64,000 nucleotides of DNA, taken from positions 1-64,000 of the forward strand of contig JAQVCM010000012.1 of NCBI GenBank assembly GCA_028689775.1. The letters are read 5' to 3'. The notes below the pieces were generated by a model. It did no database searches. It saw nothing but the letters and a program-made list of their open reading frames with translations, and was not told the origin of the DNA. The number at the start of each line of letters is the position of its first letter. The stretch's first letter is position 1. The position numbers were made by a program, and so were the translations under genes. Of this stretch, positions 1 to 64,000 are shown piece by piece. This DNA is from Crocinitomicaceae bacterium. GTDB taxonomy: Bacteria; Bacteroidota; Bacteroidia; Flavobacteriales_D; Crocinitomicaceae.

Positions 1-1850
1 GGAGGTGTTTTTTCTGTATGTAGATGTCGCAGGGATTGACGGAAGGAAAATGCTCTTACCAGAGGAGGTCTTCGTAGCTACGAGTTAGCATAACGGAGAA
101 GTCAGCAGAGGTCATAGTACTTTGTAGAAATGCGTAGCATTCACGTATACTGATGAAAAGTAAATAAGTGAATGAGCTAAACGAGCCGATGAATAAAGCG
201 GAGGTCTCACAAACAAAGGAAGGACTGAACAAGAAAAAGCAATAGCTTTTGAAGACCAAACGTTAGAGCAGGGAGATTGGTTTTCAATTTGGACTGGAAT
301 ATCGGTAAAACGATATAGCTACCCGAAACGAAAGCAGGTAAAACAAAATGTAAAAAGAATGGTAGAACAAGTAGTACATCCTCATAATCTGCAAAAAGCT
401 TTGAGGCAAGTCATTGTCAATAAAGGGAGCGCAGGAATCGATGGTAGAAAAGCGGCGGAACTAGCGGATTTTTTCCGAGAGAATAAATCGTGTATTATAG
501 AGTCGATAAGGGACGAAAGCTATTTGCCTCAAGCCATTCTAGGAGTGGAACCGAGGATACGAGCTCACGAATACCATTAAAAACAAGCAAGACATGAGTA
601 AATACCAAAAGGAAACGGTAAAACACGTCTTTTAGGTATTCCAACGGTAACCGACAGGTTACTCCAACAGGCGGTGTCACAAGTAGTAATGCCAAAATAC
701 GAGAATGAGTTCAGTGTTCATAGCTACGGTTTTCGACCCAATAAAAATGCCCGTCAAGCAGTTGGTAAGGCATTGGAATATATCCATGAGGGTTATTTGA
801 ATATCGTCGACATTGACCTAAAAACATTCTTCGACGAGGTTGATCATTGTCTGCTTATGAATCTGATTTATCAAAAGGTAAAATGTCCGAAAACACTTCG
901 ATTGATACGCAAATGGTTACGAGCACCGATACAAATAAACGGTAAACTGCAAAAGAGAAGAAGAGGTGTTCCGCAAGGGAGTCCGATTAGTCCATTGTTA
1001 TCCAACATTCTGCTCAATGAGCTAGACAAGGAACTGACAAGACGAAAGCTTCGATTTGTACGCTATGCCGATGACTTTAGTATCTATTGCAAAAGACCAA
1101 GCGAAGCAACAGCCATACTCAAAGCAATTGAAAAGTACTTACAAACAAAACTTAAACTCACTATCAATAAAGAGAAAAGTGGCGTTCGTAAACCCGTTCA
1201 ATTTGAGATTTTAGGCTTTGGCTTCGTTCCAACGTATCAGAAAGGAGTGAAGGGCAGATATCAATTGGTAGTGTCAGAGAAAGCATGGAAGCGACTTAAG
1301 CAACGACTTAAAACCATTACCCGTAAAACCACACCAATGAGCTTCGATGAGCGGATTTCCAAAATAAATGACCGCCGAAGGCAGCAGCGAAGCTAACTGC
1401 AACGAGGGTGGTTAAACTACTTTCGAGGTACAAGTATTCAAGGAAAACTGCGAGACTTAGACGGTTGGTTGCGGAATCGACTGCGCTATTGCATTTGGAC
1501 AGACTGGAAGAATTGGAGCGAAGCGGAAAACACGAACACAAATAAAAAACAATTAAAAAGTGAGCTAAACCTGAACGGAAACGGAAAAACCTTATTCGTC
1601 TGGGCGTTGACCAAGAACACGCCTATGCTTGGAGCAGAACGAGAAAGGGTGGATGGGCAGTTGCACAGAGTCCGATTTTGAACACAACGATTACTTTGTC
1701 AAGACTCAAGAAACGTGGGTATTACGCTTTGTTGGACATTTACACTTTATTAAACCCATCTTTTTACGAACCGCCGTATACGTGACCCGTACGTACGGTG
1801 GTGTGAGAGGCGCACTCCGTCAGGTTATCTGGCGGAGCCGTCTACTCGAT
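1..1850 (+). mobile_element. Group II intron (3' part; 5' end outside window), degenerate
   Basis: The stretch holds structured non-coding RNA (1-358), a broken reverse transcriptase/maturase gene (359-1785), and a 3' end folding as group II domains V and VI. Domain V begins near 1768 and pairs CCGCCGTA with TACGGTGG around a central loop; domain VI follows at about 1811-1845. The likely 3' boundary is the CTACTCGAT ending at 1850, ambiguous by a few bases. The 5' boundary lies before the window. The intron is antisense to the cassette genes and ends at the predicted R'' core of the endonuclease cassette. The open frame 56-259 on the minus strand is inside the RNA part and is not taken as a gene. 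Confidence 0.85.
359..1785 (+). pseudogene. ltrA: Group II intron reverse transcriptase/maturase, interrupted by three short inserts
   Basis: The protein would splice and retrohome the intron. The N-terminus (HPHNLQKALRQV), RT palm with YADD (1064-1075), QGSPISPLLSN motif, maturase domain X (RGWLNYFRGTSIQGKL) and a C-terminal AYAWSRTRKGGW block are all recognisable. No HNH endonuclease domain follows. The frame is broken at 551-601 (51 nt, with stops), 1373-1396 (24 nt ending in TAA) and 1511-1566 (56 nt, shifting the frame). Removing exactly these three pieces joins GVE to IPKGNGK, IND to LQRGW and DWK to KPERKRKNL, restoring one continuous ORF to the TGA at 1783. As it stands the gene should be inactive unless the inserts are bypassed. 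Confidence 0.85.
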
Positions 1851-1874
1851 TATGTGTTCGCCCTTCCTTCTTCA

Positions 1875-3665
1875 TTATAGCGAGTTGTAATAATTCTTGA
1901 TTTTTTGAGCCATTAATTTCCGTCTTAAAGTCAAAAAATCTTGATAGTCGTCAATACTCATTTCCATAATTTCGGTTGGAACGCAATTCATCTTCAAGTT
2001 GTCCAAAAATTCTTGTTCGCTCGAAAGTCCGCTTACTAGGCGGTTATCGTCTTGCATTTGAGTTTTAATAAGTTCAAAATAATCTTTTGGCGGTTTATTG
2101 CCAACTTTTATGTTTACTTCCGATTGCATATAAACATAATTTGCAATTTGGTTGTACTGCCGTCTATCAAGTCCGTTTTTTTTCAAATAGTCTTTTGGAA
2201 ATAAATGATGAATGTCGCCACGCAACGAAATTAAATCGCTTACCAAAACGTCTTTTGATAAAAAACCTCTGTCGTTGGCTTTTACTTGTGAAGCCAAAAA
2301 CACGTGAAAATATGGACTACTTGCAACGGAAGTATCTAAACTTTGTGGCAAAGATGCGTTCCAAAAAGCTTCAGAAAGTTCTCCGTCTTCTTTTTCTTGT
2401 AAATATTCGCCAAATGGTTTTTGAGAAATTTGTTTGATGTCAAAGTCAAATGTACTTTCAGGTGAACCTGAATATCGTCCTGTCAAAATCGAGTAAACCA
2501 ACCATTTTCTAACATAACTTTCAATGGCAACAGAGTTAACGCCAAGTTCTTTTAGTTTTAGGTAAACAATATAAGCAAAATTCAATGCGTTTTGCGAACG
2601 GATAAGTTTTGGCGAAATAAATCCTGCTGATTTCACAATCATTAAAAACCGTTTGAAATTGGTTTCGTTGATGAAGTTGTAAACACCTGTTTTCAATTTC
2701 AAAAATGATTGTTCGGCAATTTCTGTTTCGTAGCTTCTTGTTTCAAAATTTCTACCCGATAATAAACTTACCAAATCAGAAAGTCGTCCTCTGTTGAATT
2801 GCGAAGTAAATGCAACGCGAAGTAAATCGTTATAACTTGGGTCGTATAAATCCTCGTTTTCGGTTTTAAGCCACGACATTTTTTGAAAAAAAACGGTTTT
2901 CGCAAACTCTTTGTCGTTATCTATAATTTGTTTGTAAAATTCAGGTGAGATTGCTAAATGACAGAAATAATCAATTGCTTTTCTCAATTCATTTCCACCG
3001 TTTTCTGTGTCCGAAGCAATTTTACTCATAGCAAAATCTGCCTGACTTAATACAACTCCTTTTGAGTTGATACGGATAAAAATTTCTGTAACCGTTTCGA
3101 TGTCCAAATCCGAACCTAACTCAATCATTCCGATTGGTTTTTTCACAATACTGATTAATCTCGAAAATGATTTTTCAATTAAATCTTCGTCAATTTCAGG
3201 ATTAAGAGCAGAATAATCTCTAACCAATTTCAGCAAACTGATTTTACCTGAAAAAGCATCAACAATATCGTGAAGCCAAATTTTATCTTTTAAAATAGCA
3301 GGGTTTTGTACTTCAAATCGTTCTTCAATTGGATTGAATGCGATTTTTATTTTTATGCGTTGATAGTTTTTGTTGATAACGTATTGTCCAAGAATTGCGG
3401 CAGTCAAAGCTGTTACTCGTTGTTGTCCGTCAATTAAAACTTTTTTGCCTTCGCTTAAACTTCCATCTTTCAGTTTTACGTTCGGATTTCGCCACGCAAT
3501 TACATAACCGATTGGATAACCTTGATACAAACTGTCCATTAAATCACGAACTTTTGAACTGTCCCAAACAAATGGTCTTTGAATTTCTGGAATTGCGATT
3601 TCGCCCGAATTTACCCAAGCTAAAATTGTTTCTATTAAATGTTGGTTTACTGAATATTTTTGCAT
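1875..3665 (-). CDS. GmrSD-like DUF262/DUF1524 HNH endonuclease
   Basis: This 596-residue protein has an N-terminal DUF262 (GmrS-like) domain with [10 protein letters not shown] at about 25-34 and the signature [11 protein letters not shown] at about 78-88, thought to bind or hydrolyse nucleotide. The C-terminus has an HNH-type centre (HHLFPKDYL from about 486, then N/NYV residues), like DUF1524/GmrD. Proteins of this layout include type IV modification-dependent restriction enzymes (GmrSD, BrxU) and SspE, which cut modified or phage DNA; the substrate here cannot be read from sequence. It is the sole gene of cassette 4. Its stop is 17 nt from the cassette-end core, where the group II intron sits. 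Confidence 0.82.
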
Positions 3666-3711
3666 TTATTTTTTACGTTAGTTTCTATTTAGCACGGTCG
3701 TTCTTAGGGTG

Positions 3712-3847
3712 ACACATAACGTTTTCGGGCTTTGCGTTCGGGCGGGTTTAGGAGCACAAAACTGTCAACCAGCACTGAACTTGAATAGAAGCACAAAGCT
3801 CCAAGTTTGCACGTCACCCCGCCTGACGCAAAACCCGTGTTGGCGGC
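3712..3847 (-). repeat. attC-like site A (end of the abortive-infection cassette)
   Basis: This is a 136-bp imperfect palindrome. On the plus strand the arm at 3718-3746 (AACGTTTT, CGGGCTTTGCGTTCGGGCGGG) pairs with 3817-3846 (CCCCGCC, GACGCAAAACCCG, GTTGGCGG), leaving extra unpaired bases in one arm as in attC sites. On the minus strand R'' is GCCGCCAAC and R' is G^TTATGTGT. The two cores do not match each other; R'' matches the start of cassette 3 and R' starts cassette 4. The loop shares GGAGCA, AAAACT, TCAA and ACGTCACCC with site B. Confidence 0.8.
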
Positions 3848-3854
3848 TGGCATA

Positions 3855-4766
3855 TTAGTCCTCATTTAAGCAGTCTTCCGTCAGCTTTTTGGATTTAAAA
3901 ACTTCAAGGTCTGCTTGGTCTAATAAAAGTTTACCATTCATATTTTGTAGCATATCATATTTGTCAACTAAATATTTGAATTTAGGATAACCAAGGTCTT
4001 CTACCAAGCAATTGTATAATAGAAGCACAAGTTCATAGGCTGAGAGTTGTGCTCTTAATAATGCAGCATAATGCTTTTTCTGTTCATCAGTAATAAGGTC
4101 TGATTTGTGAATGTATTTTACAATGTGGTATAAGTGCCTGAAATAATGCCCTAATGATGCTTGTTCCTTATTGTAAACTGTAGAATAATTTTCAATGGCT
4201 ACACTTTCTTTATACGAAAGTGAGGATTTCATCTCTTTGGAAAGTCCTACAGATTTCAGATTTATTTCCTTAAGGTTGTGTTGCATCATCAAGTAAACGG
4301 TTGAAAAGTATTCCCTTTTATCTGATTGCTCTCCTTCAGTTGTCTCTTTGATATATTCCTCCATTTCGCCCTCTTTGCCTCCTTCTTTTTTTCTTTTCAA
4401 TTTTTCTCTTTTTGAAACATAATTATAGTCAACCCAAAGTGCTTGAACAATTTCGTTGTGAAATGTGAGGAGTTGAAAAAAGCTACTTTCAAACCGCTGC
4501 AAGGACAAAATTTTGTTCTGCTTATCAAACTCTATTTGCTGTTGTCTGTTTTGTTCTCCTTGCAGTCTAAATGCAAGATAAACAAGTATGAAACTTGATA
4601 ATCCAATGAGTGGTCCAGATAGACCACCAAACCAGTCACCAACTGTCCCAAGTTCTTGAAATGACTTGTCGGACAAAATTAAATACTTGATTATAAAAGG
4701 GTGTCCAAGCCCCAAAATAATTGTGAAGATTGCAACCCCAATTAAGATTTTATCTGTTGTTTTCAT
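3855..4766 (-). CDS. Putative phage abortive-infection protein (PutAbiC-like)
   Basis: The 303-residue protein has two predicted membrane helices at about 8-30 and 45-67, then a soluble region rich in coiled-coil character. The segment RFESSFFQLLTFHNEIV, shortly after the second helix, resembles the conserved part of the putative phage abortive-infection family (PF16872-like, PutAbiC). By analogy it may sense infection at the inner membrane and stop growth or kill the cell; this is family-based inference. It is the only gene of cassette 3, with its stop 8 nt before the R'' core of site A. Confidence 0.68.
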   Translation of the reverse strand: MKTTDKILIGVAIFTIILGLGHPFIIKYLILSDKSFQELGTVGDWFGGLSGPLIGLSSFILVYLAFRLQGEQNRQQQIEFDKQNKILSLQRFESSFFQLLTFHNEIVQALWVDYNYVSKREKLKRKKEGGKEGEMEEYIKETTEGEQSDKREYFSTVYLMMQHNLKEINLKSVGLSKEMKSSLSYKESVAIENYSTVYNKEQASLGHYFRHLYHIVKYIHKSDLITDEQKKHYAALLRAQLSAYELVLLLYNCLVEDLGYPKFKYLVDKYDMLQNMNGKLLLDQADLEVFKSKKLTEDCLNED

Positions 4767-4823
4767 TTTATAGTTATCTCTTTTTTTCTGTCAGTTCAAA
4801 GTTACCACAGTCGCTCAATGCTT

Positions 4824-4959
4824 GCCGCCAACGTTTTGGCGCTTGGCGCAGTGGCGGATTTCGGAGCATAAAACTTTCAATACACCACAAAAGTTGATGC
4901 GAGGTAGAATGTTCAATTAACCACGTCACCCGCCATTGAGCTAAACGCCTGTTACAGGC
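4824..4959 (-). repeat. attC-like site B (end of the NERD cassette)
   Basis: This 136-bp imperfect palindrome pairs plus-strand arm 4830-4857 (AACGTTTT, GGCGCTTGGCGCAGTGGCGG) with 4929-4958 (CCCGCCATTGAGC, TAAACGCC, TGTTACAGG). On the minus strand R'' is GCCTGTAAC and R' is G^TTGGCGGC. R'' matches the start of cassette 2 over 14 of 15 bases (GTTACAGGCA, then A or G, then TAAG). R' belongs to cassette 3. The 68-codon frame crossing this site (4774-4980) is an artefact of the repeat. Confidence 0.8.
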
Positions 4960-4976
4960 AGTAAGATTTCTGTTCG

Positions 4977-6074
4977 TCATTTCGTTGCAATAATTTTTTG
5001 TTCATTTATTCGCAATATGAAGTCAGCAATTCTCTGTGTCTCGTTAGGTGAAAATGTCGGTTTAAAATAGTTTATATACCCAAGCAGCTCGTTTAAAGTT
5101 AAAACTTTCACGAACTGAAATTCCTCTTGGGGCTTTGTATTTGTCATTACAATAAGGTTTTTGATTGATATTTTTTTGTCACCCCAATGATGTCTGTCTA
5201 AACGGAGATGATAATTGCTCATTTCATTGTTCAGCAATTTAAATAAAACAAAACTTGCTCTTCTTATTTGTTGAACAGGTGAACGTAAACTCAAACTTTC
5301 CAAAGATTTTTCACTCCAATTCTTAGTCTCAATAAGAAATATTCCTGAAGGTGAAACAAGAATATGGTCAATCTGAACAGATTTTATGTAATCATTTTCC
5401 TGTCTGTTATATATTGCTGGTGAAAAGGAAACAGAAAAATCATTAATCAAAAAATAGTCGTCTGATAGATTTTCTAAGGTCTTAACAACCTTTTGTTCAC
5501 CTAAAGCACCATAAATAAAACTGTTTAGATTGTCAATTACAGCCTTCTTTCTTTCAAGTTCTGATAAAGAATGATGAACACTCTGTCTTACGGCTTTATC
5601 TTCATTTGAAATTATATACTGATAACGATTGCTTTTTTTTTGATAATTGTCAACAAGGTGGCTAATTGACTTTTTTACTTCACTATCAAATTTATTTTTT
5701 TTGTTTTTTATTTTCCTATTACAGCTCCACAGTTTTATATTATGGGTTATTTTCTGAAATAAGTTTGTCGGATTTTGGTTCGTATAAACATTATAAAGTT
5801 GTTTCAGTTTATCAATTTCGTCTGTTAATAGCTGTTCTGTCTGCCTTTTCTGTGTTTCTATTGCTGTATCTAAGTCTTTCAACTCTACATTGAGTATGTT
5901 CTTTTCTTCTTCAATTAGGTTTTTATGATGAGAAATTAATTGCTGTCGGGATATTGCAAATGCGCTTTGAAAGTCAATAACTTCTTTTAAAGATTTAAAG
6001 TCATAAATATTACTTTCTTCTAAATGTGCTTTTAAAGTCTTCAGTGACCCAATTGTATTATAAGTTCTACTCAT
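4977..6074 (-). CDS. NERD-domain (nuclease-related) protein with N-terminal coiled coil
   Basis: The 365-residue protein starts with a long charged helical region (about 10-185) and carries a NERD domain from about 189: GALGEQ (189-194), QIDHILVSPSGIF (234-246) and IETKNWS (248-254). The D...ExK arrangement matches the restriction-endonuclease-like fold, so DNA or RNA cleavage is plausible but not shown. NERD proteins are common in mobile and defence contexts. It has no signal peptide and is probably cytoplasmic. It is the only gene in cassette 2; the start is about 50 nt inside the cassette and the stop 17 nt from the R'' core of site B. Confidence 0.78.
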   Translation of the reverse strand: MSRTYNTIGSLKTLKAHLEESNIYDFKSLKEVIDFQSAFAISRQQLISHHKNLIEEEKNILNVELKDLDTAIETQKRQTEQLLTDEIDKLKQLYNVYTNQNPTNLFQKITHNIKLWSCNRKIKNKKNKFDSEVKKSISHLVDNYQKKSNRYQYIISNEDKAVRQSVHHSLSELERKKAVIDNLNSFIYGALGEQKVVKTLENLSDDYFLINDFSVSFSPAIYNRQENDYIKSVQIDHILVSPSGIFLIETKNWSEKSLESLSLRSPVQQIRRASFVLFKLLNNEMSNYHLRLDRHHWGDKKISIKNLIVMTNTKPQEEFQFVKVLTLNELLGYINYFKPTFSPNETQRIADFILRINEQKIIATK

Positions 6075-6115
6075 TCTGTTTGTCGATTGTCGATTTTTGG
6101 GTGTCGATACTTATT

Positions 6116-6251
6116 GCCTGTAACGTTTTGCAGCTACCCGAAGGGCGGGACTTTTACCACAAATCTTGATTTGAAAAACTAATGTTTGATTTACCACAAA
6201 ACTGTCTTTGGAACACGAAACCCCGCCTTTTGGGTAGGTGCTGTTGGCGGT
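6116..6251 (-). repeat. attC-like site C (end of the protease two-gene cassette)
   Basis: This 136-bp imperfect palindrome pairs plus-strand arm 6122-6149 (AACGTTTT, GCAGCTACCCGAAGGGCGGG) with 6220-6250 (CCCCGCCTTTTGGGTAGGTGC, TGTTGGCGG). On the minus strand R'' is ACCGCCAAC, matching the start of cassette 1 at 8662-8654. R' is G^TTACAGGC, the start of cassette 2. Its length is identical to sites A and B, and the AAAACG^TT lead-in to the crossover is shared, but the loop sequence differs more. Confidence 0.8.
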
Positions 6252-6259
6252 TAGTGCCT

Positions 6260-7750
6260 TTACTTTGTTCCGAAATTATATTGAATACCTATATACCATC
6301 CTTTGGGTACAGCATCAAATTTATAACTTATGTCTTTGTCGAGGTCTGTCGTTGAAGTAATTGTTTGTCCAACACTTAGCTTGTCAAGACTTTGATTCCA
6401 CGTCCAAATTGGTCCACCTGAAATTGCTATTCTTGCTACAGGAATAGAAAACCCCGTGCCTAACAACATAAATGGACGCTTTTTAGTTGGGTCAATTCCA
6501 AGTTGAAACAATGGAGAAAAATATCGTGATGTCTTAAAGTTAAAATTTAGAAACACGGCAGTAACAGCTGTGTTTTTATTTATATCGTCTTCTGTTACGG
6601 TGAAATTAGTACCGTCATTGGCAACACCAAAACCTTTGAGAGTAGTATTACCGTAAAATATACCTGTACTAACAGAAACATCAAAGATGTCGTATTTGCG
6701 AAACTCAAATTTTTGATTTAGTAAGTCGCTTTTCTTTGAAAAATCTGAACTTTCCTTTTTGAACTCATATTCAGAAATAGTTAAGACTGTTTCCAATTTT
6801 TCCCCATTATCAAACTCTACACTTCTTATTTTATAATAACCTTTCTGCTTTGATGATTCATTAGCGGTCGAGTTTTCTACAATTTTTAAAATAGGCTTTA
6901 ATTTTTCAATGATTTTTTTGTCAGAATTAAATTTTGTCAATGACTTTTCAAGGTAAGAAGTTAACACTGCATTAATATAACTTTTTAGTAATGCATTACT
7001 TATTGAAAGATTTTTTAGGGTTTCAGAAACACTTTTTTTAAGGTCATCAACAATAAGGAAATTCGCCTCTATGTCTGAAACAATTTTTAATTGGGCAGCA
7101 AGACCTTTTTCAGGATTATTATAGTCTGTAATATCTTTAAAATCAAAGAGTGTCGAATAGACTTTACTTGCCTTAGTTTCTATGTTTTCAGAATTCCTTT
7201 TATCAAAATTCTCTACCAACGTAAAGAACTTATTCAAATTATAAATTTCACCATCTTTGCTATTATTTAGCTTGTTTTGATTGTCTTTTAAATGAATTAG
7301 TAGAAGTAATAAATCTTTATCAGTAAAACTACAATCTAAGATATTCAATGTATCTTTTTCATTTACTTTTTCAACAACATTTTGAGCAACGCCCTGTTGA
7401 TTTTGACTTGAAACTGGTGTTCCGAACTGTCCAACTAACAAAGAAACAAAATCCTTTATTGCTTTGTCTCTCTCATCTGTTGAAATGGAATCCTTCCAAG
7501 ATAATTTATATTTCAAAGGATTTATCCATTTGAAATATAAATTTATTTGATTGTCTTTCCCTTTAGTATTTCTCGCTGCCTCTGTGACATCAGCATTATT
7601 ATCAACAGAATTCAGCAATCCGTTATTTTCATTTAAACTCAAATAAATGACTTGGTTCTTTTTTTCTTTTAGCTCGACTTTTGTGGTTTGAGCATTTAAA
7701 AATTGTGTGCCTAGCAAAACACAAATACTGAATACGAGGAGTCTTTTCAT
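6260..7750 (-). CDS. Exported protein of unknown function, possible outer-membrane protein
   Basis: I do not recognise the family. The 496-residue protein has a clear signal peptide (KRLLVFSICVLLG, cleavage near LNAQ), a long helical, Lys/Asn-rich middle and a C-terminal part from about 350 with short alternating hydrophobic strands. It ends in GIQYNFGTK, an aromatic ending typical of outer-membrane barrels. It is the second gene of cassette 1, starting 20 nt after the protease stop, so the two are probably co-expressed. No catalytic motif was seen. Confidence 0.6.
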   Translation of the reverse strand: MKRLLVFSICVLLGTQFLNAQTTKVELKEKKNQVIYLSLNENNGLLNSVDNNADVTEAARNTKGKDNQINLYFKWINPLKYKLSWKDSISTDERDKAIKDFVSLLVGQFGTPVSSQNQQGVAQNVVEKVNEKDTLNILDCSFTDKDLLLLLIHLKDNQNKLNNSKDGEIYNLNKFFTLVENFDKRNSENIETKASKVYSTLFDFKDITDYNNPEKGLAAQLKIVSDIEANFLIVDDLKKSVSETLKNLSISNALLKSYINAVLTSYLEKSLTKFNSDKKIIEKLKPILKIVENSTANESSKQKGYYKIRSVEFDNGEKLETVLTISEYEFKKESSDFSKKSDLLNQKFEFRKYDIFDVSVSTGIFYGNTTLKGFGVANDGTNFTVTEDDINKNTAVTAVFLNFNFKTSRYFSPLFQLGIDPTKKRPFMLLGTGFSIPVARIAISGGPIWTWNQSLDKLSVGQTITSTTDLDKDISYKFDAVPKGWYIGIQYNFGTK

Positions 7751-7770
7751 TTTATTAAAATTTACTTGGT

Positions 7771-8607
7771 TTATCTACCTGGATACCATTGTTTAATATA
7801 AGCAATATCATTAGTTGATAATAAATTATTCATCCCTACGCTAAATCTACCTCCCGTCATAAGAGGATCAATAGGATAAAGCATAATTGAATTACGGTCA
7901 AATCCTGAATTAGATATAGTTAAATTGTCATAAACCGCAAACAAGTTATTATCTACATCATCTTGTGTCCAGCCTTGCGTTGCTGCATAGTATCTGTAAA
8001 CGGCTGGCTTATCCCAAGGAATACTTGCTGCTGGACTTTGATGTTCGTGAATGCAGCCAAGTGCGTGTCCAAATTCGTGAAGAACAGTCCTGCTAAATTC
8101 GAGGTCAGGTGTTGTTTGGTCAAACCAACCAAAATTCATAGTCGGTTCTTCTTGATTTGTTATGTTTAAGCAATCTACCCCAATGTACGACCAAGAGCCA
8201 ATTCCTTGTTGAAAGGAAATGCGAATTTCTGCATCACCATTTTCAATAAAGTCAAAGTTGATGTTTGCAAAACGTGTCCAAACAAGAGCTTTTTCTATTA
8301 CTTTATCTCTAAGAAATTGTGTGCCACCCAAAAATTTAACCTTAATAGTTTTACCATTTGCCCATTTTTTATCTCGCCATATTGCAAGTTCAATAAGTTT
8401 ATTTTGCCTTGGTTGGCTTAAAGTATGAAGTAGAGCTACATTTTTCTCTTGGACAGCCCTTTCTAAATATTCTTCAGTAACGAAGTCAAGGTCTATTGTT
8501 TCTCCGTCCTTTTCGAGAATCAAGTTGGATTTACGTTCTTTATATGAGTTATAAAGCCCGTAAATCAAATTTGTTCTCCCGCTTATTTTGTCTATGCAAA
8601 TTTTCAT
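7771..8607 (-). CDS. Metzincin (astacin-like) zinc metalloprotease, first cassette gene
   Basis: From ATG 8607 the product has 278 residues. The zinc-binding motif HEFGHALGCIHEH (177-189) fits HExxHxxGxxH, with a Met-turn SIMLYPI at about 240-246, as in metzincins such as astacins. No signal peptide is visible, so it may act in the cytoplasm or be exported another way. The open frame extends to a TTG at 8661, but that lies in the recombination core, so 8607 is preferred (ATG 8652 is an alternative). It shares cassette 1 with the exported protein downstream, a possible protease/partner pair; the target is unknown. Confidence 0.78.
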   Translation of the reverse strand: MKICIDKISGRTNLIYGLYNSYKERKSNLILEKDGETIDLDFVTEEYLERAVQEKNVALLHTLSQPRQNKLIELAIWRDKKWANGKTIKVKFLGGTQFLRDKVIEKALVWTRFANINFDFIENGDAEIRISFQQGIGSWSYIGVDCLNITNQEEPTMNFGWFDQTTPDLEFSRTVLHEFGHALGCIHEHQSPAASIPWDKPAVYRYYAATQGWTQDDVDNNLFAVYDNLTISNSGFDRNSIMLYPIDPLMTGGRFSVGMNNLLSTNDIAYIKQWYPGR

Positions 8608-8653
8608 ATTGTTTCTTGTTTTTGAATTTGTCAATTGTTGTGTTTTCGGCATT

Positions 8654-8700
8654 ACCGCCAACGATTGGCTTTACCCAATTGGGTAAATACCCACTATACC
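8654..8700 (-). other. Half core site and palindrome at the front of the array (attI-like candidate)
   Basis: The plus strand has ACCGCCAAC at 8654-8662, the complement of the G^TTGGCGGT start of cassette 1. Unlike sites A-C there is no second arm; instead TTTACCC AATT GGGTAAA forms a perfect short palindrome at 8670-8687. The position, between the recombinase remnant and the first cassette, and the missing partner arm suggest the attachment site of the platform (attI) or a decayed attC. This is inference from position. Confidence 0.5.
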
Positions 8701-8790
8701 TATTTTAGTTAATCTCCTGTAAATCAACGATAAATCCGTTTTTAACCGTTTGTCGTTCATTTTTAATCTTTCAAATTCTGATAGTTTCAT
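8671..8790 (-). CDS. Possible 39-residue leader ORF in front of the first cassette
   Basis: An ATG at 8790 opens a 39-codon frame (MKLSEFERLKMNDKR...) ending at TAA 8673-8671, inside the short palindrome next to the array's first core site. It lies between the recombinase end (8831) and cassette 1 on the same strand. It may be a chance frame. Short ORFs in the attI site of class 1 integrons can raise translation of the first cassette, so a similar role is possible. No family is recognised. Confidence 0.35.
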   Translation of the reverse strand: MKLSEFERLKMNDKRLKTDLSLIYRRLTKIGIVGIYPIG

Positions 8791-8830
8791 AGCTATTGTT
8801 GATTGTTGGATGTAAATATATACAATTCAT

Positions 8831-10108
8831 CTAAATATCCAACAAATCCATCGGACTTTTTAATTGTTCCATGCCTTTGGTAGTAATGTGTGTATAAACC
8901 TCCGTAGTTTTACTACTCGAATGCCCCAACAACGATTGGATATATCGCAAATTAGTTCCATTTTCAAGTACTCCGATAGACATCGGAAGAGTTGCAAAAC
9001 TATGGCGCAAGGTGTGAACAGTTACCTGTTTTTGAATACCAGTTTTTAAAACGGCTACTTTCAAGATGCTTTGAATGCTGGTTCTAGAATAAACTCCACC
9101 TGTTTGCCCTTCAAATAAATAAACTTTGGGTTTGTATGCTAAGAAATATGTTCGGAGAAGGAGTAATGTTTTCTCAGATAATATGGTGTATCGATCTTTC
9201 TTTCCTTTGGCCTGCTCCACCCGAATTTGCATGCGACTGGAATCAATGTCTTTAATTTTTAAGTTGATACATTCAGAAATTCGCAAACCAGCAGAGTAAA
9301 TGACCATCAAAATAGCTTTGTGTTTTACGTTTTCAACCGCGCGCAAAACCCGAATAATTTCTTCCTCGCTCAGCACTACTGGAAGCGACTTTTCTTTTTT
9401 GGGTCGATCGATTTTTCTAATTAGATTTTCAGTATAATTTCAAGATTTGAGATAAATCCGACATAGCTATGGAAGTGTTAAGAAATTGTCAGTGAGATGA
9501 TTAAAAAAAAGAACGACACTGTTTGAGCTTTTTAGCGACCTCCGAAGGAAGCATCGCAGATAGTTTGTCGTTCGTAGGATAAATTGATGACAATTTTAGC
9601 TTCCATTGCGAGGTCTAGCGTTTTTTGGTTTCGTTTTTTGGGCAATGCAAAAAAGGAAAATAAGACATCTTTTGTAATTCGGAATATCAAAAGCAGAAAC
9701 TCGTTTGATTTTTTGTTCTTCTTGCAATTCAATTTTGTGAATAAATTTCAAACCTAAACTTTCAATGTGTTGCTGAATTTGTGTTAAGAAAACCTCTGAG
9801 TACGGAATCGACCACCATTTGTTTTTAGAATCCCAAGAATGATACGGGATTTTTTTAATCAAGTTCATCAATGACAAATTAAACCCAAACACAATGCGAA
9901 TACGTTTGCTTATGGTTTGAATGAGTAACACTTCATCTCGGGTTTTGCAAACATTTTGTGCTGGATCCTGAAAATTTGTTAATTCAGATTCGTGCTCTGT
10001 AAGTTGATTGATTCGTTCACCAAAATAATATTGTATCCGTTCTAAATTTCCAGGATAATTCGGAATCACCCAATGAAAATGAATTTTATCCCATTTGCAA
10101 TAGTGCAT
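8831..10108 (-). pseudogene. Xer/IntI-like tyrosine recombinase, internally deleted
   Basis: The catalytic half (8831-about 9430) keeps all key residues counted from the ATG at 9376: Arg32, the KGKKDR lysines, H121-x-x-R124, H152 (GHSSS) and Tyr161 (VYTH), and ends in KSPMDLLDI. Homology extends upstream of that ATG (RPKKEKSLPVVLSEEE) to a stop near 9438. The N-terminal half (9596-10108) has the RIRIVFGFN and WSIPYSE elements of long Bacteroidetes recombinases, but the core-binding (SAM-like) domain of about 100 residues is missing. A further 15-nt palindromic insert lies just after RHSFAT (8972-8990). It is probably inactive. It is transcribed toward the array. Confidence 0.72.
9377..9595. 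other. Scar region replacing the recombinase core-binding domain
   Basis: Between the two recombinase fragments lies about 160 nt with no coding homology (roughly 9439-9595). It includes GACCTCCGAAGGAAGCATCG starting at 9537, a short sequence closely related to the second insert of the intron ORF (1370-1392) and loosely to 48695-48718. No transposase or other gene was seen. Confidence 0.45.
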
Positions 10109-10580
10109 AGAACGTATAAACTGAATGTCGCGCTCGTTTTTAAACCTGAGTTCGATTGTAAAATTGAGATTTATATTTCAATGAATGAGTATAATACGAG
10201 GAATTTTAAATAAAAAATAGTGGGCTATTTTTATTTAAAATGACGAAGTAGGATGCCATTTATTGGAAAGCTGAAAAAAGAGAATTTTTAATAGTTTAGT
10301 GTAGGCTTATAATCAGCGATATAAATTCGATGGTATAATCGAACTCAGGTTTCAAGAAAGTTTTAAAAGAATTCGCCTTTCAAATACATCGAGTTTAATC
10401 TCATTTTTATGAAAAAATAAATTCGTACTTCCTGTGTTTTGTTGATTTTCAGTGATCAAGTCGGTATGTTTCCTATTCAAGTTAAGAAAAAATAAGAGTA
10501 CTTTCCAAATAAAACTTGCGGTTATTTTCGATTTTGGATTGCTTTACGCAACTGCATGATCATGCTTCAACACAACAAAA
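10109..10580. other. Intergenic region between recombinase remnant and purL, with inverted-repeat unit
   Basis: No gene was found. An 18-bp near-perfect inverted repeat (AAACCTGAGTTCGATTGTA at 10142 and its complement ending at 10352) bounds a 211-bp AT-rich unit, a MITE-like layout. Single copies of the same end sequence occur at 20766, 53546 and 59528. This region marks the transition from the accessory region to housekeeping genes. Confidence 0.5.
10142..10352. repeat. MITE-like unit bounded by CTGAGTTCGATT inverted repeats
   Basis: AAACCTGAGTTCGATTGTA (10142) and its near-perfect complement ending at 10352 enclose 211 bp of AT-rich non-coding sequence. The same end sequence appears singly in three other intergenic gaps. 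Confidence 0.5.
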
Positions 10581-10614
10581 AAGAGCCATCAAACATAGTC
10601 TGATGGCTCTTCTC
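10577..10614 (-). terminator. Intrinsic terminator of purL
   Basis: The stem AAGAGCCATCA (10581-10591) pairs with TGATGGCTCTT (10601-10611). The plus-strand A-run at 10577-10582 gives a T-tract on the minus strand, 20 nt past the purL stop. Confidence 0.85.
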
Positions 10615-10633
10615 TTAAATTATACCTGAAATA

Positions 10634-12871
10634 TTATTTCTCTAAATACGTCTCCAAAGCATTGTCATAAATGTCTTTTGCTTCGTGACAGAATCCGTAG
10701 TGCTCTTCGTCAATCATGAATTTACCTTTGGTAACGTGACCTAAAAGCGTATACGCGATTTCGGTACCCATCATGAATTCGATGAATGCTTCTTCTTGTT
10801 CTTCACCAACGGTAACGACTACGCGGCTTTGTGCTTCTCCAAATAAGAATGCATCTTCTCGAACTTCAGAATCCGTTAAAATATCAAATCCTAATCCACC
10901 TGGGAACGACATTTCAGCCAAAGTGATGAACAAACCTCCGTCTGAACAATCGTGGGCCGCATTGATGTGTTTACCTGTGATCAAATTTTTAACAGTTTCT
11001 TGCAATGCAAACTCTTTTTCCAAATCGAAATGTGGAGCTGGAGATGCTTGAATGTTGTGGTAGGATGCCAAATATTCAGAAGAACTGATGCAGTTAACGC
11101 TTTCACCCAAGATGAAGATTAAATCTCCTTTTTTCTTAAAATCTAGGGTCATGATGTTTTCCTTGTTCTCCACAACACCAATCATTCCAATCGTTGGAGT
11201 AGGGAACACAGGAACTTCTTTTCCAGCGATGACCGATTGATTGTAGAAAGAAACGTTTCCACCAGTAACGGGAGTTTCAAATTTCAAACAAGCTTTAGAC
11301 ATTCCTTTGATCGCACCAACAAATTGCCAGTAAGATTCAGGATTGTACGGATTTCCGAAGTTCAAACAGTTGGTAATTGCACTTGGCACACCACCTGCAC
11401 AAACGATGTTACGAGCAGCTTCAGAAACAGCGATACACGTACCAACTTCTGGATCTGCATTCACGTAACGAGAATTACAGTCAACAGTCATCGCCAACGC
11501 TCTGTCTGTTCCTTTGATGTTTACAATGGCAGCGTCTGATGGACGATTAGTTGTCATTGTTTTTGTTCCAACCATGGAGTCATACTGTTGGTAAACCCAT
11601 TTTTTTGAAGCAATATTTGGATGTTGCAATAAAAATAAAGCAACTTCTTTTAAATCTTCTGGTTGTTCAACGTCATCGATGTTGAATTTTTTATATTCTT
11701 GGAAATAAGCTGGTTCAGCATATTCACGAACATTTTGTGGAGCTCCTCCACCCAATACCAATGAATCAGCAGGAACATCGCCAACCAATACGCCGTTCAT
11801 AAAATAACGAACTTGTGTAGAATCTGTCACCACTCCAATTTCCTCAGCATGTAAATCCCATTTGTCAAAAATAGATTTAACGATGTCTTCTTGTCCTTTT
11901 TTGATCACCACCAACATTCTTTCTTGCGATTCAGAAAGCAAGATTTCGTATGGCAACATGTTTTCTTGACGCGTAGGTACACGATCCAAATGGATATCCA
12001 TTCCTACACCACCAGCAGCACTCATTTCGTTTGTCGAACACGTAATTCCTGCAGCACCCATGTCTTGCATTCCAACAATTGCATCCGTTTCAGCCAACTC
12101 CATGGTTGCTTCCAACAATAATTTCTCTAAGAACGGGTCACCAACTTGTACAGAAGGTAAATCATTTGCAGAATCTTCTGTCATGTCTTTCGAAGCAAAA
12201 GCTGCACCTGCAATACCATCTTTTCCGGTAGCTGCTCCAACAATGTAAACCGGGTTACCTGGTCCTGCTGCTTTTGCAGAAATCATTTTCTTCGGGTCAA
12301 TTAGACCAGCAGAGAAAGCGTTTACCAATGGATTTTGGTTGTATGAATTATCAAAAAACACTTCACCACCAACTGTTGGAATTCCAAAAGCATTTCCATA
12401 ATGGGAAATTCCTTTTACAACACCTTTTACTAACCATTTGGTTCTTTCAGCCTCAATGTTTCCAAAACGCAAAGAGTTTAATTGCGCAATTGGACGAGCT
12501 CCCATCGTGAAAATATCACGGTTAATTCCTCCAACACCAGTTGCAGCACCTTGGTATGGTTCCAAAGCACTTGGGTGATTGTGTGATTCAATTTTGAAAA
12601 CACAACCAATACCATCACCTAAATCAACCATTCCAGCGTTTTCCTCACCTGCTTTTACCAACATGTGCGGACCATCTTTTGGAAGTTTCTTCAGCCAAAG
12701 GATCGAGTTTTTGTATGAACAGTGCTCAGACCACATTACAGAATATACGCTGGTTTCAGTGAAATTCGGTGTGCGACCAAGGAATTCCTTGATCAGGTCA
12801 AATTCTTCGGGAAGTAATCCTAATTCTACAGCTTGTTCTAAAGTTGCTTCTTGGTGCAAATCGTTTTCCAT
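10634..12871 (-). CDS. purL: Phosphoribosylformylglycinamidine synthase, small-type PurL
   Basis: PurL uses ATP and glutamine-derived ammonia to turn FGAR into FGAM in purine synthesis. The N-terminal [36 protein letters not shown], the [17 protein letters not shown] block and a repeated second AIRS-like half (AHDCSDGG) are all present. At about 745 residues it is the small form, which works with separate PurS and PurQ subunits not found here, instead of the 1200-residue fused form. ATG 12871 ([11 protein letters not shown]) is chosen over 12901 because a TATTTTTG promoter element (12897-12890) lies just upstream, inside the longer frame. A strong terminator follows. Confidence 0.95.
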
Positions 12872-12889
12872 ATCTTCAAAATTGAAGTG

Positions 12890-12897
12890 CAAAAATA
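12890..12897 (-). promoter_or_regulatory. -7 element of the purL promoter
   Basis: TATTTTTG on the minus strand matches the Bacteroidetes TAnnTTTG -7 consensus and lies 18 nt before the chosen ATG. No clear -33 element was assigned. Confidence 0.6.
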
Positions 12898-13114
12898 GCA
12901 ATTTTAAACTTTAAAAATGGCGAACCTAGGAAAGAATTTACTTTCATGATCACCAGTTGAAAGTATAGAACTCAAAAAGCGGGAAAAGTTTTAGCAAACA
13001 ACTTTCAACTCGCTTCAGAATTTGTTTTGAATATCAAGCGGATACTTTTAGATCGAATCATCTAGATCGAATCAATTTCTAGTTAAAAGTCTTTAATAAT
13101 CAGTTGGAATTTTG

Positions 13115-13122
13115 TAATTTTG
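13115..13122 (+). promoter_or_regulatory. -7 element of the def promoter
   Basis: TAATTTTG fits TAnnTTTG and lies 20 nt upstream of the def ATG. It probably drives def and the following lipoprotein gene. Confidence 0.6.
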
Positions 13123-13142
13123 TCAACCAATTAATTTAAGAT

Positions 13143-13739
13143 ATGATTTTACCAATTGTTGCATACGGCGACCCGGTGTTGAAAAAAGTTGCGACCGACA
13201 TTGAAAAAAACTCTCCTGAAGTTCAACAGCTGATTGCGGATATGTTTGAAACCATGTATAATGCGTCAGGTGTTGGTTTGGCTGCTCCGCAAATTGGCCA
13301 ATCGATCCGTTTGTTTGTGATTGATGGTTCGCCATTTGCCGATACAGACGAGGACGAAGAACCAGATCCAAAAGCAGTTGGGATGGATGGCTTTAAAAAG
13401 GTTTTTATCAATGCACAAATCACGAAAGAAGAAGGAGATGAATGGTCTTTCAATGAAGGATGTTTGAGTATTCCTAAAATTCGCGAGCTGGTTTATAGAA
13501 ATGAAACCATCCACATTACGTACCGAGATGAGAATTGGGAATTGCATTCAGAGACTTTCGACGGATACAAAGCACGAATCATTCAGCACGAATACGATCA
13601 CATTGAAGGTATTTTATTTACCGACCATTTATCGGTTCTGAAAAGAAAATTGTTGACTAAAAAGTTAGGAATTATTTCAAAAGGAGAATTGTTGGTAGAT
13701 TATAAAATGAAATTTCCAGCCATTCGCAAAGGAAGATAA
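13143..13739 (+). CDS. def: Peptide deformylase
   Basis: Def removes the formyl group from the N-terminal methionine of new proteins in the cytoplasm, using a metal ion. All three family motifs are present: GVGLAAPQIG (about 40-49), EGCLSIP and QHEYDHIEG, whose Cys and two His bind the metal. At 198 residues it is normal for Bacteroidetes, with an acidic insert (DTDEDEEPD) after the first motif. The lipoprotein gene starts 35 nt downstream and may be co-transcribed. Confidence 0.96.
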   Translation: MILPIVAYGDPVLKKVATDIEKNSPEVQQLIADMFETMYNASGVGLAAPQIGQSIRLFVIDGSPFADTDEDEEPDPKAVGMDGFKKVFINAQITKEEGDEWSFNEGCLSIPKIRELVYRNETIHITYRDENWELHSETFDGYKARIIQHEYDHIEGILFTDHLSVLKRKLLTKKLGIISKGELLVDYKMKFPAIRKGR

Positions 13740-13774
13740 GTGAAGGTAAATTCAAAATAAAGTAGAAATAGAAT

Positions 13775-14353
13775 ATGAAAGTAAATTGGATGTTTTTAGT
13801 GTTAATCTTAGTTTTAGTGAGTTGTAATACTAAGCCAGCAATGGACTCAGGTTTGGTTACGAAAGAAAGTATTCGCGAAGAAATTACGCAAATGGATGAT
13901 TCTTTGAAGTTTTATTTTGATGAAATGATGGATGACAAACGAAGCGATTTGCCTCATTCGAGCATTGACAAAGCCATTGAGTTACACCAGAGGTATTACG
14001 CCAAATTTCCGAAAGATGAGTATGCTGCGGAATGTTTAGATAAAATTCATCAATTGCATTTACAGAAAAAAGAATACGGTAAATCAGTTCAAATTTGCGA
14101 CACTTTATTTGTTCATTATCCTACTTATAAAAACATTTCCGATGTGTACTTCAGCGCAGCAACAACGTATGATTATTTGTTGTCTGACTCGACAAATGCT
14201 CGGAAATACTACCAAGTATTGTTAGATTCGCCAAAAACAAACAAAGCAATCAAGAAAGAAATTAAAATGCGTCTTCCTTATTTAGGAATGTCTCCAGAGG
14301 AAATGGCCGAACAAATAAACTTGGAGGTTGAAGAGGTTTTGAAAGGCAAGTAG
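13775..14353 (+). CDS. Lipoprotein with TPR-like helices
   Basis: The 192-residue protein has a lipoprotein signal peptide with lipobox LVSC (Cys17). The mature part is helical with spaced Tyr/Ala/Leu positions (SSIDKAIELHQRYYAKFP, YGKSVQICDTLFVHYP) resembling TPR repeats of the kind that scaffold envelope complexes. The exact role is unknown. It lies directly after def, a position where tetratricopeptide lipoproteins are common in Bacteroidetes. Confidence 0.6.
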   Translation: MKVNWMFLVLILVLVSCNTKPAMDSGLVTKESIREEITQMDDSLKFYFDEMMDDKRSDLPHSSIDKAIELHQRYYAKFPKDEYAAECLDKIHQLHLQKKEYGKSVQICDTLFVHYPTYKNISDVYFSAATTYDYLLSDSTNARKYYQVLLDSPKTNKAIKKEIKMRLPYLGMSPEEMAEQINLEVEEVLKGK

Positions 14354-14413
14354 GATAAAATTGTCCGCTGTTAATGAAGTGTTAAACAATTTAGTAGAAA
14401 TGTAAAAGATTTC

Positions 14414-14421
14414 TATCTTTG
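14414..14421 (+). promoter_or_regulatory. -7 element upstream of the DUF1573 gene
   Basis: TATCTTTG matches the TAnnTTTG consensus exactly, 35 nt before the ATG at 14457. Confidence 0.65.
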
Positions 14422-14456
14422 AAAAAGTAAGTATAAACAGCCAAAATAGTTAAGAA

Positions 14457-14894
14457 ATGAAAAGTTTAATTTTATCAATTGCCTTTGTTGCAACCGCAAT
14501 TTTCACCAGTAACGTTTCAGCACAAATTGAAAACGGAGCGAAAATTGAATTTAATAAAGAAGTACACGATTACGGAAACATCAAAAATGGTGCGAATGGA
14601 ACATGTACATTTGAGTTTACCAACACAGGTAATGCACCACTTATCATTTCAAAAGCGCAAGGATCTTGTGGATGTACGGTTCCTTCATGGCCGAAAGAAC
14701 CAATTGCTCCAGGAGCTAAAGCAGTAATTTCTGTTAAATACGATACCAAGAGAGCAGGAGCAATCAACAAAAATGTAACCATCACTTCCAACGCAATTAA
14801 CGAACCAACGAAAGTTATTCGAATTAAAGGAAACGTTGCACCAGCTCCAGAAGGAACATCTCCAATGAATACATCAGGTGCGCCAAATAACTAG
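14457..14894 (+). CDS. Exported DUF1573 protein
   Basis: The 145-residue protein has a signal peptide (MKSLILSIAFVATAIF, cleavage near VSAQ) and one DUF1573 (Hydin/ASPM-like Ig) domain. The family core is visible: FTNTGNAPLIISKAQGSCGC, then PIAPGAKAVISVKYDT and GAINKNVTITSN. Such domains occur in secreted Bacteroidetes proteins; no enzymatic role is known. The next gene is a divergent relative starting 7 nt after the stop, so the two form an operon. Confidence 0.85.
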   Translation: MKSLILSIAFVATAIFTSNVSAQIENGAKIEFNKEVHDYGNIKNGANGTCTFEFTNTGNAPLIISKAQGSCGCTVPSWPKEPIAPGAKAVISVKYDTKRAGAINKNVTITSNAINEPTKVIRIKGNVAPAPEGTSPMNTSGAPNN

Positions 14895-14901
14895 TCGCTC
14901 C

Positions 14902-15279
14902 ATGAAATACATATTCACGTTATTCGTGATTTTAAATTCCGCCCTTGGTTTCAATCAAGAGGCGGTTTTTTTTGTTCAAAAGCCCGTTGTGAAGTTTGAA
15001 AAAACAAATGAAGGTGATACGCTTTCTCATTACTTTGTGTTTGTAAATAAAGGAACAAAACCCTTGAAAATTAGTCGATATGAAGTGGAATGTGATTGCA
15101 CAGTTCTAGAATTTCCAAAATCCGAAATTCAGCCCAACGCAATCGATTCTGTTCGCTTGACTTTTGATACGAATGGGAAGTATTATTTTCAAGATCGCAC
15201 TGTATTTGTTTATACCAATTCGAAAAAGAAGAAGACCATTTTGAGATTCAAGGTGTATGTCATTCCGAAAGAAGATTGA
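14902..15279 (+). CDS. Second exported DUF1573-like protein
   Basis: From ATG 14902 the product has 125 residues with a signal peptide (MKYIFTLFVILNSALG). It keeps the DUF1573 pattern in weaker form: FVFVNKGTKPLKISRYEVECDC, then a proline-poor second half with DSVRLTFDTNGKYYF. The longer frame from 14878 overlaps the upstream gene and spoils the signal peptide, so it was not used. It is probably a tandem duplicate of the gene before it. Confidence 0.75.
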   Translation: MKYIFTLFVILNSALGFNQEAVFFVQKPVVKFEKTNEGDTLSHYFVFVNKGTKPLKISRYEVECDCTVLEFPKSEIQPNAIDSVRLTFDTNGKYYFQDRTVFVYTNSKKKKTILRFKVYVIPKED

Positions 15280-15357
15280 AAAGATAGGTAAGTTGTAAAT
15301 AAACTGATTTAGATGCAACAATCTTAGAATTTAACAGCATAATCTCAAGCAAGATTT

Positions 15358-15365
15358 TATCTTTG
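15358..15365 (+). promoter_or_regulatory. -7 element upstream of the rhodanese gene
   Basis: TATCTTTG lies 16 nt before the ATG at 15382. It may drive the rhodanese-DedA-aroE run, whose genes are closely spaced. Confidence 0.65.
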
Positions 15366-15381
15366 CATAAAATATTCCAGC

Positions 15382-15687
15382 ATGCAATTTATTACACCAC
15401 TTGAATTAAAAAACAAATTAAATCAAACCGAAGATTTGTTTTTACTCGATATTCGTGAAGCTTATGAACGGGAAGTAAGTTCAATTCCTTCACACCACAT
15501 TCCGATGGGAGAAGTTTGCAGTCGATTGGATGAATTACCAATTGATAAATCAGTGGTTGTCATTTGCAACAGCGGAGCGCGAGCAGAAGCATTAACAAAC
15601 CTTTTAGAAAGTGATTTTAAAAGAGATAAAATGATCATTCTTCAAGGCGGAATGACTGCAATGCTTGAGTTTAATAATTCTTTATAA
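15382..15687 (+). CDS. Single-domain rhodanese-like protein
   Basis: At 101 residues this is a stand-alone rhodanese domain that likely carries sulfur as a persulfide. The family landmarks are LLDIREAYEREVSSIPSHHIPMGE, the active-site loop CNSGAR with its Cys, and a closing GGMTAM. There is no signal peptide, so it acts in the cytoplasm. The DedA gene starts 17 nt after its stop. The physiological sulfur acceptor is unknown. Confidence 0.88.
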   Translation: MQFITPLELKNKLNQTEDLFLLDIREAYEREVSSIPSHHIPMGEVCSRLDELPIDKSVVVICNSGARAEALTNLLESDFKRDKMIILQGGMTAMLEFNNSL

Positions 15688-15704
15688 GTAAAACGTTTTT
15701 CATC

Positions 15705-16388
15705 ATGGATTTTATTCATTCCTTTTTAGATTTTTTCCTTCACCTGGATGTTCATTTAGCAGATATGATTTTGAACTATGGCAACTGGATTTATGCCATT
15801 TTGTTTCTAATCATTTTTGTTGAAACAGGCGTGGTTGTGATGCCTTTTTTACCAGGTGATTCTTTGTTGTTTGCAGCAGGAACTTTTTGTGCAGGTGTAA
15901 CCACTCAAAGTGGAGAAACGGTTCACATGAGTTTGGCATTGGTCATTGGACTTTTAATTGTTGCTGCTGTTTTGGGAGATGGATTAAATTATTTCTTAGG
16001 GAAGAAAATTGGACTAAAAATGCTTGAAATGAAAATAAGAGGCAAGCAAATGGTCAATCCGAAATACATTCAGCAAACCCACGAGTTTTATGAAAAACAC
16101 GGTCCTAAAACCATCATCATTGCGCGTTTTGTTCCAATTGTAAGAACATTTGCACCATTTGTTGCAGGAATTGGAGCGATGACCTATTCAAAATTCATCC
16201 GATTCAACATCATTGGCGGAGTCGTTTGGGTGGTTTTATTGACTTTAGCAGGATATTTCTTTGGAAGTCTTCCGTTTGTGAAAAACAATTTCGAAACGGT
16301 AATCTTTGGAATTATCGGACTTTCAATACTTCCAATGATTATTGAAATCATTCGCGCAAAAATGAACGCTAAAAAAGAGAAAATATAA
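15705..16388 (+). CDS. DedA-family inner-membrane protein
   Basis: The 227-residue protein has several membrane helices and the DedA/SNARE-associated (VTT) pattern: EtGVVVMPFLPGDSLLFAAG near the N-terminus, then FYEKHGPKTIIIARFVPIVRTFAPFVAGIGAM, with the essential Arg residues. DedA proteins help lipid-carrier or phospholipid transport and proton-motive-force maintenance. Its stop is 2 nt before the aroE start, so translation is probably coupled. Confidence 0.9.
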   Translation: MDFIHSFLDFFLHLDVHLADMILNYGNWIYAILFLIIFVETGVVVMPFLPGDSLLFAAGTFCAGVTTQSGETVHMSLALVIGLLIVAAVLGDGLNYFLGKKIGLKMLEMKIRGKQMVNPKYIQQTHEFYEKHGPKTIIIARFVPIVRTFAPFVAGIGAMTYSKFIRFNIIGGVVWVVLLTLAGYFFGSLPFVKNNFETVIFGIIGLSILPMIIEIIRAKMNAKKEKI

Positions 16389-16390
16389 TT

Positions 16391-17128
16391 TTGAGTAAGC
16401 AACAATTTGGATTGCTTGGAAAACGTTTGGACTATTCTTTTTCCAAAAGTTTTTTCACCGATTACTTCTTGAAACATCAACTTGAAGCTGTGTTTTCTAA
16501 TCTAGAAACTTCAGATTTAGCGACGTGGATGAAATCTGAAGAAGCACAGCAATTAGATGGATTCAGTGTCACAATTCCTTACAAACAGGAAATTATTCCT
16601 TTTCTTGATTCCCTTTCTCCAGAAGCAGCAGCAATTGGCGCAGTGAATGTAGTTCAGCGAAAAGATGGAAAACTCATTGGACACAACACAGATGCTTTTG
16701 GATTTAAACAATCCATCAAACCATTTTTAGATTTTAGACATCAGAAAGCATTGATATTAGGAACAGGAGGTGCTTCCAAAGCAATTGCGTATGTTTTAAA
16801 AAACATTGGTTTAGATGTATTATATGTTTCAAGAAATCCACAAGGTGAAAATCAATTTGGATACGAAGAAGTGAATGAATACATGTTGAAAGCGTGTAAA
16901 ATGATTGTAAATTGCACGCCTTTAGGAACATCACCTAATTTAGAAGAAGCTCCTGAAATTCCGTTTGAATTCATTACCAATGACCATTTTGTGGTCGATT
17001 TAATCTACAATCCGGAACAAACAAAATTGTTGCGAGAAGCGGCCAATCGAGGAGCAATTACTTTAAATGGATTGTCTATGCTCAAAGAACAAGCGCTAAA
17101 AGCTTGGGAAATTTGGAATCAAAAATAA
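16391..17128 (+). CDS. aroE: Shikimate dehydrogenase
   Basis: AroE reduces 3-dehydroshikimate to shikimate with NADPH in aromatic amino-acid synthesis. The substrate-binding N-domain has DYSFSKSFF and VTIPYKQEII (Lys of the catalytic pair), NTDAFGF carries the Asp, and ILGTGGASKAI is the nucleotide-binding loop; NGLSMLKEQA closes the protein. The 245-residue frame starts at TTG, 2 nt after the DedA stop. No ATG gives a complete N-terminus, so TTG with coupled translation is likely. Confidence 0.94.
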   Translation: MSKQQFGLLGKRLDYSFSKSFFTDYFLKHQLEAVFSNLETSDLATWMKSEEAQQLDGFSVTIPYKQEIIPFLDSLSPEAAAIGAVNVVQRKDGKLIGHNTDAFGFKQSIKPFLDFRHQKALILGTGGASKAIAYVLKNIGLDVLYVSRNPQGENQFGYEEVNEYMLKACKMIVNCTPLGTSPNLEEAPEIPFEFITNDHFVVDLIYNPEQTKLLREAANRGAITLNGLSMLKEQALKAWEIWNQK

Positions 17129-17151
17129 ATCAAATCAACTTTTGAAGGAGT

Positions 17152-17787
17152 ATGGATGAAAAATCGTTGACGCAAATCCTTGCAGAAGGTGAGAATCAAA
17201 AACAAGCTTTTTTAATAGATCTTTCCGATCGCTGGAAAACGGCAGTTCTCATCAGTTCTTTTGCAAATGCACAAGGCGGAAGTGTTTGGATCGGAGTGAA
17301 ACCCAATGGGAAAATAGTTGGTGTTTATGCGGAAGGAGTTCAAACAGAATTGACGCAATTGGTAGTGTCTTTTTTTCAAAAACCATTTGTTTTCAAAACC
17401 CGAATTTGGAAAAACAAGGTTCACTTTGTGTTGGAAGTCATCATCGAAAAAGCACTTGATGAACCTGTGTTCTTAATCAATGAAAAAAAGCAAATCGTTT
17501 TGTTCGAACGACACGCAAGTAAATCTGTACAAGCTTCTAAGATCGTTTTAAATAACCTTCAATTTAAAAGTCAACAAAGAATTTTACCCGAAGCGTTAAG
17601 CAGTCAAGAACAACTTATATTGGCTTTAATTCAAAAAAACAAGCAGTTATCCTTGAGTCAAATGTATAAACTCCAGGCGATGGATAAAAGTGAAATTGAT
17701 TTGCTCGTTTCTCAATTGGTATATCGTAATTTGGTCGAAATGGATTTCTCAAGCGAGGTAACCTTATACAAAAAGAAGACTTCCTAA
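17152..17787 (+). CDS. AlbA_2/Schlafen-like nucleic-acid-binding protein
   Basis: The 211-residue protein starts with an AlbA_2 (Schlafen-type, PF04326-like) domain: AVLISSFANAQGGSVWIGVKPNGKIVGV, about residues 28-60. A winged-helix-like part follows at the C-terminus (EQLILALIQKNKQLSLSQM onward). Such proteins are taken as RNA/DNA-binding regulators, but the target is unknown. It starts 23 nt after aroE and probably ends this operon. Confidence 0.72.
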   Translation: MDEKSLTQILAEGENQKQAFLIDLSDRWKTAVLISSFANAQGGSVWIGVKPNGKIVGVYAEGVQTELTQLVVSFFQKPFVFKTRIWKNKVHFVLEVIIEKALDEPVFLINEKKQIVLFERHASKSVQASKIVLNNLQFKSQQRILPEALSSQEQLILALIQKNKQLSLSQMYKLQAMDKSEIDLLVSQLVYRNLVEMDFSSEVTLYKKKTS

Positions 17788-17981
17788 TATTCTGCCATCC
17801 GAGATCCATCGGATCAATCTGAAATCTATCTCGTTTAACACATTTATAACTAAAAAACAAGACCATTTACGTATTAAATGTTAATTTTTTCAAAAAAATC
17901 GATTCATTGTCATATTAATGGTTATATTTAGAATTATTCTACGATAAAGTATAGATTAATTAATTATAAAACAGAACAAAT

Positions 17982-18176
17982 ATGGGACGTCCGCCAACAA
18001 GACCTGCGCGATTAAGAGATGGTTTTTACATAGAGGTTAAAAATTCCGGTTCAGGTGGTATTCGTATTCGAAGAGACACAAGAGAACAAATGCTTATTGC
18101 AGCGGAAGATTATGCTAAAAGTAAACAAGTAACCATTTTAGGTGAAATTAAAAATGACAAATGGATTAAGGAATAA
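17982..18176 (+). CDS. Small conserved basic protein of unknown function
   Basis: This 64-residue protein (MGRPPTRPARLRDGFYIEV...) is rich in Arg and Lys. I remember similar short proteins in Bacteroidetes but no function. It has its own strong terminator directly downstream and about 190 nt of AT-rich leader, suggesting an independent transcript. The basic character would allow nucleic-acid binding, which is only a guess. Confidence 0.65.
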   Translation: MGRPPTRPARLRDGFYIEVKNSGSGGIRIRRDTREQMLIAAEDYAKSKQVTILGEIKNDKWIKE

Positions 18177-18195
18177 TTCTGAATTCATTCAAACA

Positions 18196-18231
18196 AAAAC
18201 GCCAGTGACTTTTAAGTTACTGGCGTTTTTG
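18196..18231 (+). terminator. Intrinsic terminator after the small basic protein gene
   Basis: AAAACGCCAGTGACTT pairs with AAGTTACTGGCGTTTT (one mismatch) and ends in a T-run. It lies 20 nt after the stop codon at 18176. Confidence 0.88.
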
Positions 18232-18306
18232 TGTTTATGATATTGTTGTTTTTCATTGTTGTAGATGCGCAATACACTGCGTATCTATCACAATGAAAAA
18301 TTTCCA

Positions 18307-18346
18307 AATAAAAAAATCCCGATCCGCCAAAGGCGAATCGGGATTT
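18307..18346 (-). terminator. Intrinsic terminator of the TPR/OmpA-like lipoprotein gene
   Basis: AATCCCGAT(C)CGCC pairs with GGCG(A)ATCGGGATT around an AAA loop. The plus-strand A-run gives the T-tract for minus-strand transcription, 20 nt past the stop at 18368. Confidence 0.85.
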
Positions 18347-18367
18347 TCTATATCTTGTTTGTTATCC

Positions 18368-20065
18368 TTATTTCACGATTGTGTTGAAAGAAGCATTCTC
18401 AGCATATTTATGGAATTCAAGATCTTTTAGCGCTTTCGCTTTCAAAGAACCATCTTTCGCAAATGCACTTTTTAAGTTATTTACGATACCTTCCAATTTA
18501 TCTTGACGAGCAGAAGCTACTGCTTTCAAGTAGAAACCTTGAGCAGATTCAGCATCAGCAGAAGCATCAATCGTTTTGATTGCTGCACCAGCATCACCAT
18601 TCAACAATTGAGCAAGTGCTTTATTGTAATTGTTTTCACCCAATTTAGAAACTGCAGCTGCATAATTTCCATCTTGAATGTCAAGGATACCTTGGTTGTA
18701 TTTCGTTTCAGAAGCAGAACCAGCTTTTGCCAATAAAGTTTTAGCTTTTGCTCTGTCTCCAGAAGCACCTGCAATAGCACCTAAGTTATTTTGAGAAACT
18801 TGGTTTTCTTTGGTAGCATTTGCTTTTTCAAACTTCGCTTTTGCATCCGCTAATTTTCCTTGCATGTATAATACAGCTCCAACGTTGTTAGTTGTTCTGT
18901 AATCTGCAGGGAATAAACGCTCAGCTTCAGAGTACAAACGTAATTTTTCGTTTAAATCTGTTGTTAACGTTGCTGTAAATAAAATTTCTTCAACATTTAA
19001 TGAATCGATTTTAGATTTAGAGATTGCAGTCAATTCAGCGTCCGTGTATCCTGTTTTGTCATATACAACATGAATTTCTGAACGACGTAATTCTGGCAAA
19101 ATGTTTTTCTCTAAGTACGTGAACGTTTTAGACATGTTGCGAATTTCCGTTTCTCTTTGAACTGGATCTTTGTACATTTCAAGAACACGAATAACCAATT
19201 GTTTTTCATCTTCGTTCATGCTTGATTTTTGCAAAGCAGCTTTGAAACCATCCCAGTCTTCACCTTTACCTTCTAATTTGTAGATATCTGTTTGAGCTGT
19301 TGAGTTTTTTGCTTTTTTCGCAAGACCTAAAGTAGCATCTTTACCTGTTGTAGCTCTGTCAGAAGACAAAGATTCGTTTTTTCCTTGCTCACCTTCTGGA
19401 GAAGCATATCCAACAACGTTGATCGATTTGATTGCTACTTTTGGATTAGATTGAGCACGAGTCATCCAAGCTTGTAAATCTTTGATGTCTTTATCGTTTA
19501 ATTCAGAAGCTTTCAAGTTAGATTTCGCTTTATCGAAGTTGATTTGAGCGATTGCTTTTTGTTCTGTAACTCTTTTGAATTCATCAGAAGCGATGATTAC
19601 TTTGAAATCTTTGTTTACTAATAAAGGCGTGATGATTGTTCCTTTAGCAATAACTGTTGGATCGATTTCTTTCTTTTCTTTCGCTCCTTTGAAAACTTTA
19701 CCTGTGATAACTAAATCAGCATTCTCAAAAGATGGTTGGTAAGCGATTACATCAGAATAAACTACTTTCCCACCTGGTTTGTATTGGATGGTAGTTCCGT
19801 TTCCTGTTGCTTTTTCACCAATTACTGTAATCGGTTTCAATGCTACTCCTCCAAATGTTGGCGTAAGCTCAGCTGAAGCTTTCTTCTTGATACCTTTTTC
19901 AGGGAAAGTAACTTCTGCTTTAATACGTACACTGTCTCCGTGCATTTCTAGCGGGTTTGGAGTGACCTTGTAGTCCAAATCCTTCATTAAGTCACAACTC
20001 GTAACTAACGATCCGGCAACAGCTATAAACGCCAAGCCTTTGATACTTTGCTTTTTCATATTCAT
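18368..20065 (-). CDS. TPR-containing outer-membrane lipoprotein with OmpA-like segment
   Basis: The 565-residue protein has a lipoprotein signal (KGLAFIAVAGSLVTSC; lipid Cys about 24). A beta-rich N-terminal part is followed at about 165-245 by a segment with INVVGYASPEGEQGKNESLSSDRA, resembling OmpA-like peptidoglycan-binding domains, and then by TPR-like repeats (LFPADYRTTNNVGAVLYMQGKLADAKAKFEKA, about 385 onward). It probably anchors in the outer membrane and contacts the cell wall. Whether ATG 20065 or 20059 is used cannot be decided. Confidence 0.75.
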   Translation of the reverse strand: MNMKKQSIKGLAFIAVAGSLVTSCDLMKDLDYKVTPNPLEMHGDSVRIKAEVTFPEKGIKKKASAELTPTFGGVALKPITVIGEKATGNGTTIQYKPGGKVVYSDVIAYQPSFENADLVITGKVFKGAKEKKEIDPTVIAKGTIITPLLVNKDFKVIIASDEFKRVTEQKAIAQINFDKAKSNLKASELNDKDIKDLQAWMTRAQSNPKVAIKSINVVGYASPEGEQGKNESLSSDRATTGKDATLGLAKKAKNSTAQTDIYKLEGKGEDWDGFKAALQKSSMNEDEKQLVIRVLEMYKDPVQRETEIRNMSKTFTYLEKNILPELRRSEIHVVYDKTGYTDAELTAISKSKIDSLNVEEILFTATLTTDLNEKLRLYSEAERLFPADYRTTNNVGAVLYMQGKLADAKAKFEKANATKENQVSQNNLGAIAGASGDRAKAKTLLAKAGSASETKYNQGILDIQDGNYAAAVSKLGENNYNKALAQLLNGDAGAAIKTIDASADAESAQGFYLKAVASARQDKLEGIVNNLKSAFAKDGSLKAKALKDLEFHKYAENASFNTIVK

Positions 20066-20194
20066 CTAAATTAATTTTCAATCTTATTATTGCACAATAT
20101 TAGTCAAATTATTTCTAGTGGTTCAGTTTCTTTAACATTTATAAGGATTTTATTTTAACATTTGACTGAAACTTTCGTTCCCTTATTTAACAAT

Positions 20195-20695
20195 TCATCC
20201 AAAATTGAGATTTAATTTTTTTACCTCACTTTTATCTTCAGTTACTTCAATTAGTTCTTGAATTGTTTTTTCATGTTTTGGATCAATCCAATCGGGGTTT
20301 ATCTCTGCTAGAGGAAGAAGTACAAAATTTCGTTCGCTGATTTTTGGATGTGGAACAATCAAGTTTGCTTCATCGATTTGCTGATCATCATAATATAAGA
20401 GGTCTAGATCTAAAGTTCTATTTTCGTAAACAGCTTCTTCGCTTCGTTTTCTACCAGCTTGTTTTTCGATAAATTGTAAAATGTTTAGCACTTCTAGCGG
20501 ACCATGTTCCGTTTCAAACTGTAAAACGGCATTGTAAAAAGATGCGCTGGATTCAAATCCCCAAGGTTCTGTTTCGTAAATGGAAGAGTTGTGCATGAAG
20601 ATTCCAAGATTTCTCTTGAGTTGAAGCAAAGCATCTTGAAATATCGATAAACGATCTCCTTCATTGCTTCCTATACCTATATATATGATCGCCAT
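20195..20695 (-). CDS. folK: HPPK, folate pathway pyrophosphokinase
   Basis: FolK transfers pyrophosphate from ATP to 6-hydroxymethyl-dihydropterin. Family motifs are GIGSNEGDR (6-14), IYETEPWGF, RTLDLDLLYYDD (metal-binding Asp residues) and VPHPKISERNFVLLPLAEI. At 166 residues it is a typical single-domain enzyme without a FolB or FolP fusion. It is a lone minus-strand gene between the lipoprotein gene and the divergent dnaB. Confidence 0.95.
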   Translation of the reverse strand: MAIIYIGIGSNEGDRLSIFQDALLQLKRNLGIFMHNSSIYETEPWGFESSASFYNAVLQFETEHGPLEVLNILQFIEKQAGRKRSEEAVYENRTLDLDLLYYDDQQIDEANLIVPHPKISERNFVLLPLAEINPDWIDPKHEKTIQELIEVTEDKSEVKKLNLNFG

Positions 20696-20765
20696 TTTTT
20701 TGATTTATTTCAAAAATAGATACTTTTATCTTGTTGACAACATTTTATAACTTAAAAACTTATAT

Positions 20766-20806
20766 CCTGAGTTCGATTACAAAAGGCTCACTTTTATATT
20801 TCAATG
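20766..20806 (+). repeat. Copy of the CTGAGTTCGATT dispersed repeat
   Basis: CCTGAGTTCGATTACAAAA followed after a short gap by TTTATATTTCAATG matches the sequence at 10145-10185 over both blocks. It lies in the folK-dnaB intergenic gap. Confidence 0.55.
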
Positions 20807-20854
20807 TTGATAAAATTAGATTTGAGATTTTCCAAATTCAAGCAAATTGTTGCT

Positions 20855-20862
20855 TAACTTTG
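20855..20862 (+). promoter_or_regulatory. -7 element of the dnaB promoter
   Basis: TAACTTTG fits TAnnTTTG and ends 5 nt before ATG 20868, so the transcript would be nearly leaderless. This spacing supports 20868 over the upstream in-frame start at 20847. Confidence 0.65.
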
Positions 20863-20867
20863 TAGGT

Positions 20868-22430
20868 ATGGAGAATCAGTCAAACACTAAAAAACCAATC
20901 AGCCGCTTGAAGAGTGCTACGAGTATCATGGCCAACGAGATGGGGAAAATTCCACCACAAGCTGTTGATTTAGAACAGGCTGTTTTGGGTGCGATGATGT
21001 TGGAAAAAAACATTGTTAGTGACATCATCGACATGCTACTTCCTGCAAGTTTCTACGATCCAAAACACTTTTATATTTTTCAAGCGATTCGAGATTTGTT
21101 TGGTTCTTCCGATCCAATTGATTTATTGACGGTGACCAATAAACTGCGAAGTGCAGGTGAATTGGAGATGGCTGGTGGATTAATTTATGTTTCTCAATTA
21201 ACAAATCGCGTTGCTTCTGCAGCACACGCCGAATATCACGCGCGTATTATTGCGCAGAAATACATTCAACGAGAATTGATTCGCATGTGCAACGAAGTGT
21301 TGAAAGATGCGTTCGAAGAAACTACGGATGTATTTGACTTGCTTGGTAAAGCTGAAAAAGACCTTTTTTCGATTGCTGAAAACAACATGAAGAAAGGGGT
21401 TGGGATCATGCAAGACGTGGTCAAAGAAGCGATTTTGGAAATTGAAAAAGCTTCTAAAAATACGGATGGTATTTCAGGTGTTCCAACTGGTTTCCGTGAC
21501 TTGGATAAATTAACATCAGGATGGCAACGTTCTGATATGATTGTAATTGCTGCTCGTCCTGCGATGGGAAAAACAGCGTTCATTCTTTCCATGGCTCGAA
21601 ATACAGCGGTTGATTACGGAATGGGTGTAGCGATTTTCTCGCTGGAGATGTCCTCTGTTCAGTTAGTAAAACGTTTGATTTCAAGTGAATCGCGTATTCC
21701 TGCTGAAAAGTTGAGAAAAGGTGATTTAGCTGAACACGAATTCCAACAGTTGCATTCTCGTATTACCAAATTAGCAACAGCGCCAATTTACATTGATGAT
21801 ACACCCGGAATTAGTATTTTCGATTTACGTGCCAAATGCCGAAGATTGAAAATGCAGTATGATATCCAAATGGTTGTGATTGACTATTTGCAGTTAATGA
21901 CTGCCGGTGGTGGAAAAGGACAAGGAAACAGGGAGCAGGAAATTTCATCCATCTCGCGTTCGATCAAGGAAATTGCAAAGGAATTGAACATTCCAGTAAT
22001 CGCACTTTCCCAGCTGAGTCGTTCGGTGGAAACCAGAGGTGGCGATAAACGACCAATTCTTTCCGACCTGCGTGAATCTGGAGCGATTGAGCAAGATGCG
22101 GATATCGTGTCGTTCATTTATCGACCAGAATATTATGAATTGATGACAACCGAAACCGGTGAATCCAACAAAGGAATCGGAGAGATTATCATTGCGAAAC
22201 ACCGAAATGGTGCAACTGATAGTGTTCGTTTGCGTTTTATTGGTGAATTTGCTCGATTTGAAAATTTAGATTCTTTTGGAGTTGATTTTGAGCCTATTGC
22301 TAGTTCTGCAATGAATGCGAACCAGAATTTCGACGATCAAAGTGGAGTTGGAAGTTATACCATTCAAAGTAAAATGAACGGACCGGAAGACAATTTTGAT
22401 TTTGCGTCCAACGACGATGTTCCATTTTAA
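20868..22430 (+). CDS. dnaB: Replicative DNA helicase DnaB
   Basis: DnaB unwinds DNA at the replication fork as a hexamer. The N-domain (PPQAVDLEQAVLGAMMLEKN) and RecA-like C-domain are complete: Walker A AARPAMGKTAF, Walker B QMVVIDYLQLM, the LSQLSRSVETRGGDKRPILSDLRESGAIEQDAD block, and the RNGATDSVRLRF arginine-finger region. No intein is present. From ATG 20868 it has 520 residues, a usual length. Confidence 0.96.
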   Translation: MENQSNTKKPISRLKSATSIMANEMGKIPPQAVDLEQAVLGAMMLEKNIVSDIIDMLLPASFYDPKHFYIFQAIRDLFGSSDPIDLLTVTNKLRSAGELEMAGGLIYVSQLTNRVASAAHAEYHARIIAQKYIQRELIRMCNEVLKDAFEETTDVFDLLGKAEKDLFSIAENNMKKGVGIMQDVVKEAILEIEKASKNTDGISGVPTGFRDLDKLTSGWQRSDMIVIAARPAMGKTAFILSMARNTAVDYGMGVAIFSLEMSSVQLVKRLISSESRIPAEKLRKGDLAEHEFQQLHSRITKLATAPIYIDDTPGISIFDLRAKCRRLKMQYDIQMVVIDYLQLMTAGGGKGQGNREQEISSISRSIKEIAKELNIPVIALSQLSRSVETRGGDKRPILSDLRESGAIEQDADIVSFIYRPEYYELMTTETGESNKGIGEIIIAKHRNGATDSVRLRFIGEFARFENLDSFGVDFEPIASSAMNANQNFDDQSGVGSYTIQSKMNGPEDNFDFASNDDVPF

Positions 22431-22507
22431 AGTAATAAATACCAAGCAACTTCGTTTTGGTTATTTACGATGTTAATTTTCGGTTTTAATTTGATTTTCA
22501 ATCTAAT

Positions 22508-23764
22508 ATGAAGAATTTTTTTGTAATACTTTCTTTTTGTTTACTTGCTTTCTCTGGAAGAAGTGCTCAGATTCTAATTCCGATGGATGATTCTCAAACC
22601 AATCACTTGAAAGCTTATGGAGTTGCTTTTTGGATGTTGGAACGCGATGTGGTGATCGATTGGCTACTCAATTACCGAGGTGGAGCATTCATGTGTCCAC
22701 ATTTAAAAACGATTGAAGAAGAATTAATTATTCGAGGAGTTCGCTATGAAATCATTTCAGACGGACAAGGAGCAAACATTAAAAATCAAATTTCGAATCC
22801 GGAAGTGAATCAAGAAGTGGTTCAGCTGGAGAAAGCACCTAAAATTGCCGTTTATACGCCCAAAGGAACGATGCCGTGGGACGATGCCGTGACGATGGTT
22901 TTAGAATATGCGGAAATTCCTTACGACAAGATTTATGATTCTGCAATCGTGATGGGCGTTTTGCCAAAATACGATTGGTTGCACTTGCACCACGAAGATT
23001 TTACAGGACAATATGGTAAATTCTATGCGCGATACAACAATGCGCCGTGGTATAGACAACAAGTAGCTGATGCAGAAGCGGATGCTAAAATGTTGGGGTA
23101 TAAAAAAGTATCTGAATTGAAATTAGCAGTTGCGACAAACATCAAGAACTTTGTTGTTGGTGGTGGATTTCTTTTCACCATGTGTAGTGGAACGGATAGT
23201 TTCGACATCGCTTTAGCAGCTCATAAAACAGATATTTGCGAAAGCATGTTTGACGGAGATCCATCCAATCCTAATTGTCAACACGAATTGGATTTCGGAA
23301 ATACCTTTGCCTTCCAAGATTTCCAGTTGGAAAGAAATCCAATGGTGTACGAATATTCCAGCATCGATGGAACTGATTTACACCGAATACCAGAAAACTT
23401 GGATAAATTCTCCTTGTTTGATTTCTCTGCAAAATGGGATGTTGTACCAACGATGTTGACCCAATGTCACACCGATGTGATTGACGGATTTATGGGGCAA
23501 ACAACAGATTTCAGAAAAGAATTTATCAAACCGAACGTGTTGATCTTAGGAGAAAATAAATCTTTAGGAACCGCAAAATACCTGCACGGTGAAATGGGTC
23601 AAGGAACTTGGACATTTTATGGAGGTCATGATCCGGAAGATTATCAACACATGGTTGGCGATCCACCGACAGATTTAAGTCTGCACCCAAATTCGCCAGG
23701 TTATCGATTGATCTTGAATAATATTCTCTTTCCAGCTGCTAAAAAGAAGAAACGCAAGACCTAG
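22508..23764 (+). CDS. Exported Bacteroidetes protein often labelled 'asparagine synthetase B'
   Basis: The 418-residue protein has a signal peptide ending near GRSAQ, followed by ILIPMDDSQTNHLKAYGVAFW, a block I recall from Bacteroidetes entries called asparagine synthetase B. I see no N-terminal Cys glutaminase or PP-loop, so that name is probably wrong; true AsnB is cytoplasmic. Conserved-looking segments include GGAFMCPHLKTIEEEL and CSGTDSFDIALAAHKTDIC. The function is unknown. Its stop overlaps the convergent gene's stop (CTAG at 23761-23764). Confidence 0.65.
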   Translation: MKNFFVILSFCLLAFSGRSAQILIPMDDSQTNHLKAYGVAFWMLERDVVIDWLLNYRGGAFMCPHLKTIEEELIIRGVRYEIISDGQGANIKNQISNPEVNQEVVQLEKAPKIAVYTPKGTMPWDDAVTMVLEYAEIPYDKIYDSAIVMGVLPKYDWLHLHHEDFTGQYGKFYARYNNAPWYRQQVADAEADAKMLGYKKVSELKLAVATNIKNFVVGGGFLFTMCSGTDSFDIALAAHKTDICESMFDGDPSNPNCQHELDFGNTFAFQDFQLERNPMVYEYSSIDGTDLHRIPENLDKFSLFDFSAKWDVVPTMLTQCHTDVIDGFMGQTTDFRKEFIKPNVLILGENKSLGTAKYLHGEMGQGTWTFYGGHDPEDYQHMVGDPPTDLSLHPNSPGYRLILNNILFPAAKKKKRKT

Positions 23765-24177
23765 TCGACATCTTGTTTTTTGGCTCTAATCCTATCTATT
23801 TCCAGTAATCGTTTCTTTGCAAGATCTTCAGAGGCTTTGATAGTTATAATTTGCATATAATAAGTATGTGCTTGATCGAAATGTTTATCCGTAAAACAAC
23901 TATCGGCTAGTTTATATAAGTGCGTCACTTTTGCATCAATTTCTTTCTGTTGTTCTATAATACCCAAAATTTGATTAATTCTTTGTAAAGGATATAATTC
24001 CGCCATTTTTATCGTCAAGGATAATTCATAATTCTGAATAGCTTCTTCGTAATTTCGATTTGCATATTGTTGATCCGCTAACTGAATGTGATGTTGATAT
24101 TTTTCTTCCTGTTTTTTTGTTTGAGAAAAAATTCCAGAAATTATAAATAAAAAGAATACGCTTAAGGTGATTTTCAT
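23761..24177 (-). CDS. Small exported TPR-like protein
   Basis: From ATG 24177 the product has 138 residues with a signal peptide (MKITLSVFFLFIISGIFSQ). The rest is helical with TPR-like repeats (QLADQQYANRNYEEAIQNYELSL, KLADSCFTDKHFDQAHTYYMQII). No lipobox is present, so it is probably periplasmic. It ends tail to tail with the preceding plus-strand gene, sharing four bases. The partner and role are unknown. Confidence 0.65.
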   Translation of the reverse strand: MKITLSVFFLFIISGIFSQTKKQEEKYQHHIQLADQQYANRNYEEAIQNYELSLTIKMAELYPLQRINQILGIIEQQKEIDAKVTHLYKLADSCFTDKHFDQAHTYYMQIITIKASEDLAKKRLLEIDRIRAKKQDVD

Positions 24178-24249
24178 AATCAAAATTTAAAGAAATGTTA
24201 TTCACAAAAGTATTACTTATTTCAAGTATTTGCCAAAGTTCAAATTGAA

Positions 24250-24930
24250 TTACCTCTTCACTTTTCCAAACAACCACTCATACATTTCATCTGTTCGAAA
24301 AACACGTTCCAAATCGGCATGGTTGAGCCCTTTGTGAATCGTATAAATTAAGTTCGCAGGATTGTATTTTTTAATTGCACTTACCATTTTCTCAGACTCA
24401 GAAATTGGAACCGCATAGTCTTTATTTCCGTGTTGAATCCACAAGGGAATTGAAGCTAAGTTTTGCGCATCTTTCGGGTTTCCACCACCACAAAGCGCAA
24501 TGGCTGCCGTTATTTTATCACTGTATTTACCCGCAAAATGCAAAGTTCCATAGCCGCCTAAACTCATTCCAACAACATAAATTCTAGAGGAATCTGTGTT
24601 GTAAGTTCGTTGAACGTATTCTAAAACGGACAAAACTTTATCAGGATCCCAAGAACCGCTAGCAACTTGTGGCGCAACCACAATTGCGTTGATTTTTCTG
24701 CCTTTGTCCATTTCGTGAATCACGCCGTATTTACGAACTTTATTCAAATCGGTGCCCGATAAACTTTTCCCGTGTAAGAAAATTAAAATCGGAGGCTTGG
24801 AATTTAAAACACTATCAGAAGGTAGATTCATCCAAAAAGGATACGCAGCTTTTCCTCGAACGGCTTGCATCTGACTCGTGCTATAAAATGACAAAAGGAT
24901 GCAACTTGAAAATAGAAAGAAAGCTTTCAT
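24250..24930 (-). CDS. Exported alpha/beta-hydrolase (esterase-like)
   Basis: The 226-residue protein has an N-terminal hydrophobic signal sequence and an alpha/beta-hydrolase fold: oxyanion-region LIFLHGKSLSG, nucleophile elbow GMSLGGYGT (Ser), catalytic Asp likely in HGNKDYAVPI and His in KGLNHADLE. It resembles poly(3-hydroxybutyrate)-depolymerase-like or phospholipase/carboxylesterase proteins; the substrate is unknown. The ATG directly follows the upstream lipoprotein stop with no gap, so the two are translationally coupled. Confidence 0.78.
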   Translation of the reverse strand: MKAFFLFSSCILLSFYSTSQMQAVRGKAAYPFWMNLPSDSVLNSKPPILIFLHGKSLSGTDLNKVRKYGVIHEMDKGRKINAIVVAPQVASGSWDPDKVLSVLEYVQRTYNTDSSRIYVVGMSLGGYGTLHFAGKYSDKITAAIALCGGGNPKDAQNLASIPLWIQHGNKDYAVPISESEKMVSAIKKYNPANLIYTIHKGLNHADLERVFRTDEMYEWLFGKVKR

Positions 24931-25467
24931 TTACTTAAAAGTGTATAATAAACGCTCATTCGCAAATGCAATATTTAAATAGATTTCATTTCCAGGTTCT
25001 TGAACATACGCTAAATTCGAGATGTCGACATCAATAATTTGAGAAGAAACTTCGTTACAAGATTTTGTGTTTTGAGCACCAACCTTTTTCAAAATCAATT
25101 TAGCTGCACGAATAGGAGGTAACGACTTTGCAATCATCTCACTTCCAACAAAACTGAATTGATGTGGATTGCAACCGCAGTCGAACATAACGGAAAGCGT
25201 CAAAATATTATCTTTAATTTCTGCACTTTCAATCGTGTATTTTTCAGATGTCTCTGAAATGTTTCCTATTTCAGAAACCAGTAATAAACGAGGTTTTGAA
25301 TGATTATTAACGCTTTCCGAATTATTATTATCTGAGTTGCTCATGTCTGATTTGTTCTTCTCGTTGTTTTTATCATTCTTGTTTTTATCAGAGTTGTTCT
25401 TCGTTTTACAAGAAGAAAATGCTGCTAAAAGAACCAAGGATAGCATGAAGGATCTGAATATTTGCAT
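24931..25467 (-). CDS. Lipoprotein with a Lys/Asn/Asp-rich linker
   Basis: From ATG 25467 the product is about 178 residues with lipobox AAFSSC. A low-complexity linker rich in Asn, Lys, Asp and Ser follows (about 22-55), then a compact domain with a CGCNPHQF motif. The longer frame starting at 25509 gives a poorer signal peptide. I do not recognise the family. It is upstream of and coupled to the esterase-like gene. Confidence 0.6.
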   Translation of the reverse strand: MQIFRSFMLSLVLLAAFSSCKTKNNSDKNKNDKNNEKNKSDMSNSDNNNSESVNNHSKPRLLLVSEIGNISETSEKYTIESAEIKDNILTLSVMFDCGCNPHQFSFVGSEMIAKSLPPIRAAKLILKKVGAQNTKSCNEVSSQIIDVDISNLAYVQEPGNEIYLNIAFANERLLYTFK

Positions 25468-25630
25468 AGAAGTATTTATTTGCGAAATTGAAATCAAAGA
25501 TAAGGCCATTTATCGAACTGACTTTTAAAATATATCCATTTTATCATAAAATGTGGCAATTTAATGGGGAACAAACACCTTATAGATGCATTAATTCAGA
25601 TTTGAATCTTGGCTTGTCCGTCCTTTTGTG

Positions 25631-25638
25631 TAATTTTG
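25631..25638 (+). promoter_or_regulatory. -7 element of the rimO promoter
   Basis: TAATTTTG fits TAnnTTTG and ends 4 nt before the ATG at 25643, implying a leaderless or nearly leaderless mRNA. Confidence 0.65.
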
Positions 25639-25642
25639 CAAC

Positions 25643-26953
25643 ATGAAGACAAAAACGCTCAAAAAAAACAAAGTCAATGTGGTGACCTTAGGATGTTCCA
25701 AAAACGTGGTCGATTCTGAGATTTTAATGGCGCAATTGAAAGCCAACAAATTTGATGTTGAGCATGAGTCCATGGATGATGACGCTGAAATCGTGATCAT
25801 CAATACATGTGGATTCATTGATAATGCAAAACAAGAATCCATTGATACCATCTTAAGATACGCACAAGCAAAAACCGACGGAGAAGTTTCCAAGATTTAT
25901 GTGACAGGTTGTTTATCTGAGCGTTATAAAGATGATTTAATTCGCGAAATTCCAGAAGTGGATGCCTTTTTTGGGACGCGTGAATTACCACGTTTGTTGA
26001 AAACCTTGAAAGCGGATTACAAACACGAATTGGTTGGAGAACGTTTGTTGACAACACCTTCGCACTTCGCATACTTCAAAATTGCAGAAGGTTGCGACAG
26101 ACCTTGTTCGTTTTGCGCCATTCCGTTGATGCGTGGAAATCACGTTTCTACACCAATCGAAGATTTGGTTACTTCAGCAAAAAGCTTGGCGGCGAAAGGA
26201 GTGAAGGAGTTGATGTTGATTGCACAGGATTTAACATATTACGGTTTAGACATCTACAAGAAAAGAAACTTGGCTGAATTGATTGAAAAATTAGCTGAAG
26301 TAGAAGGAATTGAATGGATTCGTTTGCACTACGCATTCCCGGCAGGTTTCCCGATGGATGTGTTGGATGTGATGAACGCCAATCCGAAAGTGTTGAAGTA
26401 TTTGGACATGCCGTTGCAACACGGTTCCACAAAAATATTAAAATCCATGCGTCGCGGAATTACCCGTGAGAAAACGGAAGAATTGGTGAACGAAATCAGA
26501 GCAAAAGTTCCTGGTATTGCCATTCGTACGACTTTAATCGCAGGATATCCAGGCGAAACAGAAGCAGAATTCCAAGAAATGTATGAATTTGTTGAAAAAA
26601 TGAAATTCGAACGTTTGGGGATTTTTACGTACTCGCACGAAGAAAATACACACGCGTTCAAATTAGAGGACGATGTGCCAGAAAAAGTAAAGAAAGAACG
26701 TGCAGACCAAATCATGGAGTTGCAATCTGGAATCAGTTACGATTTGAATCAACAAAAAGTTGGACAAACGTTCCAAGTTCTTTTCGATAGAGCAGAAGGA
26801 GATTACTTCATTGGTCGCACTGAATTCGATTCACCAGAAGTAGACAACGAAGTATTGGTCAAAAAAGAAGACGGTTTCGTTCGCTTAGGAGATTTCGCGA
26901 TGGTTGAGATTACATCTGCAGATCATTATGACTTATATGGTAAATTGGTATAA
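25643..26953 (+). CDS. rimO: Ribosomal protein S12 methylthiotransferase RimO
   Basis: RimO adds a methylthio group to an aspartate of ribosomal protein S12. The N-terminal MTTase domain has TLGCSKNVVDSE and further cysteines; the radical-SAM cluster motif CDRPCSFC follows at about 150, and a TRAM-like domain ends the protein. The LGCSKN and SFCAIPLMRG details favour RimO over MiaB. At 436 residues it is typical. A terminator follows 26 nt after the stop. Confidence 0.94.
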   Translation: MKTKTLKKNKVNVVTLGCSKNVVDSEILMAQLKANKFDVEHESMDDDAEIVIINTCGFIDNAKQESIDTILRYAQAKTDGEVSKIYVTGCLSERYKDDLIREIPEVDAFFGTRELPRLLKTLKADYKHELVGERLLTTPSHFAYFKIAEGCDRPCSFCAIPLMRGNHVSTPIEDLVTSAKSLAAKGVKELMLIAQDLTYYGLDIYKKRNLAELIEKLAEVEGIEWIRLHYAFPAGFPMDVLDVMNANPKVLKYLDMPLQHGSTKILKSMRRGITREKTEELVNEIRAKVPGIAIRTTLIAGYPGETEAEFQEMYEFVEKMKFERLGIFTYSHEENTHAFKLEDDVPEKVKKERADQIMELQSGISYDLNQQKVGQTFQVLFDRAEGDYFIGRTEFDSPEVDNEVLVKKEDGFVRLGDFAMVEITSADHYDLYGKLV

Positions 26954-26978
26954 ATCGAAATACAAGATAAATATATAG

Positions 26979-27010
26979 AAACGCTGGACTTTTAAGTTCA
27001 GCGTTTTTTT
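26979..27010 (+). terminator. Intrinsic terminator of rimO
   Basis: AAACGCTGGACTT pairs with AAGTTCAGCGTTT and runs into a series of T. Confidence 0.88.
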
Positions 27011-27509
27011 GTGATCTAAAATCGCTATCGCACGTTGAAAGATCGAATTGATAAAATTAAATAATTGATAATCAATGTTTAATTGTCAGTTTAATGGCAT
27101 TACCTTTTTATTTAATAAATATCTCTCATCTTTATTTGGTAATTTTTCGTTCGGATAGGTTTCCTTAAAAGGATTTATTTTTTAATTTTTATAGAGCCGC
27201 AATGCATTGCGGCTCTATAAAAATTCTAACTCAATTTAGAATCGTTTTTTCTCATATACATGTTTTCAAATCACCTTCCATCTAGCCACAATTAATTGCT
27301 GTTCAATTTTGCAAAGCCCCTAAATGCGATTGATGTTGTAATAATTCGTCGAGGTCGAACACACTCCATAAAATTTGCCTAAATTTAATTCCATCAAGAT
27401 CTAAAAGTAGAAACGTTGAAGTATTTGAAATTTAAAGGAAAGAAATAAATCTACTTATCCAAGATGTAGCGATTACATTGATGAAAATAAAGAATTAAAA
27501 TGCTAAAAA
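27011..27509. other. Long intergenic region with a 42-bp perfect palindrome
   Basis: No gene or RNA family was seen. At 27184-27225 lies a perfect 42-bp palindrome centred on GCAATGCATTGC, the same core found in shorter hairpins at 18260-18290 and 48470-48480. The remaining sequence is AT-rich and unassigned. Confidence 0.6.
27184..27225. repeat. Perfect 42-bp palindrome
   Basis: AATTTTTATAGAGCCGCAAT and its exact complement meet at GCAATGCATTGC. It could act as a bidirectional terminator (A- and T-runs at both ends) or a REP-like element; related cores occur at 18260 and 48470. Confidence 0.75.
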
Positions 27510-28061
27510 ATGAATCTATTTTTTAAAATATTCTGTTTTATGGTATTGATGATGAGTTCACTGAATGTAAACTGTCAGGATACTTTGTTCGTGAATCGCG
27601 TATTCAAAGAATCTGAAAAAACGGTCGTCATAAGAACTTTAAATGAATACAGTCTCGCAAGTTGTTTGTCGGAAAGAGTAGAGCAGTTGCTTGTTAATTG
27701 TGGGAGTTATTCGCAGAACTTGGAAGGCTATACAATTCAAAGTATCGTTAAAGATCAAAAGAAAATCATACTTATTTCGCCAACGACGTACATAATAAAT
27801 GCAGAAAATCCACTTTTAGATGGTATCGTTTTTGTTAATTCAATTCCGTTTTTCTGCTACAAATCAAGTGAATTGGAAAGTGTTTTAAACGCAACTAATC
27901 GAAGTTCGATTGTACATTTCACTATGACTTCTGATGGTTTTGACGAAGTTATTTTGAGCAATTTGTTAGATGAGCGCTTTGTGACAAAAGAAACCTTTCA
28001 ATGCAACGGCGATTCATTCGATTTGATTATCGAGAATTGTAAGAAAACAAAACGAAAATGA
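27510..28061 (+). CDS. Exported protein of unknown function
   Basis: The 183-residue protein has a signal peptide (FKIFCFMVLMMSSLNVNC, cleavage near CQD). No domain is recognised; several Cys residues (SLASCLSE, LLVNCGSY, FQCNGD) may form disulfides in the periplasm. Its ATGA junction overlaps the next small lipoprotein gene by 4 nt, so they are coupled. Confidence 0.5.
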   Translation: MNLFFKIFCFMVLMMSSLNVNCQDTLFVNRVFKESEKTVVIRTLNEYSLASCLSERVEQLLVNCGSYSQNLEGYTIQSIVKDQKKIILISPTTYIINAENPLLDGIVFVNSIPFFCYKSSELESVLNATNRSSIVHFTMTSDGFDEVILSNLLDERFVTKETFQCNGDSFDLIIENCKKTKRK

Positions 28062-28276
28062 TTATTTTAGGAGTTAAGAAATATTCAATTACAATAATTA
28101 TTCTTTTGCTACTATCTTGTATTGTAAATTCAGATAATGAAAATGTATCTGATACTATTGACGAAAATACGATGCGAGCTAATGAATTTTCTAAACCTTT
28201 ATTCGCAAAAGACACATTAAAGACTGATTACATCTTCAAAAAAAATGAGATTCAAAAAAAAAGATTGAGATTCTAA
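28058..28276 (+). CDS. Small lipoprotein of unknown function
   Basis: This 72-residue frame has a hydrophobic signal and a lipobox-like LLLSC (Cys about 21), then a short hydrophilic tail rich in Asp/Glu and Lys. It overlaps the preceding gene by 4 nt. It may be a real lipoprotein or a truncated gene remnant; nothing else supports a role. Confidence 0.4.
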   Translation: MIILGVKKYSITIIILLLLSCIVNSDNENVSDTIDENTMRANEFSKPLFAKDTLKTDYIFKKNEIQKKRLRF

Positions 28277-28430
28277 TCTTATTCAAGTGATGAAAGCCTC
28301 AAAATAGTTAATAGAAATAAAATTCGCCAGCTCTCAAATTTTCAAAAAGTCAGCATTACAAAACATGTAGAATGAAAAAAACGGCAGAAATTAAAATCCC
28401 TACCGTTCTTCAGATTATTAAGAAAATCAA

Positions 28431-30731
28431 TTAATTAACAACTTTACTTTTCTTCTTATAATCAAGCATCATTCTAAAACCGATAAATCCTCTAATTCCT
28501 TGGTTTGGTGCATACACGTACGAAGGGTCAAACGACAAGCCATACGGGTTGTTTGCCGTCGCTAGTACTTGTCCACTTGCATCGTATTGAACTTCTTTGT
28601 CGAATGGATTATTTGTTCTTGAAATCAAAAACGGTAGATTTTTAGAAGGTGTCCAGTTCAACAAATTTTTCACACCACCAAAAATCACAAACTTTTCACT
28701 GAATGTATAAGTTGCCTGAATGTTTTGAATGCTGTATGTTGATGAGTATTCTGGTCGTGGATCTAAATCACTCAACAAAGGCAAACGCATTGGTCCAACC
28801 AAGTTTCCGGTGTAATCAATAGTCAACGGGATTTTTAAGAAGCTGTAGGAAATGGTCCAGTTCCCGCTCATTCTTTCGGTTAACATTTGGATTGTTTCAA
28901 CATTGTTTTCCGTCTCACTCACATTCATAAAGGTAAAACCGGTATGAAAAGAGAATTGACGGTTGTAATCTAATTTCACATCCACTCCAAAACCTTTACT
29001 TTCAGCATAACCTTTCAAGTTTCGGTACACAATTGCATTTGGGTCTTCGTCGTAATTCGCTGCAATTCGGTTGCTGAAATAGGTGTAGAAAACACTGACA
29101 TCCGTTTCAATTTTCCATTTGTTTTTGATGGAAATACTGTTGGAATAAGAAGCATTCAAACTCTTAGAACGTTCTGGATTCAATTCTTCTTCGATGATGA
29201 TTTTTCGTGCACCGGTCAAAGCTGCATGATCTTCAGAGAACAAGTTCACGACTCTGAATCCTGTTCCTGCATGCAAACGCAGCGTGTTCTTAGAATTGAA
29301 TTTAAGCATATACGCCAATCTCGGAGTGAAAATGAATTTATGTACATCAGAATAATCAATTCTTGCGGAACCCAACAAGGTATTTTGTGTATTTATTTTC
29401 CATTCATCTTGCACAAAAAGTCCTGGTAGAAAGGTATTTAAAGGCGTATTGTTGCCTAAAGAATCGGTCGTAATCGGTGTATTATCGTTGTAAAATACAT
29501 TTCGAACGTTGGTACCGATCATCAGATTATTTCTGTGAAATGACTTATCCCAAGTTAATTGCCCAAAAGTCAGAGTTTGAACGGCGTCGAAAGGCGTATC
29601 TCCATAATAACTATCTTGAATGTGGTGATTTACGTGACCTAAAAACAAGAATTTTTCTTTAAAAGGAAGTTGATAAGCCGTATTTAATTCAAAGCGTTTT
29701 GTTTTGATACTTTCAGCATACAAACTATCGCCACCTCGAAATGCCGGAGTCCAATTCATATCACCGCCCCAACGATCTTCGTTCATGAACCGACCGCTGA
29801 TGGTGAAAATGCGAGAATCTTTTCGGTCAATTTTCCATTTTTGATACATGGAGATTCTATTTTGCAAAGGAACATCCGTAAAATTATCGCCGTCGTGATC
29901 CATTTTATTTTGCATCACAAAGTAATTTCCAGAGGTGAAAACACTTGCTTTTTTACCGACTTTCAGGTTGATACCAAAGTCTGTATTGATTTCGCCGTGC
30001 GATGTTCCAAAAGATTGAAGATGAATTTCAGGACGTTTGTTTGGTCGCTTTGTAAATGCGTGAATTACGCCTGCAACAGCCTCACTTCCGTAAATACTGG
30101 ATGCTGGACCTTTGGTGACTTCGATTTTATCGAGTAAAAATGCGGGAATTCCCGAAAGACCGTAAACGGATGACAAACCACCCATAATTGGAATACCATC
30201 CAATACAATTAAGGTATAAGGTCCTTCCAAGCCGTTGATGTGAATGTCTCCGGTTCCACAAACGTTGCAATTTACTTGCGGACGTACGCCGTTCATTCGA
30301 TCCATTACATCGATAATTGATGGACTTGGATTTTTCAAAAAATATTTTTTATCGTAAATATCGGTCACAATCGGACTTTCGGCACGAACTGTTTCTTTGA
30401 TGGTACCAATGATTGCCACTTCATCCAAGTCCTCTGCCATGACCTTTATGTTGAAATCCAAACGATTATTTCCAGCTTTTAAATCAATTTCGTTAGAAAT
30501 GGTTTCTTGTCCGGGACAATAGCAATTGACTGTGTAATGTTTGGTTGGAACGTTTTGAATTTTGAAGTTTCCAGAACTATCCAATTCTGAAATAAACTTG
30601 GTACCTTTTAGTCCGACCATGCAGTTCAGGTCTTCGCCGTTGGAAGTAATAACTTTTCCTTCCAGGTTACTTTGTGCGATGGAAACGGAACTGATTAGTA
30701 AAAATGTGATAAGAGTTTTGTTAGCAAACAT
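28431..30731 (-). CDS. TonB-dependent outer-membrane receptor, metal-linked by context
   Basis: The 766-residue protein has a signal peptide, an N-terminal carboxypeptidase-like (CarboxypepD_reg) domain, a plug (NVCGTGDIHINGLEGPYTLIVLDGIPIMGG, then KIEVTKGPASSIYGSEAVAGVI) and a 22-strand-type barrel. Cys pairs in the first domain (NCYCPGQ) and plug (NCNVCG) may bind metal. The divergent neighbour is a DtxR/MntR-type regulator, and a DtxR-box-like palindrome lies upstream, so uptake of manganese, iron or another metal is likely; the ligand itself is not proven. Confidence 0.85.
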   Translation of the reverse strand: MFANKTLITFLLISSVSIAQSNLEGKVITSNGEDLNCMVGLKGTKFISELDSSGNFKIQNVPTKHYTVNCYCPGQETISNEIDLKAGNNRLDFNIKVMAEDLDEVAIIGTIKETVRAESPIVTDIYDKKYFLKNPSPSIIDVMDRMNGVRPQVNCNVCGTGDIHINGLEGPYTLIVLDGIPIMGGLSSVYGLSGIPAFLLDKIEVTKGPASSIYGSEAVAGVIHAFTKRPNKRPEIHLQSFGTSHGEINTDFGINLKVGKKASVFTSGNYFVMQNKMDHDGDNFTDVPLQNRISMYQKWKIDRKDSRIFTISGRFMNEDRWGGDMNWTPAFRGGDSLYAESIKTKRFELNTAYQLPFKEKFLFLGHVNHHIQDSYYGDTPFDAVQTLTFGQLTWDKSFHRNNLMIGTNVRNVFYNDNTPITTDSLGNNTPLNTFLPGLFVQDEWKINTQNTLLGSARIDYSDVHKFIFTPRLAYMLKFNSKNTLRLHAGTGFRVVNLFSEDHAALTGARKIIIEEELNPERSKSLNASYSNSISIKNKWKIETDVSVFYTYFSNRIAANYDEDPNAIVYRNLKGYAESKGFGVDVKLDYNRQFSFHTGFTFMNVSETENNVETIQMLTERMSGNWTISYSFLKIPLTIDYTGNLVGPMRLPLLSDLDPRPEYSSTYSIQNIQATYTFSEKFVIFGGVKNLLNWTPSKNLPFLISRTNNPFDKEVQYDASGQVLATANNPYGLSFDPSYVYAPNQGIRGFIGFRMMLDYKKKSKVVN

Positions 30732-30768
30732 GTTGTGTTTATTTGTTGATGTTTATTGATTTCAATTG

Positions 30769-30776
30769 CAAAAGTA
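30769..30776 (-). promoter_or_regulatory. -7 element of the TonB-receptor promoter
   Basis: TACTTTTG on the minus strand fits TAnnTTTG, about 37 nt before the ATG at 30731. The candidate operator at 30783-30800 lies where the -33 region would be. Confidence 0.55.
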
Positions 30777-30782
30777 ATTAAA

Positions 30783-30801
30783 TTAGAGTAGCCTAACATT
30801 T
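30783..30801. promoter_or_regulatory. DtxR/MntR-box-like operator candidate
   Basis: TTAGAGTAGCCTAACATTT matches the DtxR-type consensus TTAGGTTAGCCTAACCTAA at 14 of 19 positions, with the palindromic halves TTAG and CTAA. It overlaps the predicted -33 region of the TonB-receptor promoter, so metal-loaded repressor binding there would block transcription. Inferred from sequence likeness and the adjacent regulator gene. Confidence 0.5.
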
Positions 30802-31006
30802 TTTTACTTTTATTTTTTGAATTATTTTTTTAAATTCCCATTGATTAACTAAATGTTTTGATATTCAATTGATTAGTCTTGTTTTAAAACGTTTGCTATT
30901 TTAGGGGTTTCAATTCATTTACTTCGTTTTTTACTTGAAATCTATGTTAAAAAGATTTATTCGTTCTTAAAAACTTTGAATCGTCTAACTTATCAGAAAT
31001 ATTTTT

Positions 31007-31014
31007 TAAATTTG
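31007..31014 (+). promoter_or_regulatory. -7 element of the metal regulator gene
   Basis: TAAATTTG fits TAnnTTTG and ends 4 nt before the ATG at 31019, another leaderless-type arrangement. Confidence 0.6.
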
Positions 31015-31018
31015 AGGT

Positions 31019-31693
31019 ATGTTATCAATCGCAGAAGAAAATTACATCAAACAATTGTTGTCCTTGTCCCTTGACCGCGAGGCGAAGGAAGGAATAGGAA
31101 CGAATGAATTGGCGTTGAGTCTCAACGTTAAACCTTCAACTGTAAACGACATGTTGAAAAAACTTCGTCAGAAAGAATTAATCGATTATGAGAAGTATGG
31201 TAAGATTCAGTTAACTGCAACTGGTCGAAAAACGGGGATGGATATTTTGCGTAAACACCGTCTTTGGGAAACGTTCTTATATCAAAAATTAGATTTCACG
31301 TGGGATGAAGTGCACGAAGTAGCAGAACAATTGGAACACATTCAATCCAATAAGTTGATTGAGAAATTAGATAAATTTTTAGAATTTCCAGAATTTGACC
31401 CGCACGGAGATCCAATTCCAACAGCAAACGGTGAGATTCAGGTTTTGAGTAAATTGGTTTTATCAGATGCTGAAATAGGAAAAACGTACCGCATGGTTGC
31501 TGTGAAAGATAATTCGGCTGTGTTCTTAAATTACGTGATGGAACTTGGTTTGGGAATCAACAATACAATTGAAATCATCTCCAAACAAGATTTCGATGAA
31601 TCGATGGAAATCAAAGTAAAAGGCGAAGCAGTGCGTGTCAGTAAAAAGTTTTCTCAAAACATTTACATTCTTTCTGAGAATAAGAAAGATTAA
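31019..31693 (+). CDS. DtxR/MntR-family metal-dependent regulator
   Basis: The 224-residue protein has an N-terminal winged helix (GTNELALSLNVKPSTVNDMLKKLRQKELI), a dimerisation/metal-binding domain (RKHRLWETFLYQ, WDEVHEVAEQLEHI, DPHGDPIP) typical of DtxR/MntR, and a C-terminal FeoA/SH3-like domain. It probably represses metal uptake genes such as the divergent TonB receptor when metal is plentiful. Its 3' end is duplicated at 33001-33048, beyond the KilA-N insertion. Confidence 0.88.
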   Translation: MLSIAEENYIKQLLSLSLDREAKEGIGTNELALSLNVKPSTVNDMLKKLRQKELIDYEKYGKIQLTATGRKTGMDILRKHRLWETFLYQKLDFTWDEVHEVAEQLEHIQSNKLIEKLDKFLEFPEFDPHGDPIPTANGEIQVLSKLVLSDAEIGKTYRMVAVKDNSAVFLNYVMELGLGINNTIEIISKQDFDESMEIKVKGEAVRVSKKFSQNIYILSENKKD

Positions 31694-31805
31694 TTTAAAG
31701 AAAATTATTCAGCTTTTGTTTTTAAATTTATGTTTAATCGTTGCCTTCACAAAACTACTTATCGTTAATCAATGAATATTCTTTTCTTTCCTTTTTTGCT
31801 TATCA

Positions 31806-32633
31806 TTACTCCAACATCTTTACGGATTGCTTATGACTCAAAAGAGATTTCATTTGCATAATAGCCATCTGATTTAGTTGAATCAGGCGTTCGCTTTGGG
31901 TTATTCCTTGATGAATTAGCAAGGCATTTGTTGATTCCATATTAGACAAAACCACTAACTATTCAATCGTTGCATAATCACGCATATTTCCATTTTTATC
32001 TGTATTTTCATCGCGCCATTGTTTTGCTGTTATACCAAAAAGAGATACGTTCAAAACATCTGCTTCGTTGGCATAAATGAAGGAAATTTGTTGGTTATTA
32101 ATTTCTAAGGGAATTAAGTTTTCTTTAATAGCATCGGTATGAATGTGGTAATTAACTTTAGCCAATGTACGCTGAAAATCCCATCCAAGTTTTAGGCGGT
32201 TGCTTTCATCTTCTTTTAAGCGTTGAAATTCCTTAATCATATAGAGTTTAAACTCTATAGAAATCCAAGATGCAAACTCGAAGGCAATATCCTTATGCGC
32301 ATATGTCCCGCCGTATCTACCTGCTTTAGATGTGATTCCAACGGAATTTGTGGTTTCAATCCATCGTTTAGGAGTAAGTACAAAACTATTTAAGCCTGCT
32401 TGCTTTCTAAACCCCTCGAATTCGAGGGGTTTAAAATTAGGATTGTACATTTGTTCCCAAAAACCTAAAAGTTCAATCGTATTTCTATTTCTCAACCAAT
32501 TTTGAATAATAACATCCATATTCGCAGCGTCTTTATAACGAGCAATATCCGTTAAAGAAATGTAATCATCTTGTTTTATTGAAATAATTGAAATTTCAAT
32601 AGCATCGATTTTTATCTTCTTATTTTTCGCCAT
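31806..32633 (-). pseudogene. KilA-N domain protein with in-frame stop
   Basis: The first part (224 codons to 31959) has a KilA-N DNA-binding domain: DDYISLTDIARY, NWLRNRNTIELLGFWE and GGTYAHKDIAFEFASWISIEFKLYMIKEFQ. After ATIE a TAG interrupts, and the frame continues (LVVLSNMESTNALLIHQG... to a TAA at 31806), matching the usual C-terminus of this family. TAG could derive from CAG by one change. KilA-N proteins come from phages and mobile elements. It lies between the two copies of the regulator's 3' end. Confidence 0.8.
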
Positions 32634-33000
32634 TTGTCTATTATTTACAGATTAACTTCTGATTTTAATTTTGCAAACTGAAACTGTTAGAAGATAAAAT
32701 TAAGGAAAATTATTGAATCTTTTGGTTTAACAATTCATCCATTTTCACTCTTTGGACAAAATGAACCTGCTCCTTGAAATCGATTTTCTAGAACTCGCTT
32801 CCGATAGATTTTTTACTGCCTTTTTAGCGGTAAACAAAAAAAACACTTAACGCTTTTTTATGTTTGACAACTTGCATAAAGTGTTTTTTGTAAATTAGTA
32901 CACAAAACGGAGTTATTCTATGAAAATGATGAGATTAGAAACAAGCTAGGCAGCAGTTTTAAGAGATTTTCACATGAATCAAAAAAGAAACAATCCACAT
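32634..33000. other. Non-coding right part of the KilA-N insertion
   Basis: No gene was found. AAAAAACACTT at about 32839 and AAGTGTTTTTT at 32878-32888 could pair around a loop of roughly 30 nt. The sequence ends with a duplicated regulator tail starting at 33001. Confidence 0.4.
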
Positions 33001-33054
33001 CAGTAAAAAGTTTTCTCAAAATATTTACATTCTTTCAGAGAACAAGAAATAAAT
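33001..33054 (+). repeat. Second copy of the metal regulator's 3' end
   Basis: CAGTAAAAAGTTTTCTC... matches 31639-31686 at 45 of 48 positions. It encodes SKKFSQNIYILSENKK and then TAA, identical in protein to the regulator's tail; all three base differences are silent. It marks the right edge of the KilA-N insertion. Confidence 0.8.
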
Positions 33055-33090
33055 AAACTGTATTTTTAACAGAACATAAAATCTTTAAAC

Positions 33091-33465
33091 ATGGCTAATT
33101 CTTGGGAAAATCTTTCTTTTTGGAAGAAAACAAAATTCATATTGACAATTATTCTAAGTGTATTTGTAATCGTTTTCGCCGTAATCAACTGGAAAACAAC
33201 TCCTGTAGATTTTGTATTCGTAGATTTTAATATCTCACTTACGTTGTTGATTGTGATTTGCCTTTTGGTAGGTTACCTCATTGCTTCTTTGTTTGAAAGC
33301 AAACATTACAATGCCAAAGTGAAAGAAATCATGGTTTTGAACAATGAAATTGAAGCCTTGAAAGCTGATAAGAACCAATTGAAAACTCAGATCAAAAACA
33401 TGGAAAGTGCAACGGTTTCACCAGCACACAATCCAACTGATATTCCGAACGAAGAGAATTTTTAA
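33091..33465 (+). CDS. LapA-domain inner-membrane protein
   Basis: The 124-residue protein has two membrane helices (about 14-32 and 45-66) in the LapA (DUF1049) layout, with FVFVDFNISLTLLIVICLLVGYLIASLF, then a short cytoplasmic coiled coil (EIEALKADKNQLKTQIKNME). E. coli LapA works with LapB in controlling LpxC, but a LapB partner is not visible here, so only the domain is assigned. A terminator follows. Confidence 0.75.
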   Translation: MANSWENLSFWKKTKFILTIILSVFVIVFAVINWKTTPVDFVFVDFNISLTLLIVICLLVGYLIASLFESKHYNAKVKEIMVLNNEIEALKADKNQLKTQIKNMESATVSPAHNPTDIPNEENF

Positions 33466-33481
33466 TTTTTTATTTTTAAAG

Positions 33482-33508
33482 TAGAGGCGCGATTAATTGC
33501 GCCTCTGC
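33482..33508 (+). terminator. Hairpin terminator after the LapA-domain gene
   Basis: AGAGGCGC pairs with GCGCCTCT around GATTAATT. The T-tract is weak (CTTT) and the hairpin may serve both converging genes. Confidence 0.65.
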
Positions 33509-33535
33509 TTTAAAATGAATTATCTCCAAATTGAG

Positions 33536-34117
33536 TTATCTCCATTCCGTCACATACTCCAAAGGTCTTCTTTGTCCTTTTGGCCATTCAACTGCTGGAT
33601 AGCCCATGAAGAAAAGTCCAAGGCATTTATCGTCTGCTCCAATTTTTAGAAATTCATTCATTTGAGGAGTGAAAATCACTTTTGGAGTTGCCCAAAATCC
33701 TCCAATTCCATAAGCAGTACAGGTCAAGTGCATGTTTTGAATTGCACTGGCAACAGCACCAATTTCATCCAATTCGGAAATTCTACGCGTTTCATCACGG
33801 TTCATGATTACTGCAACCACAACCGATGATTTCAAAGGACGTGCCATCATTCGAGATAATTTCAAATCATTTTGATTCTCCTTTGGAATAATGTCTAAAT
33901 ATATCTTTCCCAAAATGGTCGAAAGATCTTGTCTGCTATCTTCTGTGAAAACAACAAATCGCCAAGGCTGTGTATTGCCGTGCGTAGGCGCCCAAAGTGC
34001 ATTATTTAATATGTTGGTAATTTGATCTTTTTGTATTTTTCTATCGCTAAATTGCTCTGGGTAAATCGTTCGTCTGTCTTTAATCAGATCGGTAATCTCG
34101 GAAAGGTTGTACTTCAT
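33536..34117 (-). CDS. Nitroreductase-family flavoprotein
   Basis: The 193-residue protein has the FMN-binding pattern DRRTIYPEQFSDRKI at the N-terminus, ALWAPTHGNTQPWRFVVF, and AVASAIQNMHLTCTAYGIGGFWAT, with a closing region LGLFFMGYPA. Members reduce nitro or quinone compounds using NAD(P)H; the physiological substrate is unknown. It lies 36 nt downstream of the LpxH-like gene on the same strand. Confidence 0.9.
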   Translation of the reverse strand: MKYNLSEITDLIKDRRTIYPEQFSDRKIQKDQITNILNNALWAPTHGNTQPWRFVVFTEDSRQDLSTILGKIYLDIIPKENQNDLKLSRMMARPLKSSVVVAVIMNRDETRRISELDEIGAVASAIQNMHLTCTAYGIGGFWATPKVIFTPQMNEFLKIGADDKCLGLFFMGYPAVEWPKGQRRPLEYVTEWR

Positions 34118-34153
34118 GATACTAAAATAAGGTATTTAACGTTCGATGATAAT

Positions 34154-34933
34154 CTAAAATTTATATTCTTCGGTTTCACTATCAATCCACGTTTTGAGAA
34201 TCAATTGTGTTCCGTCAAAAACTCCATAGGTGTGATACTTGATCCAATCTCCTAAATTGATGTAACGCGCATTTGGTTCAATGGCAATGGAGAGTGGAAG
34301 GTGTCTGTGCCCAAAAACATAATAATCTCGTTCTTGCAGCTGATTTTGTTCTTTGCAGTAAATCGCCAACCATTCGTTTTCTATACCGATGAATTTTTCA
34401 TCAGAAGTACCTGTTTTAGCGCGACTACTTCTAGAAGAATAATTCGCAATTCCGATTCCTAAATTCGGGTGAACCCGTGCAAAAAGCCATTGCGAAACTT
34501 TGCTTGCAAAGACTTTCTTTAGAAATTTATATTTATGATCTCCAGGACCTAATCCGTCGCCGTGACCAATTAAAAATTTCTTTCCGTTGAATGTTCGCTC
34601 GATCGGTTCGCGGTACAAGGAAACCCCTAATTCTTTCGGAATGTAATCAAAAATCCACATGTCGTGGTTTCCTGTAAAGAAATGAACTGGAATTCCGGCA
34701 TCCGTAAATTCTGCAATTTTTCCTTGTAATCTGATGAATCCTTTGGGAATGGCGTGTTTGTATTCAAACCAGAAATCAAAAATATCACCCACCAAAAACA
34801 ATTCTTCGCACGTTGGACGGATGAAATCCATCCAAGCGCAAATTGCTTTTTCTCGTTCTAAACTTTTCTCGTAATTGGGCGCACCCAAATGGAAGTCAGA
34901 AGCGAAATAGATGTTTTTTTTATTTTCAGACAT
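34154..34933 (-). CDS. lpxH: UDP-2,3-diacylglucosamine pyrophosphatase-like phosphoesterase (LpxH type)
   Basis: The 259-residue calcineurin-like protein keeps the metal ligands: DFHLG (D-x-H), GDIFDFW, GNHD, IGHGDGLGPGD and GHRH. GDIFDFWFEY and the long lid segment favour LpxH, which makes lipid X in lipid A synthesis at the inner membrane. lpxK, acting two steps later, is also in this window at 39624-40658. The symbol is moderately certain because Bacteroidetes have several related phosphoesterases. Confidence 0.78.
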   Translation of the reverse strand: MSENKKNIYFASDFHLGAPNYEKSLEREKAICAWMDFIRPTCEELFLVGDIFDFWFEYKHAIPKGFIRLQGKIAEFTDAGIPVHFFTGNHDMWIFDYIPKELGVSLYREPIERTFNGKKFLIGHGDGLGPGDHKYKFLKKVFASKVSQWLFARVHPNLGIGIANYSSRSSRAKTGTSDEKFIGIENEWLAIYCKEQNQLQERDYYVFGHRHLPLSIAIEPNARYINLGDWIKYHTYGVFDGTQLILKTWIDSETEEYKF

Positions 34934-34936
34934 TTT

Positions 34937-36049
34937 TTAGTGACCAAAAATGGTTTTTAAAGTATCTCCCAAGGCTTCACCGCGGATATTTGTTCCTAAG
35001 ATTTTCCCATTTTTATCGATCAAAACGGTGAATGGAATACTGGATACTTTGTACAACTGTGCAGCTTCGTTACTCCAAAATTTCAAGTCACTAACGTGAT
35101 TTGGCCATACTAAACCATCTTTTTCGATAGCAGCTAACCAAGCTTCGCGGGATTTATCCAATGAAACATTCATCACCGTAAAACCATCTTTGTTGTATTT
35201 TTTGTAAACTTTCACCACGTTTGGATTTTCTTTGCGACAAGGTCCGCACCACGAAGCCCAGAAATCTAAGAGTACAACTTGACCTCTCAAATCAGAAAGT
35301 TTCATGGTTGTTCCGTCTGGTTTAGTTTGTGTAAAGTCTGGCGCCATTTTCCCAGGAGAAAACATGTTTTTTTCTTCTGATTCATTTTGCATTTGTTTGA
35401 ATTGAATTTTGATTTGCTCAACCGTTGGAGAACCATCAAAACCAGCTACCAATTGCTTTACAATGGATTCAAAAACGGCTACTTCATTGTTTACATCCAA
35501 AGTCTGAAGAACAGCAATTAATGCAGGAGAATTATTGTTTTGAGCTATAAAATGTTGTCTCTTTGCAGTAAATTCATTTGAAACAGTTGTGAAAGATTGG
35601 TTCACTGCAGCTGCTTGATCAGGAAATTGCTGTAAGTATGCGGACGCAGAATCTTTCAAATAATTGTATCTTCTGATTTCGTTGATGAATTGATTCAAGT
35701 TAACTGTCTCATCAGATCCAATCACATTGTTGAATGAATTGATGTCTTTTCCATCTCCATATACTTGGATGTCTGAGTTTTCTCTTAAAATCAAATTCAA
35801 ATGTTCTGTTGGAGAAACTCTCAACACGTAATAATCTTTTGAAGGAAGTTTACCAGCCATTTTAAAATCACCTTTTTTGGAAATCGGCGCTTTTATAAGA
35901 TCAACATAACCAGTTGGTGTTCTTTGCGCAAGTACGATGGTATCTGCTTTCAGGTTGAAAATATTACCTCGTATTTTTACATCGATTGGTGTTTGTCCGA
36001 AAGAAAAGAATGTAATTGCAGTGACTGCAAGGGTGAAAAATGTCTTCAT
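34937..36049 (-). CDS. TlpA-like thioredoxin-fold protein with DUF4369 domain (paralog 1)
   Basis: The 370-residue protein has a signal peptide, an N-terminal DUF4369-like beta domain (IRGNIFNLKADTIVLAQRTPTGYVDLIKAPI), a helical linker and a TlpA/ResA thioredoxin domain with active site WASWCGPCRKENP. It probably reduces or rearranges disulfides in the periplasm, for example in cytochrome maturation. It is a tandem paralog of the gene immediately upstream and ends 3 nt before the LpxH-like gene start. Confidence 0.88.
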   Translation of the reverse strand: MKTFFTLAVTAITFFSFGQTPIDVKIRGNIFNLKADTIVLAQRTPTGYVDLIKAPISKKGDFKMAGKLPSKDYYVLRVSPTEHLNLILRENSDIQVYGDGKDINSFNNVIGSDETVNLNQFINEIRRYNYLKDSASAYLQQFPDQAAAVNQSFTTVSNEFTAKRQHFIAQNNNSPALIAVLQTLDVNNEVAVFESIVKQLVAGFDGSPTVEQIKIQFKQMQNESEEKNMFSPGKMAPDFTQTKPDGTTMKLSDLRGQVVLLDFWASWCGPCRKENPNVVKVYKKYNKDGFTVMNVSLDKSREAWLAAIEKDGLVWPNHVSDLKFWSNEAAQLYKVSSIPFTVLIDKNGKILGTNIRGEALGDTLKTIFGH

Positions 36050-36111
36050 AGTCTTGAATTTGAATTTTATTTAAATCTGAATTGTGTTTATTAAACCCCA
36101 TTTCAGGGTTT

Positions 36112-37323
36112 TTATTTTAATATCTCTTTCAATTTTTGTTCCAATGCTGGTCCGCGCAGGTTTGTTTCAATTATTTTCCCTTTTTGGTCAATCAAAACAG
36201 TGTATGGAATTCCTGAAAAGCCATATAATTGAACCATTGGTGTTTCCCACATCAACAAGTCACTCACGTGATTAGGCCAAACTAAACCGTCTGATTTAAT
36301 GGCTCTTTTCCAAGCTTCTGCGTCTTTGTCTAAAGAAACACTGAAAATATCGAATCCTTTATTTTTGTACAAGTTGTAGATGCGAACCACGTTTGGATTC
36401 TCTCTGCGGCAAGGTCCACACCAAGATGCCCAAAAGTCAATCAATACTACTTTTCCTCGAAGAGAAGAAAGTTTCATTACTTTTCCTTCCGGATTTTTCA
36501 AGGCAATTTCTGGAGCTACTTGACCCATTCCTTGCACTTTTGGAGCATTTTTAGAATCTTCGTAATCTTTGTAACCTGCACTTATTTGTTGGTATTGTGT
36601 CATCATGGATCTTGCAATCGGTGAGTCAACATATTTAACCTCATAAGCATCTGCTACTTTCTTGAGCACAGCTAAATTACTTACATCCCAATTCTCAAAT
36701 CCCATCGTTGGTGTCAAGGAAGTACTCAAAACCATACTCGCCGGACTTCCCGGATTTTTAAGCATTTCATCTTTGGCATATTTATCCAATGGTTTACGCA
36801 GGATCAGAAATTCTCTAATTTGTTCCTCTTCTGAAAGTCCTTTCTTTGCAAGTAATTCCGTTTGTTTGGATGCAAAATCATTGAATTTTGTCATGTAATT
36901 CGTAACCGCTTCTGTCCAAACTGCTCCAGTTATTTTCGGCAAACGATCAAAAGTAGCTTCGTCAGCTTCTACCCGAATGGTATCTCCAGGTTCAAGTGTC
37001 AAGGGAATGATTTTCGATCCTGAACCCAATTTCATTTGGTAGATTCCCATTCCTTGAACGTTTCCTTTCAAGGTAAATGTTCCGTCATTGTTCGTTTTTG
37101 TTTCTGCAATTAAGATTGCTCCTTTGTTACTCAACGCTTCAATAACCAAAGGCTGATTATTCGCATTGTTGATTTTTCCAGAGACAACTACATTGACTTC
37201 CAGGTTTTGAATTTCACTCGCAACTTCTTCAGAACCAATTGCTCCTTGAACAGCTTCTGTGTTTGAACCGCTGTTACAAGCATTCAAGGTCAATAGAAAC
37301 AAAAAATAAAATGACTTTTTCAT
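36112..37323 (-). CDS. TlpA-like thioredoxin-fold lipoprotein with DUF4369 domain (paralog 2)
   Basis: The 403-residue protein starts with a lipoprotein signal (LLTLNAC), then a DUF4369-like domain (VSGKINNANNQPLVIEALSN...) and a TlpA thioredoxin domain with WASWCGPCRRENPNVV. It differs from its neighbour in being lipid-anchored. Shared C-terminal blocks (LVWPNHVSDL, SIPFTVLID/GIPYTVLID) show recent common ancestry. It lies 4 nt downstream of gatB. Confidence 0.88.
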   Translation of the reverse strand: MKKSFYFLFLLTLNACNSGSNTEAVQGAIGSEEVASEIQNLEVNVVVSGKINNANNQPLVIEALSNKGAILIAETKTNNDGTFTLKGNVQGMGIYQMKLGSGSKIIPLTLEPGDTIRVEADEATFDRLPKITGAVWTEAVTNYMTKFNDFASKQTELLAKKGLSEEEQIREFLILRKPLDKYAKDEMLKNPGSPASMVLSTSLTPTMGFENWDVSNLAVLKKVADAYEVKYVDSPIARSMMTQYQQISAGYKDYEDSKNAPKVQGMGQVAPEIALKNPEGKVMKLSSLRGKVVLIDFWASWCGPCRRENPNVVRIYNLYKNKGFDIFSVSLDKDAEAWKRAIKSDGLVWPNHVSDLLMWETPMVQLYGFSGIPYTVLIDQKGKIIETNLRGPALEQKLKEILK

Positions 37324-37327
37324 ATTT

Positions 37328-38785
37328 TTAATTTAATTCGTCTAACATTTTACGCATCAGACTATTTGCTTGTTTTGGATCGGCTTTTCCGCCAGAAACT
37401 TTCATTAGTTTCCCCATAAAGAATCCAGTTAATTGCTTTTCTCCAGAAACATATCTTTGTACTTCTGCCGGATTTTCAGCAATTACTTGTTGAATGTATC
37501 CTATCAAACTTCCTTCGTCTGATTCTTGAATCAAGTTCATCGATTCGGCTAAACTTAAAGGAGATTCGCTTGGTTTTTCAATCAGTGCTGGAAAAATCTT
37601 TTGAGATGCTACCGTACTGGATATTTTTCCAGCATCAACCAATTGAATCAATTCCGCTAAAGTTTGCGCTGAAATTGGAAAATCTTCAATTTCAATTCCC
37701 AATTGATTCAAGTGAGATTTCACTTCTCCCATGATGAAATTGGCTGCTGTTTTATAATTGGAAGTGTATTGAATTACTTCTTCAAAATAAAGAGCAATGG
37801 ATTTATTATCCGTAATAACCGAAGCATCATAAGGAGAAAGTCCTAGTTTTTCAGTGTATTTTTTATACAATTCTCTCGGCAAAGCTGGCATTTCAGCTGC
37901 AATCAAATCAATTTGTTTTTGATCGATGTACAAAGGTTGCAAGTCTGGTTCAGGGAAATAACGGTAATCATTTGCCGCTTCTTTCGAACGTTGAGAAAGC
38001 GTAATTCCTTTCAAGGCATCAAATCCGCGTGTTTCTTGGGCGATAATTTCCCCTTTTTCGATCGCTTCGATTTGTCTTGTAACTTCATATTCAATCGCTC
38101 GTTGAACGTTGCGAATGGAGTTCATGTTCTTAACTTCCACTTTCGCACCAAATTCTGTAGCGCCTTTCAACATCACAGAAACGTTTGCATCGCAGCGCAT
38201 CGAACCTTCTTCCATATTTCCGTCACAAATTTCTAAGTAACGAACCAATTGACGAACTTCCGTTACGTAATTGTATGCTTCTTGTGAAGAGCGCATTTCA
38301 GGCTCAGAGACAATTTCCAACAAAGGAACACCAGCACGGTTTAAATCCACAAGTGTATCAAAAACATCTACATCGTGAATACTTTTTCCAGCGTCCTCCT
38401 CCATGTGAATACGCGTAATACCGATTATTTTGTCGTTTCCGTTATCATCTTTGATGACAATTTCTCCGCCTGTACAAATTGGCGTTTTATCCTGCGTAAT
38501 CTGATATCCTTTCGGAAGATCGGGATAGAAGTAGTTTTTTCGAGCAAAATACTGATTGGGTGCGATGTTACTTTTACAAGCAAGTCCTAATTTAATAGCG
38601 TACTCAATCGTTTTCTTGTTCATTTTCGGCAAAGTTCCAGGATGCCCCAGCGAGACGACACTGATGTTGGTATTTGGATTTGAACCGTATTCGTTGATAT
38701 CGTTGGAGTATGCTTTGGTTTTGGTTAGCATTTGTGCATGCACTTCCAAACCGATTACTACTTCATATTTGTCTCTAATCTCCAT
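37328..38785 (-). CDS. gatB: Asp-tRNA(Asn)/Glu-tRNA(Gln) amidotransferase subunit B
   Basis: GatB, with GatA and GatC, amidates misacylated Asp-tRNA(Asn) and Glu-tRNA(Gln). Family motifs are VVIGLEVHAQ, GHPGTLPKMN, ARKNYFYPDLPKGYQITQ and EVKNMNSIRNVQRAIEYE. The tail has the GatB/Yqey domain (helical, ending ANSLMRKML). At 485 residues it is complete. gatA and gatC are not in this window. Confidence 0.97.
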   Translation of the reverse strand: MEIRDKYEVVIGLEVHAQMLTKTKAYSNDINEYGSNPNTNISVVSLGHPGTLPKMNKKTIEYAIKLGLACKSNIAPNQYFARKNYFYPDLPKGYQITQDKTPICTGGEIVIKDDNGNDKIIGITRIHMEEDAGKSIHDVDVFDTLVDLNRAGVPLLEIVSEPEMRSSQEAYNYVTEVRQLVRYLEICDGNMEEGSMRCDANVSVMLKGATEFGAKVEVKNMNSIRNVQRAIEYEVTRQIEAIEKGEIIAQETRGFDALKGITLSQRSKEAANDYRYFPEPDLQPLYIDQKQIDLIAAEMPALPRELYKKYTEKLGLSPYDASVITDNKSIALYFEEVIQYTSNYKTAANFIMGEVKSHLNQLGIEIEDFPISAQTLAELIQLVDAGKISSTVASQKIFPALIEKPSESPLSLAESMNLIQESDEGSLIGYIQQVIAENPAEVQRYVSGEKQLTGFFMGKLMKVSGGKADPKQANSLMRKMLDELN

Positions 38786-38827
38786 GCTTTTATTTTTGAG
38801 AGCGAACGCTTTCTAGTTTGTTAAGGT

Positions 38828-39640
38828 TTATAAACGTGTAATTAATTCACGCATAATCAAGGTCATTTTTGGCTCTTGGCGACTTGCAACTTCAATTACA
38901 TCATCCAAACTTACTTTTTTGATTTTTCCTTTCACACCTAAATCGGTGATGATGGAAATGGCAAAACAAGGAATTTCCATGTGACGAGCAACGATTACTT
39001 CCGGAACAGTTGACATTCCAACAGCATCCGCACCAATCGCACGAACGTATCCGTATTCAGCAGGCGTTTCCAACGTTGGACCAGTCAAACCAGCGTACGT
39101 TCCAACCGATACTTTGATGTTATTTTCTTTCGCGATGGTTTGCGCCAATGCAATCATTTTTGGGCAATAAGGTTCGCTCATATCTGGGAAACGAGGTCCT
39201 AATTCATCGATGTTTTTACCGATTAATGGGTGTGCAGGAAATAAATTGATGTGGTCATCTTGAATCATGATTTCACCAACTTCAAAATCTGGATTCACTC
39301 CGCCTGAAGCGTTTGAAACAAACAGTTTTTCGATTCCCATCATTTTCATCACGCGAACAGGATAGGTTACTTGCTGCATGTTGTATCCTTCGTAGAAGTG
39401 AAAACGTCCTTGCATTGCAATGACGCTTTTTCCTCCCAATTTTCCGAAGATTAATTTTCCGGAGTGACTTTCAACGGTTGAAACAGGAAAGTGAGGAATG
39501 TTTTCATATGAAATTTCATCAATTACTTCGATTTCTTTAACCAATCCACCCAAACCAGTTCCTAAAATAATTCCAATGGTTGGTTCGATTGTTGTTTTGC
39601 TTTTAATATAAGCAACTGACTCTTTAAATTTCTCTAACAT
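38828..39640 (-). CDS. Purine nucleoside phosphorylase
   Basis: The enzyme splits purine nucleosides with phosphate in salvage. It shows the trimeric PNP pattern: GIILGTGLGGLVKEIE, HSGKLIFGKLGG, MQGRFHFYEGY, SNASGGVNPDFEVGEIMIQDDHINL, TYAGLTGPTLETPAEYGYVRAIGADAVGMSTVPEVIVARH. At 270 residues it is a usual PNP length. It overlaps the lpxK 3' end by 17 nt, so translation of the two is coupled. Confidence 0.93.
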   Translation of the reverse strand: MLEKFKESVAYIKSKTTIEPTIGIILGTGLGGLVKEIEVIDEISYENIPHFPVSTVESHSGKLIFGKLGGKSVIAMQGRFHFYEGYNMQQVTYPVRVMKMMGIEKLFVSNASGGVNPDFEVGEIMIQDDHINLFPAHPLIGKNIDELGPRFPDMSEPYCPKMIALAQTIAKENNIKVSVGTYAGLTGPTLETPAEYGYVRAIGADAVGMSTVPEVIVARHMEIPCFAISIITDLGVKGKIKKVSLDDVIEVASRQEPKMTLIMRELITRL

Positions 39641-40658
39641 AGCTTTGTATTTTATTATTAAATGTTTGTTCTCTATCTATTTTGACTGAAATTTGCTGAT
39701 AAAACCACGGATATCGAGCTATTTCAGCAGTGAAAATAACATCATTCAGTCTGACAAAATCTTTTTCAGTCGTTACGATTACTTTATTTTCAACTGCAAA
39801 AGTATCAAATTTTTTATGAATTTTCTGTATGTCTTCCAAAGTGAAATCGTGGTGATCTGGAAAAGAATATAATTCCACGTGATGATCTTGAGATAAGTGC
39901 GCCACCAAAGGGTGTGGATTGGCGATGCCAGTGACCAATAAGATCTTTTTAAATTCATTCTTTTTCCAAACAGCGAGTTTTCCGAATGACTTTAATTCAG
40001 CATAGATAATGTGCGTGAAAAACACGTTTTTAGTATCGAATTTTAGTTTTGATATCATCAAGTCTTTTTCAGCTTGAGATATCAATGTCGGCGATTTTGT
40101 CACCAAAACCATGTCAGCTCTTTTTCTGCCAACTTGCCATTCTCGTAAATCTCCAGCAGGAAGCATCAAGTCAGTGTAATATGGAGAATTATAATCGGTT
40201 AAAATGATGTTTAAACCAGCTTTCACTGCGCGATGTTGAAACGCATCATCCAATAAAATCACATCACTTTTCTCGAACTTTTGAAGTTTCTGAATTCCTT
40301 CTTTCCGAGATTCACACACAGCGACGCTTGCTTTTTTAAAATTCTGATAATAGAATAACGGTTCGTCGCCCACTGTTTTACTGGTTGATTTTTCGTCCAA
40401 TAAAAAATAACCTTTCGTTTTGCGACCATAGCCGCGACTCAAAATTTGAACCTTGAAATCAGTTTGAAGTAAATCAGCTAAATAGGCGATGTGTGGCGTT
40501 TTTCCGGTTCCGCCAACGGATAAATTACCCACGCAAATGGATTTGCCTGGAATCACGAAAACTTCTTTAATTCCAGTATCAAATAAGAAATTACGAATTG
40601 CTGTGACAACGCCATAAAGGAAACCAAAAGGAAATAAAACAAGGCGCCATTTTTTCAT
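39624..40658 (-). CDS. lpxK: Tetraacyldisaccharide 4'-kinase
   Basis: LpxK phosphorylates the lipid A precursor at the inner membrane. The Walker-type loop is VGNLSVGGTGKTPH, and SRGYGRKTKGYFL, VGDEPLFYYQNF and DDAFQHRAVKAGLNIIL match the family. A membrane-associating N-terminal helix (LVLFPFGFLYGVVTAIRNFLF) is present. It comes first in the lpxK-PNP pair. Its 344 residues are normal. Confidence 0.95.
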   Translation of the reverse strand: MKKWRLVLFPFGFLYGVVTAIRNFLFDTGIKEVFVIPGKSICVGNLSVGGTGKTPHIAYLADLLQTDFKVQILSRGYGRKTKGYFLLDEKSTSKTVGDEPLFYYQNFKKASVAVCESRKEGIQKLQKFEKSDVILLDDAFQHRAVKAGLNIILTDYNSPYYTDLMLPAGDLREWQVGRKRADMVLVTKSPTLISQAEKDLMISKLKFDTKNVFFTHIIYAELKSFGKLAVWKKNEFKKILLVTGIANPHPLVAHLSQDHHVELYSFPDHHDFTLEDIQKIHKKFDTFAVENKVIVTTEKDFVRLNDVIFTAEIARYPWFYQQISVKIDREQTFNNKIQSYVREI

Positions 40659-40957
40659 ACTGTTTCAAAAATATAAAAAATTCGGTTATTACGCAGGTAT
40701 TTAACGGTTATTTGAGGTTTGTAATTTGTTTACTTTCGAAAAAAACCCTTCCTATGAAAATCGATCCATTCATTTAATTTGATTTACAGACGTAATATAT
40801 GATCGTTTTATTTTCGTAAAACCTTGTTTTATAAGTGCTTGACACTTTACTTTGTGAAGTTGAACCGAGAATGAGAATTTTTCACGAAGTTTAAATCGAA
40901 TAAAAAACACATTAATTCCCTTCAATTTTTTGTAAGTTCGCATTCTAATCTCACGCA
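40659..40957. other. Intergenic region between divergent lpxK and nif3
   Basis: About 300 nt of AT-rich sequence holds the two opposing promoters. A 62-codon minus-strand frame (40770-40958) has no recognisable features and runs into the nif3 start; it is not accepted as a gene. Confidence 0.5.
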
Positions 40958-42052
40958 ATGAAAATAAAGGAAATCACTTCGTATTTAGAAAGTTTAGCAC
41001 CACTTGGAAGCCAAGCTTCGTTTGACAACTGCGGACTTTTAGTTGGCGATTCGCAAGCAGAAATTACGGGTGTCTTAGTTTGTTTAGACTGTACCGAAGA
41101 AGTTTTGGAAGAAGCCATGGATTTGGGAGCGAATTTGATAATAGCACATCATCCCTTGATTTTTGGAGGATTGAAGAAAATTACGGGTCGAAATTACGTG
41201 GAACGAACGGTGATCAAAGCCATTCAAAATAATTTAGCAATTTATGCGATTCATACCAATTTAGATCATTCGATAAACGGAGTAAATGCGGAAATAGCTA
41301 GAAGAATTGGGGTTAAAAATCCACGAATTTTGTTGCCAAATGAAAATGTGCTCAGTAAGTTGATTGTTTACACACCCTCCGAACATGTAGAGCAGGTGGA
41401 AGAAGCGTTGTTTGAAGCTGGAGCTGGAAGAATTGGAAATTATAGCGAGTGTAATTTTTCATCAGAAGGCATCGGAAGTTTTAAACCCATGCCCGGATCA
41501 AATCCTTTTGAAGGCGAGATTGGTGTAAAATCGAAAAACAAGGAAACGAAAATCGAAGTGTTGGTTTCCAATCACATTTTACCACAAGTACTGAGCGCGA
41601 TGCGAGAAAGTCATCCGTACGAAGAAGTGGCTTACGATGTACTTGCTTTGAAAAACAGCAATCAAGAGGAGGGAAGTGGAATGATTGGAACTTTAGAGTT
41701 TCCTGCTGAACCCTTAACGTTTTTGGCAAAATTGAAACAAACTTTCCATTGCGGAATCATTAGACATACCAATTTGCCAGATAAACCGATTAAAACCGTT
41801 GCTTTTTGTGGTGGTTCGGGAAGTTTTTTACTTCCAAATGCCATTCAACAAAAAGCAGATATCTTTATAACAGGTGATTATAAATATCACGATTTTTTTG
41901 ATGCTGATAATCAAATTGTTATTGCGGATATTGGACATTTTGAGAGCGAACAGTTCACAACTAATTTAATTGTTTCGCTTTTGACCGAAAAATTTACTAA
42001 ATTTGCGGTTCATAATACAAGGGTAATAACAAATCCAATTAATTATTTTTAG
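40958..42052 (+). CDS. Nif3-like dinuclear metal centre protein
   Basis: The 364-residue protein is a Nif3/YbgI-family member: FDNCGLLVGD, IIAHHPLIFGGLKKITG, IYAIHTNLDHSINGVNAEIA with metal-binding His/Asp, and the C-terminal FITGDYKYHDF and HFESEQF. A PII-like domain (about 120-235) sits in the middle, as in longer Gram-positive and Bacteroidetes versions. Its biochemical role is uncertain (a GTP cyclohydrolase I type 2 name is often applied). The zinc-ribbon gene starts 3 nt later. Confidence 0.92.
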   Translation: MKIKEITSYLESLAPLGSQASFDNCGLLVGDSQAEITGVLVCLDCTEEVLEEAMDLGANLIIAHHPLIFGGLKKITGRNYVERTVIKAIQNNLAIYAIHTNLDHSINGVNAEIARRIGVKNPRILLPNENVLSKLIVYTPSEHVEQVEEALFEAGAGRIGNYSECNFSSEGIGSFKPMPGSNPFEGEIGVKSKNKETKIEVLVSNHILPQVLSAMRESHPYEEVAYDVLALKNSNQEEGSGMIGTLEFPAEPLTFLAKLKQTFHCGIIRHTNLPDKPIKTVAFCGGSGSFLLPNAIQQKADIFITGDYKYHDFFDADNQIVIADIGHFESEQFTTNLIVSLLTEKFTKFAVHNTRVITNPINYF

Positions 42053-42055
42053 CAC

Positions 42056-42811
42056 ATGGCTGGAGCAGCGACTAAAAAAGAAGTATCAGTGGCGGAGAAA
42101 TTAGACGCCCTTTTTGAATTACAAAAGATTGATTCTGAAATCGATAGAATAAGAACAGTTCGAGGTGAATTGCCTTTAGAAGTTCAAGATTTAGAAGACG
42201 AATTAATCGGTTTGGAGACACGTTTGAAAAATGTTCAAGACGAAATTAAAAGCGTTGAGCAAGAAGCTTTGGATCGTAAAAATGCGATGAAAGATGCTGA
42301 GGCAGCAATTTTAAAATACAAAGAGCAACAAAATAACGTTAGAAATAACCGTGAATTTGAATCTCTTGATAAAGAAATTGAATTCCAATCTTTGGAGATC
42401 AAATTGCATGAGAAACGAATCAAAGAATCAAAATTTGGTTTGTCTAACATGAAAGAAAAGCTAGAAGAAGCAAAAACTAAATTCGAATTAAGAAAAGGTG
42501 ATTTAGCTTCTAAAAAAGCGGAACTTGATGAAATTGTAGGTGAAACTCAAAAAGAAGAAGAAGCATTGGCTGCGAAATCAGAAAAAGCGAAATCTTTAAT
42601 TGATAGCCGTTTGGTTACAGCTTACACGAGATTGAGACAAAATGCTAAAAATGGTTTAGCAGTTGTTCCAATTGATAGAGATTCTTGCGGAGGTTGTTTC
42701 AATACCATCCCACCGCAAAGACAATTAGACATTCAATCCAAAAGAAAAGTAATCGTTTGCGAGCACTGCGGACGTATCTTAGTTCCAACGGAATTTGTTG
42801 AAGAAGCGTAA
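42056..42811 (+). CDS. Coiled-coil zinc-ribbon protein (CdsZ-like)
   Basis: The 251-residue protein is mostly a long coiled coil (about 15-190) and ends in a four-Cys zinc ribbon (CGGCFNTIPP...CEHCG). It is the usual partner gene of nif3 in Bacteroidetes and Actinobacteria. Its role is not firmly known; a link to nucleic-acid or translation control has been proposed for CdsZ-type proteins. A terminator follows. Confidence 0.88.
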   Translation: MAGAATKKEVSVAEKLDALFELQKIDSEIDRIRTVRGELPLEVQDLEDELIGLETRLKNVQDEIKSVEQEALDRKNAMKDAEAAILKYKEQQNNVRNNREFESLDKEIEFQSLEIKLHEKRIKESKFGLSNMKEKLEEAKTKFELRKGDLASKKAELDEIVGETQKEEEALAAKSEKAKSLIDSRLVTAYTRLRQNAKNGLAVVPIDRDSCGGCFNTIPPQRQLDIQSKRKVIVCEHCGRILVPTEFVEEA

Positions 42812-42828
42812 GCTGAATAAAGTATTTT

Positions 42829-42861
42829 AAAAAAGGTCATTCGCAAGGATGACCTTTTTTT
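42829..42861 (+). terminator. Intrinsic terminator of the nif3-zinc ribbon operon
   Basis: AAAAAAGGTCAT pairs with ATGACCTTTTTT and ends in a T-run. Confidence 0.9.
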
Positions 42862-43050
42862 GGTTAATTATTTTGATACACTGAGAAGAATTTTATTTCA
42901 GTTTAAACTCCATTTAAACACCTTTTAAAAGATGTTAGCTTCGTTTAAAAAACTACCTTTAAAAAATCTTATTTAAAATCTTAGTTCGATAAAAGAGTGT
43001 CATAAGTTGTGTGCGGGTTTTGAGATGAACTAAAAATTGTTAGAAAATAA

Positions 43051-43473
43051 ATGTTGAAGATATTATTTATTGCATGGTTATTAATAATCAATTTTGGATG
43101 TACAGATATAGCGCAAGGAACATTTCATTCCAATAAATTAGTTTCAAGCAAAGGAGAAAAAGTATTTGTTAATTCTATAAATTGGGGAGTTTCTGACGAT
43201 CATCAATTGTCAATTATCAGTAAAGATAGACTTCGTTTAAAAGACAGAAAAGACACAATTGGAGCAGTTTACGGTCTTGACCCATTTATTTATCAATTTA
43301 AACACGATACCTTGACCTTGTTCTTTTACGATCATGTATCCTATAAAATAGCAGATGATCTAAATACAATTACCGTTTTGTACAAAGTTGTAAGTTCATC
43401 TGAACTTTTGGTTTTTAAGGAAAAAACGTATCGGAGTACTGAATATTTTTCTATACCAAAAAAAGCGAATTGA
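43051..43473 (+). CDS. Putative small lipoprotein of unknown function
   Basis: The 140-residue frame has a hydrophobic signal and lipobox-like INFGC (Cys17). The remainder is beta-strand-like without known motifs. It stands alone, about 240 nt after the zinc-ribbon gene. Base use resembles the surrounding genes, so it is probably real, but the function is unknown. Confidence 0.5.
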   Translation: MLKILFIAWLLIINFGCTDIAQGTFHSNKLVSSKGEKVFVNSINWGVSDDHQLSIISKDRLRLKDRKDTIGAVYGLDPFIYQFKHDTLTLFFYDHVSYKIADDLNTITVLYKVVSSSELLVFKEKTYRSTEYFSIPKKAN

Positions 43474-43692
43474 AAACATGCTGAATAGTGACATGTGAAA
43501 TAATTCGAAGATTTCAATTTGGTGAAGTTAGCTTAGTACCATAATTAGCTATTTTGTCAGGCAGGTACACAATAGTGATTCACTATATCATTCTGATTTT
43601 AATAATTTTACATCTAAATTTAGCTTAACAATAATTAACCGTTTACGAGTTGATTTTGTTTGTAAAATGCTTATCTTTAGAAGAAAAAAAAT

Positions 43693-44052
43693 ATGAAGCC
43701 AACATTAGTAATCGGAGCGAGTGCAAATCCAGAGCGTTATGCTTTTAAAGCTGTTCAAAGTTTAGTCAATCATGGCCATTCAGTCATTGCCTTTGGAAGA
43801 CGGAAAGGAGTTATTGGAGATGTTGAAATTCGGAATGATTGGAATACAACTTGGAAAGTGGACACAGTAACGCTATACATCAATTCTAAAATTCAAGAAG
43901 ACTATTACGAAATGATTATCGGTCTCAAACCAAAGCGTGTTATTTTTAATCCTGGAACTGAAAATCCGACATTTTACAACATGTTGAAAGAAAAAGACAT
44001 CGAGGTTGTACCTGCTTGTACTTTGGTGATGCTTTCGATTGGCGATTATTAA
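43693..44052 (+). CDS. CoA-binding (Rossmann) domain protein
   Basis: This 119-residue protein is a single CoA-binding domain of the YccU type: TLVIGASANPERYAFKAVQSLVNHGHSVIAFG, KRVIFNPGTENPTF and VVPACTLVML. Such small proteins bind CoA or NAD(P) but their role is unknown. It precedes the cytochrome-biogenesis gene by about 137 nt with its own likely promoter. Confidence 0.85.
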   Translation: MKPTLVIGASANPERYAFKAVQSLVNHGHSVIAFGRRKGVIGDVEIRNDWNTTWKVDTVTLYINSKIQEDYYEMIIGLKPKRVIFNPGTENPTFYNMLKEKDIEVVPACTLVMLSIGDY

Positions 44053-44154
44053 GTTTTAGTTAATAGACTGTTAATTAAAGGACTTTTTTATCCTCTAATC
44101 GTGTTAAACTCAAATTTATTCTACTTTTCATTAGTCTATCCATAAACGTTTCTG

Positions 44155-44162
44155 TATTTTTG
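44155..44162 (+). promoter_or_regulatory. -7 element of the ResB-CcsA gene
   Basis: TATTTTTG fits TAnnTTTG and ends 27 nt before the ATG at 44190. Confidence 0.6.
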
Positions 44163-44189
44163 CGGTGTTAAAAACAACACCTTGTTAAT

Positions 44190-47100
44190 ATGGGAAAAAT
44201 AATTAAAGCTTTGTTTTCAATGCGCATGATGGCATTGGGAATGCTTGTGTTTCTAGTGGCTATCGGAATTGCTACAATGATTGAATCCACTTATGATATT
44301 CAAGCTGCGAAAATAATGATTTATAACGCTTTGTGGTTTGAGATCTTGTTGGTCTATTTAGTGTTAAACCTCATTGCCAATATTTATACACACCGCATGT
44401 TTCAGCGATCGAAAATTGCCATGTTGGTTTTTCACCTTTCTTTCATAATTATCATCATTGGCGCGGGTATAACGCGTCATTTTAGTTTTGAGGGATTGAT
44501 GTTAATTCGAGAAGGTGAATCAACAGATTTACTTTATGCCTCCGAACCGCACGTTTGGTATCGAATTGACGATGAAAAAGGTTTGGTCGCGACAGGTTCG
44601 AAGAAAAAGTACATGTCGGAACAAACCAACAATTACTTTAGCATCAAGGAAAATGTAAAAGGAAGAAAATCGCCAATCAAAATTGAATATGTCGACTTTC
44701 ACAAGAGACAAATTGATTCAGTGATGATGAACGACACCATCAAATCAAGTGTTCTTGAGATCGTTATGGGCGGAATGACTTCCAGCTATGTAGGTCAAAA
44801 TGATTATATCATGTTGGGTGGAACGCCGCTTTCTTTTAACAAAAGCGACGGACTTCCTGGAATTGCAGTCACCAAAGTGAATGGAAAGTTAATGGTGAAA
44901 TCGGTTGTTCCGATGCGCTATTTGCCGATGACTGAAATGACAAAATTCCGTCAAGCGGGATTAACGCCGCCAGATTCACTGTACAAACAAGTTCCAACGG
45001 ATTCATTAGTTCCTTTTTTAGCGACTACTTTGTATCAAGTTAATGAAGAACAATTTGTATTCAGAAGTGAAATTCAAAATGCGAAGAAAGCCAAAATGTC
45101 TTCTGGAAAGAAAGATGTTGGTGCAGATGTTCTAACGATAAAAATTACGGATGGAGATCAAACCATGTTGTATGATTTAGAAGGTGGAATGGGACAAATT
45201 CCTTCACACCATAAATTTATTTTCAACGGATTAACCTACCAAATGGAATACGGTTCTACTTTATTCCAATTGCCGTTCAAAGTTCAATGTAACGATTTCC
45301 AGTTGGATACTTATCCTGGTTCTGACGTAGCTTCTTCTTTTGCGAGTGAAGTGACCATTTTAGATCCTGCAAATAATTACAAAAGACACCAACGTATTTT
45401 TATGAACAATGTAATGGATTACAATGGTTTTCGATTTTTCCAATCTGCCTACGATTTAGATGATCCAGCAACACCAGAAAATGAAGAAGGAACTCGTTTG
45501 AGTGTCAACCAAGATTGGTGGGGAACCAACGTTACGTATTTAGGATATTTATTAATGGGAATCGGTATGTTCTTATCTATTTTTGCGCCGGTAGGACGTT
45601 TCCAAGATGTACTTGGGAAAATTAAAAAATCAAGACAACGTCGTGAATCTTCGTTGATGATTTTGATTTTAGTTTCTTTGTCTTTGACGTTCGGAACTAC
45701 AAATGCGTATGCGCAAGTTGATCCGCATGCGGGACACAACCACGCTCCAGGCGAAGGACATGACCACGAAGATCATACAGGTCACAACCACGCTCCAGGA
45801 GAAGGGCACGGACAAGCAGATCAGCATTCACAAGAAATTGTGGACATGCATACCAAGCCTGAAAAACCAATTTATAGAGTCATTTCAGAAAAGCATTCAG
45901 AAGAATTAGCAACTTTGCTTGTTCAAGATTTTAGAGGACGTATCATTCCATTTCACACGATGTGTAATGAATTGTTGATTAAAATTTCTGGTGAAAATAC
46001 GTACCAAGGAAAAAATGCAGTTCAAGTGGTGATGAGCATGCACATGTATCCAGATTATTGGGTTACACAGAAAGTTATCAATGTTCCAAAAGCTGTTCAA
46101 GAGCGTTTAAAAATAGGCGCTACGGTAAGTTATATGGACTTAACCAACTTAAAAACAGGAGACAACAAGTATCTAGCTGAATATAACGCTTCACATCAAA
46201 AATTAGAATCTAAACGCGATGAGTTTGAAAAGAAAATCATCAAATTGGTAGAAAAGTATCAAGTGTTACAAGCCTTCATGAGTTGGGGGTATATGAAATT
46301 AATTCCGATGCCAAACGATCCGAGTCAAATGTGGCACGTTCCTCTGGAAGATGAATTGATGAAAGTAGACACAACTGCTTCGATGATGACTCTGCGATAT
46401 TTAGCATCTTTGGATGAAGGCGCAAGAAATAATAATTTTGCGAAAGCAAGCACCTTGTTATCATCTTTAAAAGCGTTCCAAAGAAGTGTTTCTAATGAAG
46501 ATATTTTGCCAACTGAAAAACACGTTGACGTTGAGATTTCATACAATAAGATGCATATTTTCAAAAATGCGATGAATTCTTATCTTCTAATAGGGTTTGT
46601 GTTACTGATTCTTTTCTTTGTGCGGATTTTCATCAAACCTACAGCTAAATCAGAACGACTTTTCAAAAGATTATCCATTCCGTTTATTGTTGCAATGGTA
46701 ATCACATTCATATACCACGGATTAGGATTGTTAGCTCGTTCATACATTTCGGGTCACGCACCTTGGAGTGATGGTTATGAAGCTGTTATTTTCATTGCGT
46801 GGGTAACGATGCTTGCAGGATTTGTATTTTCTAGAAAAAACCCAGTGGTGCTAGCGGGAACAGCGGTATTGGCGTTCTTCATGATCTTCGTTACTGAATT
46901 AAACTTATTAGATCCAGAAATTTCACCTTTACAACCGGTTCTTAAATCGTATTGGTTGATGATTCACGTAGCAGTGATCACCGGAAGTTACGGATTCTTA
47001 GGTCTAGGAGCAATTTTAGGGTTGTTGAATAAAATCCTATACATCTTTAGAACAAAATTAAACGGAAAACGAATTACAGCGCACATTCACGAAATTTCTT

Positions 47101-47729
47101 ACATTTCAGAAATGACGATGACAATTGGTTTGTTCATGTTGACCATCGGAACTTTCCTTGGTGGAATTTGGGCAAACGAATCTTGGGGTAGATATTGGGG
47201 TTGGGATCCAAAAGAAACCTGGGCATTGGTTTCTGTATTGGTATATGCCGTTTTATTACACTTGCGTTTCATACCAAAATTGAGTGATAAATTTACATTC
47301 AACTTGGTTAGTTTTTGGAGTTATGCAGCGATTTTATTTACCTTCTTTGGAGTAAACTTTTATTTAGTGGGACTTCATTCTTACGCACAAGGAGAAGGTT
47401 TAGGCGTTGTTCCAGATTGGATTTTCTGGGCTTGTTTTGGATTCTATGTTCTTTCAGAAATCGCTGCTGTTCAGTTCCAGTTGTACAAGCAAGATGCTTC
47501 CAAAGTAAATTTGAAACATTTTATTAGAAAAGCAATTATAACTTCTGGGATTTTATACATCGTAGCGATTCTTCAAATGTGGTTAATCGAGCGCCGTTTT
47601 GATGCAGATGCTTTGTTATCCTATACGAAGATTGTTGGATTGGTATTAATCGTTATTGCTGCGATGTTTGCTTTTGCAACCTTGCGTGTTAAGAACGAAA
47701 ACATCCCAAACAAAGCAGATTTAAACTAG
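44190..47729 (+). CDS. ccsBA: ResB-CcsA fusion (system II cytochrome c synthase)
   Basis: The 1179-residue membrane protein fuses an N-terminal ResB/CcsB region (three helices, then a large periplasmic domain) to a C-terminal CcsA region with the haem-handling WWD-type motif GGIWANESWGRYWGWDPKETWALV, and conserved His residues (YHGLGLLAR, LVGLHSY). It carries haem across the membrane and attaches it to apocytochromes c. Between the halves is a signal-like helix ending NAYAQ followed by a His-rich duplicated stretch (DPHAGHNHAPGEGH..., about residues 510-550). bshB1 starts 18 nt downstream. Confidence 0.93.
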   Translation: MGKIIKALFSMRMMALGMLVFLVAIGIATMIESTYDIQAAKIMIYNALWFEILLVYLVLNLIANIYTHRMFQRSKIAMLVFHLSFIIIIIGAGITRHFSFEGLMLIREGESTDLLYASEPHVWYRIDDEKGLVATGSKKKYMSEQTNNYFSIKENVKGRKSPIKIEYVDFHKRQIDSVMMNDTIKSSVLEIVMGGMTSSYVGQNDYIMLGGTPLSFNKSDGLPGIAVTKVNGKLMVKSVVPMRYLPMTEMTKFRQAGLTPPDSLYKQVPTDSLVPFLATTLYQVNEEQFVFRSEIQNAKKAKMSSGKKDVGADVLTIKITDGDQTMLYDLEGGMGQIPSHHKFIFNGLTYQMEYGSTLFQLPFKVQCNDFQLDTYPGSDVASSFASEVTILDPANNYKRHQRIFMNNVMDYNGFRFFQSAYDLDDPATPENEEGTRLSVNQDWWGTNVTYLGYLLMGIGMFLSIFAPVGRFQDVLGKIKKSRQRRESSLMILILVSLSLTFGTTNAYAQVDPHAGHNHAPGEGHDHEDHTGHNHAPGEGHGQADQHSQEIVDMHTKPEKPIYRVISEKHSEELATLLVQDFRGRIIPFHTMCNELLIKISGENTYQGKNAVQVVMSMHMYPDYWVTQKVINVPKAVQERLKIGATVSYMDLTNLKTGDNKYLAEYNASHQKLESKRDEFEKKIIKLVEKYQVLQAFMSWGYMKLIPMPNDPSQMWHVPLEDELMKVDTTASMMTLRYLASLDEGARNNNFAKASTLLSSLKAFQRSVSNEDILPTEKHVDVEISYNKMHIFKNAMNSYLLIGFVLLILFFVRIFIKPTAKSERLFKRLSIPFIVAMVITFIYHGLGLLARSYISGHAPWSDGYEAVIFIAWVTMLAGFVFSRKNPVVLAGTAVLAFFMIFVTELNLLDPEISPLQPVLKSYWLMIHVAVITGSYGFLGLGAILGLLNKILYIFRTKLNGKRITAHIHEISYISEMTMTIGLFMLTIGTFLGGIWANESWGRYWGWDPKETWALVSVLVYAVLLHLRFIPKLSDKFTFNLVSFWSYAAILFTFFGVNFYLVGLHSYAQGEGLGVVPDWIFWACFGFYVLSEIAAVQFQLYKQDASKVNLKHFIRKAIITSGILYIVAILQMWLIERRFDADALLSYTKIVGLVLIVIAAMFAFATLRVKNENIPNKADLN
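45724..45835 (+). repeat. In-frame duplicated His-rich repeat within ccsBA
   Basis: Two near-identical DNA copies of about 30 nt encode GHNHAPGEGH separated by DHEDHT. The repeat lies in the periplasmic linker of the fused protein and would bind metals. Confidence 0.8.
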
Positions 47730-47747
47730 ACATTTAAGAGGTATTAT

Positions 47748-48464
47748 ATGAAAGTCGATATTCTAGCTTTTGCAGCACATCCAGATGACATCGAAATCAG
47801 TTCTTCTGGTACAGTTTTGAAACACATTCAGCAAGGTAAAACAGTTGCTATTGTTGACTTGACAGGAGGTGAATTGGGTTCTAGAGGAACGATCGATACA
47901 CGTCGCGAAGAAGCAAAAGCTTCCAGTGAAATCCTTGGATTGTCGGATCGAGTAAATTTAGGAATGGCAGATGGCTTTTTTGAGCACAACGAAGCGAATT
48001 TACGCTTGGTAATTGAGCAAATTAGACATTTCAAGCCAGAAATCGTTTTGGCAAATGCTGTTTCAGACAGACATCCAGATCACGGGAAAGGAAGTAAATT
48101 AGTTTCAGAAGCTTGTTTCCTTGCAGGTTTGATGAAAATTGAAACGAGCTACAACGGCGAAGTTCAAAAAGCGCACCGACCAAAAGCGGTTTACCATTAC
48201 ATTCAAGATCGACACATTGAACCTGATTTTGTTGTGGATGTTTCTGATTTTGTAGAACAGAAAATCGCAGCGATTAAAGCCTATAAAACGCAATTCTTCG
48301 ATCCAAATTCCAAAGAACCAAAAACGCCCATTTCAGGTGAAGAATTCTTTGATTCAATTTATGGAAGAATGTCCAATTTCGGCAGGCAAATCGGTGTTGA
48401 ATACGCAGAAGGATTTACGGTTGAAAGATATATTGGAGTCAATGACATGTTTGATTTGATATAG
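47748..48464 (+). CDS. bshB1: Bacillithiol biosynthesis deacetylase BshB1
   Basis: The 238-residue LmbE-family zinc hydrolase removes the acetyl group from GlcNAc-malate in bacillithiol synthesis. Motifs are AAHPDDIEISSSGT (His-Pro-Asp-Asp), DLTGGELGSRGT, NLGMADGFF and NAVSDRHPDHGKGS. The close fit to BshB1 suggests the cell uses bacillithiol as a thiol buffer. It follows the ccsBA gene closely, and both touch periplasm/redox biology, although they need not share regulation. Confidence 0.93.
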   Translation: MKVDILAFAAHPDDIEISSSGTVLKHIQQGKTVAIVDLTGGELGSRGTIDTRREEAKASSEILGLSDRVNLGMADGFFEHNEANLRLVIEQIRHFKPEIVLANAVSDRHPDHGKGSKLVSEACFLAGLMKIETSYNGEVQKAHRPKAVYHYIQDRHIEPDFVVDVSDFVEQKIAAIKAYKTQFFDPNSKEPKTPISGEEFFDSIYGRMSNFGRQIGVEYAEGFTVERYIGVNDMFDLI

Positions 48465-48491
48465 ATACGCAATGCATTGCATATTTAAACA

Positions 48492-48522
48492 AAAATGGTC
48501 CACCAAAGGTGGACCATTTTGT
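48492..48522 (+). terminator. Intrinsic terminator of bshB1
   Basis: AAAATGGTCCACC pairs with GGTGGACCATTTT around AAA. It lies 30 nt after the bshB1 stop; a GCAATGCATTGC hairpin core lies in between. Confidence 0.85.
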
Positions 48523-48626
48523 TTTACAAAATAAACGGAATGCATTAAAAATAATTCTTCTCCACTTCTCCACGCAAGCTGTCTTTCCAGAGAATTTCAA
48601 TAGAAATGTAAGGGTTCTTTTTTGAT

Positions 48627-48660
48627 CCAAAAAAAGCCCCGAACGATGTCGAGGCTTTTT
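48627..48660 (-). terminator. Intrinsic terminator of the ABC exporter gene
   Basis: AAAAAGCC(C)CGA pairs with TCG(A)GGCTTTTT. The A-run on the plus strand supplies the minus-strand T-tract, 69 nt after the exporter stop. Confidence 0.8.
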
Positions 48661-48728
48661 ATATGTATTCGATTTTTGTTGTAGTTTGAAGCGAGCGACG
48701 ACCGAATTCGCATCGCAGCTTACCAATA

Positions 48729-50537
48729 TCACTGTTGCATCTGCAAGCTCACCAAATTGGCATAAATGCCTTCTTCGATTGCGAGTAATTCTTGGTGTTT
48801 ACCTTGTTCTGCAATTTGTCCATTGTCAATCACATAAATTTTATCCGCATTGCGAATGGTAGATAAACGGTGCGCGATCACAAACGAAGTTCTTCCTTTC
48901 ATCAAGGTTTCCAACGCTTCTTGAACTAGTTTTTCAGATTCAGAATCTAATGCTGATGTTGCTTCATCCAAGATTAAAATTGCAGGATTTTTAAGCAATG
49001 CTCTTGCAATCGCGATGCGTTGTTTTTGTCCACCCGAAAGTTGAATTCCACGATCTCCAACTTGCGTTTCAAATTGTTCTGGAAAACTGTTGATGAATTC
49101 CAACGCATTTGCTTGCTTAGCCGCTTGGAAAACTTCTTCTTCAGTTGCATCCGGGCGACCATAAGCAATGTTTTCACGGATCGATCCAGCGAATAATAGT
49201 ACCTCTTGCGGAACCAGTGCAATGTGCGAACGTAAATATTCAATGTCGATGTCTTTCGTATCAACTCCGTCGAATGAAAGTACACCAGAAGTCGTGTCAA
49301 AGAAACGCAATAGGAGCGAAGCAATGGTTGATTTACCAGCACCGGACGAGCCTACTAAAGCAATCGTTTCGTTGGGTTCTGCGGAAAGTGTGATCGATTG
49401 TAAAACTTCAATGTCTGGACGCTGCGGATAGTGAAAACGAACATCCTTGAATTGTACTTTCCCCGTGATCATCGGTTTTTGCGTTCCTTTCAAAATTTCT
49501 TTTTCACTTGGTGTGTGAATGATCGTCATCAAGTTTTCTGTCGAACCAACTGCTTTTTGAATGTTGGCATATAATTCTGGTAAAGATCCAATCGATGCAC
49601 CCATCATCACAGTTAACATGATAAAGGAATAGAAGTTCTGATTGCTCAATGTTGGATTAACACCTTGCGTCATCAGCAAACCTTGCCAGATGATGAAAAC
49701 GATTGCACCGAACAAACAAAATACAATGAACGAGATGAAAAGACCTCTCCAAATACCACTTTTGATATTCAATCTTTTAATTTCGTCAATGCTTTCTCTG
49801 TATTTTAGCAAGGTGAAAATTTCATTGGTAAAGGATTTAACATTGGAAATTCCTGTCAAGTTTTCTTCAATGATTACATTCGAAGCAGCAGTTTCTGTTT
49901 GTGCTTTTGCAGAAAGTTTTTTGATGAATCGTCCAAAGATTACCGCGATGATTGCCATTACGGGAACCGTTGCCAACATAATCAAAGCTAATTTCATGGA
50001 TAAAATTCCCAAAAAGATAATTCCTCCTACAACAATTACGATTTGTCTGAAAAATTCTGCAATCGTCGTTCTCAAGGTTTCTTGCAATTGAACGATGTCC
50101 GAAGAAATGCGTGAAGTCAACTCACCAACTTTATTCTTATTGAAGAAATCCATTGGCATGTATATCAGACGAGAGAATGCATCGTAGCGGATATCGCGCA
50201 ATGCCTTTTCGGTTACATTTGTAAAAATAACCACTCTAAAATATGACGTAATTGACTGAATTGCAAACAGAATGAATAATGCCCCCGCTACTTTGTTGAT
50301 GTTGTTTAAATCAATTAATCCAACCGCTTCTTCGCTGCTTTTTGGAGTCCCTGCACTTCCTAAAAGTTGACCTAATAATAGCGGAAAGATCAATCCTGCG
50401 GTTGTGGATAAGATTAAGAAAACCCATCCGATGGAGAAGGAAAGTCTGTAAGGTTTGAGGTATTTGAATACACCTTTTGCCTTTTTGATTTCTTCTTTGG
50501 TCAATTTAATTTTTTTTTCTCGTTTTTTAGCTGCCAT
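48729..50537 (-). CDS. ABC exporter, fused membrane and ATPase domains
   Basis: From ATG 50537 the product has about 602 residues: a six-helix membrane domain (about 25-330) and an ATPase with Walker A GSSGAGKSTI, Q-loop VPQEVLLF, signature LSGGQKQRIAIARALL, Walker B ILILDEATSALD and the H-loop in VIAHRLSTI. It belongs to the MsbA/multidrug exporter type; lipid or drug export is possible but the substrate is unknown. The longer frame from 50555 adds only six residues. Confidence 0.92.
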   Translation of the reverse strand: MAAKKREKKIKLTKEEIKKAKGVFKYLKPYRLSFSIGWVFLILSTTAGLIFPLLLGQLLGSAGTPKSSEEAVGLIDLNNINKVAGALFILFAIQSITSYFRVVIFTNVTEKALRDIRYDAFSRLIYMPMDFFNKNKVGELTSRISSDIVQLQETLRTTIAEFFRQIVIVVGGIIFLGILSMKLALIMLATVPVMAIIAVIFGRFIKKLSAKAQTETAASNVIIEENLTGISNVKSFTNEIFTLLKYRESIDEIKRLNIKSGIWRGLFISFIVFCLFGAIVFIIWQGLLMTQGVNPTLSNQNFYSFIMLTVMMGASIGSLPELYANIQKAVGSTENLMTIIHTPSEKEILKGTQKPMITGKVQFKDVRFHYPQRPDIEVLQSITLSAEPNETIALVGSSGAGKSTIASLLLRFFDTTSGVLSFDGVDTKDIDIEYLRSHIALVPQEVLLFAGSIRENIAYGRPDATEEEVFQAAKQANALEFINSFPEQFETQVGDRGIQLSGGQKQRIAIARALLKNPAILILDEATSALDSESEKLVQEALETLMKGRTSFVIAHRLSTIRNADKIYVIDNGQIAEQGKHQELLAIEEGIYANLVSLQMQQ

Positions 50538-50633
50538 GTGGGAATTTTTTGTCAATTTTGTGCTCTGAAATCAGTGCAAAAATACACTTTGTTAATTGAT
50601 TTTAATGAACATTTAAAGATTTTAATAAATAGG

Positions 50634-50664
50634 TTTGGATAGAAAGAAATTTTATATATCTTTG
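50634..50664 (+). promoter_or_regulatory. Promoter of rpmH (-33 and -7)
   Basis: TTTG at 50634-50637 and TATCTTTG at 50657-50664 are separated by 19 nt, the expected Bacteroidetes spacing. It is the clearest promoter in the window. Confidence 0.8.
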
Positions 50665-50704
50665 CAGTCCGAAATTTAAAGAACTTAATTAAAGATATAG
50701 GATT

Positions 50705-50869
50705 ATGGCAATGAAAAGAACGTTTCAACCGTCGCTTAAGAAAAGAATGAACAAGCACGGTTTCCGAAGTAGAATGGCAACGGTTAGTGGTAGAAAAATT
50801 ATAGCTGCTCGTCGTGCTAAAGGAAGAAAGAAATTGACTGTTTCTAGCGAGTCTAGTCACAAACGTTAA
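50705..50869 (+). CDS. rpmH: Ribosomal protein L34
   Basis: The 54-residue basic protein [20 protein letters not shown]... is the smallest large-subunit ribosomal protein. The [28 protein letters not shown] core is almost identical to the family. Start ATG 50705 follows a strong promoter by 40 nt; a second ATG two codons later may also work. A terminator follows. In many bacteria rpmH sits beside rnpA/dnaA, but here its neighbours are an ABC exporter and a MutS-like gene. Confidence 0.95.
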
Positions 50870-50892
50870 TCTTTTCTTTTGTCAAGATATTG

Positions 50893-50923
50893 AGAGCTGT
50901 TTCGAAAGATTCAGCTCTTTTTT
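50893..50923 (+). terminator. Intrinsic terminator of rpmH
   Basis: AGAGCTG pairs with CAGCTCT around a 12-nt loop and ends with six T. Confidence 0.82.
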
Positions 50924-51026
50924 CGTTTGAAATTACCTGAAATGCGGATGATGCGATCTTTTTAATTGTTTCACAAGAATTCAGGTGTCTGAAAATCAAT
51001 TCCTTAAAACTTATACTTAAAAGTAC

Positions 51027-52793
51027 ATGTCTCCAACTGATTTCTATCAAAATAGAATTGTTTTTGCTGAAGGTGAAATCAATTTAGCACGTAAAAAAGT
51101 GCAACTGTATACATTTTTACGTTTATTGGTTTTTGTAGCATTAGGAGTTTCCCTCTATTTTTCTTGGGGAATTGCTTCTTTATTTTTCACCGTTTTTTTT
51201 ATTGGAATGGCTATTTTCCTAAGAATGGTCAGTATCTCAGTAGATGCGAAGTTGAAATTAGAAAAAGCAAAAGAACTGAAGAACATCAATGAGTCCGAAA
51301 TTTCGGTTTTAAATGGAGATTGGTCCATGTTTGATCGTGGTGCTGAATTTCAGAATGGACAACATGCTTTTTCAAATGATTTAGATGTTTTTGCCAACAA
51401 AGGTATTTTTGGATTTTTGAATCGCACCATTACTGCACGTGGTAAAAAAGCATTGGCAGATTTGTTGTTAAATGGAACGAACGAGACCACACAAAACAAC
51501 GCAATCATCGAAGCTTTATCGAAAGAAATGGAATGGACACAAACCTTTAGAGTATCAGGTTCCATCACCAGTCGAGAGGAAGCAACCCGTTTGTCTGTTG
51601 AACAATTGTTGAAAACGGAAGTTAAAAATCCTTCTTGGGTCAAATGGTTTTGCTTCGTTGTTCCTATTTTAACGATTCCAAGTTTGGTTTTATATCAGCT
51701 GGACCTGATGTCAGGATTGGCATTTACAGGAGTTTTATTAGTTGCTGTTTTACCAATCATGTCGCTTTTGAAGTTTACCAATTTAATTGCGAGTGATTTG
51801 GGTAAATATGAACCTAAAATCGGAATGATGTTGGATCAAATTCAATCTTTGGAACAAATTTCTTCCAACGACCCTAAGTTATTGGAAGTGATTTCTGTTC
51901 TCCGAGGTGCAAATTCGGCAGAATCAGAATTAAAAAAATGGCTTCAAATCAATAAACGGTTTGAAGTTAGAATGAATATTTTGGTTGGTATTCCACTAAA
52001 TATCTTTTTTGCTTGGGATTTATGGCAACGCCTTGCAATTCAGAAGTGGACGGATAAAAATCGAATTGCTTTAGCAAAATGGGAACAGATTTTAAGTGAA
52101 TTAGAAGTGTATATCTCTGGTGCAAATTTGCGTTTCAATTATCCTCAAACGGTTTTTGCTTCTTTTTCAGAACAAAATGAACTGGAATTTAGAAAAATGA
52201 CGCATCCTTTATTGTCGTCAATTAAAGCCGTTTCAAATGACTTACAAATGGACGACCAGAATCAATTCATGATTTTAACTGGTCCAAACATGGCTGGAAA
52301 AAGCACCTATTTAAGAGCTGTGGGTTTAATTTTTGTGATGGCAAATGCAGGATTCCCAGTTTTTGCTGAATCTGTTAAGCTTCCGCGAATGAAGTTGTAT
52401 TCCAGCATGCGAACTTCGGATGATTTATCCAATGAAAGTTCCTATTTCCACGCTGAGTTGACACGCCTGAAATTCATCATGCAAGCTTTGGAGCAAGAAC
52501 AGAAAATCTTCATCTTGTTGGATGAGATTTTGAAAGGAACCAATAGCAAAGACAAAGAAGAAGGTTCTAAAAAGTTTTTGGAGAAATTGCAGAGAATGGG
52601 AGCGAAGGGAATTATTGCTACACACGATTTGTCACTATGCGAACTTTCCAAAGAACATGCTGCATTTTCAAACGGTTATTTTGATTCGATAATCGAGGAG
52701 GAAAATCTCTATTTTGATTACACGTGGAGAAAAGGAGTTTGTCAGAATATGAATGCATCCTTCTTGTTAAAGCAAATGAATTTAGTCGATTAA
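51027..52793 (+). CDS. Membrane-anchored MutS-family ATPase
   Basis: The 588-residue protein begins with two predicted membrane helices (about 28-70), then a MutS-like core without the mismatch-recognition domain, and a C-terminal MutS ATPase: TGPNMAGKSTYLRAVGLI (Walker A), SSMRTSDDLSNESSYFHAEL, ILLDEILKGTNSKDKEEGS (Walker B) and ATHDLSLCEL. Such proteins are annotated MutS in Bacteroidetes but differ from MutS1 and MutS2 (no Smr domain). Their role is not known; membrane location argues against ordinary mismatch repair. Confidence 0.85.
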   Translation: MSPTDFYQNRIVFAEGEINLARKKVQLYTFLRLLVFVALGVSLYFSWGIASLFFTVFFIGMAIFLRMVSISVDAKLKLEKAKELKNINESEISVLNGDWSMFDRGAEFQNGQHAFSNDLDVFANKGIFGFLNRTITARGKKALADLLLNGTNETTQNNAIIEALSKEMEWTQTFRVSGSITSREEATRLSVEQLLKTEVKNPSWVKWFCFVVPILTIPSLVLYQLDLMSGLAFTGVLLVAVLPIMSLLKFTNLIASDLGKYEPKIGMMLDQIQSLEQISSNDPKLLEVISVLRGANSAESELKKWLQINKRFEVRMNILVGIPLNIFFAWDLWQRLAIQKWTDKNRIALAKWEQILSELEVYISGANLRFNYPQTVFASFSEQNELEFRKMTHPLLSSIKAVSNDLQMDDQNQFMILTGPNMAGKSTYLRAVGLIFVMANAGFPVFAESVKLPRMKLYSSMRTSDDLSNESSYFHAELTRLKFIMQALEQEQKIFILLDEILKGTNSKDKEEGSKKFLEKLQRMGAKGIIATHDLSLCELSKEHAAFSNGYFDSIIEEENLYFDYTWRKGVCQNMNASFLLKQMNLVD

Positions 52794-52865
52794 TATCTTC
52801 AAATCTATTTTTTTATTGTAACTTCGAAAAGCAAACAAAAATCAAACTCCTTGATTCTTTACAAT

Positions 52866-53543
52866 ATGAATAGATTAATTTTAGTTTTTACAAGTATTGC
52901 CTTGTCCTTCTGTGTCTTTTCTCAAGATGATGAGTATGATATCGACGAAAACATCTACAGTGACATCAACCCAAAACATTCTTTTTCACTGGAGTTAGGA
53001 TTGCCTGTAATGACATCCAGTAAAGCTTCTCAGTCGATGATGATGGGATTGATAAATTTTGCTCCTTTTTACCAATTTACTTTGCAAAATCACCTTTCAT
53101 TTGGTGCAGGAGTGAATTACAGTTACTTTAGAGCCAATGAATTTAAAGTTCCACAAAAGGTCATTGGAGGTGTTCACAATGTTGGGGCGTTTGTAAAAAT
53201 TGGGCATGAACAGTTCCATTCCATGCGATTTGGTACAACTGCTGCTCTTAAATTAGGATATACTCAATCTTATTTCACGACCGATCTGAATCGGAAGAAG
53301 AATAATGGCGGATCCGTTGCGATTGATGGTGTGTATGTCGAACCAAATTTCGGATTGGTTCTTACCGCAGGAGAATTTATTTCCTACAGTTTTGTTGTTG
53401 GATATGCTTTTCAAGGATATAAATTTAAAACCTCTCATTTAGGAATTGACTCTCAAGGAGGGTTTTCAGCAGCTGATTACAACAGAGGAACCCAATTTAT
53501 GACCTTTGGATTTGGTTTTACGTATTATTTTAAACAGTATTAA
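52866..53543 (+). CDS. Predicted outer-membrane beta-barrel protein
   Basis: From ATG 52866 the product has 225 residues with a signal peptide ending near FCVFSQ. Alternating hydrophobic strands with Gly/aromatic positions and the final FGFGFTYYFKQY suggest an eight- or ten-stranded barrel of the OmpW/PorT-like size. An acidic stretch (DDEYDIDENIYSD) follows the signal. It has no firm family, though similar barrels occur near secretion genes. Confidence 0.65.
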   Translation: MNRLILVFTSIALSFCVFSQDDEYDIDENIYSDINPKHSFSLELGLPVMTSSKASQSMMMGLINFAPFYQFTLQNHLSFGAGVNYSYFRANEFKVPQKVIGGVHNVGAFVKIGHEQFHSMRFGTTAALKLGYTQSYFTTDLNRKKNNGGSVAIDGVYVEPNFGLVLTAGEFISYSFVVGYAFQGYKFKTSHLGIDSQGGFSAADYNRGTQFMTFGFGFTYYFKQY

Positions 53544-53545
53544 TC

Positions 53546-53562
53546 TGAGTTCGATTGTAAAT
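53546..53562 (+). repeat. Copy of the CTGAGTTCGATT dispersed repeat
   Basis: CTGAGTTCGATTGTAAA follows the outer-membrane protein stop by a few bases and matches the end of the unit at 10142-10352. Confidence 0.55.
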
Positions 53563-53666
53563 ATTAATCAGATTACCAAATTGTTCAAAAACCGCTTTTA
53601 AAAACATGCAACTAAAAATGCATTCCACACGTCTACCCTTCATAAGTTACATCAAAACAAAATAAA

Positions 53667-56480
53667 ATGAAAAAAAAGATTCTATTTTATTCCTTTATTG
53701 CTTTGATTTCTAGTGCCACATCATTTGCTCAAACGCAGGTTGTTGTTGATTCACCAGAATATAATCAAAGAAAAATAGCTGGAACTCTAGACGGAGTTCA
53801 AGTTATTCAAAATCCGAATCAATCGATTACATTGGCGAATCCGATTACAAATCCGGACCCAAATGCAACAATCACCCCTAAGTCAGGCGCTTGTGACTGT
53901 TACGTTACACCTGATGCTACGTATATTGTTGCCTTACCACCGGGAGATGACGGGTCTTCTTCTTTGATTACTATTCCTTTTAATTTTTCATTTTACGGAC
54001 AAAATTATACAAGTTTGTATATTAATAATAATGGAAACGTAACATTTGGAAACTCATTGTCAGGATATAGCTCCAATGCTTTTCCATCTTCAGGTAACAA
54101 AATTGTTGCACCTTTTTGGGCCGATGTTGATACAAGAAACGGAAACGGACAAGTGGTTTACAAGATTACACCAAACGCAATATATATCAATTGGGTAGCT
54201 GTTGGTTATTACTCTTCCATGGGTGATAAATTAAATACTTTTCAATTAATATTATCTGACGGAACAGATCCTGCGATTCCTTCTGGACAAAATATCGCTT
54301 TCTGTTACCAAGACATGCAGTGGACAACAGGTGCTGCATCCAGTGGAGTAAACGGCTTTGGAGGAACTCCAGCAACAGCAGGAGCAAACAAAGGAGATAA
54401 TATTCTTTCTTTCCAATTGGCACGATTTGACCATGCAGGAGTAGATTTCAACGGAGCTTTAGGTGCGCCATCTGGAATTAGTTGGTTGGATGATAAATCA
54501 TTTTACTTTAACATTTCCAATTCTACGAATATTCCTCCAATTGCAAATGGAGTAACTGCTTGTGATACATTTAGAATCTGTGCATTAGGTGATACCGCAG
54601 ATATACCAATTATTTTCTTCTCTCCAGAAGCAGTTCAATCTACTTCTATTACCTATACAACTACTTCTCCAGGAACGGTTACACAAATAGCAAATGTATC
54701 AGGAAATACAGCAACCATTGTTTTAAGAGCAATAGGTTCTCTAGTAGGTGGTGGATATCACGAAGTTACAGTGACTGCAACAGATAACGGAACTCCGGTT
54801 GGAGTTACGACCTTATCCTTTGTTATTTTTGTTGATACCGCCAATACAACCAACTGGAATCCAGTGCTAACTCCCCCAGGAGGATGTCAAACTGCGACTT
54901 TAGGTGTATTGAATGGGCCTTATGACTCTTATCTGTGGGATAATTTAACTGTTTTTCCAACCAATGTCGTAACTACGCCTGGTTATCACGGTGTAACAGT
55001 TAGTAAAAATGGATGCTACAAACGCGTTAGTGCAAATATCAACATCATGCCGCCAGTTATTGCAGATGTGAGAGGTGCTTTTGGACTTTGTCCAGGAGAA
55101 ACTTCTTCAACATTGTATATTGCTGACTCTTTAAAATTCAGTAGTATTTCTTGGGGATTAGCAGATCCTATTAGAGATGCAATGTATAGCAACACATTCT
55201 CTGGTGGTTCTGTAATTACAATTCATTTGGTGGATTCTGCAGGTTATTGTTCAAAAGATACGACCTTAACTTTACAACAGCAATTGCCTTTGCAGTTGGT
55301 TCCTGATTTTGATAAATGTGTGTTAACGCATCAAATGGTTGGTAATACAGGAGGTTCTGGTCACGGAAATTGGACTGTTTACAATTCGGTAGCAACACCT
55401 ACTTTTTCAAATTCAACGGTGCTAAATCCAAACGTAACCTTCCCGAGTTTTGGAGCTTACCATTTGGTTTTTGCAGATGATTATTGCGACGCAATTGATA
55501 CGATTCATATTAATTTGGTTGAACCTCCATATTTTGATTTTGATTCCGACTTTTTCGCTTGTCCTTTTGAAACAGAAACTTTAGTTTTCAAGGATTCAAT
55601 TTTAATTAAAGAATATCACTGGGGATTCCCGATTGCAGCGCAAGATACCGTTTTTCATATTAGTTTATACCAAGGTACATACACCGCTAGTTATGAAATG
55701 TTCTTAGGATGTACAAGAGACACTACTTTTACAATTGCTTCTTTGCCAGAAACTATTTTGCATAATTATGGATTGGTTTGTGGAGATACGTTGACAATGA
55801 ATTTACACCAAGGTACACCAAATGGTATCTGGACAATTCAAACGATGCCAGGTTCAACACCTCCAGTATTTGGAGATATCACCAAATTGAATACAACCAT
55901 CAAAATAACGGATTACGGGGATTATGTATTGGTGTTTAAAGATGAATGCGATAATCCAAAATCGATGAATATTCAGTTTAGACCTTTCCCATTCTTCAAC
56001 TTGTTTGATGCTGAAATTTGTGTTGGAGAAACGCACACCTTCGTGGTGCCAAATCAGCCTTTTGTTCCTAATTATGTATGGAATACAGGACTTACTGGTA
56101 CATCTTTGCAAACAAGTACAGCTGGAACGTATACGCTAGTTGCAAACAATGAATGCGGAACATTTGCAGATAGTGCGGTATTAGGTGCTTTTGTATGTGA
56201 GTTAGAATTTCCGAATGTATTTACTCCAGACGGTGACGGTACAAACGATTTCTGGACTTCACTTGATCACCCAGACGGGTTCAATACTTTTGATTTGAGA
56301 ATCTTTAACCGTTGGGGAAATTTGATGTATTCTTACGATAGGGTGAATGGTGCTTGGAATGGGAAAACTTCTTCTGGAGCGGAAGCAACCGAAGGAATTT
56401 ATTTCTACAAATTAGTATCAACAACTAAGAACAACAAAGAACTTAACAGACAAGGATTCTTCCATCTGATACGAAAATAG
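53667..56480 (+). CDS. Type IX-secreted surface protein with nidogen-like domain
   Basis: The 937-residue protein has a signal peptide (ILFYSFIALISSATSFAQ), a nidogen-like (NIDO) part (LYINNNGNVTFGNSLSGY, IVAPFWADVDTR, about 95-260), Ig-like repeats with many Cys, and a C-terminal type B sorting domain (PNVFTPDGDGTNDFW, FDLRIFNRWGNLMY, EGIYFYKLV). The last part directs export through type IX secretion and cell-surface attachment. It is likely an adhesin; the ligand is unknown. The small DNA direct repeats within reflect Ig-like repeats. Confidence 0.9.
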   Translation: MKKKILFYSFIALISSATSFAQTQVVVDSPEYNQRKIAGTLDGVQVIQNPNQSITLANPITNPDPNATITPKSGACDCYVTPDATYIVALPPGDDGSSSLITIPFNFSFYGQNYTSLYINNNGNVTFGNSLSGYSSNAFPSSGNKIVAPFWADVDTRNGNGQVVYKITPNAIYINWVAVGYYSSMGDKLNTFQLILSDGTDPAIPSGQNIAFCYQDMQWTTGAASSGVNGFGGTPATAGANKGDNILSFQLARFDHAGVDFNGALGAPSGISWLDDKSFYFNISNSTNIPPIANGVTACDTFRICALGDTADIPIIFFSPEAVQSTSITYTTTSPGTVTQIANVSGNTATIVLRAIGSLVGGGYHEVTVTATDNGTPVGVTTLSFVIFVDTANTTNWNPVLTPPGGCQTATLGVLNGPYDSYLWDNLTVFPTNVVTTPGYHGVTVSKNGCYKRVSANINIMPPVIADVRGAFGLCPGETSSTLYIADSLKFSSISWGLADPIRDAMYSNTFSGGSVITIHLVDSAGYCSKDTTLTLQQQLPLQLVPDFDKCVLTHQMVGNTGGSGHGNWTVYNSVATPTFSNSTVLNPNVTFPSFGAYHLVFADDYCDAIDTIHINLVEPPYFDFDSDFFACPFETETLVFKDSILIKEYHWGFPIAAQDTVFHISLYQGTYTASYEMFLGCTRDTTFTIASLPETILHNYGLVCGDTLTMNLHQGTPNGIWTIQTMPGSTPPVFGDITKLNTTIKITDYGDYVLVFKDECDNPKSMNIQFRPFPFFNLFDAEICVGETHTFVVPNQPFVPNYVWNTGLTGTSLQTSTAGTYTLVANNECGTFADSAVLGAFVCELEFPNVFTPDGDGTNDFWTSLDHPDGFNTFDLRIFNRWGNLMYSYDRVNGAWNGKTSSGAEATEGIYFYKLVSTTKNNKELNRQGFFHLIRK

Positions 56481-56499
56481 TTTTTTTAGTTATAATTTT

Positions 56500-56530
56500 A
56501 AAGCCGGTTCAATTGAATCGGCTTTTTTTG
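56500..56530 (+). terminator. Intrinsic terminator of the surface-protein gene
   Basis: AAAGCCG pairs with CGGCTTT around TTCAATTGAA, itself self-complementary, and ends in T7. It lies inside the longest open frame of prmC, which supports the later prmC start. Confidence 0.85.
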
Positions 56531-56557
56531 TTGACCTTTGTTAAAAGAAAATTTCAC

Positions 56558-59453
<2,896 letters not shown>

Positions 59454-59485
59454 GTAACTAAATATTGTCATAAAATAGAAAACCA

Positions 59486-59522
59486 AAAGAGCCAATCTCC
59501 GCTACGAGATTGGCTCTTTTTA
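59486..59522 (+). terminator. Intrinsic terminator of ligA
   Basis: AAAAGAGCCAATCTC pairs with GAGATTGGCTCTTTT around CGCTAC; the structure could terminate both ligA and the convergent DoxD-DoxA gene. Confidence 0.88.
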
Positions 59523-59523
59523 G

Positions 59524-59544
59524 ATGTGATAATCGAACTCAGTT
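59524..59544 (-). repeat. Copy of the CTGAGTTCGATT dispersed repeat
   Basis: The minus strand of GTGATAATCGAACTCAGTTT carries the same core AACTGAGTTCGATTAT found at 10142, 10352, 20766 and 53546. It lies right after the ligA terminator. Confidence 0.55.
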
Positions 59545-59555
59545 TAATAATGGAC

Positions 59556-60590
59556 TTACAGAACCGAAACAGTCTCTGTCCATTCAGTTCCACTGATATC
59601 AATCAAAGTCAATTGATAAGTTTGCTCTTTTTCAATATTTTCCATTTCCAATGGAATTGACATGTTTGCTTTAGCTCCTAAAGGAATTACCAAACTGTGT
59701 TTTCCTGGCTTAATTTTCGCTACGTAGTAGTTGTCAATTTTATCTTTATTAAACTCAGAAAGTGCTTTTCCATCCATTGAGATGATTTCATTTCCTTCAG
59801 AATCAATTAACTTAATTCCAATTAAGAACGATCCATAAACGTCAGCTCCTTCAACGCGCATAATGGTAAAATCTAAGTTTTGATTCTTGATTTTTGCATC
59901 TGTGATTTCTACAATTGGTTTCACCGACATGTTGTGTAAGGTTCCAAAAACACCACCGTGGAAATGTTGGTTGGTATATAAGGTTAATCCTAAAATTCCA
60001 AAAGATCCGATTAAAACGATTCTTGAAATTTTCTTCATTTGTAGCGGTAATTCTCCAGAACCTAACCACGCGAACCATTTGGTTTTTGTAAATTTCTTTC
60101 CTTTGGCGATAAAATATCCGTCTAAAGAGTATTTTGAACTTCCAGAGAGGAAAATTAAGAAACCACTGGAAACACCTAAAACTCCAATTTGCCATTCGTC
60201 CAAACAAGTAGTTCCAATCCAACCAGATCCAAGAAGAATTCCCATCGCTAAAAAGAATACTCCGATACTCATCAAGCGGGTAAAGAAACCGAACATCAGC
60301 AGTAGACCAACAATTGCTTCTACAATTGTAAATACGACCATTGCCATCCAAAGTGCATCCGGATTGGAAACTAAATATTCGATCATTGGTTTTATTCCCA
60401 ATGCATTTGGTAGGAAGTGATTAAATTTTTCACCGATGTATCCAGCAGCATCTGGATCTAATTTGTTTTCTAAGACAACTCTTCTCCAGAAAGCAGAGAA
60501 GTAGGTCCAACCGACCACTAATCTCAAAACGAGTGTGATCATTCCTGAAAGGTGATAAGATTGATTGTTATTTAATTTGGATGTATCCAT
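59556..60590 (-). CDS. DoxD-DoxA fusion (thiosulfate:quinone oxidoreductase-like)
   Basis: From ATG 60590 the product has about 344 residues: an N-terminal DoxD part with four or more membrane helices (LVLRLVVGWTYFSAFWRRV..., LLLMFGFFTRLMSIGVFFLA) and a C-terminal periplasmic DoxA-like part (VEITDAKIKNQNLDFTIMRVEGADVYGSF..., about 215 on). In Acidianus these are two subunits of thiosulfate:quinone oxidoreductase; fusions are annotated in Bacteroidetes. Thiosulfate oxidation is plausible, but this family also includes proteins of other function. Confidence 0.8.
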   Translation of the reverse strand: MDTSKLNNNQSYHLSGMITLVLRLVVGWTYFSAFWRRVVLENKLDPDAAGYIGEKFNHFLPNALGIKPMIEYLVSNPDALWMAMVVFTIVEAIVGLLLMFGFFTRLMSIGVFFLAMGILLGSGWIGTTCLDEWQIGVLGVSSGFLIFLSGSSKYSLDGYFIAKGKKFTKTKWFAWLGSGELPLQMKKISRIVLIGSFGILGLTLYTNQHFHGGVFGTLHNMSVKPIVEITDAKIKNQNLDFTIMRVEGADVYGSFLIGIKLIDSEGNEIISMDGKALSEFNKDKIDNYYVAKIKPGKHSLVIPLGAKANMSIPLEMENIEKEQTYQLTLIDISGTEWTETVSVL

Positions 60591-60681
60591 TATTTTGTAT
60601 TTTAAAGTGTTGAAATATAATTGATTGAAACATTTCATTTCAGATCAATAAACGAGTAAGATATACGAATGCATTCGTATT

Positions 60682-61086
60682 CTAATCCAATAATTTCAAA
60701 CTTTGATACAAGAGATAAAAGGGAATGGATTTGATGTTCCATTTTTCTGCGGATCTAAAATCCGCTCTATTTTCCTGTGAATTCGATTCTAGGGAAAATG
60801 AGCTTAAAAAGAAAAAAGTAGCTTGAGAAAGTTCAATGGAGTTCCCCGCATCTAGCGAACTTGTAATTTGCTCTTTAAAATTGACACAATTTTCTTGGTG
60901 TTGAATGGTGTATTTAGAAAGATTCGTTACGCTCGTTTGAGGGATTTTAAACTGATCTTGCAAATAGTTTCGAACGGTACATGAAGTTGATGTCAACAGA
61001 AAAGAAAGCATCACCAAAAGGAGTGTTTGCTTTGTTTTAAATGTTGATATCAGTTGTTTCACGTTTTGTTTTTTTTGAATCCACAA
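60682..61086 (-). CDS. Putative small lipoprotein of unknown function
   Basis: The 134-residue frame has a basic N-terminus, a hydrophobic segment and a lipobox-like TSTSC (Cys36). The long pre-sequence is unusual, and an internal start may be used. The rest shows no recognised domain (KYTIQHQENCVNFKEQI...). It lies between the DoxD-DoxA gene and a universal stress gene. Confidence that it is expressed is moderate. Confidence 0.45.
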   Translation of the reverse strand: MWIQKKQNVKQLISTFKTKQTLLLVMLSFLLTSTSCTVRNYLQDQFKIPQTSVTNLSKYTIQHQENCVNFKEQITSSLDAGNSIELSQATFFFLSSFSLESNSQENRADFRSAEKWNIKSIPFYLLYQSLKLLD

Positions 61087-61146
61087 AGCTATCGAAGTGT
61101 CTTTGAAGAACCAAATATTATTCGTTATGAGTTTGTTAAAGTGAGT

Positions 61147-61953
61147 CTAGAAATAAACACTGGATGCTGATTGCGCGTTGATAATGACGCAAGGCAAGAA
61201 CAATTCGTTCGTTATTAGCGTTTGAGCAAATTTATCAAACTGAGGCAACAAGCGATCTGTGTGATAGGAAAGTGCAATTAAATTACCGCCAACCTTTTCA
61301 GAGTAATCGATGATCTTTTTCTGAAAAGTACCAGATTCATTTAAAGGAACAAATTCAGTCTTTAATTTCCGATCGTCGTAATTTTTTTCAACGATGGAAA
61401 TTCGGTTATTCATCTTTTGGTTTAAAACAACATCCGTTGGTTGCTCATATACGACGTGAATATCTGCACCAAACATGTTGGCAATGTCACCCGCAATGTT
61501 TGCAATTTGCAAACTTTCTTTTGTTAAATCGATGGGAACAACAATTCGACCCACATTTTCAGTGGTCGTTTCTTCTTGAACTACTAAGAAAGGAACGTTT
61601 GAACTGGTAATTACCTTCATTGCGTGACTTCCAAATAACTTCTGCATGCCTGTTGCGCCGTGCGTTCCCATGATGATGAGTTGCGCAGCTTCTTGACGTG
61701 CTATTTTTCCAATGTCTTCGAAAATCGAACCAATGTGAACCACCGCTTTGAGAGATACGTTTTCAATAGGAGTTACACCAGAAATAATAACTTCGAGTTT
61801 TTGTTTAGCCGCATTTACTTTTGAGGCATCGTCAACAATGTGAATTACTTGAATCTCAGTATCTACACGTTTGCCAATGTGCATGGCATATTTTAAAGCT
61901 GCATCTCCAACTGCTGTGAAATCATGCGGTACGAGGTATAAGTTAAAATTCAT
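61147..61953 (-). CDS. Tandem universal stress protein
   Basis: The 268-residue protein has two UspA folds. The first keeps LVPHDFTAVGDAALKYAMHIG and the ATP-binding IIMGTHGATGMQKLFGSHA motif (G-2x-G-9x-G type); the second (about 145 on) is more degenerate, with LIALSYHTD. Such proteins help survival under stress; the ligand and trigger are unknown. It is a single gene, typical in Bacteroidetes. Confidence 0.88.
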   Translation of the reverse strand: MNFNLYLVPHDFTAVGDAALKYAMHIGKRVDTEIQVIHIVDDASKVNAAKQKLEVIISGVTPIENVSLKAVVHIGSIFEDIGKIARQEAAQLIIMGTHGATGMQKLFGSHAMKVITSSNVPFLVVQEETTTENVGRIVVPIDLTKESLQIANIAGDIANMFGADIHVVYEQPTDVVLNQKMNNRISIVEKNYDDRKLKTEFVPLNESGTFQKKIIDYSEKVGGNLIALSYHTDRLLPQFDKFAQTLITNELFLPCVIINAQSASSVYF

Positions 61954-62068
61954 ATTTATTTAATATTATATAGCTAATAACGCTAAGATAGTAAGGATAG
62001 TTGGTAAAACATGCTGAAAATTAGCAAACAACTATTTTGATTGAACATTTGCTAAAAAAGAAGCGATA

Positions 62069-63370
62069 TTATCTACAAAGTGTGATTTTTACACTGATTT
62101 TTTTGATTTTAGTTCGATATAAATCACTTTTGATTTTGTTGTATCGTTTGTTTTGAATTGCCACATAACTGTAACTATCAAAAACATCGATGATGCCAAT
62201 ATCTTTCACGTCGCAGTGCATGTCTTTCATAAAGAAGCCTGCAATATCCATTTTACGGATTTTTTCTTTTCTTCCTCCGCTGATGTAAAGCGTTGTCCAA
62301 CCTGTATCTTTAAAGTCACCAATTTCTAAGGGAACTTTCTCACGATTGATTTTTAATTCTTTGCTATACGATGGAAGTGGTTCTTCTGCTGAATGAATCA
62401 AGAAAACTTTTCCGTCTTTTTGCATGCGAGCAGTACGACCATTTCTGTGGGTAAAATCTTCCATGGTGTGCGGAAATTGATAATGCACGACATAACTGAT
62501 GTCTGGAATATCCAATCCGCGAGCTGCTAAATCGGTGCAAACTAAAATGTTTTCAGTTCCGTTTTTAAATTTTATCAAGGCGCGTTCACGTTCCGGTTGA
62601 TCCATTCCGCCGTGAAAAAGTACGTTGCTTTTTCCGTATTCGGATAAGTGCTGTGAAATGCGTTCGGTTGCTTCTCGGTGTGTACAGAAAATCAAGGTTG
62701 GACCTGGTTTTAAAGTTGCCAAAAACGAAACCAAAGCAAAAAGTTTGTCGTGACCAATTGCTTCCACACTTCCGTAAGTAATATCTGGTTTTTCCTCGTT
62801 TAAAAAATCGCTCGTGCTGAATTTCATATCTGAGAAAATCTCCGGCAATTGATCAATCTTGGTTGCTGAAACCAATTGAATCGATTTCAGAAGTCCGCCG
62901 TATTTGTAAATTTCGTTGATTTCTTTCAAGAATCCCATTTCCAAAGTCTTGTCGTACTCATCGATAATCCAATGTGTAAAACCATCCAGACCTTTTGTCT
63001 CTCTTCGGAAGTGGTCCAAAATACGACCTGGAGTTGCCACAATAACTTGCGGATTTTGCTCCAATTGTTGCGCTTCGTTTTTGGTAGAGTGACCACCGTA
63101 ACACAAAGCCATTTTGCGATTGGATTTCAATGAAGTCCAGTTCTTAGCCGCTTGTTGTGCCAATTCTCTCGTTGGACAAATGATTAAAACTTGATCGGTA
63201 TCGTTGGTTGCATCGAGGATGTTCAACAATTTAATTTGGTATGCTAATGTCTTCCCACTTCCTGTATTTGATAACAAAATTGAATAAGGGTTCTGGTCTT
63301 TAAAATAAGACGCTTGCATCTCGGTAGGCTTTTCGAAGCCTGCATTCTGAAAATAAATATCGTAATTCAC
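62069..63370 (-). CDS. DEAD-box RNA helicase
   Basis: From GTG 63370 the product has 433 residues. Motifs are Q (FEKPTEMQASYF), I (SNTGSGKT), Ia (PTRELAQQ), II (DEYD instead of DEAD), III (SATK instead of SAT), IV-VI (IFCTHREAT, CTDLAARGLDIPDI, HRNGRTARM). Motif II reading DEYD is unusual. The longer frame from 63523 has no homology in its first 51 residues; a CGACCTTTG element ending 4 nt before the GTG supports this start. It probably remodels RNA; the exact target is unknown. Confidence 0.88.
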   Translation of the reverse strand: MNYDIYFQNAGFEKPTEMQASYFKDQNPYSILLSNTGSGKTLAYQIKLLNILDATNDTDQVLIICPTRELAQQAAKNWTSLKSNRKMALCYGGHSTKNEAQQLEQNPQVIVATPGRILDHFRRETKGLDGFTHWIIDEYDKTLEMGFLKEINEIYKYGGLLKSIQLVSATKIDQLPEIFSDMKFSTSDFLNEEKPDITYGSVEAIGHDKLFALVSFLATLKPGPTLIFCTHREATERISQHLSEYGKSNVLFHGGMDQPERERALIKFKNGTENILVCTDLAARGLDIPDISYVVHYQFPHTMEDFTHRNGRTARMQKDGKVFLIHSAEEPLPSYSKELKINREKVPLEIGDFKDTGWTTLYISGGRKEKIRKMDIAGFFMKDMHCDVKDIGIIDVFDSYSYVAIQNKRYNKIKSDLYRTKIKKISVKITLCR

Positions 63371-63546
63371 GCTGCAAAGGTCGGAATTTCTATGGATAAA
63401 TGCGTGTTTTCGTATGAGATAATTGAGATTGGAAATAAATCCTGAGAAGCAATACCAAAAGCGGTCTTGCATCGTTGAATTGAAAAGGATATATTTGACT
63501 TCCGCAGAACATTTATACTTCATTTTTATCCATAAATAGCACTTCC

Positions 63547-64000
63547 ATGATCGAAATACTCTTAGTTGTATTAATTGCTTTGGTTCTCATAAACATCTAT
63601 CTCGTACTGACAAAAAAGTCGGATTCCGATTTCAAGAATCAATTCAAAGAGATTGAAAAAGCAATGATTCAATTTGATGCAACTTTGTATCGAACGGAAA
63701 AATTAATTGGTGATGAATTTCAGCGAAATAGATCTGAAAATAACGAGGTTTCAAAAACAAATCGTGAGGAATTGGTGCGGAATTTAAAATCATTTGAAGT
63801 TAATTTTACAGAGAATATCAAGCAATTGAATGATTTACTTCGCCAAAAATTCATGGATTTTGCGCAACAGCAAACAGAGATCAATAAACAGACAATCGAA
63901 AATGTCAAGGAAGTCAAAAGTTCAGTTGAAAATCAGCTGAAATCCATTCGAGATGACAATACCAAGCAACTGGATGAAATGCGCAAAACGGTGGATGAGA
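63547..64000 (+). CDS. rmuC: RmuC-like DNA recombination protein (5' part, cut by window end)
   Basis: The frame opens at ATG 63547 and stays open to the window edge. It shows an N-terminal membrane helix (IEILLVVLIALVLINIYLVL), then a long coiled coil with the RmuC-like segment NNEVSKTNREELVRNLKSFE and QLDEMRKTVDE, as found before the nuclease domain. The nuclease part lies beyond the window. RmuC limits DNA rearrangement in E. coli. The gene is divergent from the helicase. Confidence 0.78.
   Translation, partial: MIEILLVVLIALVLINIYLVLTKKSDSDFKNQFKEIEKAMIQFDATLYRTEKLIGDEFQRNRSENNEVSKTNREELVRNLKSFEVNFTENIKQLNDLLRQKFMDFAQQQTEINKQTIENVKEVKSSVENQLKSIRDDNTKQLDEMRKTVDE

Follow-up and report, generated by a model that had tools for sequence, protein, structure and literature searches.

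The window, a stretch of 64,000 nucleotides from a Crocinitomicaceae genome, opens within a group II intron and continues through a row of minus-strand gene cassettes to the remnant of an integrase gene (Table 1). The genes carried by the cassettes are unrelated to one another, and the second gene of cassette 1 (6260-7750) has no match in Pfam or PADLOC. More generally, the cargo of the arrays described below includes restriction, abortive-infection and related genes, and many of the genes serve antiviral defence.

Table 1. Features of the cassette array and its surroundings in the window.
Feature	Position	Strand	Basis
Group II intron, 3′ part, in R″ core of fourth site, opposite to cassettes	1-1850	plus	RF00029 ends at 1850; TIGR04416
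Intron reverse transcriptase, broken pieces	359-580, 674-1396	plus	TIGR04416
Intron domains V-VI	1769-1850	plus	RF00029
Fourth site, remaining R″ core interrupted by intron (ACACATA of ACACATAAC)	1851-1857	minus	Complementary to GTTATGTGT at 3720-3712
Cassette 4 gene, GmrSD_N (DUF262) nuclease-type, candidate defence	1875-3665	minus	PF03235 8.5e-31; PADLOC HEC-05 1.8e-30
Site C, attC-like	3712-3847	minus	R1 covariance model 112 bits; 20-bp covarying stem
Cassette 3 gene, abortive-infection-like (putAbiC)	3855-4766	minus	PF16872 6.8e-22; PADLOC AbiP/AbiC
Site B, attC-like	4824-4959	minus	R1 133 bits; in other genera, sites up to 95-97% identical beside different genes
Cassette 2 gene, NERD-domain protein	4977-6074	minus	PF08378 2.4e-14
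Site A, attC-like	6116-6251	minus	R1 126 bits; in other genera, sites up to 98% identical beside different genes
Cassette 1 second gene, secreted or outer-membrane-like protein	6260-7750	minus	ORF
Cassette 1 first gene, M10/M12-type metalloprotease	7771-8601	minus	Matrixin/Astacin
First core GTTGGCGGT, start of cassette 1	8654-8662	minus	9/9 pairing with R″ of site A
attI-like region, inverted repeat GGGTATTTACCC...GGGTAAAGCC	8663-8830	minus	Between integrase remnant and first core
Integrase remnant, catalytic part	8831-9376	minus	Phage_integrase 4.9e-33; frame broken upstream; 83% identity to tet(X3)-linked recombinase
Integrase remnant, N-terminal part	9596-10108	minus	Motif W.xxxK.W..P as in intact relatives (inspection against A3 consensus)

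Core pairing and structure of the cassette sites

Direct reading of the minus strand identifies sites A, B and C as imperfect palindromes of 136 bp each. A scan of the window with the R1 covariance model revealed no match beyond these three, and an Rfam search of the window at the gathering threshold gave no match. The 9-nt cores at the edges of the sites pair across each intervening cassette. Specifically, all nine positions pair between GTTGGCGGT (8662-8654) and ACCGCCAAC (6251-6243) for cassette 1, between GTTACAGGC (6124-6116) and GCCTGTAAC (4959-4951) for cassette 2, and between GTTGGCGGC (4832-4824) and GCCGCCAAC (3847-3839) for cassette 3. Cassette 4 starts with GTTATGTGT (3720-3712), and its far end is reduced to TATGTGT (1851-1857) because the group II intron ending at 1850 interrupts the core. 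Inside a single site, matches are limited to AAC/GTT and the outermost bases, and the middle positions pair at chance level.

This pattern extends well beyond the window. In the source genome and related genomes, cores pair across cassettes at 199 of 258 positions compared to 96±8 when shuffled, and an independent set of 80 named loci gave 322 of 378 positions compared to 146±10. The preliminary description had proposed that the junctions are palindromes whose cores pair across cassettes, and that this reflects hybrid cores formed by recombination between neighbours. The direct reading, the covariance model and the shuffle tests confirm the former, and the two pairing counts uphold the latter.

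The sites form a roughly 20-bp imperfect hairpin flanked by the outer cores NNNNNNAAC / GTTNNNNNN, with an AAC-to-GTT distance that is commonly 118 nt and sometimes 53-64 nt. An alignment of 21 sites shows one common 20-bp stem with no more than a single gap, in which 17 of 20 pairs have changed on both sides and 86% of cells are paired. The structure of the whole site pairs at 80%, compared to 30-41% when slid. A.C mismatches and a 1-versus-5-nt spacer are fixed features. Single-strand folding energies of sites A-C are only modestly better than those of shuffled sequences, and the minus strand of site A folds no better than its shuffles. Folding energies alone thus give weak support, and covariation is needed.

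The window contig starts inside the intron, whose 5′ exon lies beyond the contig start. Two further intron copies, on contigs C37 and C23 of the genome, likewise have their ends at the GT^T step of a core, making three copies in all. In this step and in their orientation the three copies resemble group IIC-attC introns, which lie opposite to the genes and enter the bottom strand of the attC R″ core at TTGT/T (PMC7923331).

Distribution of the sites and their integrase

Integron surveys, which select IntI proteins with the extra domain and use classical attC models, have reported few integrons in Bacteroidota (PMC9024848, PMC2426708). R1 sites recur through the source genome and are present in 133 of the 296 genomes sampled across the phylum (45%) and in 123 of 150 genomes of the family. 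The sampled genomes, one per species, showed neither a recombination event nor a cassette circle or a polymorphism between strains. When the window array was used for a DNA search, the sites alone matched, at up to 98% identity, in 76 of the 150 family genomes, while the genes almost never did. The sites therefore represent neither an unvarying part of the intergenic sequence nor the ends of unrelated transposons, the two outcomes that the preliminary description had named as fatal to its proposal, and both candidates were rejected on this evidence. As judged from these sequences, the sites have been exchanged between genera together with different genes. Site B gave no DNA match in plasmids, phages or E. 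coli genomes.

The arrays are closely tied to a family of tyrosine recombinases. Among the 80 named loci, 100 of 100 model hits lie on the integrase strand and 98 are downstream of the integrase, and complete or long contigs show the same orientation and position. R1 sites occur in 27 of 29 genomes carrying the close integrase clade and in 106 of 267 others (p=2e-8); the remaining two close-clade genomes have no R1 site. Some array-bearing genomes show no close integrase, as in G417, where the roughly 15 kb around the array end contain none. The catalytic residues of the family are invariant, and most members carry an additional N-terminal domain that Pfam does not cover.

In most array-bearing loci a 9-nt core, predicted from the first site of the array and mostly matching at 9/9 positions, is located about 70-120 nt behind the integrase stop codon; in Flavobacterium limicola DSM 15094 (integrase at L163 9800-10843) the distance is about 103 nt. 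A conserved inverted repeat precedes this core, with repeats of other sequence in divergent subclades. The arrangement is that of a putative attI beside the integrase gene, predicted to receive the first cassette. Because subclades differ in their inverted repeats, many integrases obtained low scores with an initial attI consensus, a problem solved by predicting the core from the first site. The proposal of a gene-cassette array has held up.

Sites up to 98% identical beside unrelated genes would also be expected if some other element had dispersed a family of intergenic repeats and homologous recombination had then reshuffled them. However, such a family predicts no cassette-wise core pairing, no attI core behind an integrase and no exclusive co-orientation downstream of it. 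It is already contradicted by these observations, and we consider it exceedingly improbable.

The integrase of the window itself has decayed, with most of the core-binding domain gone between its two pieces (8831-10108). Its intact counterpart lies on contig C9 of the same genome, where integrase, attI and array are complete and the attI, which has the right core, scores 32/34 for the motif. Compared with this intact platform the window array is the genome's lesser locus, and since its integrase is decayed it is probably either a fossil or served in trans by the C9 enzyme. The start of the window array was also considered as a lost attI, an idea dropped because a homologous region exists on a plasmid carrying tet(X3). 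Indeed, the attI-like region at 8663-8830 aligns with the interval between integrase fragment and tet(X3) of plasmid p80-1-2-tetX3 with a score of 140, compared to a shuffled maximum of 64.

Relation to integrons and Xer recombinases

Like classical integrons and CALINs, the arrays consist of tandem, mostly single-ORF cassettes in one orientation with defence and other accessory cargo. They also share foldable palindromic sites with AAC/GTT outer cores, hybrid cores that pair across the cassette, and an attI next to the integrase gene. The enzyme differs. IntI4 (2a3v) is its best fold match in the PDB, but in an alignment to that structure the IntI insertion (I2), the additional domain around patch III, is absent, with 20 residues replacing about 62. 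The integrase falls below the cut-off of TIGR02249 (220 versus 265), its matches being split around positions 178-238, and it just passes NF040815, 'site-specific tyrosine recombinase/integron integrase' (223 versus 220). In a quick tree, whose long branches and single bad row (IntI_L231) lead us to base no claim about rooting or sister groups on it, IntI stands apart from the integrases of this system, and these form a clade separate from the genome's own XerC/D-like proteins.

Layout and sites differ as well. The array lies 3′ of the integrase on the same strand, whereas the usual IntI arrangement is divergent. Positions 5-7 of R′ are unconstrained, giving a core GTTRNNNRY in place of the classical RYYYAAC/GTTRRRY; in a loose scan GTTRRRY fits 19 of 215 sites, although it fits the IntI set poorly too (8 of 34). 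Stems mostly lack the extrahelical bases that IntI requires and carry a fixed A.C mismatch. Bulges, mostly of one base, were counted in 54 of 173 sites (about 30%, loose scan), compared to extrahelical bases in 26 of 27 IntI-linked sites. XerC, XerD and XerA with their dif-like sites, and Xer exploiters of the CTXphi type, have the same catalytic and core-binding domains without the I2 helix, but the present system has a gene-cassette array with attI and hairpin sites and a separate integrase clade.

The 'integron-type' label of the preliminary description fits the way the system works, but the missing insertion, the co-orientation and the core GTTRNNNRY set the system apart from a classical integron. 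The suspicion of the preliminary description that the family may be distinct holds. Its term 'VCR-like' applies in the sense that the sites of one genome resemble one another.

We also weighed whether these are classical arrays or CALINs whose sites are recombined by a standard IntI encoded at another place in the genome, with the neighbouring recombinase incidental. IntI occurs widely in the other classes of the phylum (over the cut-off in 84 of the 296 sampled genomes), where one or two classical sites weakly match R1 (L263, 36.7 bits). However, no IntI exceeds the cut-off in the source genome, and only one listed genome of its class has one. IntI does not predict R1 sites (30 of 85 genomes versus 103 of 211), whereas the non-IntI family does, and IntI-linked sites are divergent from intI as well as bulged. 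This explanation is very unlikely, and IntI was rejected as the mover because R1 sites track the other family.

We conclude, with a probability of roughly 0.87, that the window holds a cassette array of an integron-type Bacteroidota system in which an Xer/IntI-like tyrosine recombinase that lacks the IntI insertion recognises attI and attC-like sites. The sequences themselves show the sites and their covarying stems, the cassette-wise core pairing, the attI cores, the position of the sites beside the integrase and on its strand, and the exchange of sites. The recombinase would recognise an attI just behind its own gene, composed of an inverted repeat and then GTT, together with the attC-like sites borne by cassettes. 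Crossover would occur inside GTT, so that one end of each cassette has a GTT.. belonging to that cassette and the opposite end the ..AAC that matches it. Cassettes presumably circulate and enter at attI, and the substrate may be one folded strand of the site.

That the system instead acts on double-stranded sites, with the inverted repeats serving as duplex arms and the hairpin relevant only in RNA (for example as a terminator), seems unlikely, if less so than movement by IntI. The integrase lacks the insertion that enables IntI to use single strands (PMC7790495), the stems are almost free of bulges and the folding energies are modest. However, the arms drift yet stay complementary across 17 of 20 pairs, which is unexpected if they are read independently. 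Moreover, the fixed A.C mismatches and the unequal spacer provide the polarity that a folded strand would need, and the same step is where introns directed at folded attC bottom strands insert.

The I2 helix is credited with making single-strand recombination possible and is regarded as essential in known integrons. Integron origin has been discussed as the gain of this helix by an Xer-like recombinase, and missing intermediates have been lamented (PMC7790495, PMC4792948). Among the papers searched, none describes this I2-less cassette system. We lean slightly towards regarding it as a second, phylum-wide integron lineage, which exchanges hairpin cassettes, whose integrase never had or lost the I2 helix and from which resistance genes such as tet(X3) and blaVEB left Bacteroidota. 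Whether hairpin recombination needs I2 can be tested directly with a natural integrase that lacks this helix and has folded-looking sites.

Resistance genes on plasmids

Acinetobacter plasmids carry a xerD(tpnF)-tet(X3)-resolvase-ISCR2 region (PMC7758954). Plasmid-borne tet(X3), a tigecycline-resistance gene, sits in a fragment of the present system: the integrase piece there shares 83% identity with the window remnant, the attI-like region is the homologous one noted above, and a half site follows the gene. This region differs from the intact loci in that integrase and site are both truncated, and the R″ behind tet(X3) does not match the start core. The gene blaVEB-3 lies behind a more distant integrase of this system, and the two contexts suggest that genes have passed from the system into gammaproteobacterial plasmids.

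Cassettes, hairpin sites and core pairing

The window forms the start of contig C31 of the source genome, whose assignment to Bacteroidota is based on related genomes. Here, three 136-bp sites (A, B and C) divide the minus-strand genes lying between 8662 and 1850. The preliminary description took this arrangement for an integron-type gene-cassette array, and this reading is borne out: in each cassette the starting core pairs at 9 of 9 positions with the R″ core at the far end, and a covariance model trained on 21 sites of this kind, drawn from several genera, has exactly three matches in the window, which are sites A, B and C. A group II intron with domains V-VI ending at 1850 interrupts the R″ of the fourth cassette. 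GmrSD-type and AbiC/AbiP-like proteins encoded in the window are candidate defence genes.

In the site consensus, a single base separates AAC from a 20-bp stem that has a fixed mismatch; the two arms enclose a loop, and roughly five bases, often AAAAC, lie between the second arm and GTT. Both sides have changed in 17 of the 20 stem pairs, with 86% of cells paired; when the cores are included, the whole structure has 80% of cells paired versus 30-41% when slid. This covariation suggests that one DNA strand of the site folds. Within a single site, pairing of the outer cores is limited to AAC/GTT and the outermost bases. Across cassettes they pair almost fully (199/258 positions versus 96±8 when shuffled, maximum 126), and the same is seen in independent named loci (322/378 versus 146±10, maximum 187), with perfect pairing in 46 of 63 neighbours. 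Scanning the named loci yielded 101 sites, and shuffled DNA none. One junction, near 6317 on the minus strand of extracted locus L044, reads AACTGCTAAC-AAAAC-GTTATAAGC, with both cores present and no hairpin between, as if a site had been deleted down to its ends.

Three group II introns of differing sequence in the source genome all end in ..CTACTCGAT directly ahead of T and the rest of a core, and the remainder on C37 is that predicted from its cassette start, GTTGGTGGC. For IIC-attC introns the insertion point is TTGT/T on the attC bottom strand, in the orientation opposite to the genes (PMC7923331). Use of the same step here is an independent sign that the sites behave like attC.

Model matches (E≤1e-6) occur in 123 of 150 genomes of the family and 133 of 296 of the phylum. 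In the source genome, contigs C9, C19, C22, C25, C31, C33, C37, C40 and C48 carry sites, which often sit at the end of the contig. With the window array as DNA query, 76 of the 150 family genomes gave matches, nearly all of them at sites A and B (up to 98% identity), while the array genes almost never matched. Sites common to many genomes whose genes are not shared agree with moving cassettes and argue against fixed intergenic sequence within a conserved gene order, the alternative named in the preliminary description. A single-contig genome holds a long array resembling a CALIN, an attC array without integrase; no integrase of the family lies within 15 kb beyond it.

Among 76 well-delimited cassettes (median length 864 bp), 51 hold a single ORF, and 87 of the 98 ORFs are co-directional with the array. 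The 89 cassette proteins include restriction enzymes and methylases (AccI, Eco47II and Eco57I types), GmrSD, AIPR, HNH, a Schlafen-type helicase, MutH and sorted secreted proteins.

Locations of sites, integrases and related features
Feature	Location	Description
Site A	window 6116-6251, minus strand
Site B	window 4824-4959, minus strand
Site C	window 3712-3847, minus strand
Decayed window integrase, two pieces	8831-9376 and 9596-10108
Inverted repeat, integrase remnant to purL-like gene	window 10139-10355	29 nt, 83% complementary, arms 159 nt apart
Further decayed copy of window integrase	G000:C43 (source genome) 24135-24411	78% identical
Intact integrase	C9 9798-10922	374 aa
CALIN-like array	L271-L273 (G417:C1 2618000-2672000)	at least 10 sites across 40 kb
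Core remainders after intron	C31; C37; C23	TATGTGT; TGGTGGC; TACCCAC
tet(X3) context	L285 6238-8375, NZ_CP041297.1, Acinetobacter indicus p80-1-2-tetX3	integrase fragment and attI-like region, tet(X3), truncated site
blaVEB-3 context	L286 6133-7754, NZ_CP083462.1, Aeromonas veronii plasmid	starts 111 nt behind integrase-family fragment
Whole system on plasmid	L284, NZ_CP041688.1, Chryseobacterium sp. SNU WT5	integrase, attI core +105, at least 4 model sites

An associated integrase and its putative attI

An intact tyrosine recombinase on C9 is followed by an array on the same strand. Recombinases related to it are encoded in 96 of the 150 family genomes and, among named organisms, in Flavobacterium, Algoriphagus, Pedobacter, Kaistella, Cyclobacterium and others; NCBI automatically names some members 'site-specific tyrosine recombinase/integron integrase', from an archaeal XerA model. 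All 100 model matches at 80 named integrase loci are on the integrase strand and 98 are downstream, a placement also found on complete or long contigs. Sites are present in 27 of 29 genomes with the close integrase clade versus 106 of 267 others; the presence of IntI, the classical integron integrase, shows no such association across the sampled genomes.

Entry of the first cassette next to the integrase would predict, at that place, a core complementary to the R″ of the first site. The predicted core is present behind the integrase, mostly at 9/9 and 70-120 nt past the stop codon, and follows an inverted repeat, for example TATAGGTCTGA-TTTTA-TCAGACCTATANATAA|GTT. C9 has 32 of the motif's 34 positions and GTTAGCAAA as the predicted core. 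In divergent subclades the repeats differ, and the same core rule holds where the first site is visible. The base preceding GTT is A in the 20 putative attI sequences compared and mostly C in sites, which points to a crossover inside GTT.

Differences from IntI integrons

Surveys define the family as IntI with an additional domain (PMC2426708, PMC9668308). The AlphaFold model of our integrase (mean pLDDT 88.6) has IntI4 (PDB 2a3v) as its best PDB match; this insertion is absent, residues 276-297 aligning with 180-243 of IntI4. Of the sites, 26 of 27 IntI-linked extracted sites have bulged bases, as expected for IntI, whereas bulges, mostly single, occur in 54 of 173 sites of the new family, and in 79 of its 84 gapless stems the 14th position after AAC is an A.C mismatch. 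Because integrase and site differ together from the IntI system, we infer that the strand of the site is recognised by other means. The literature searched (subscription papers and preprints excluded) contained no account of this kind of system in Bacteroidota, and priority is uncertain.

Of 296 sampled phylum genomes, 84 have a classical IntI above the cut-off; nearly all of these lie outside the window's class, and the frequency is far above what published surveys suggest. Both a classical IntI and the new integrase occur in genomes G150, G155, G165, G246, G305, G411, G432 and G442, on separate contigs where checked.

Resistance genes and plasmids

The linkage of xerD and tet(X3) is already known (PMC7758954). 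By sequence homology, xerD-tet(X3) is interpreted here as a fragment of an integron-type platform, a reading original to this analysis. On p80-1-2-tetX3 the integrase fragment is 83% identical to the window remnant, and the region between it and tet(X3) is homologous to window 8663-8830 (score 140, shuffled maximum 64). The half site behind tet(X3) best matches the C22 site of the source genome (score 89 versus 48). The start core GTTATGTGC does not match the R″ behind the gene, GCTACTAAC, so tet(X3) is not now one intact cassette.

The fragment ahead of blaVEB-3 belongs to a more distant family member, with an attI-like inverted repeat and the core GTTAGCGGT at +75 between them. The Chryseobacterium plasmid carries the whole system, and its array also contains a group II intron reverse transcriptase.
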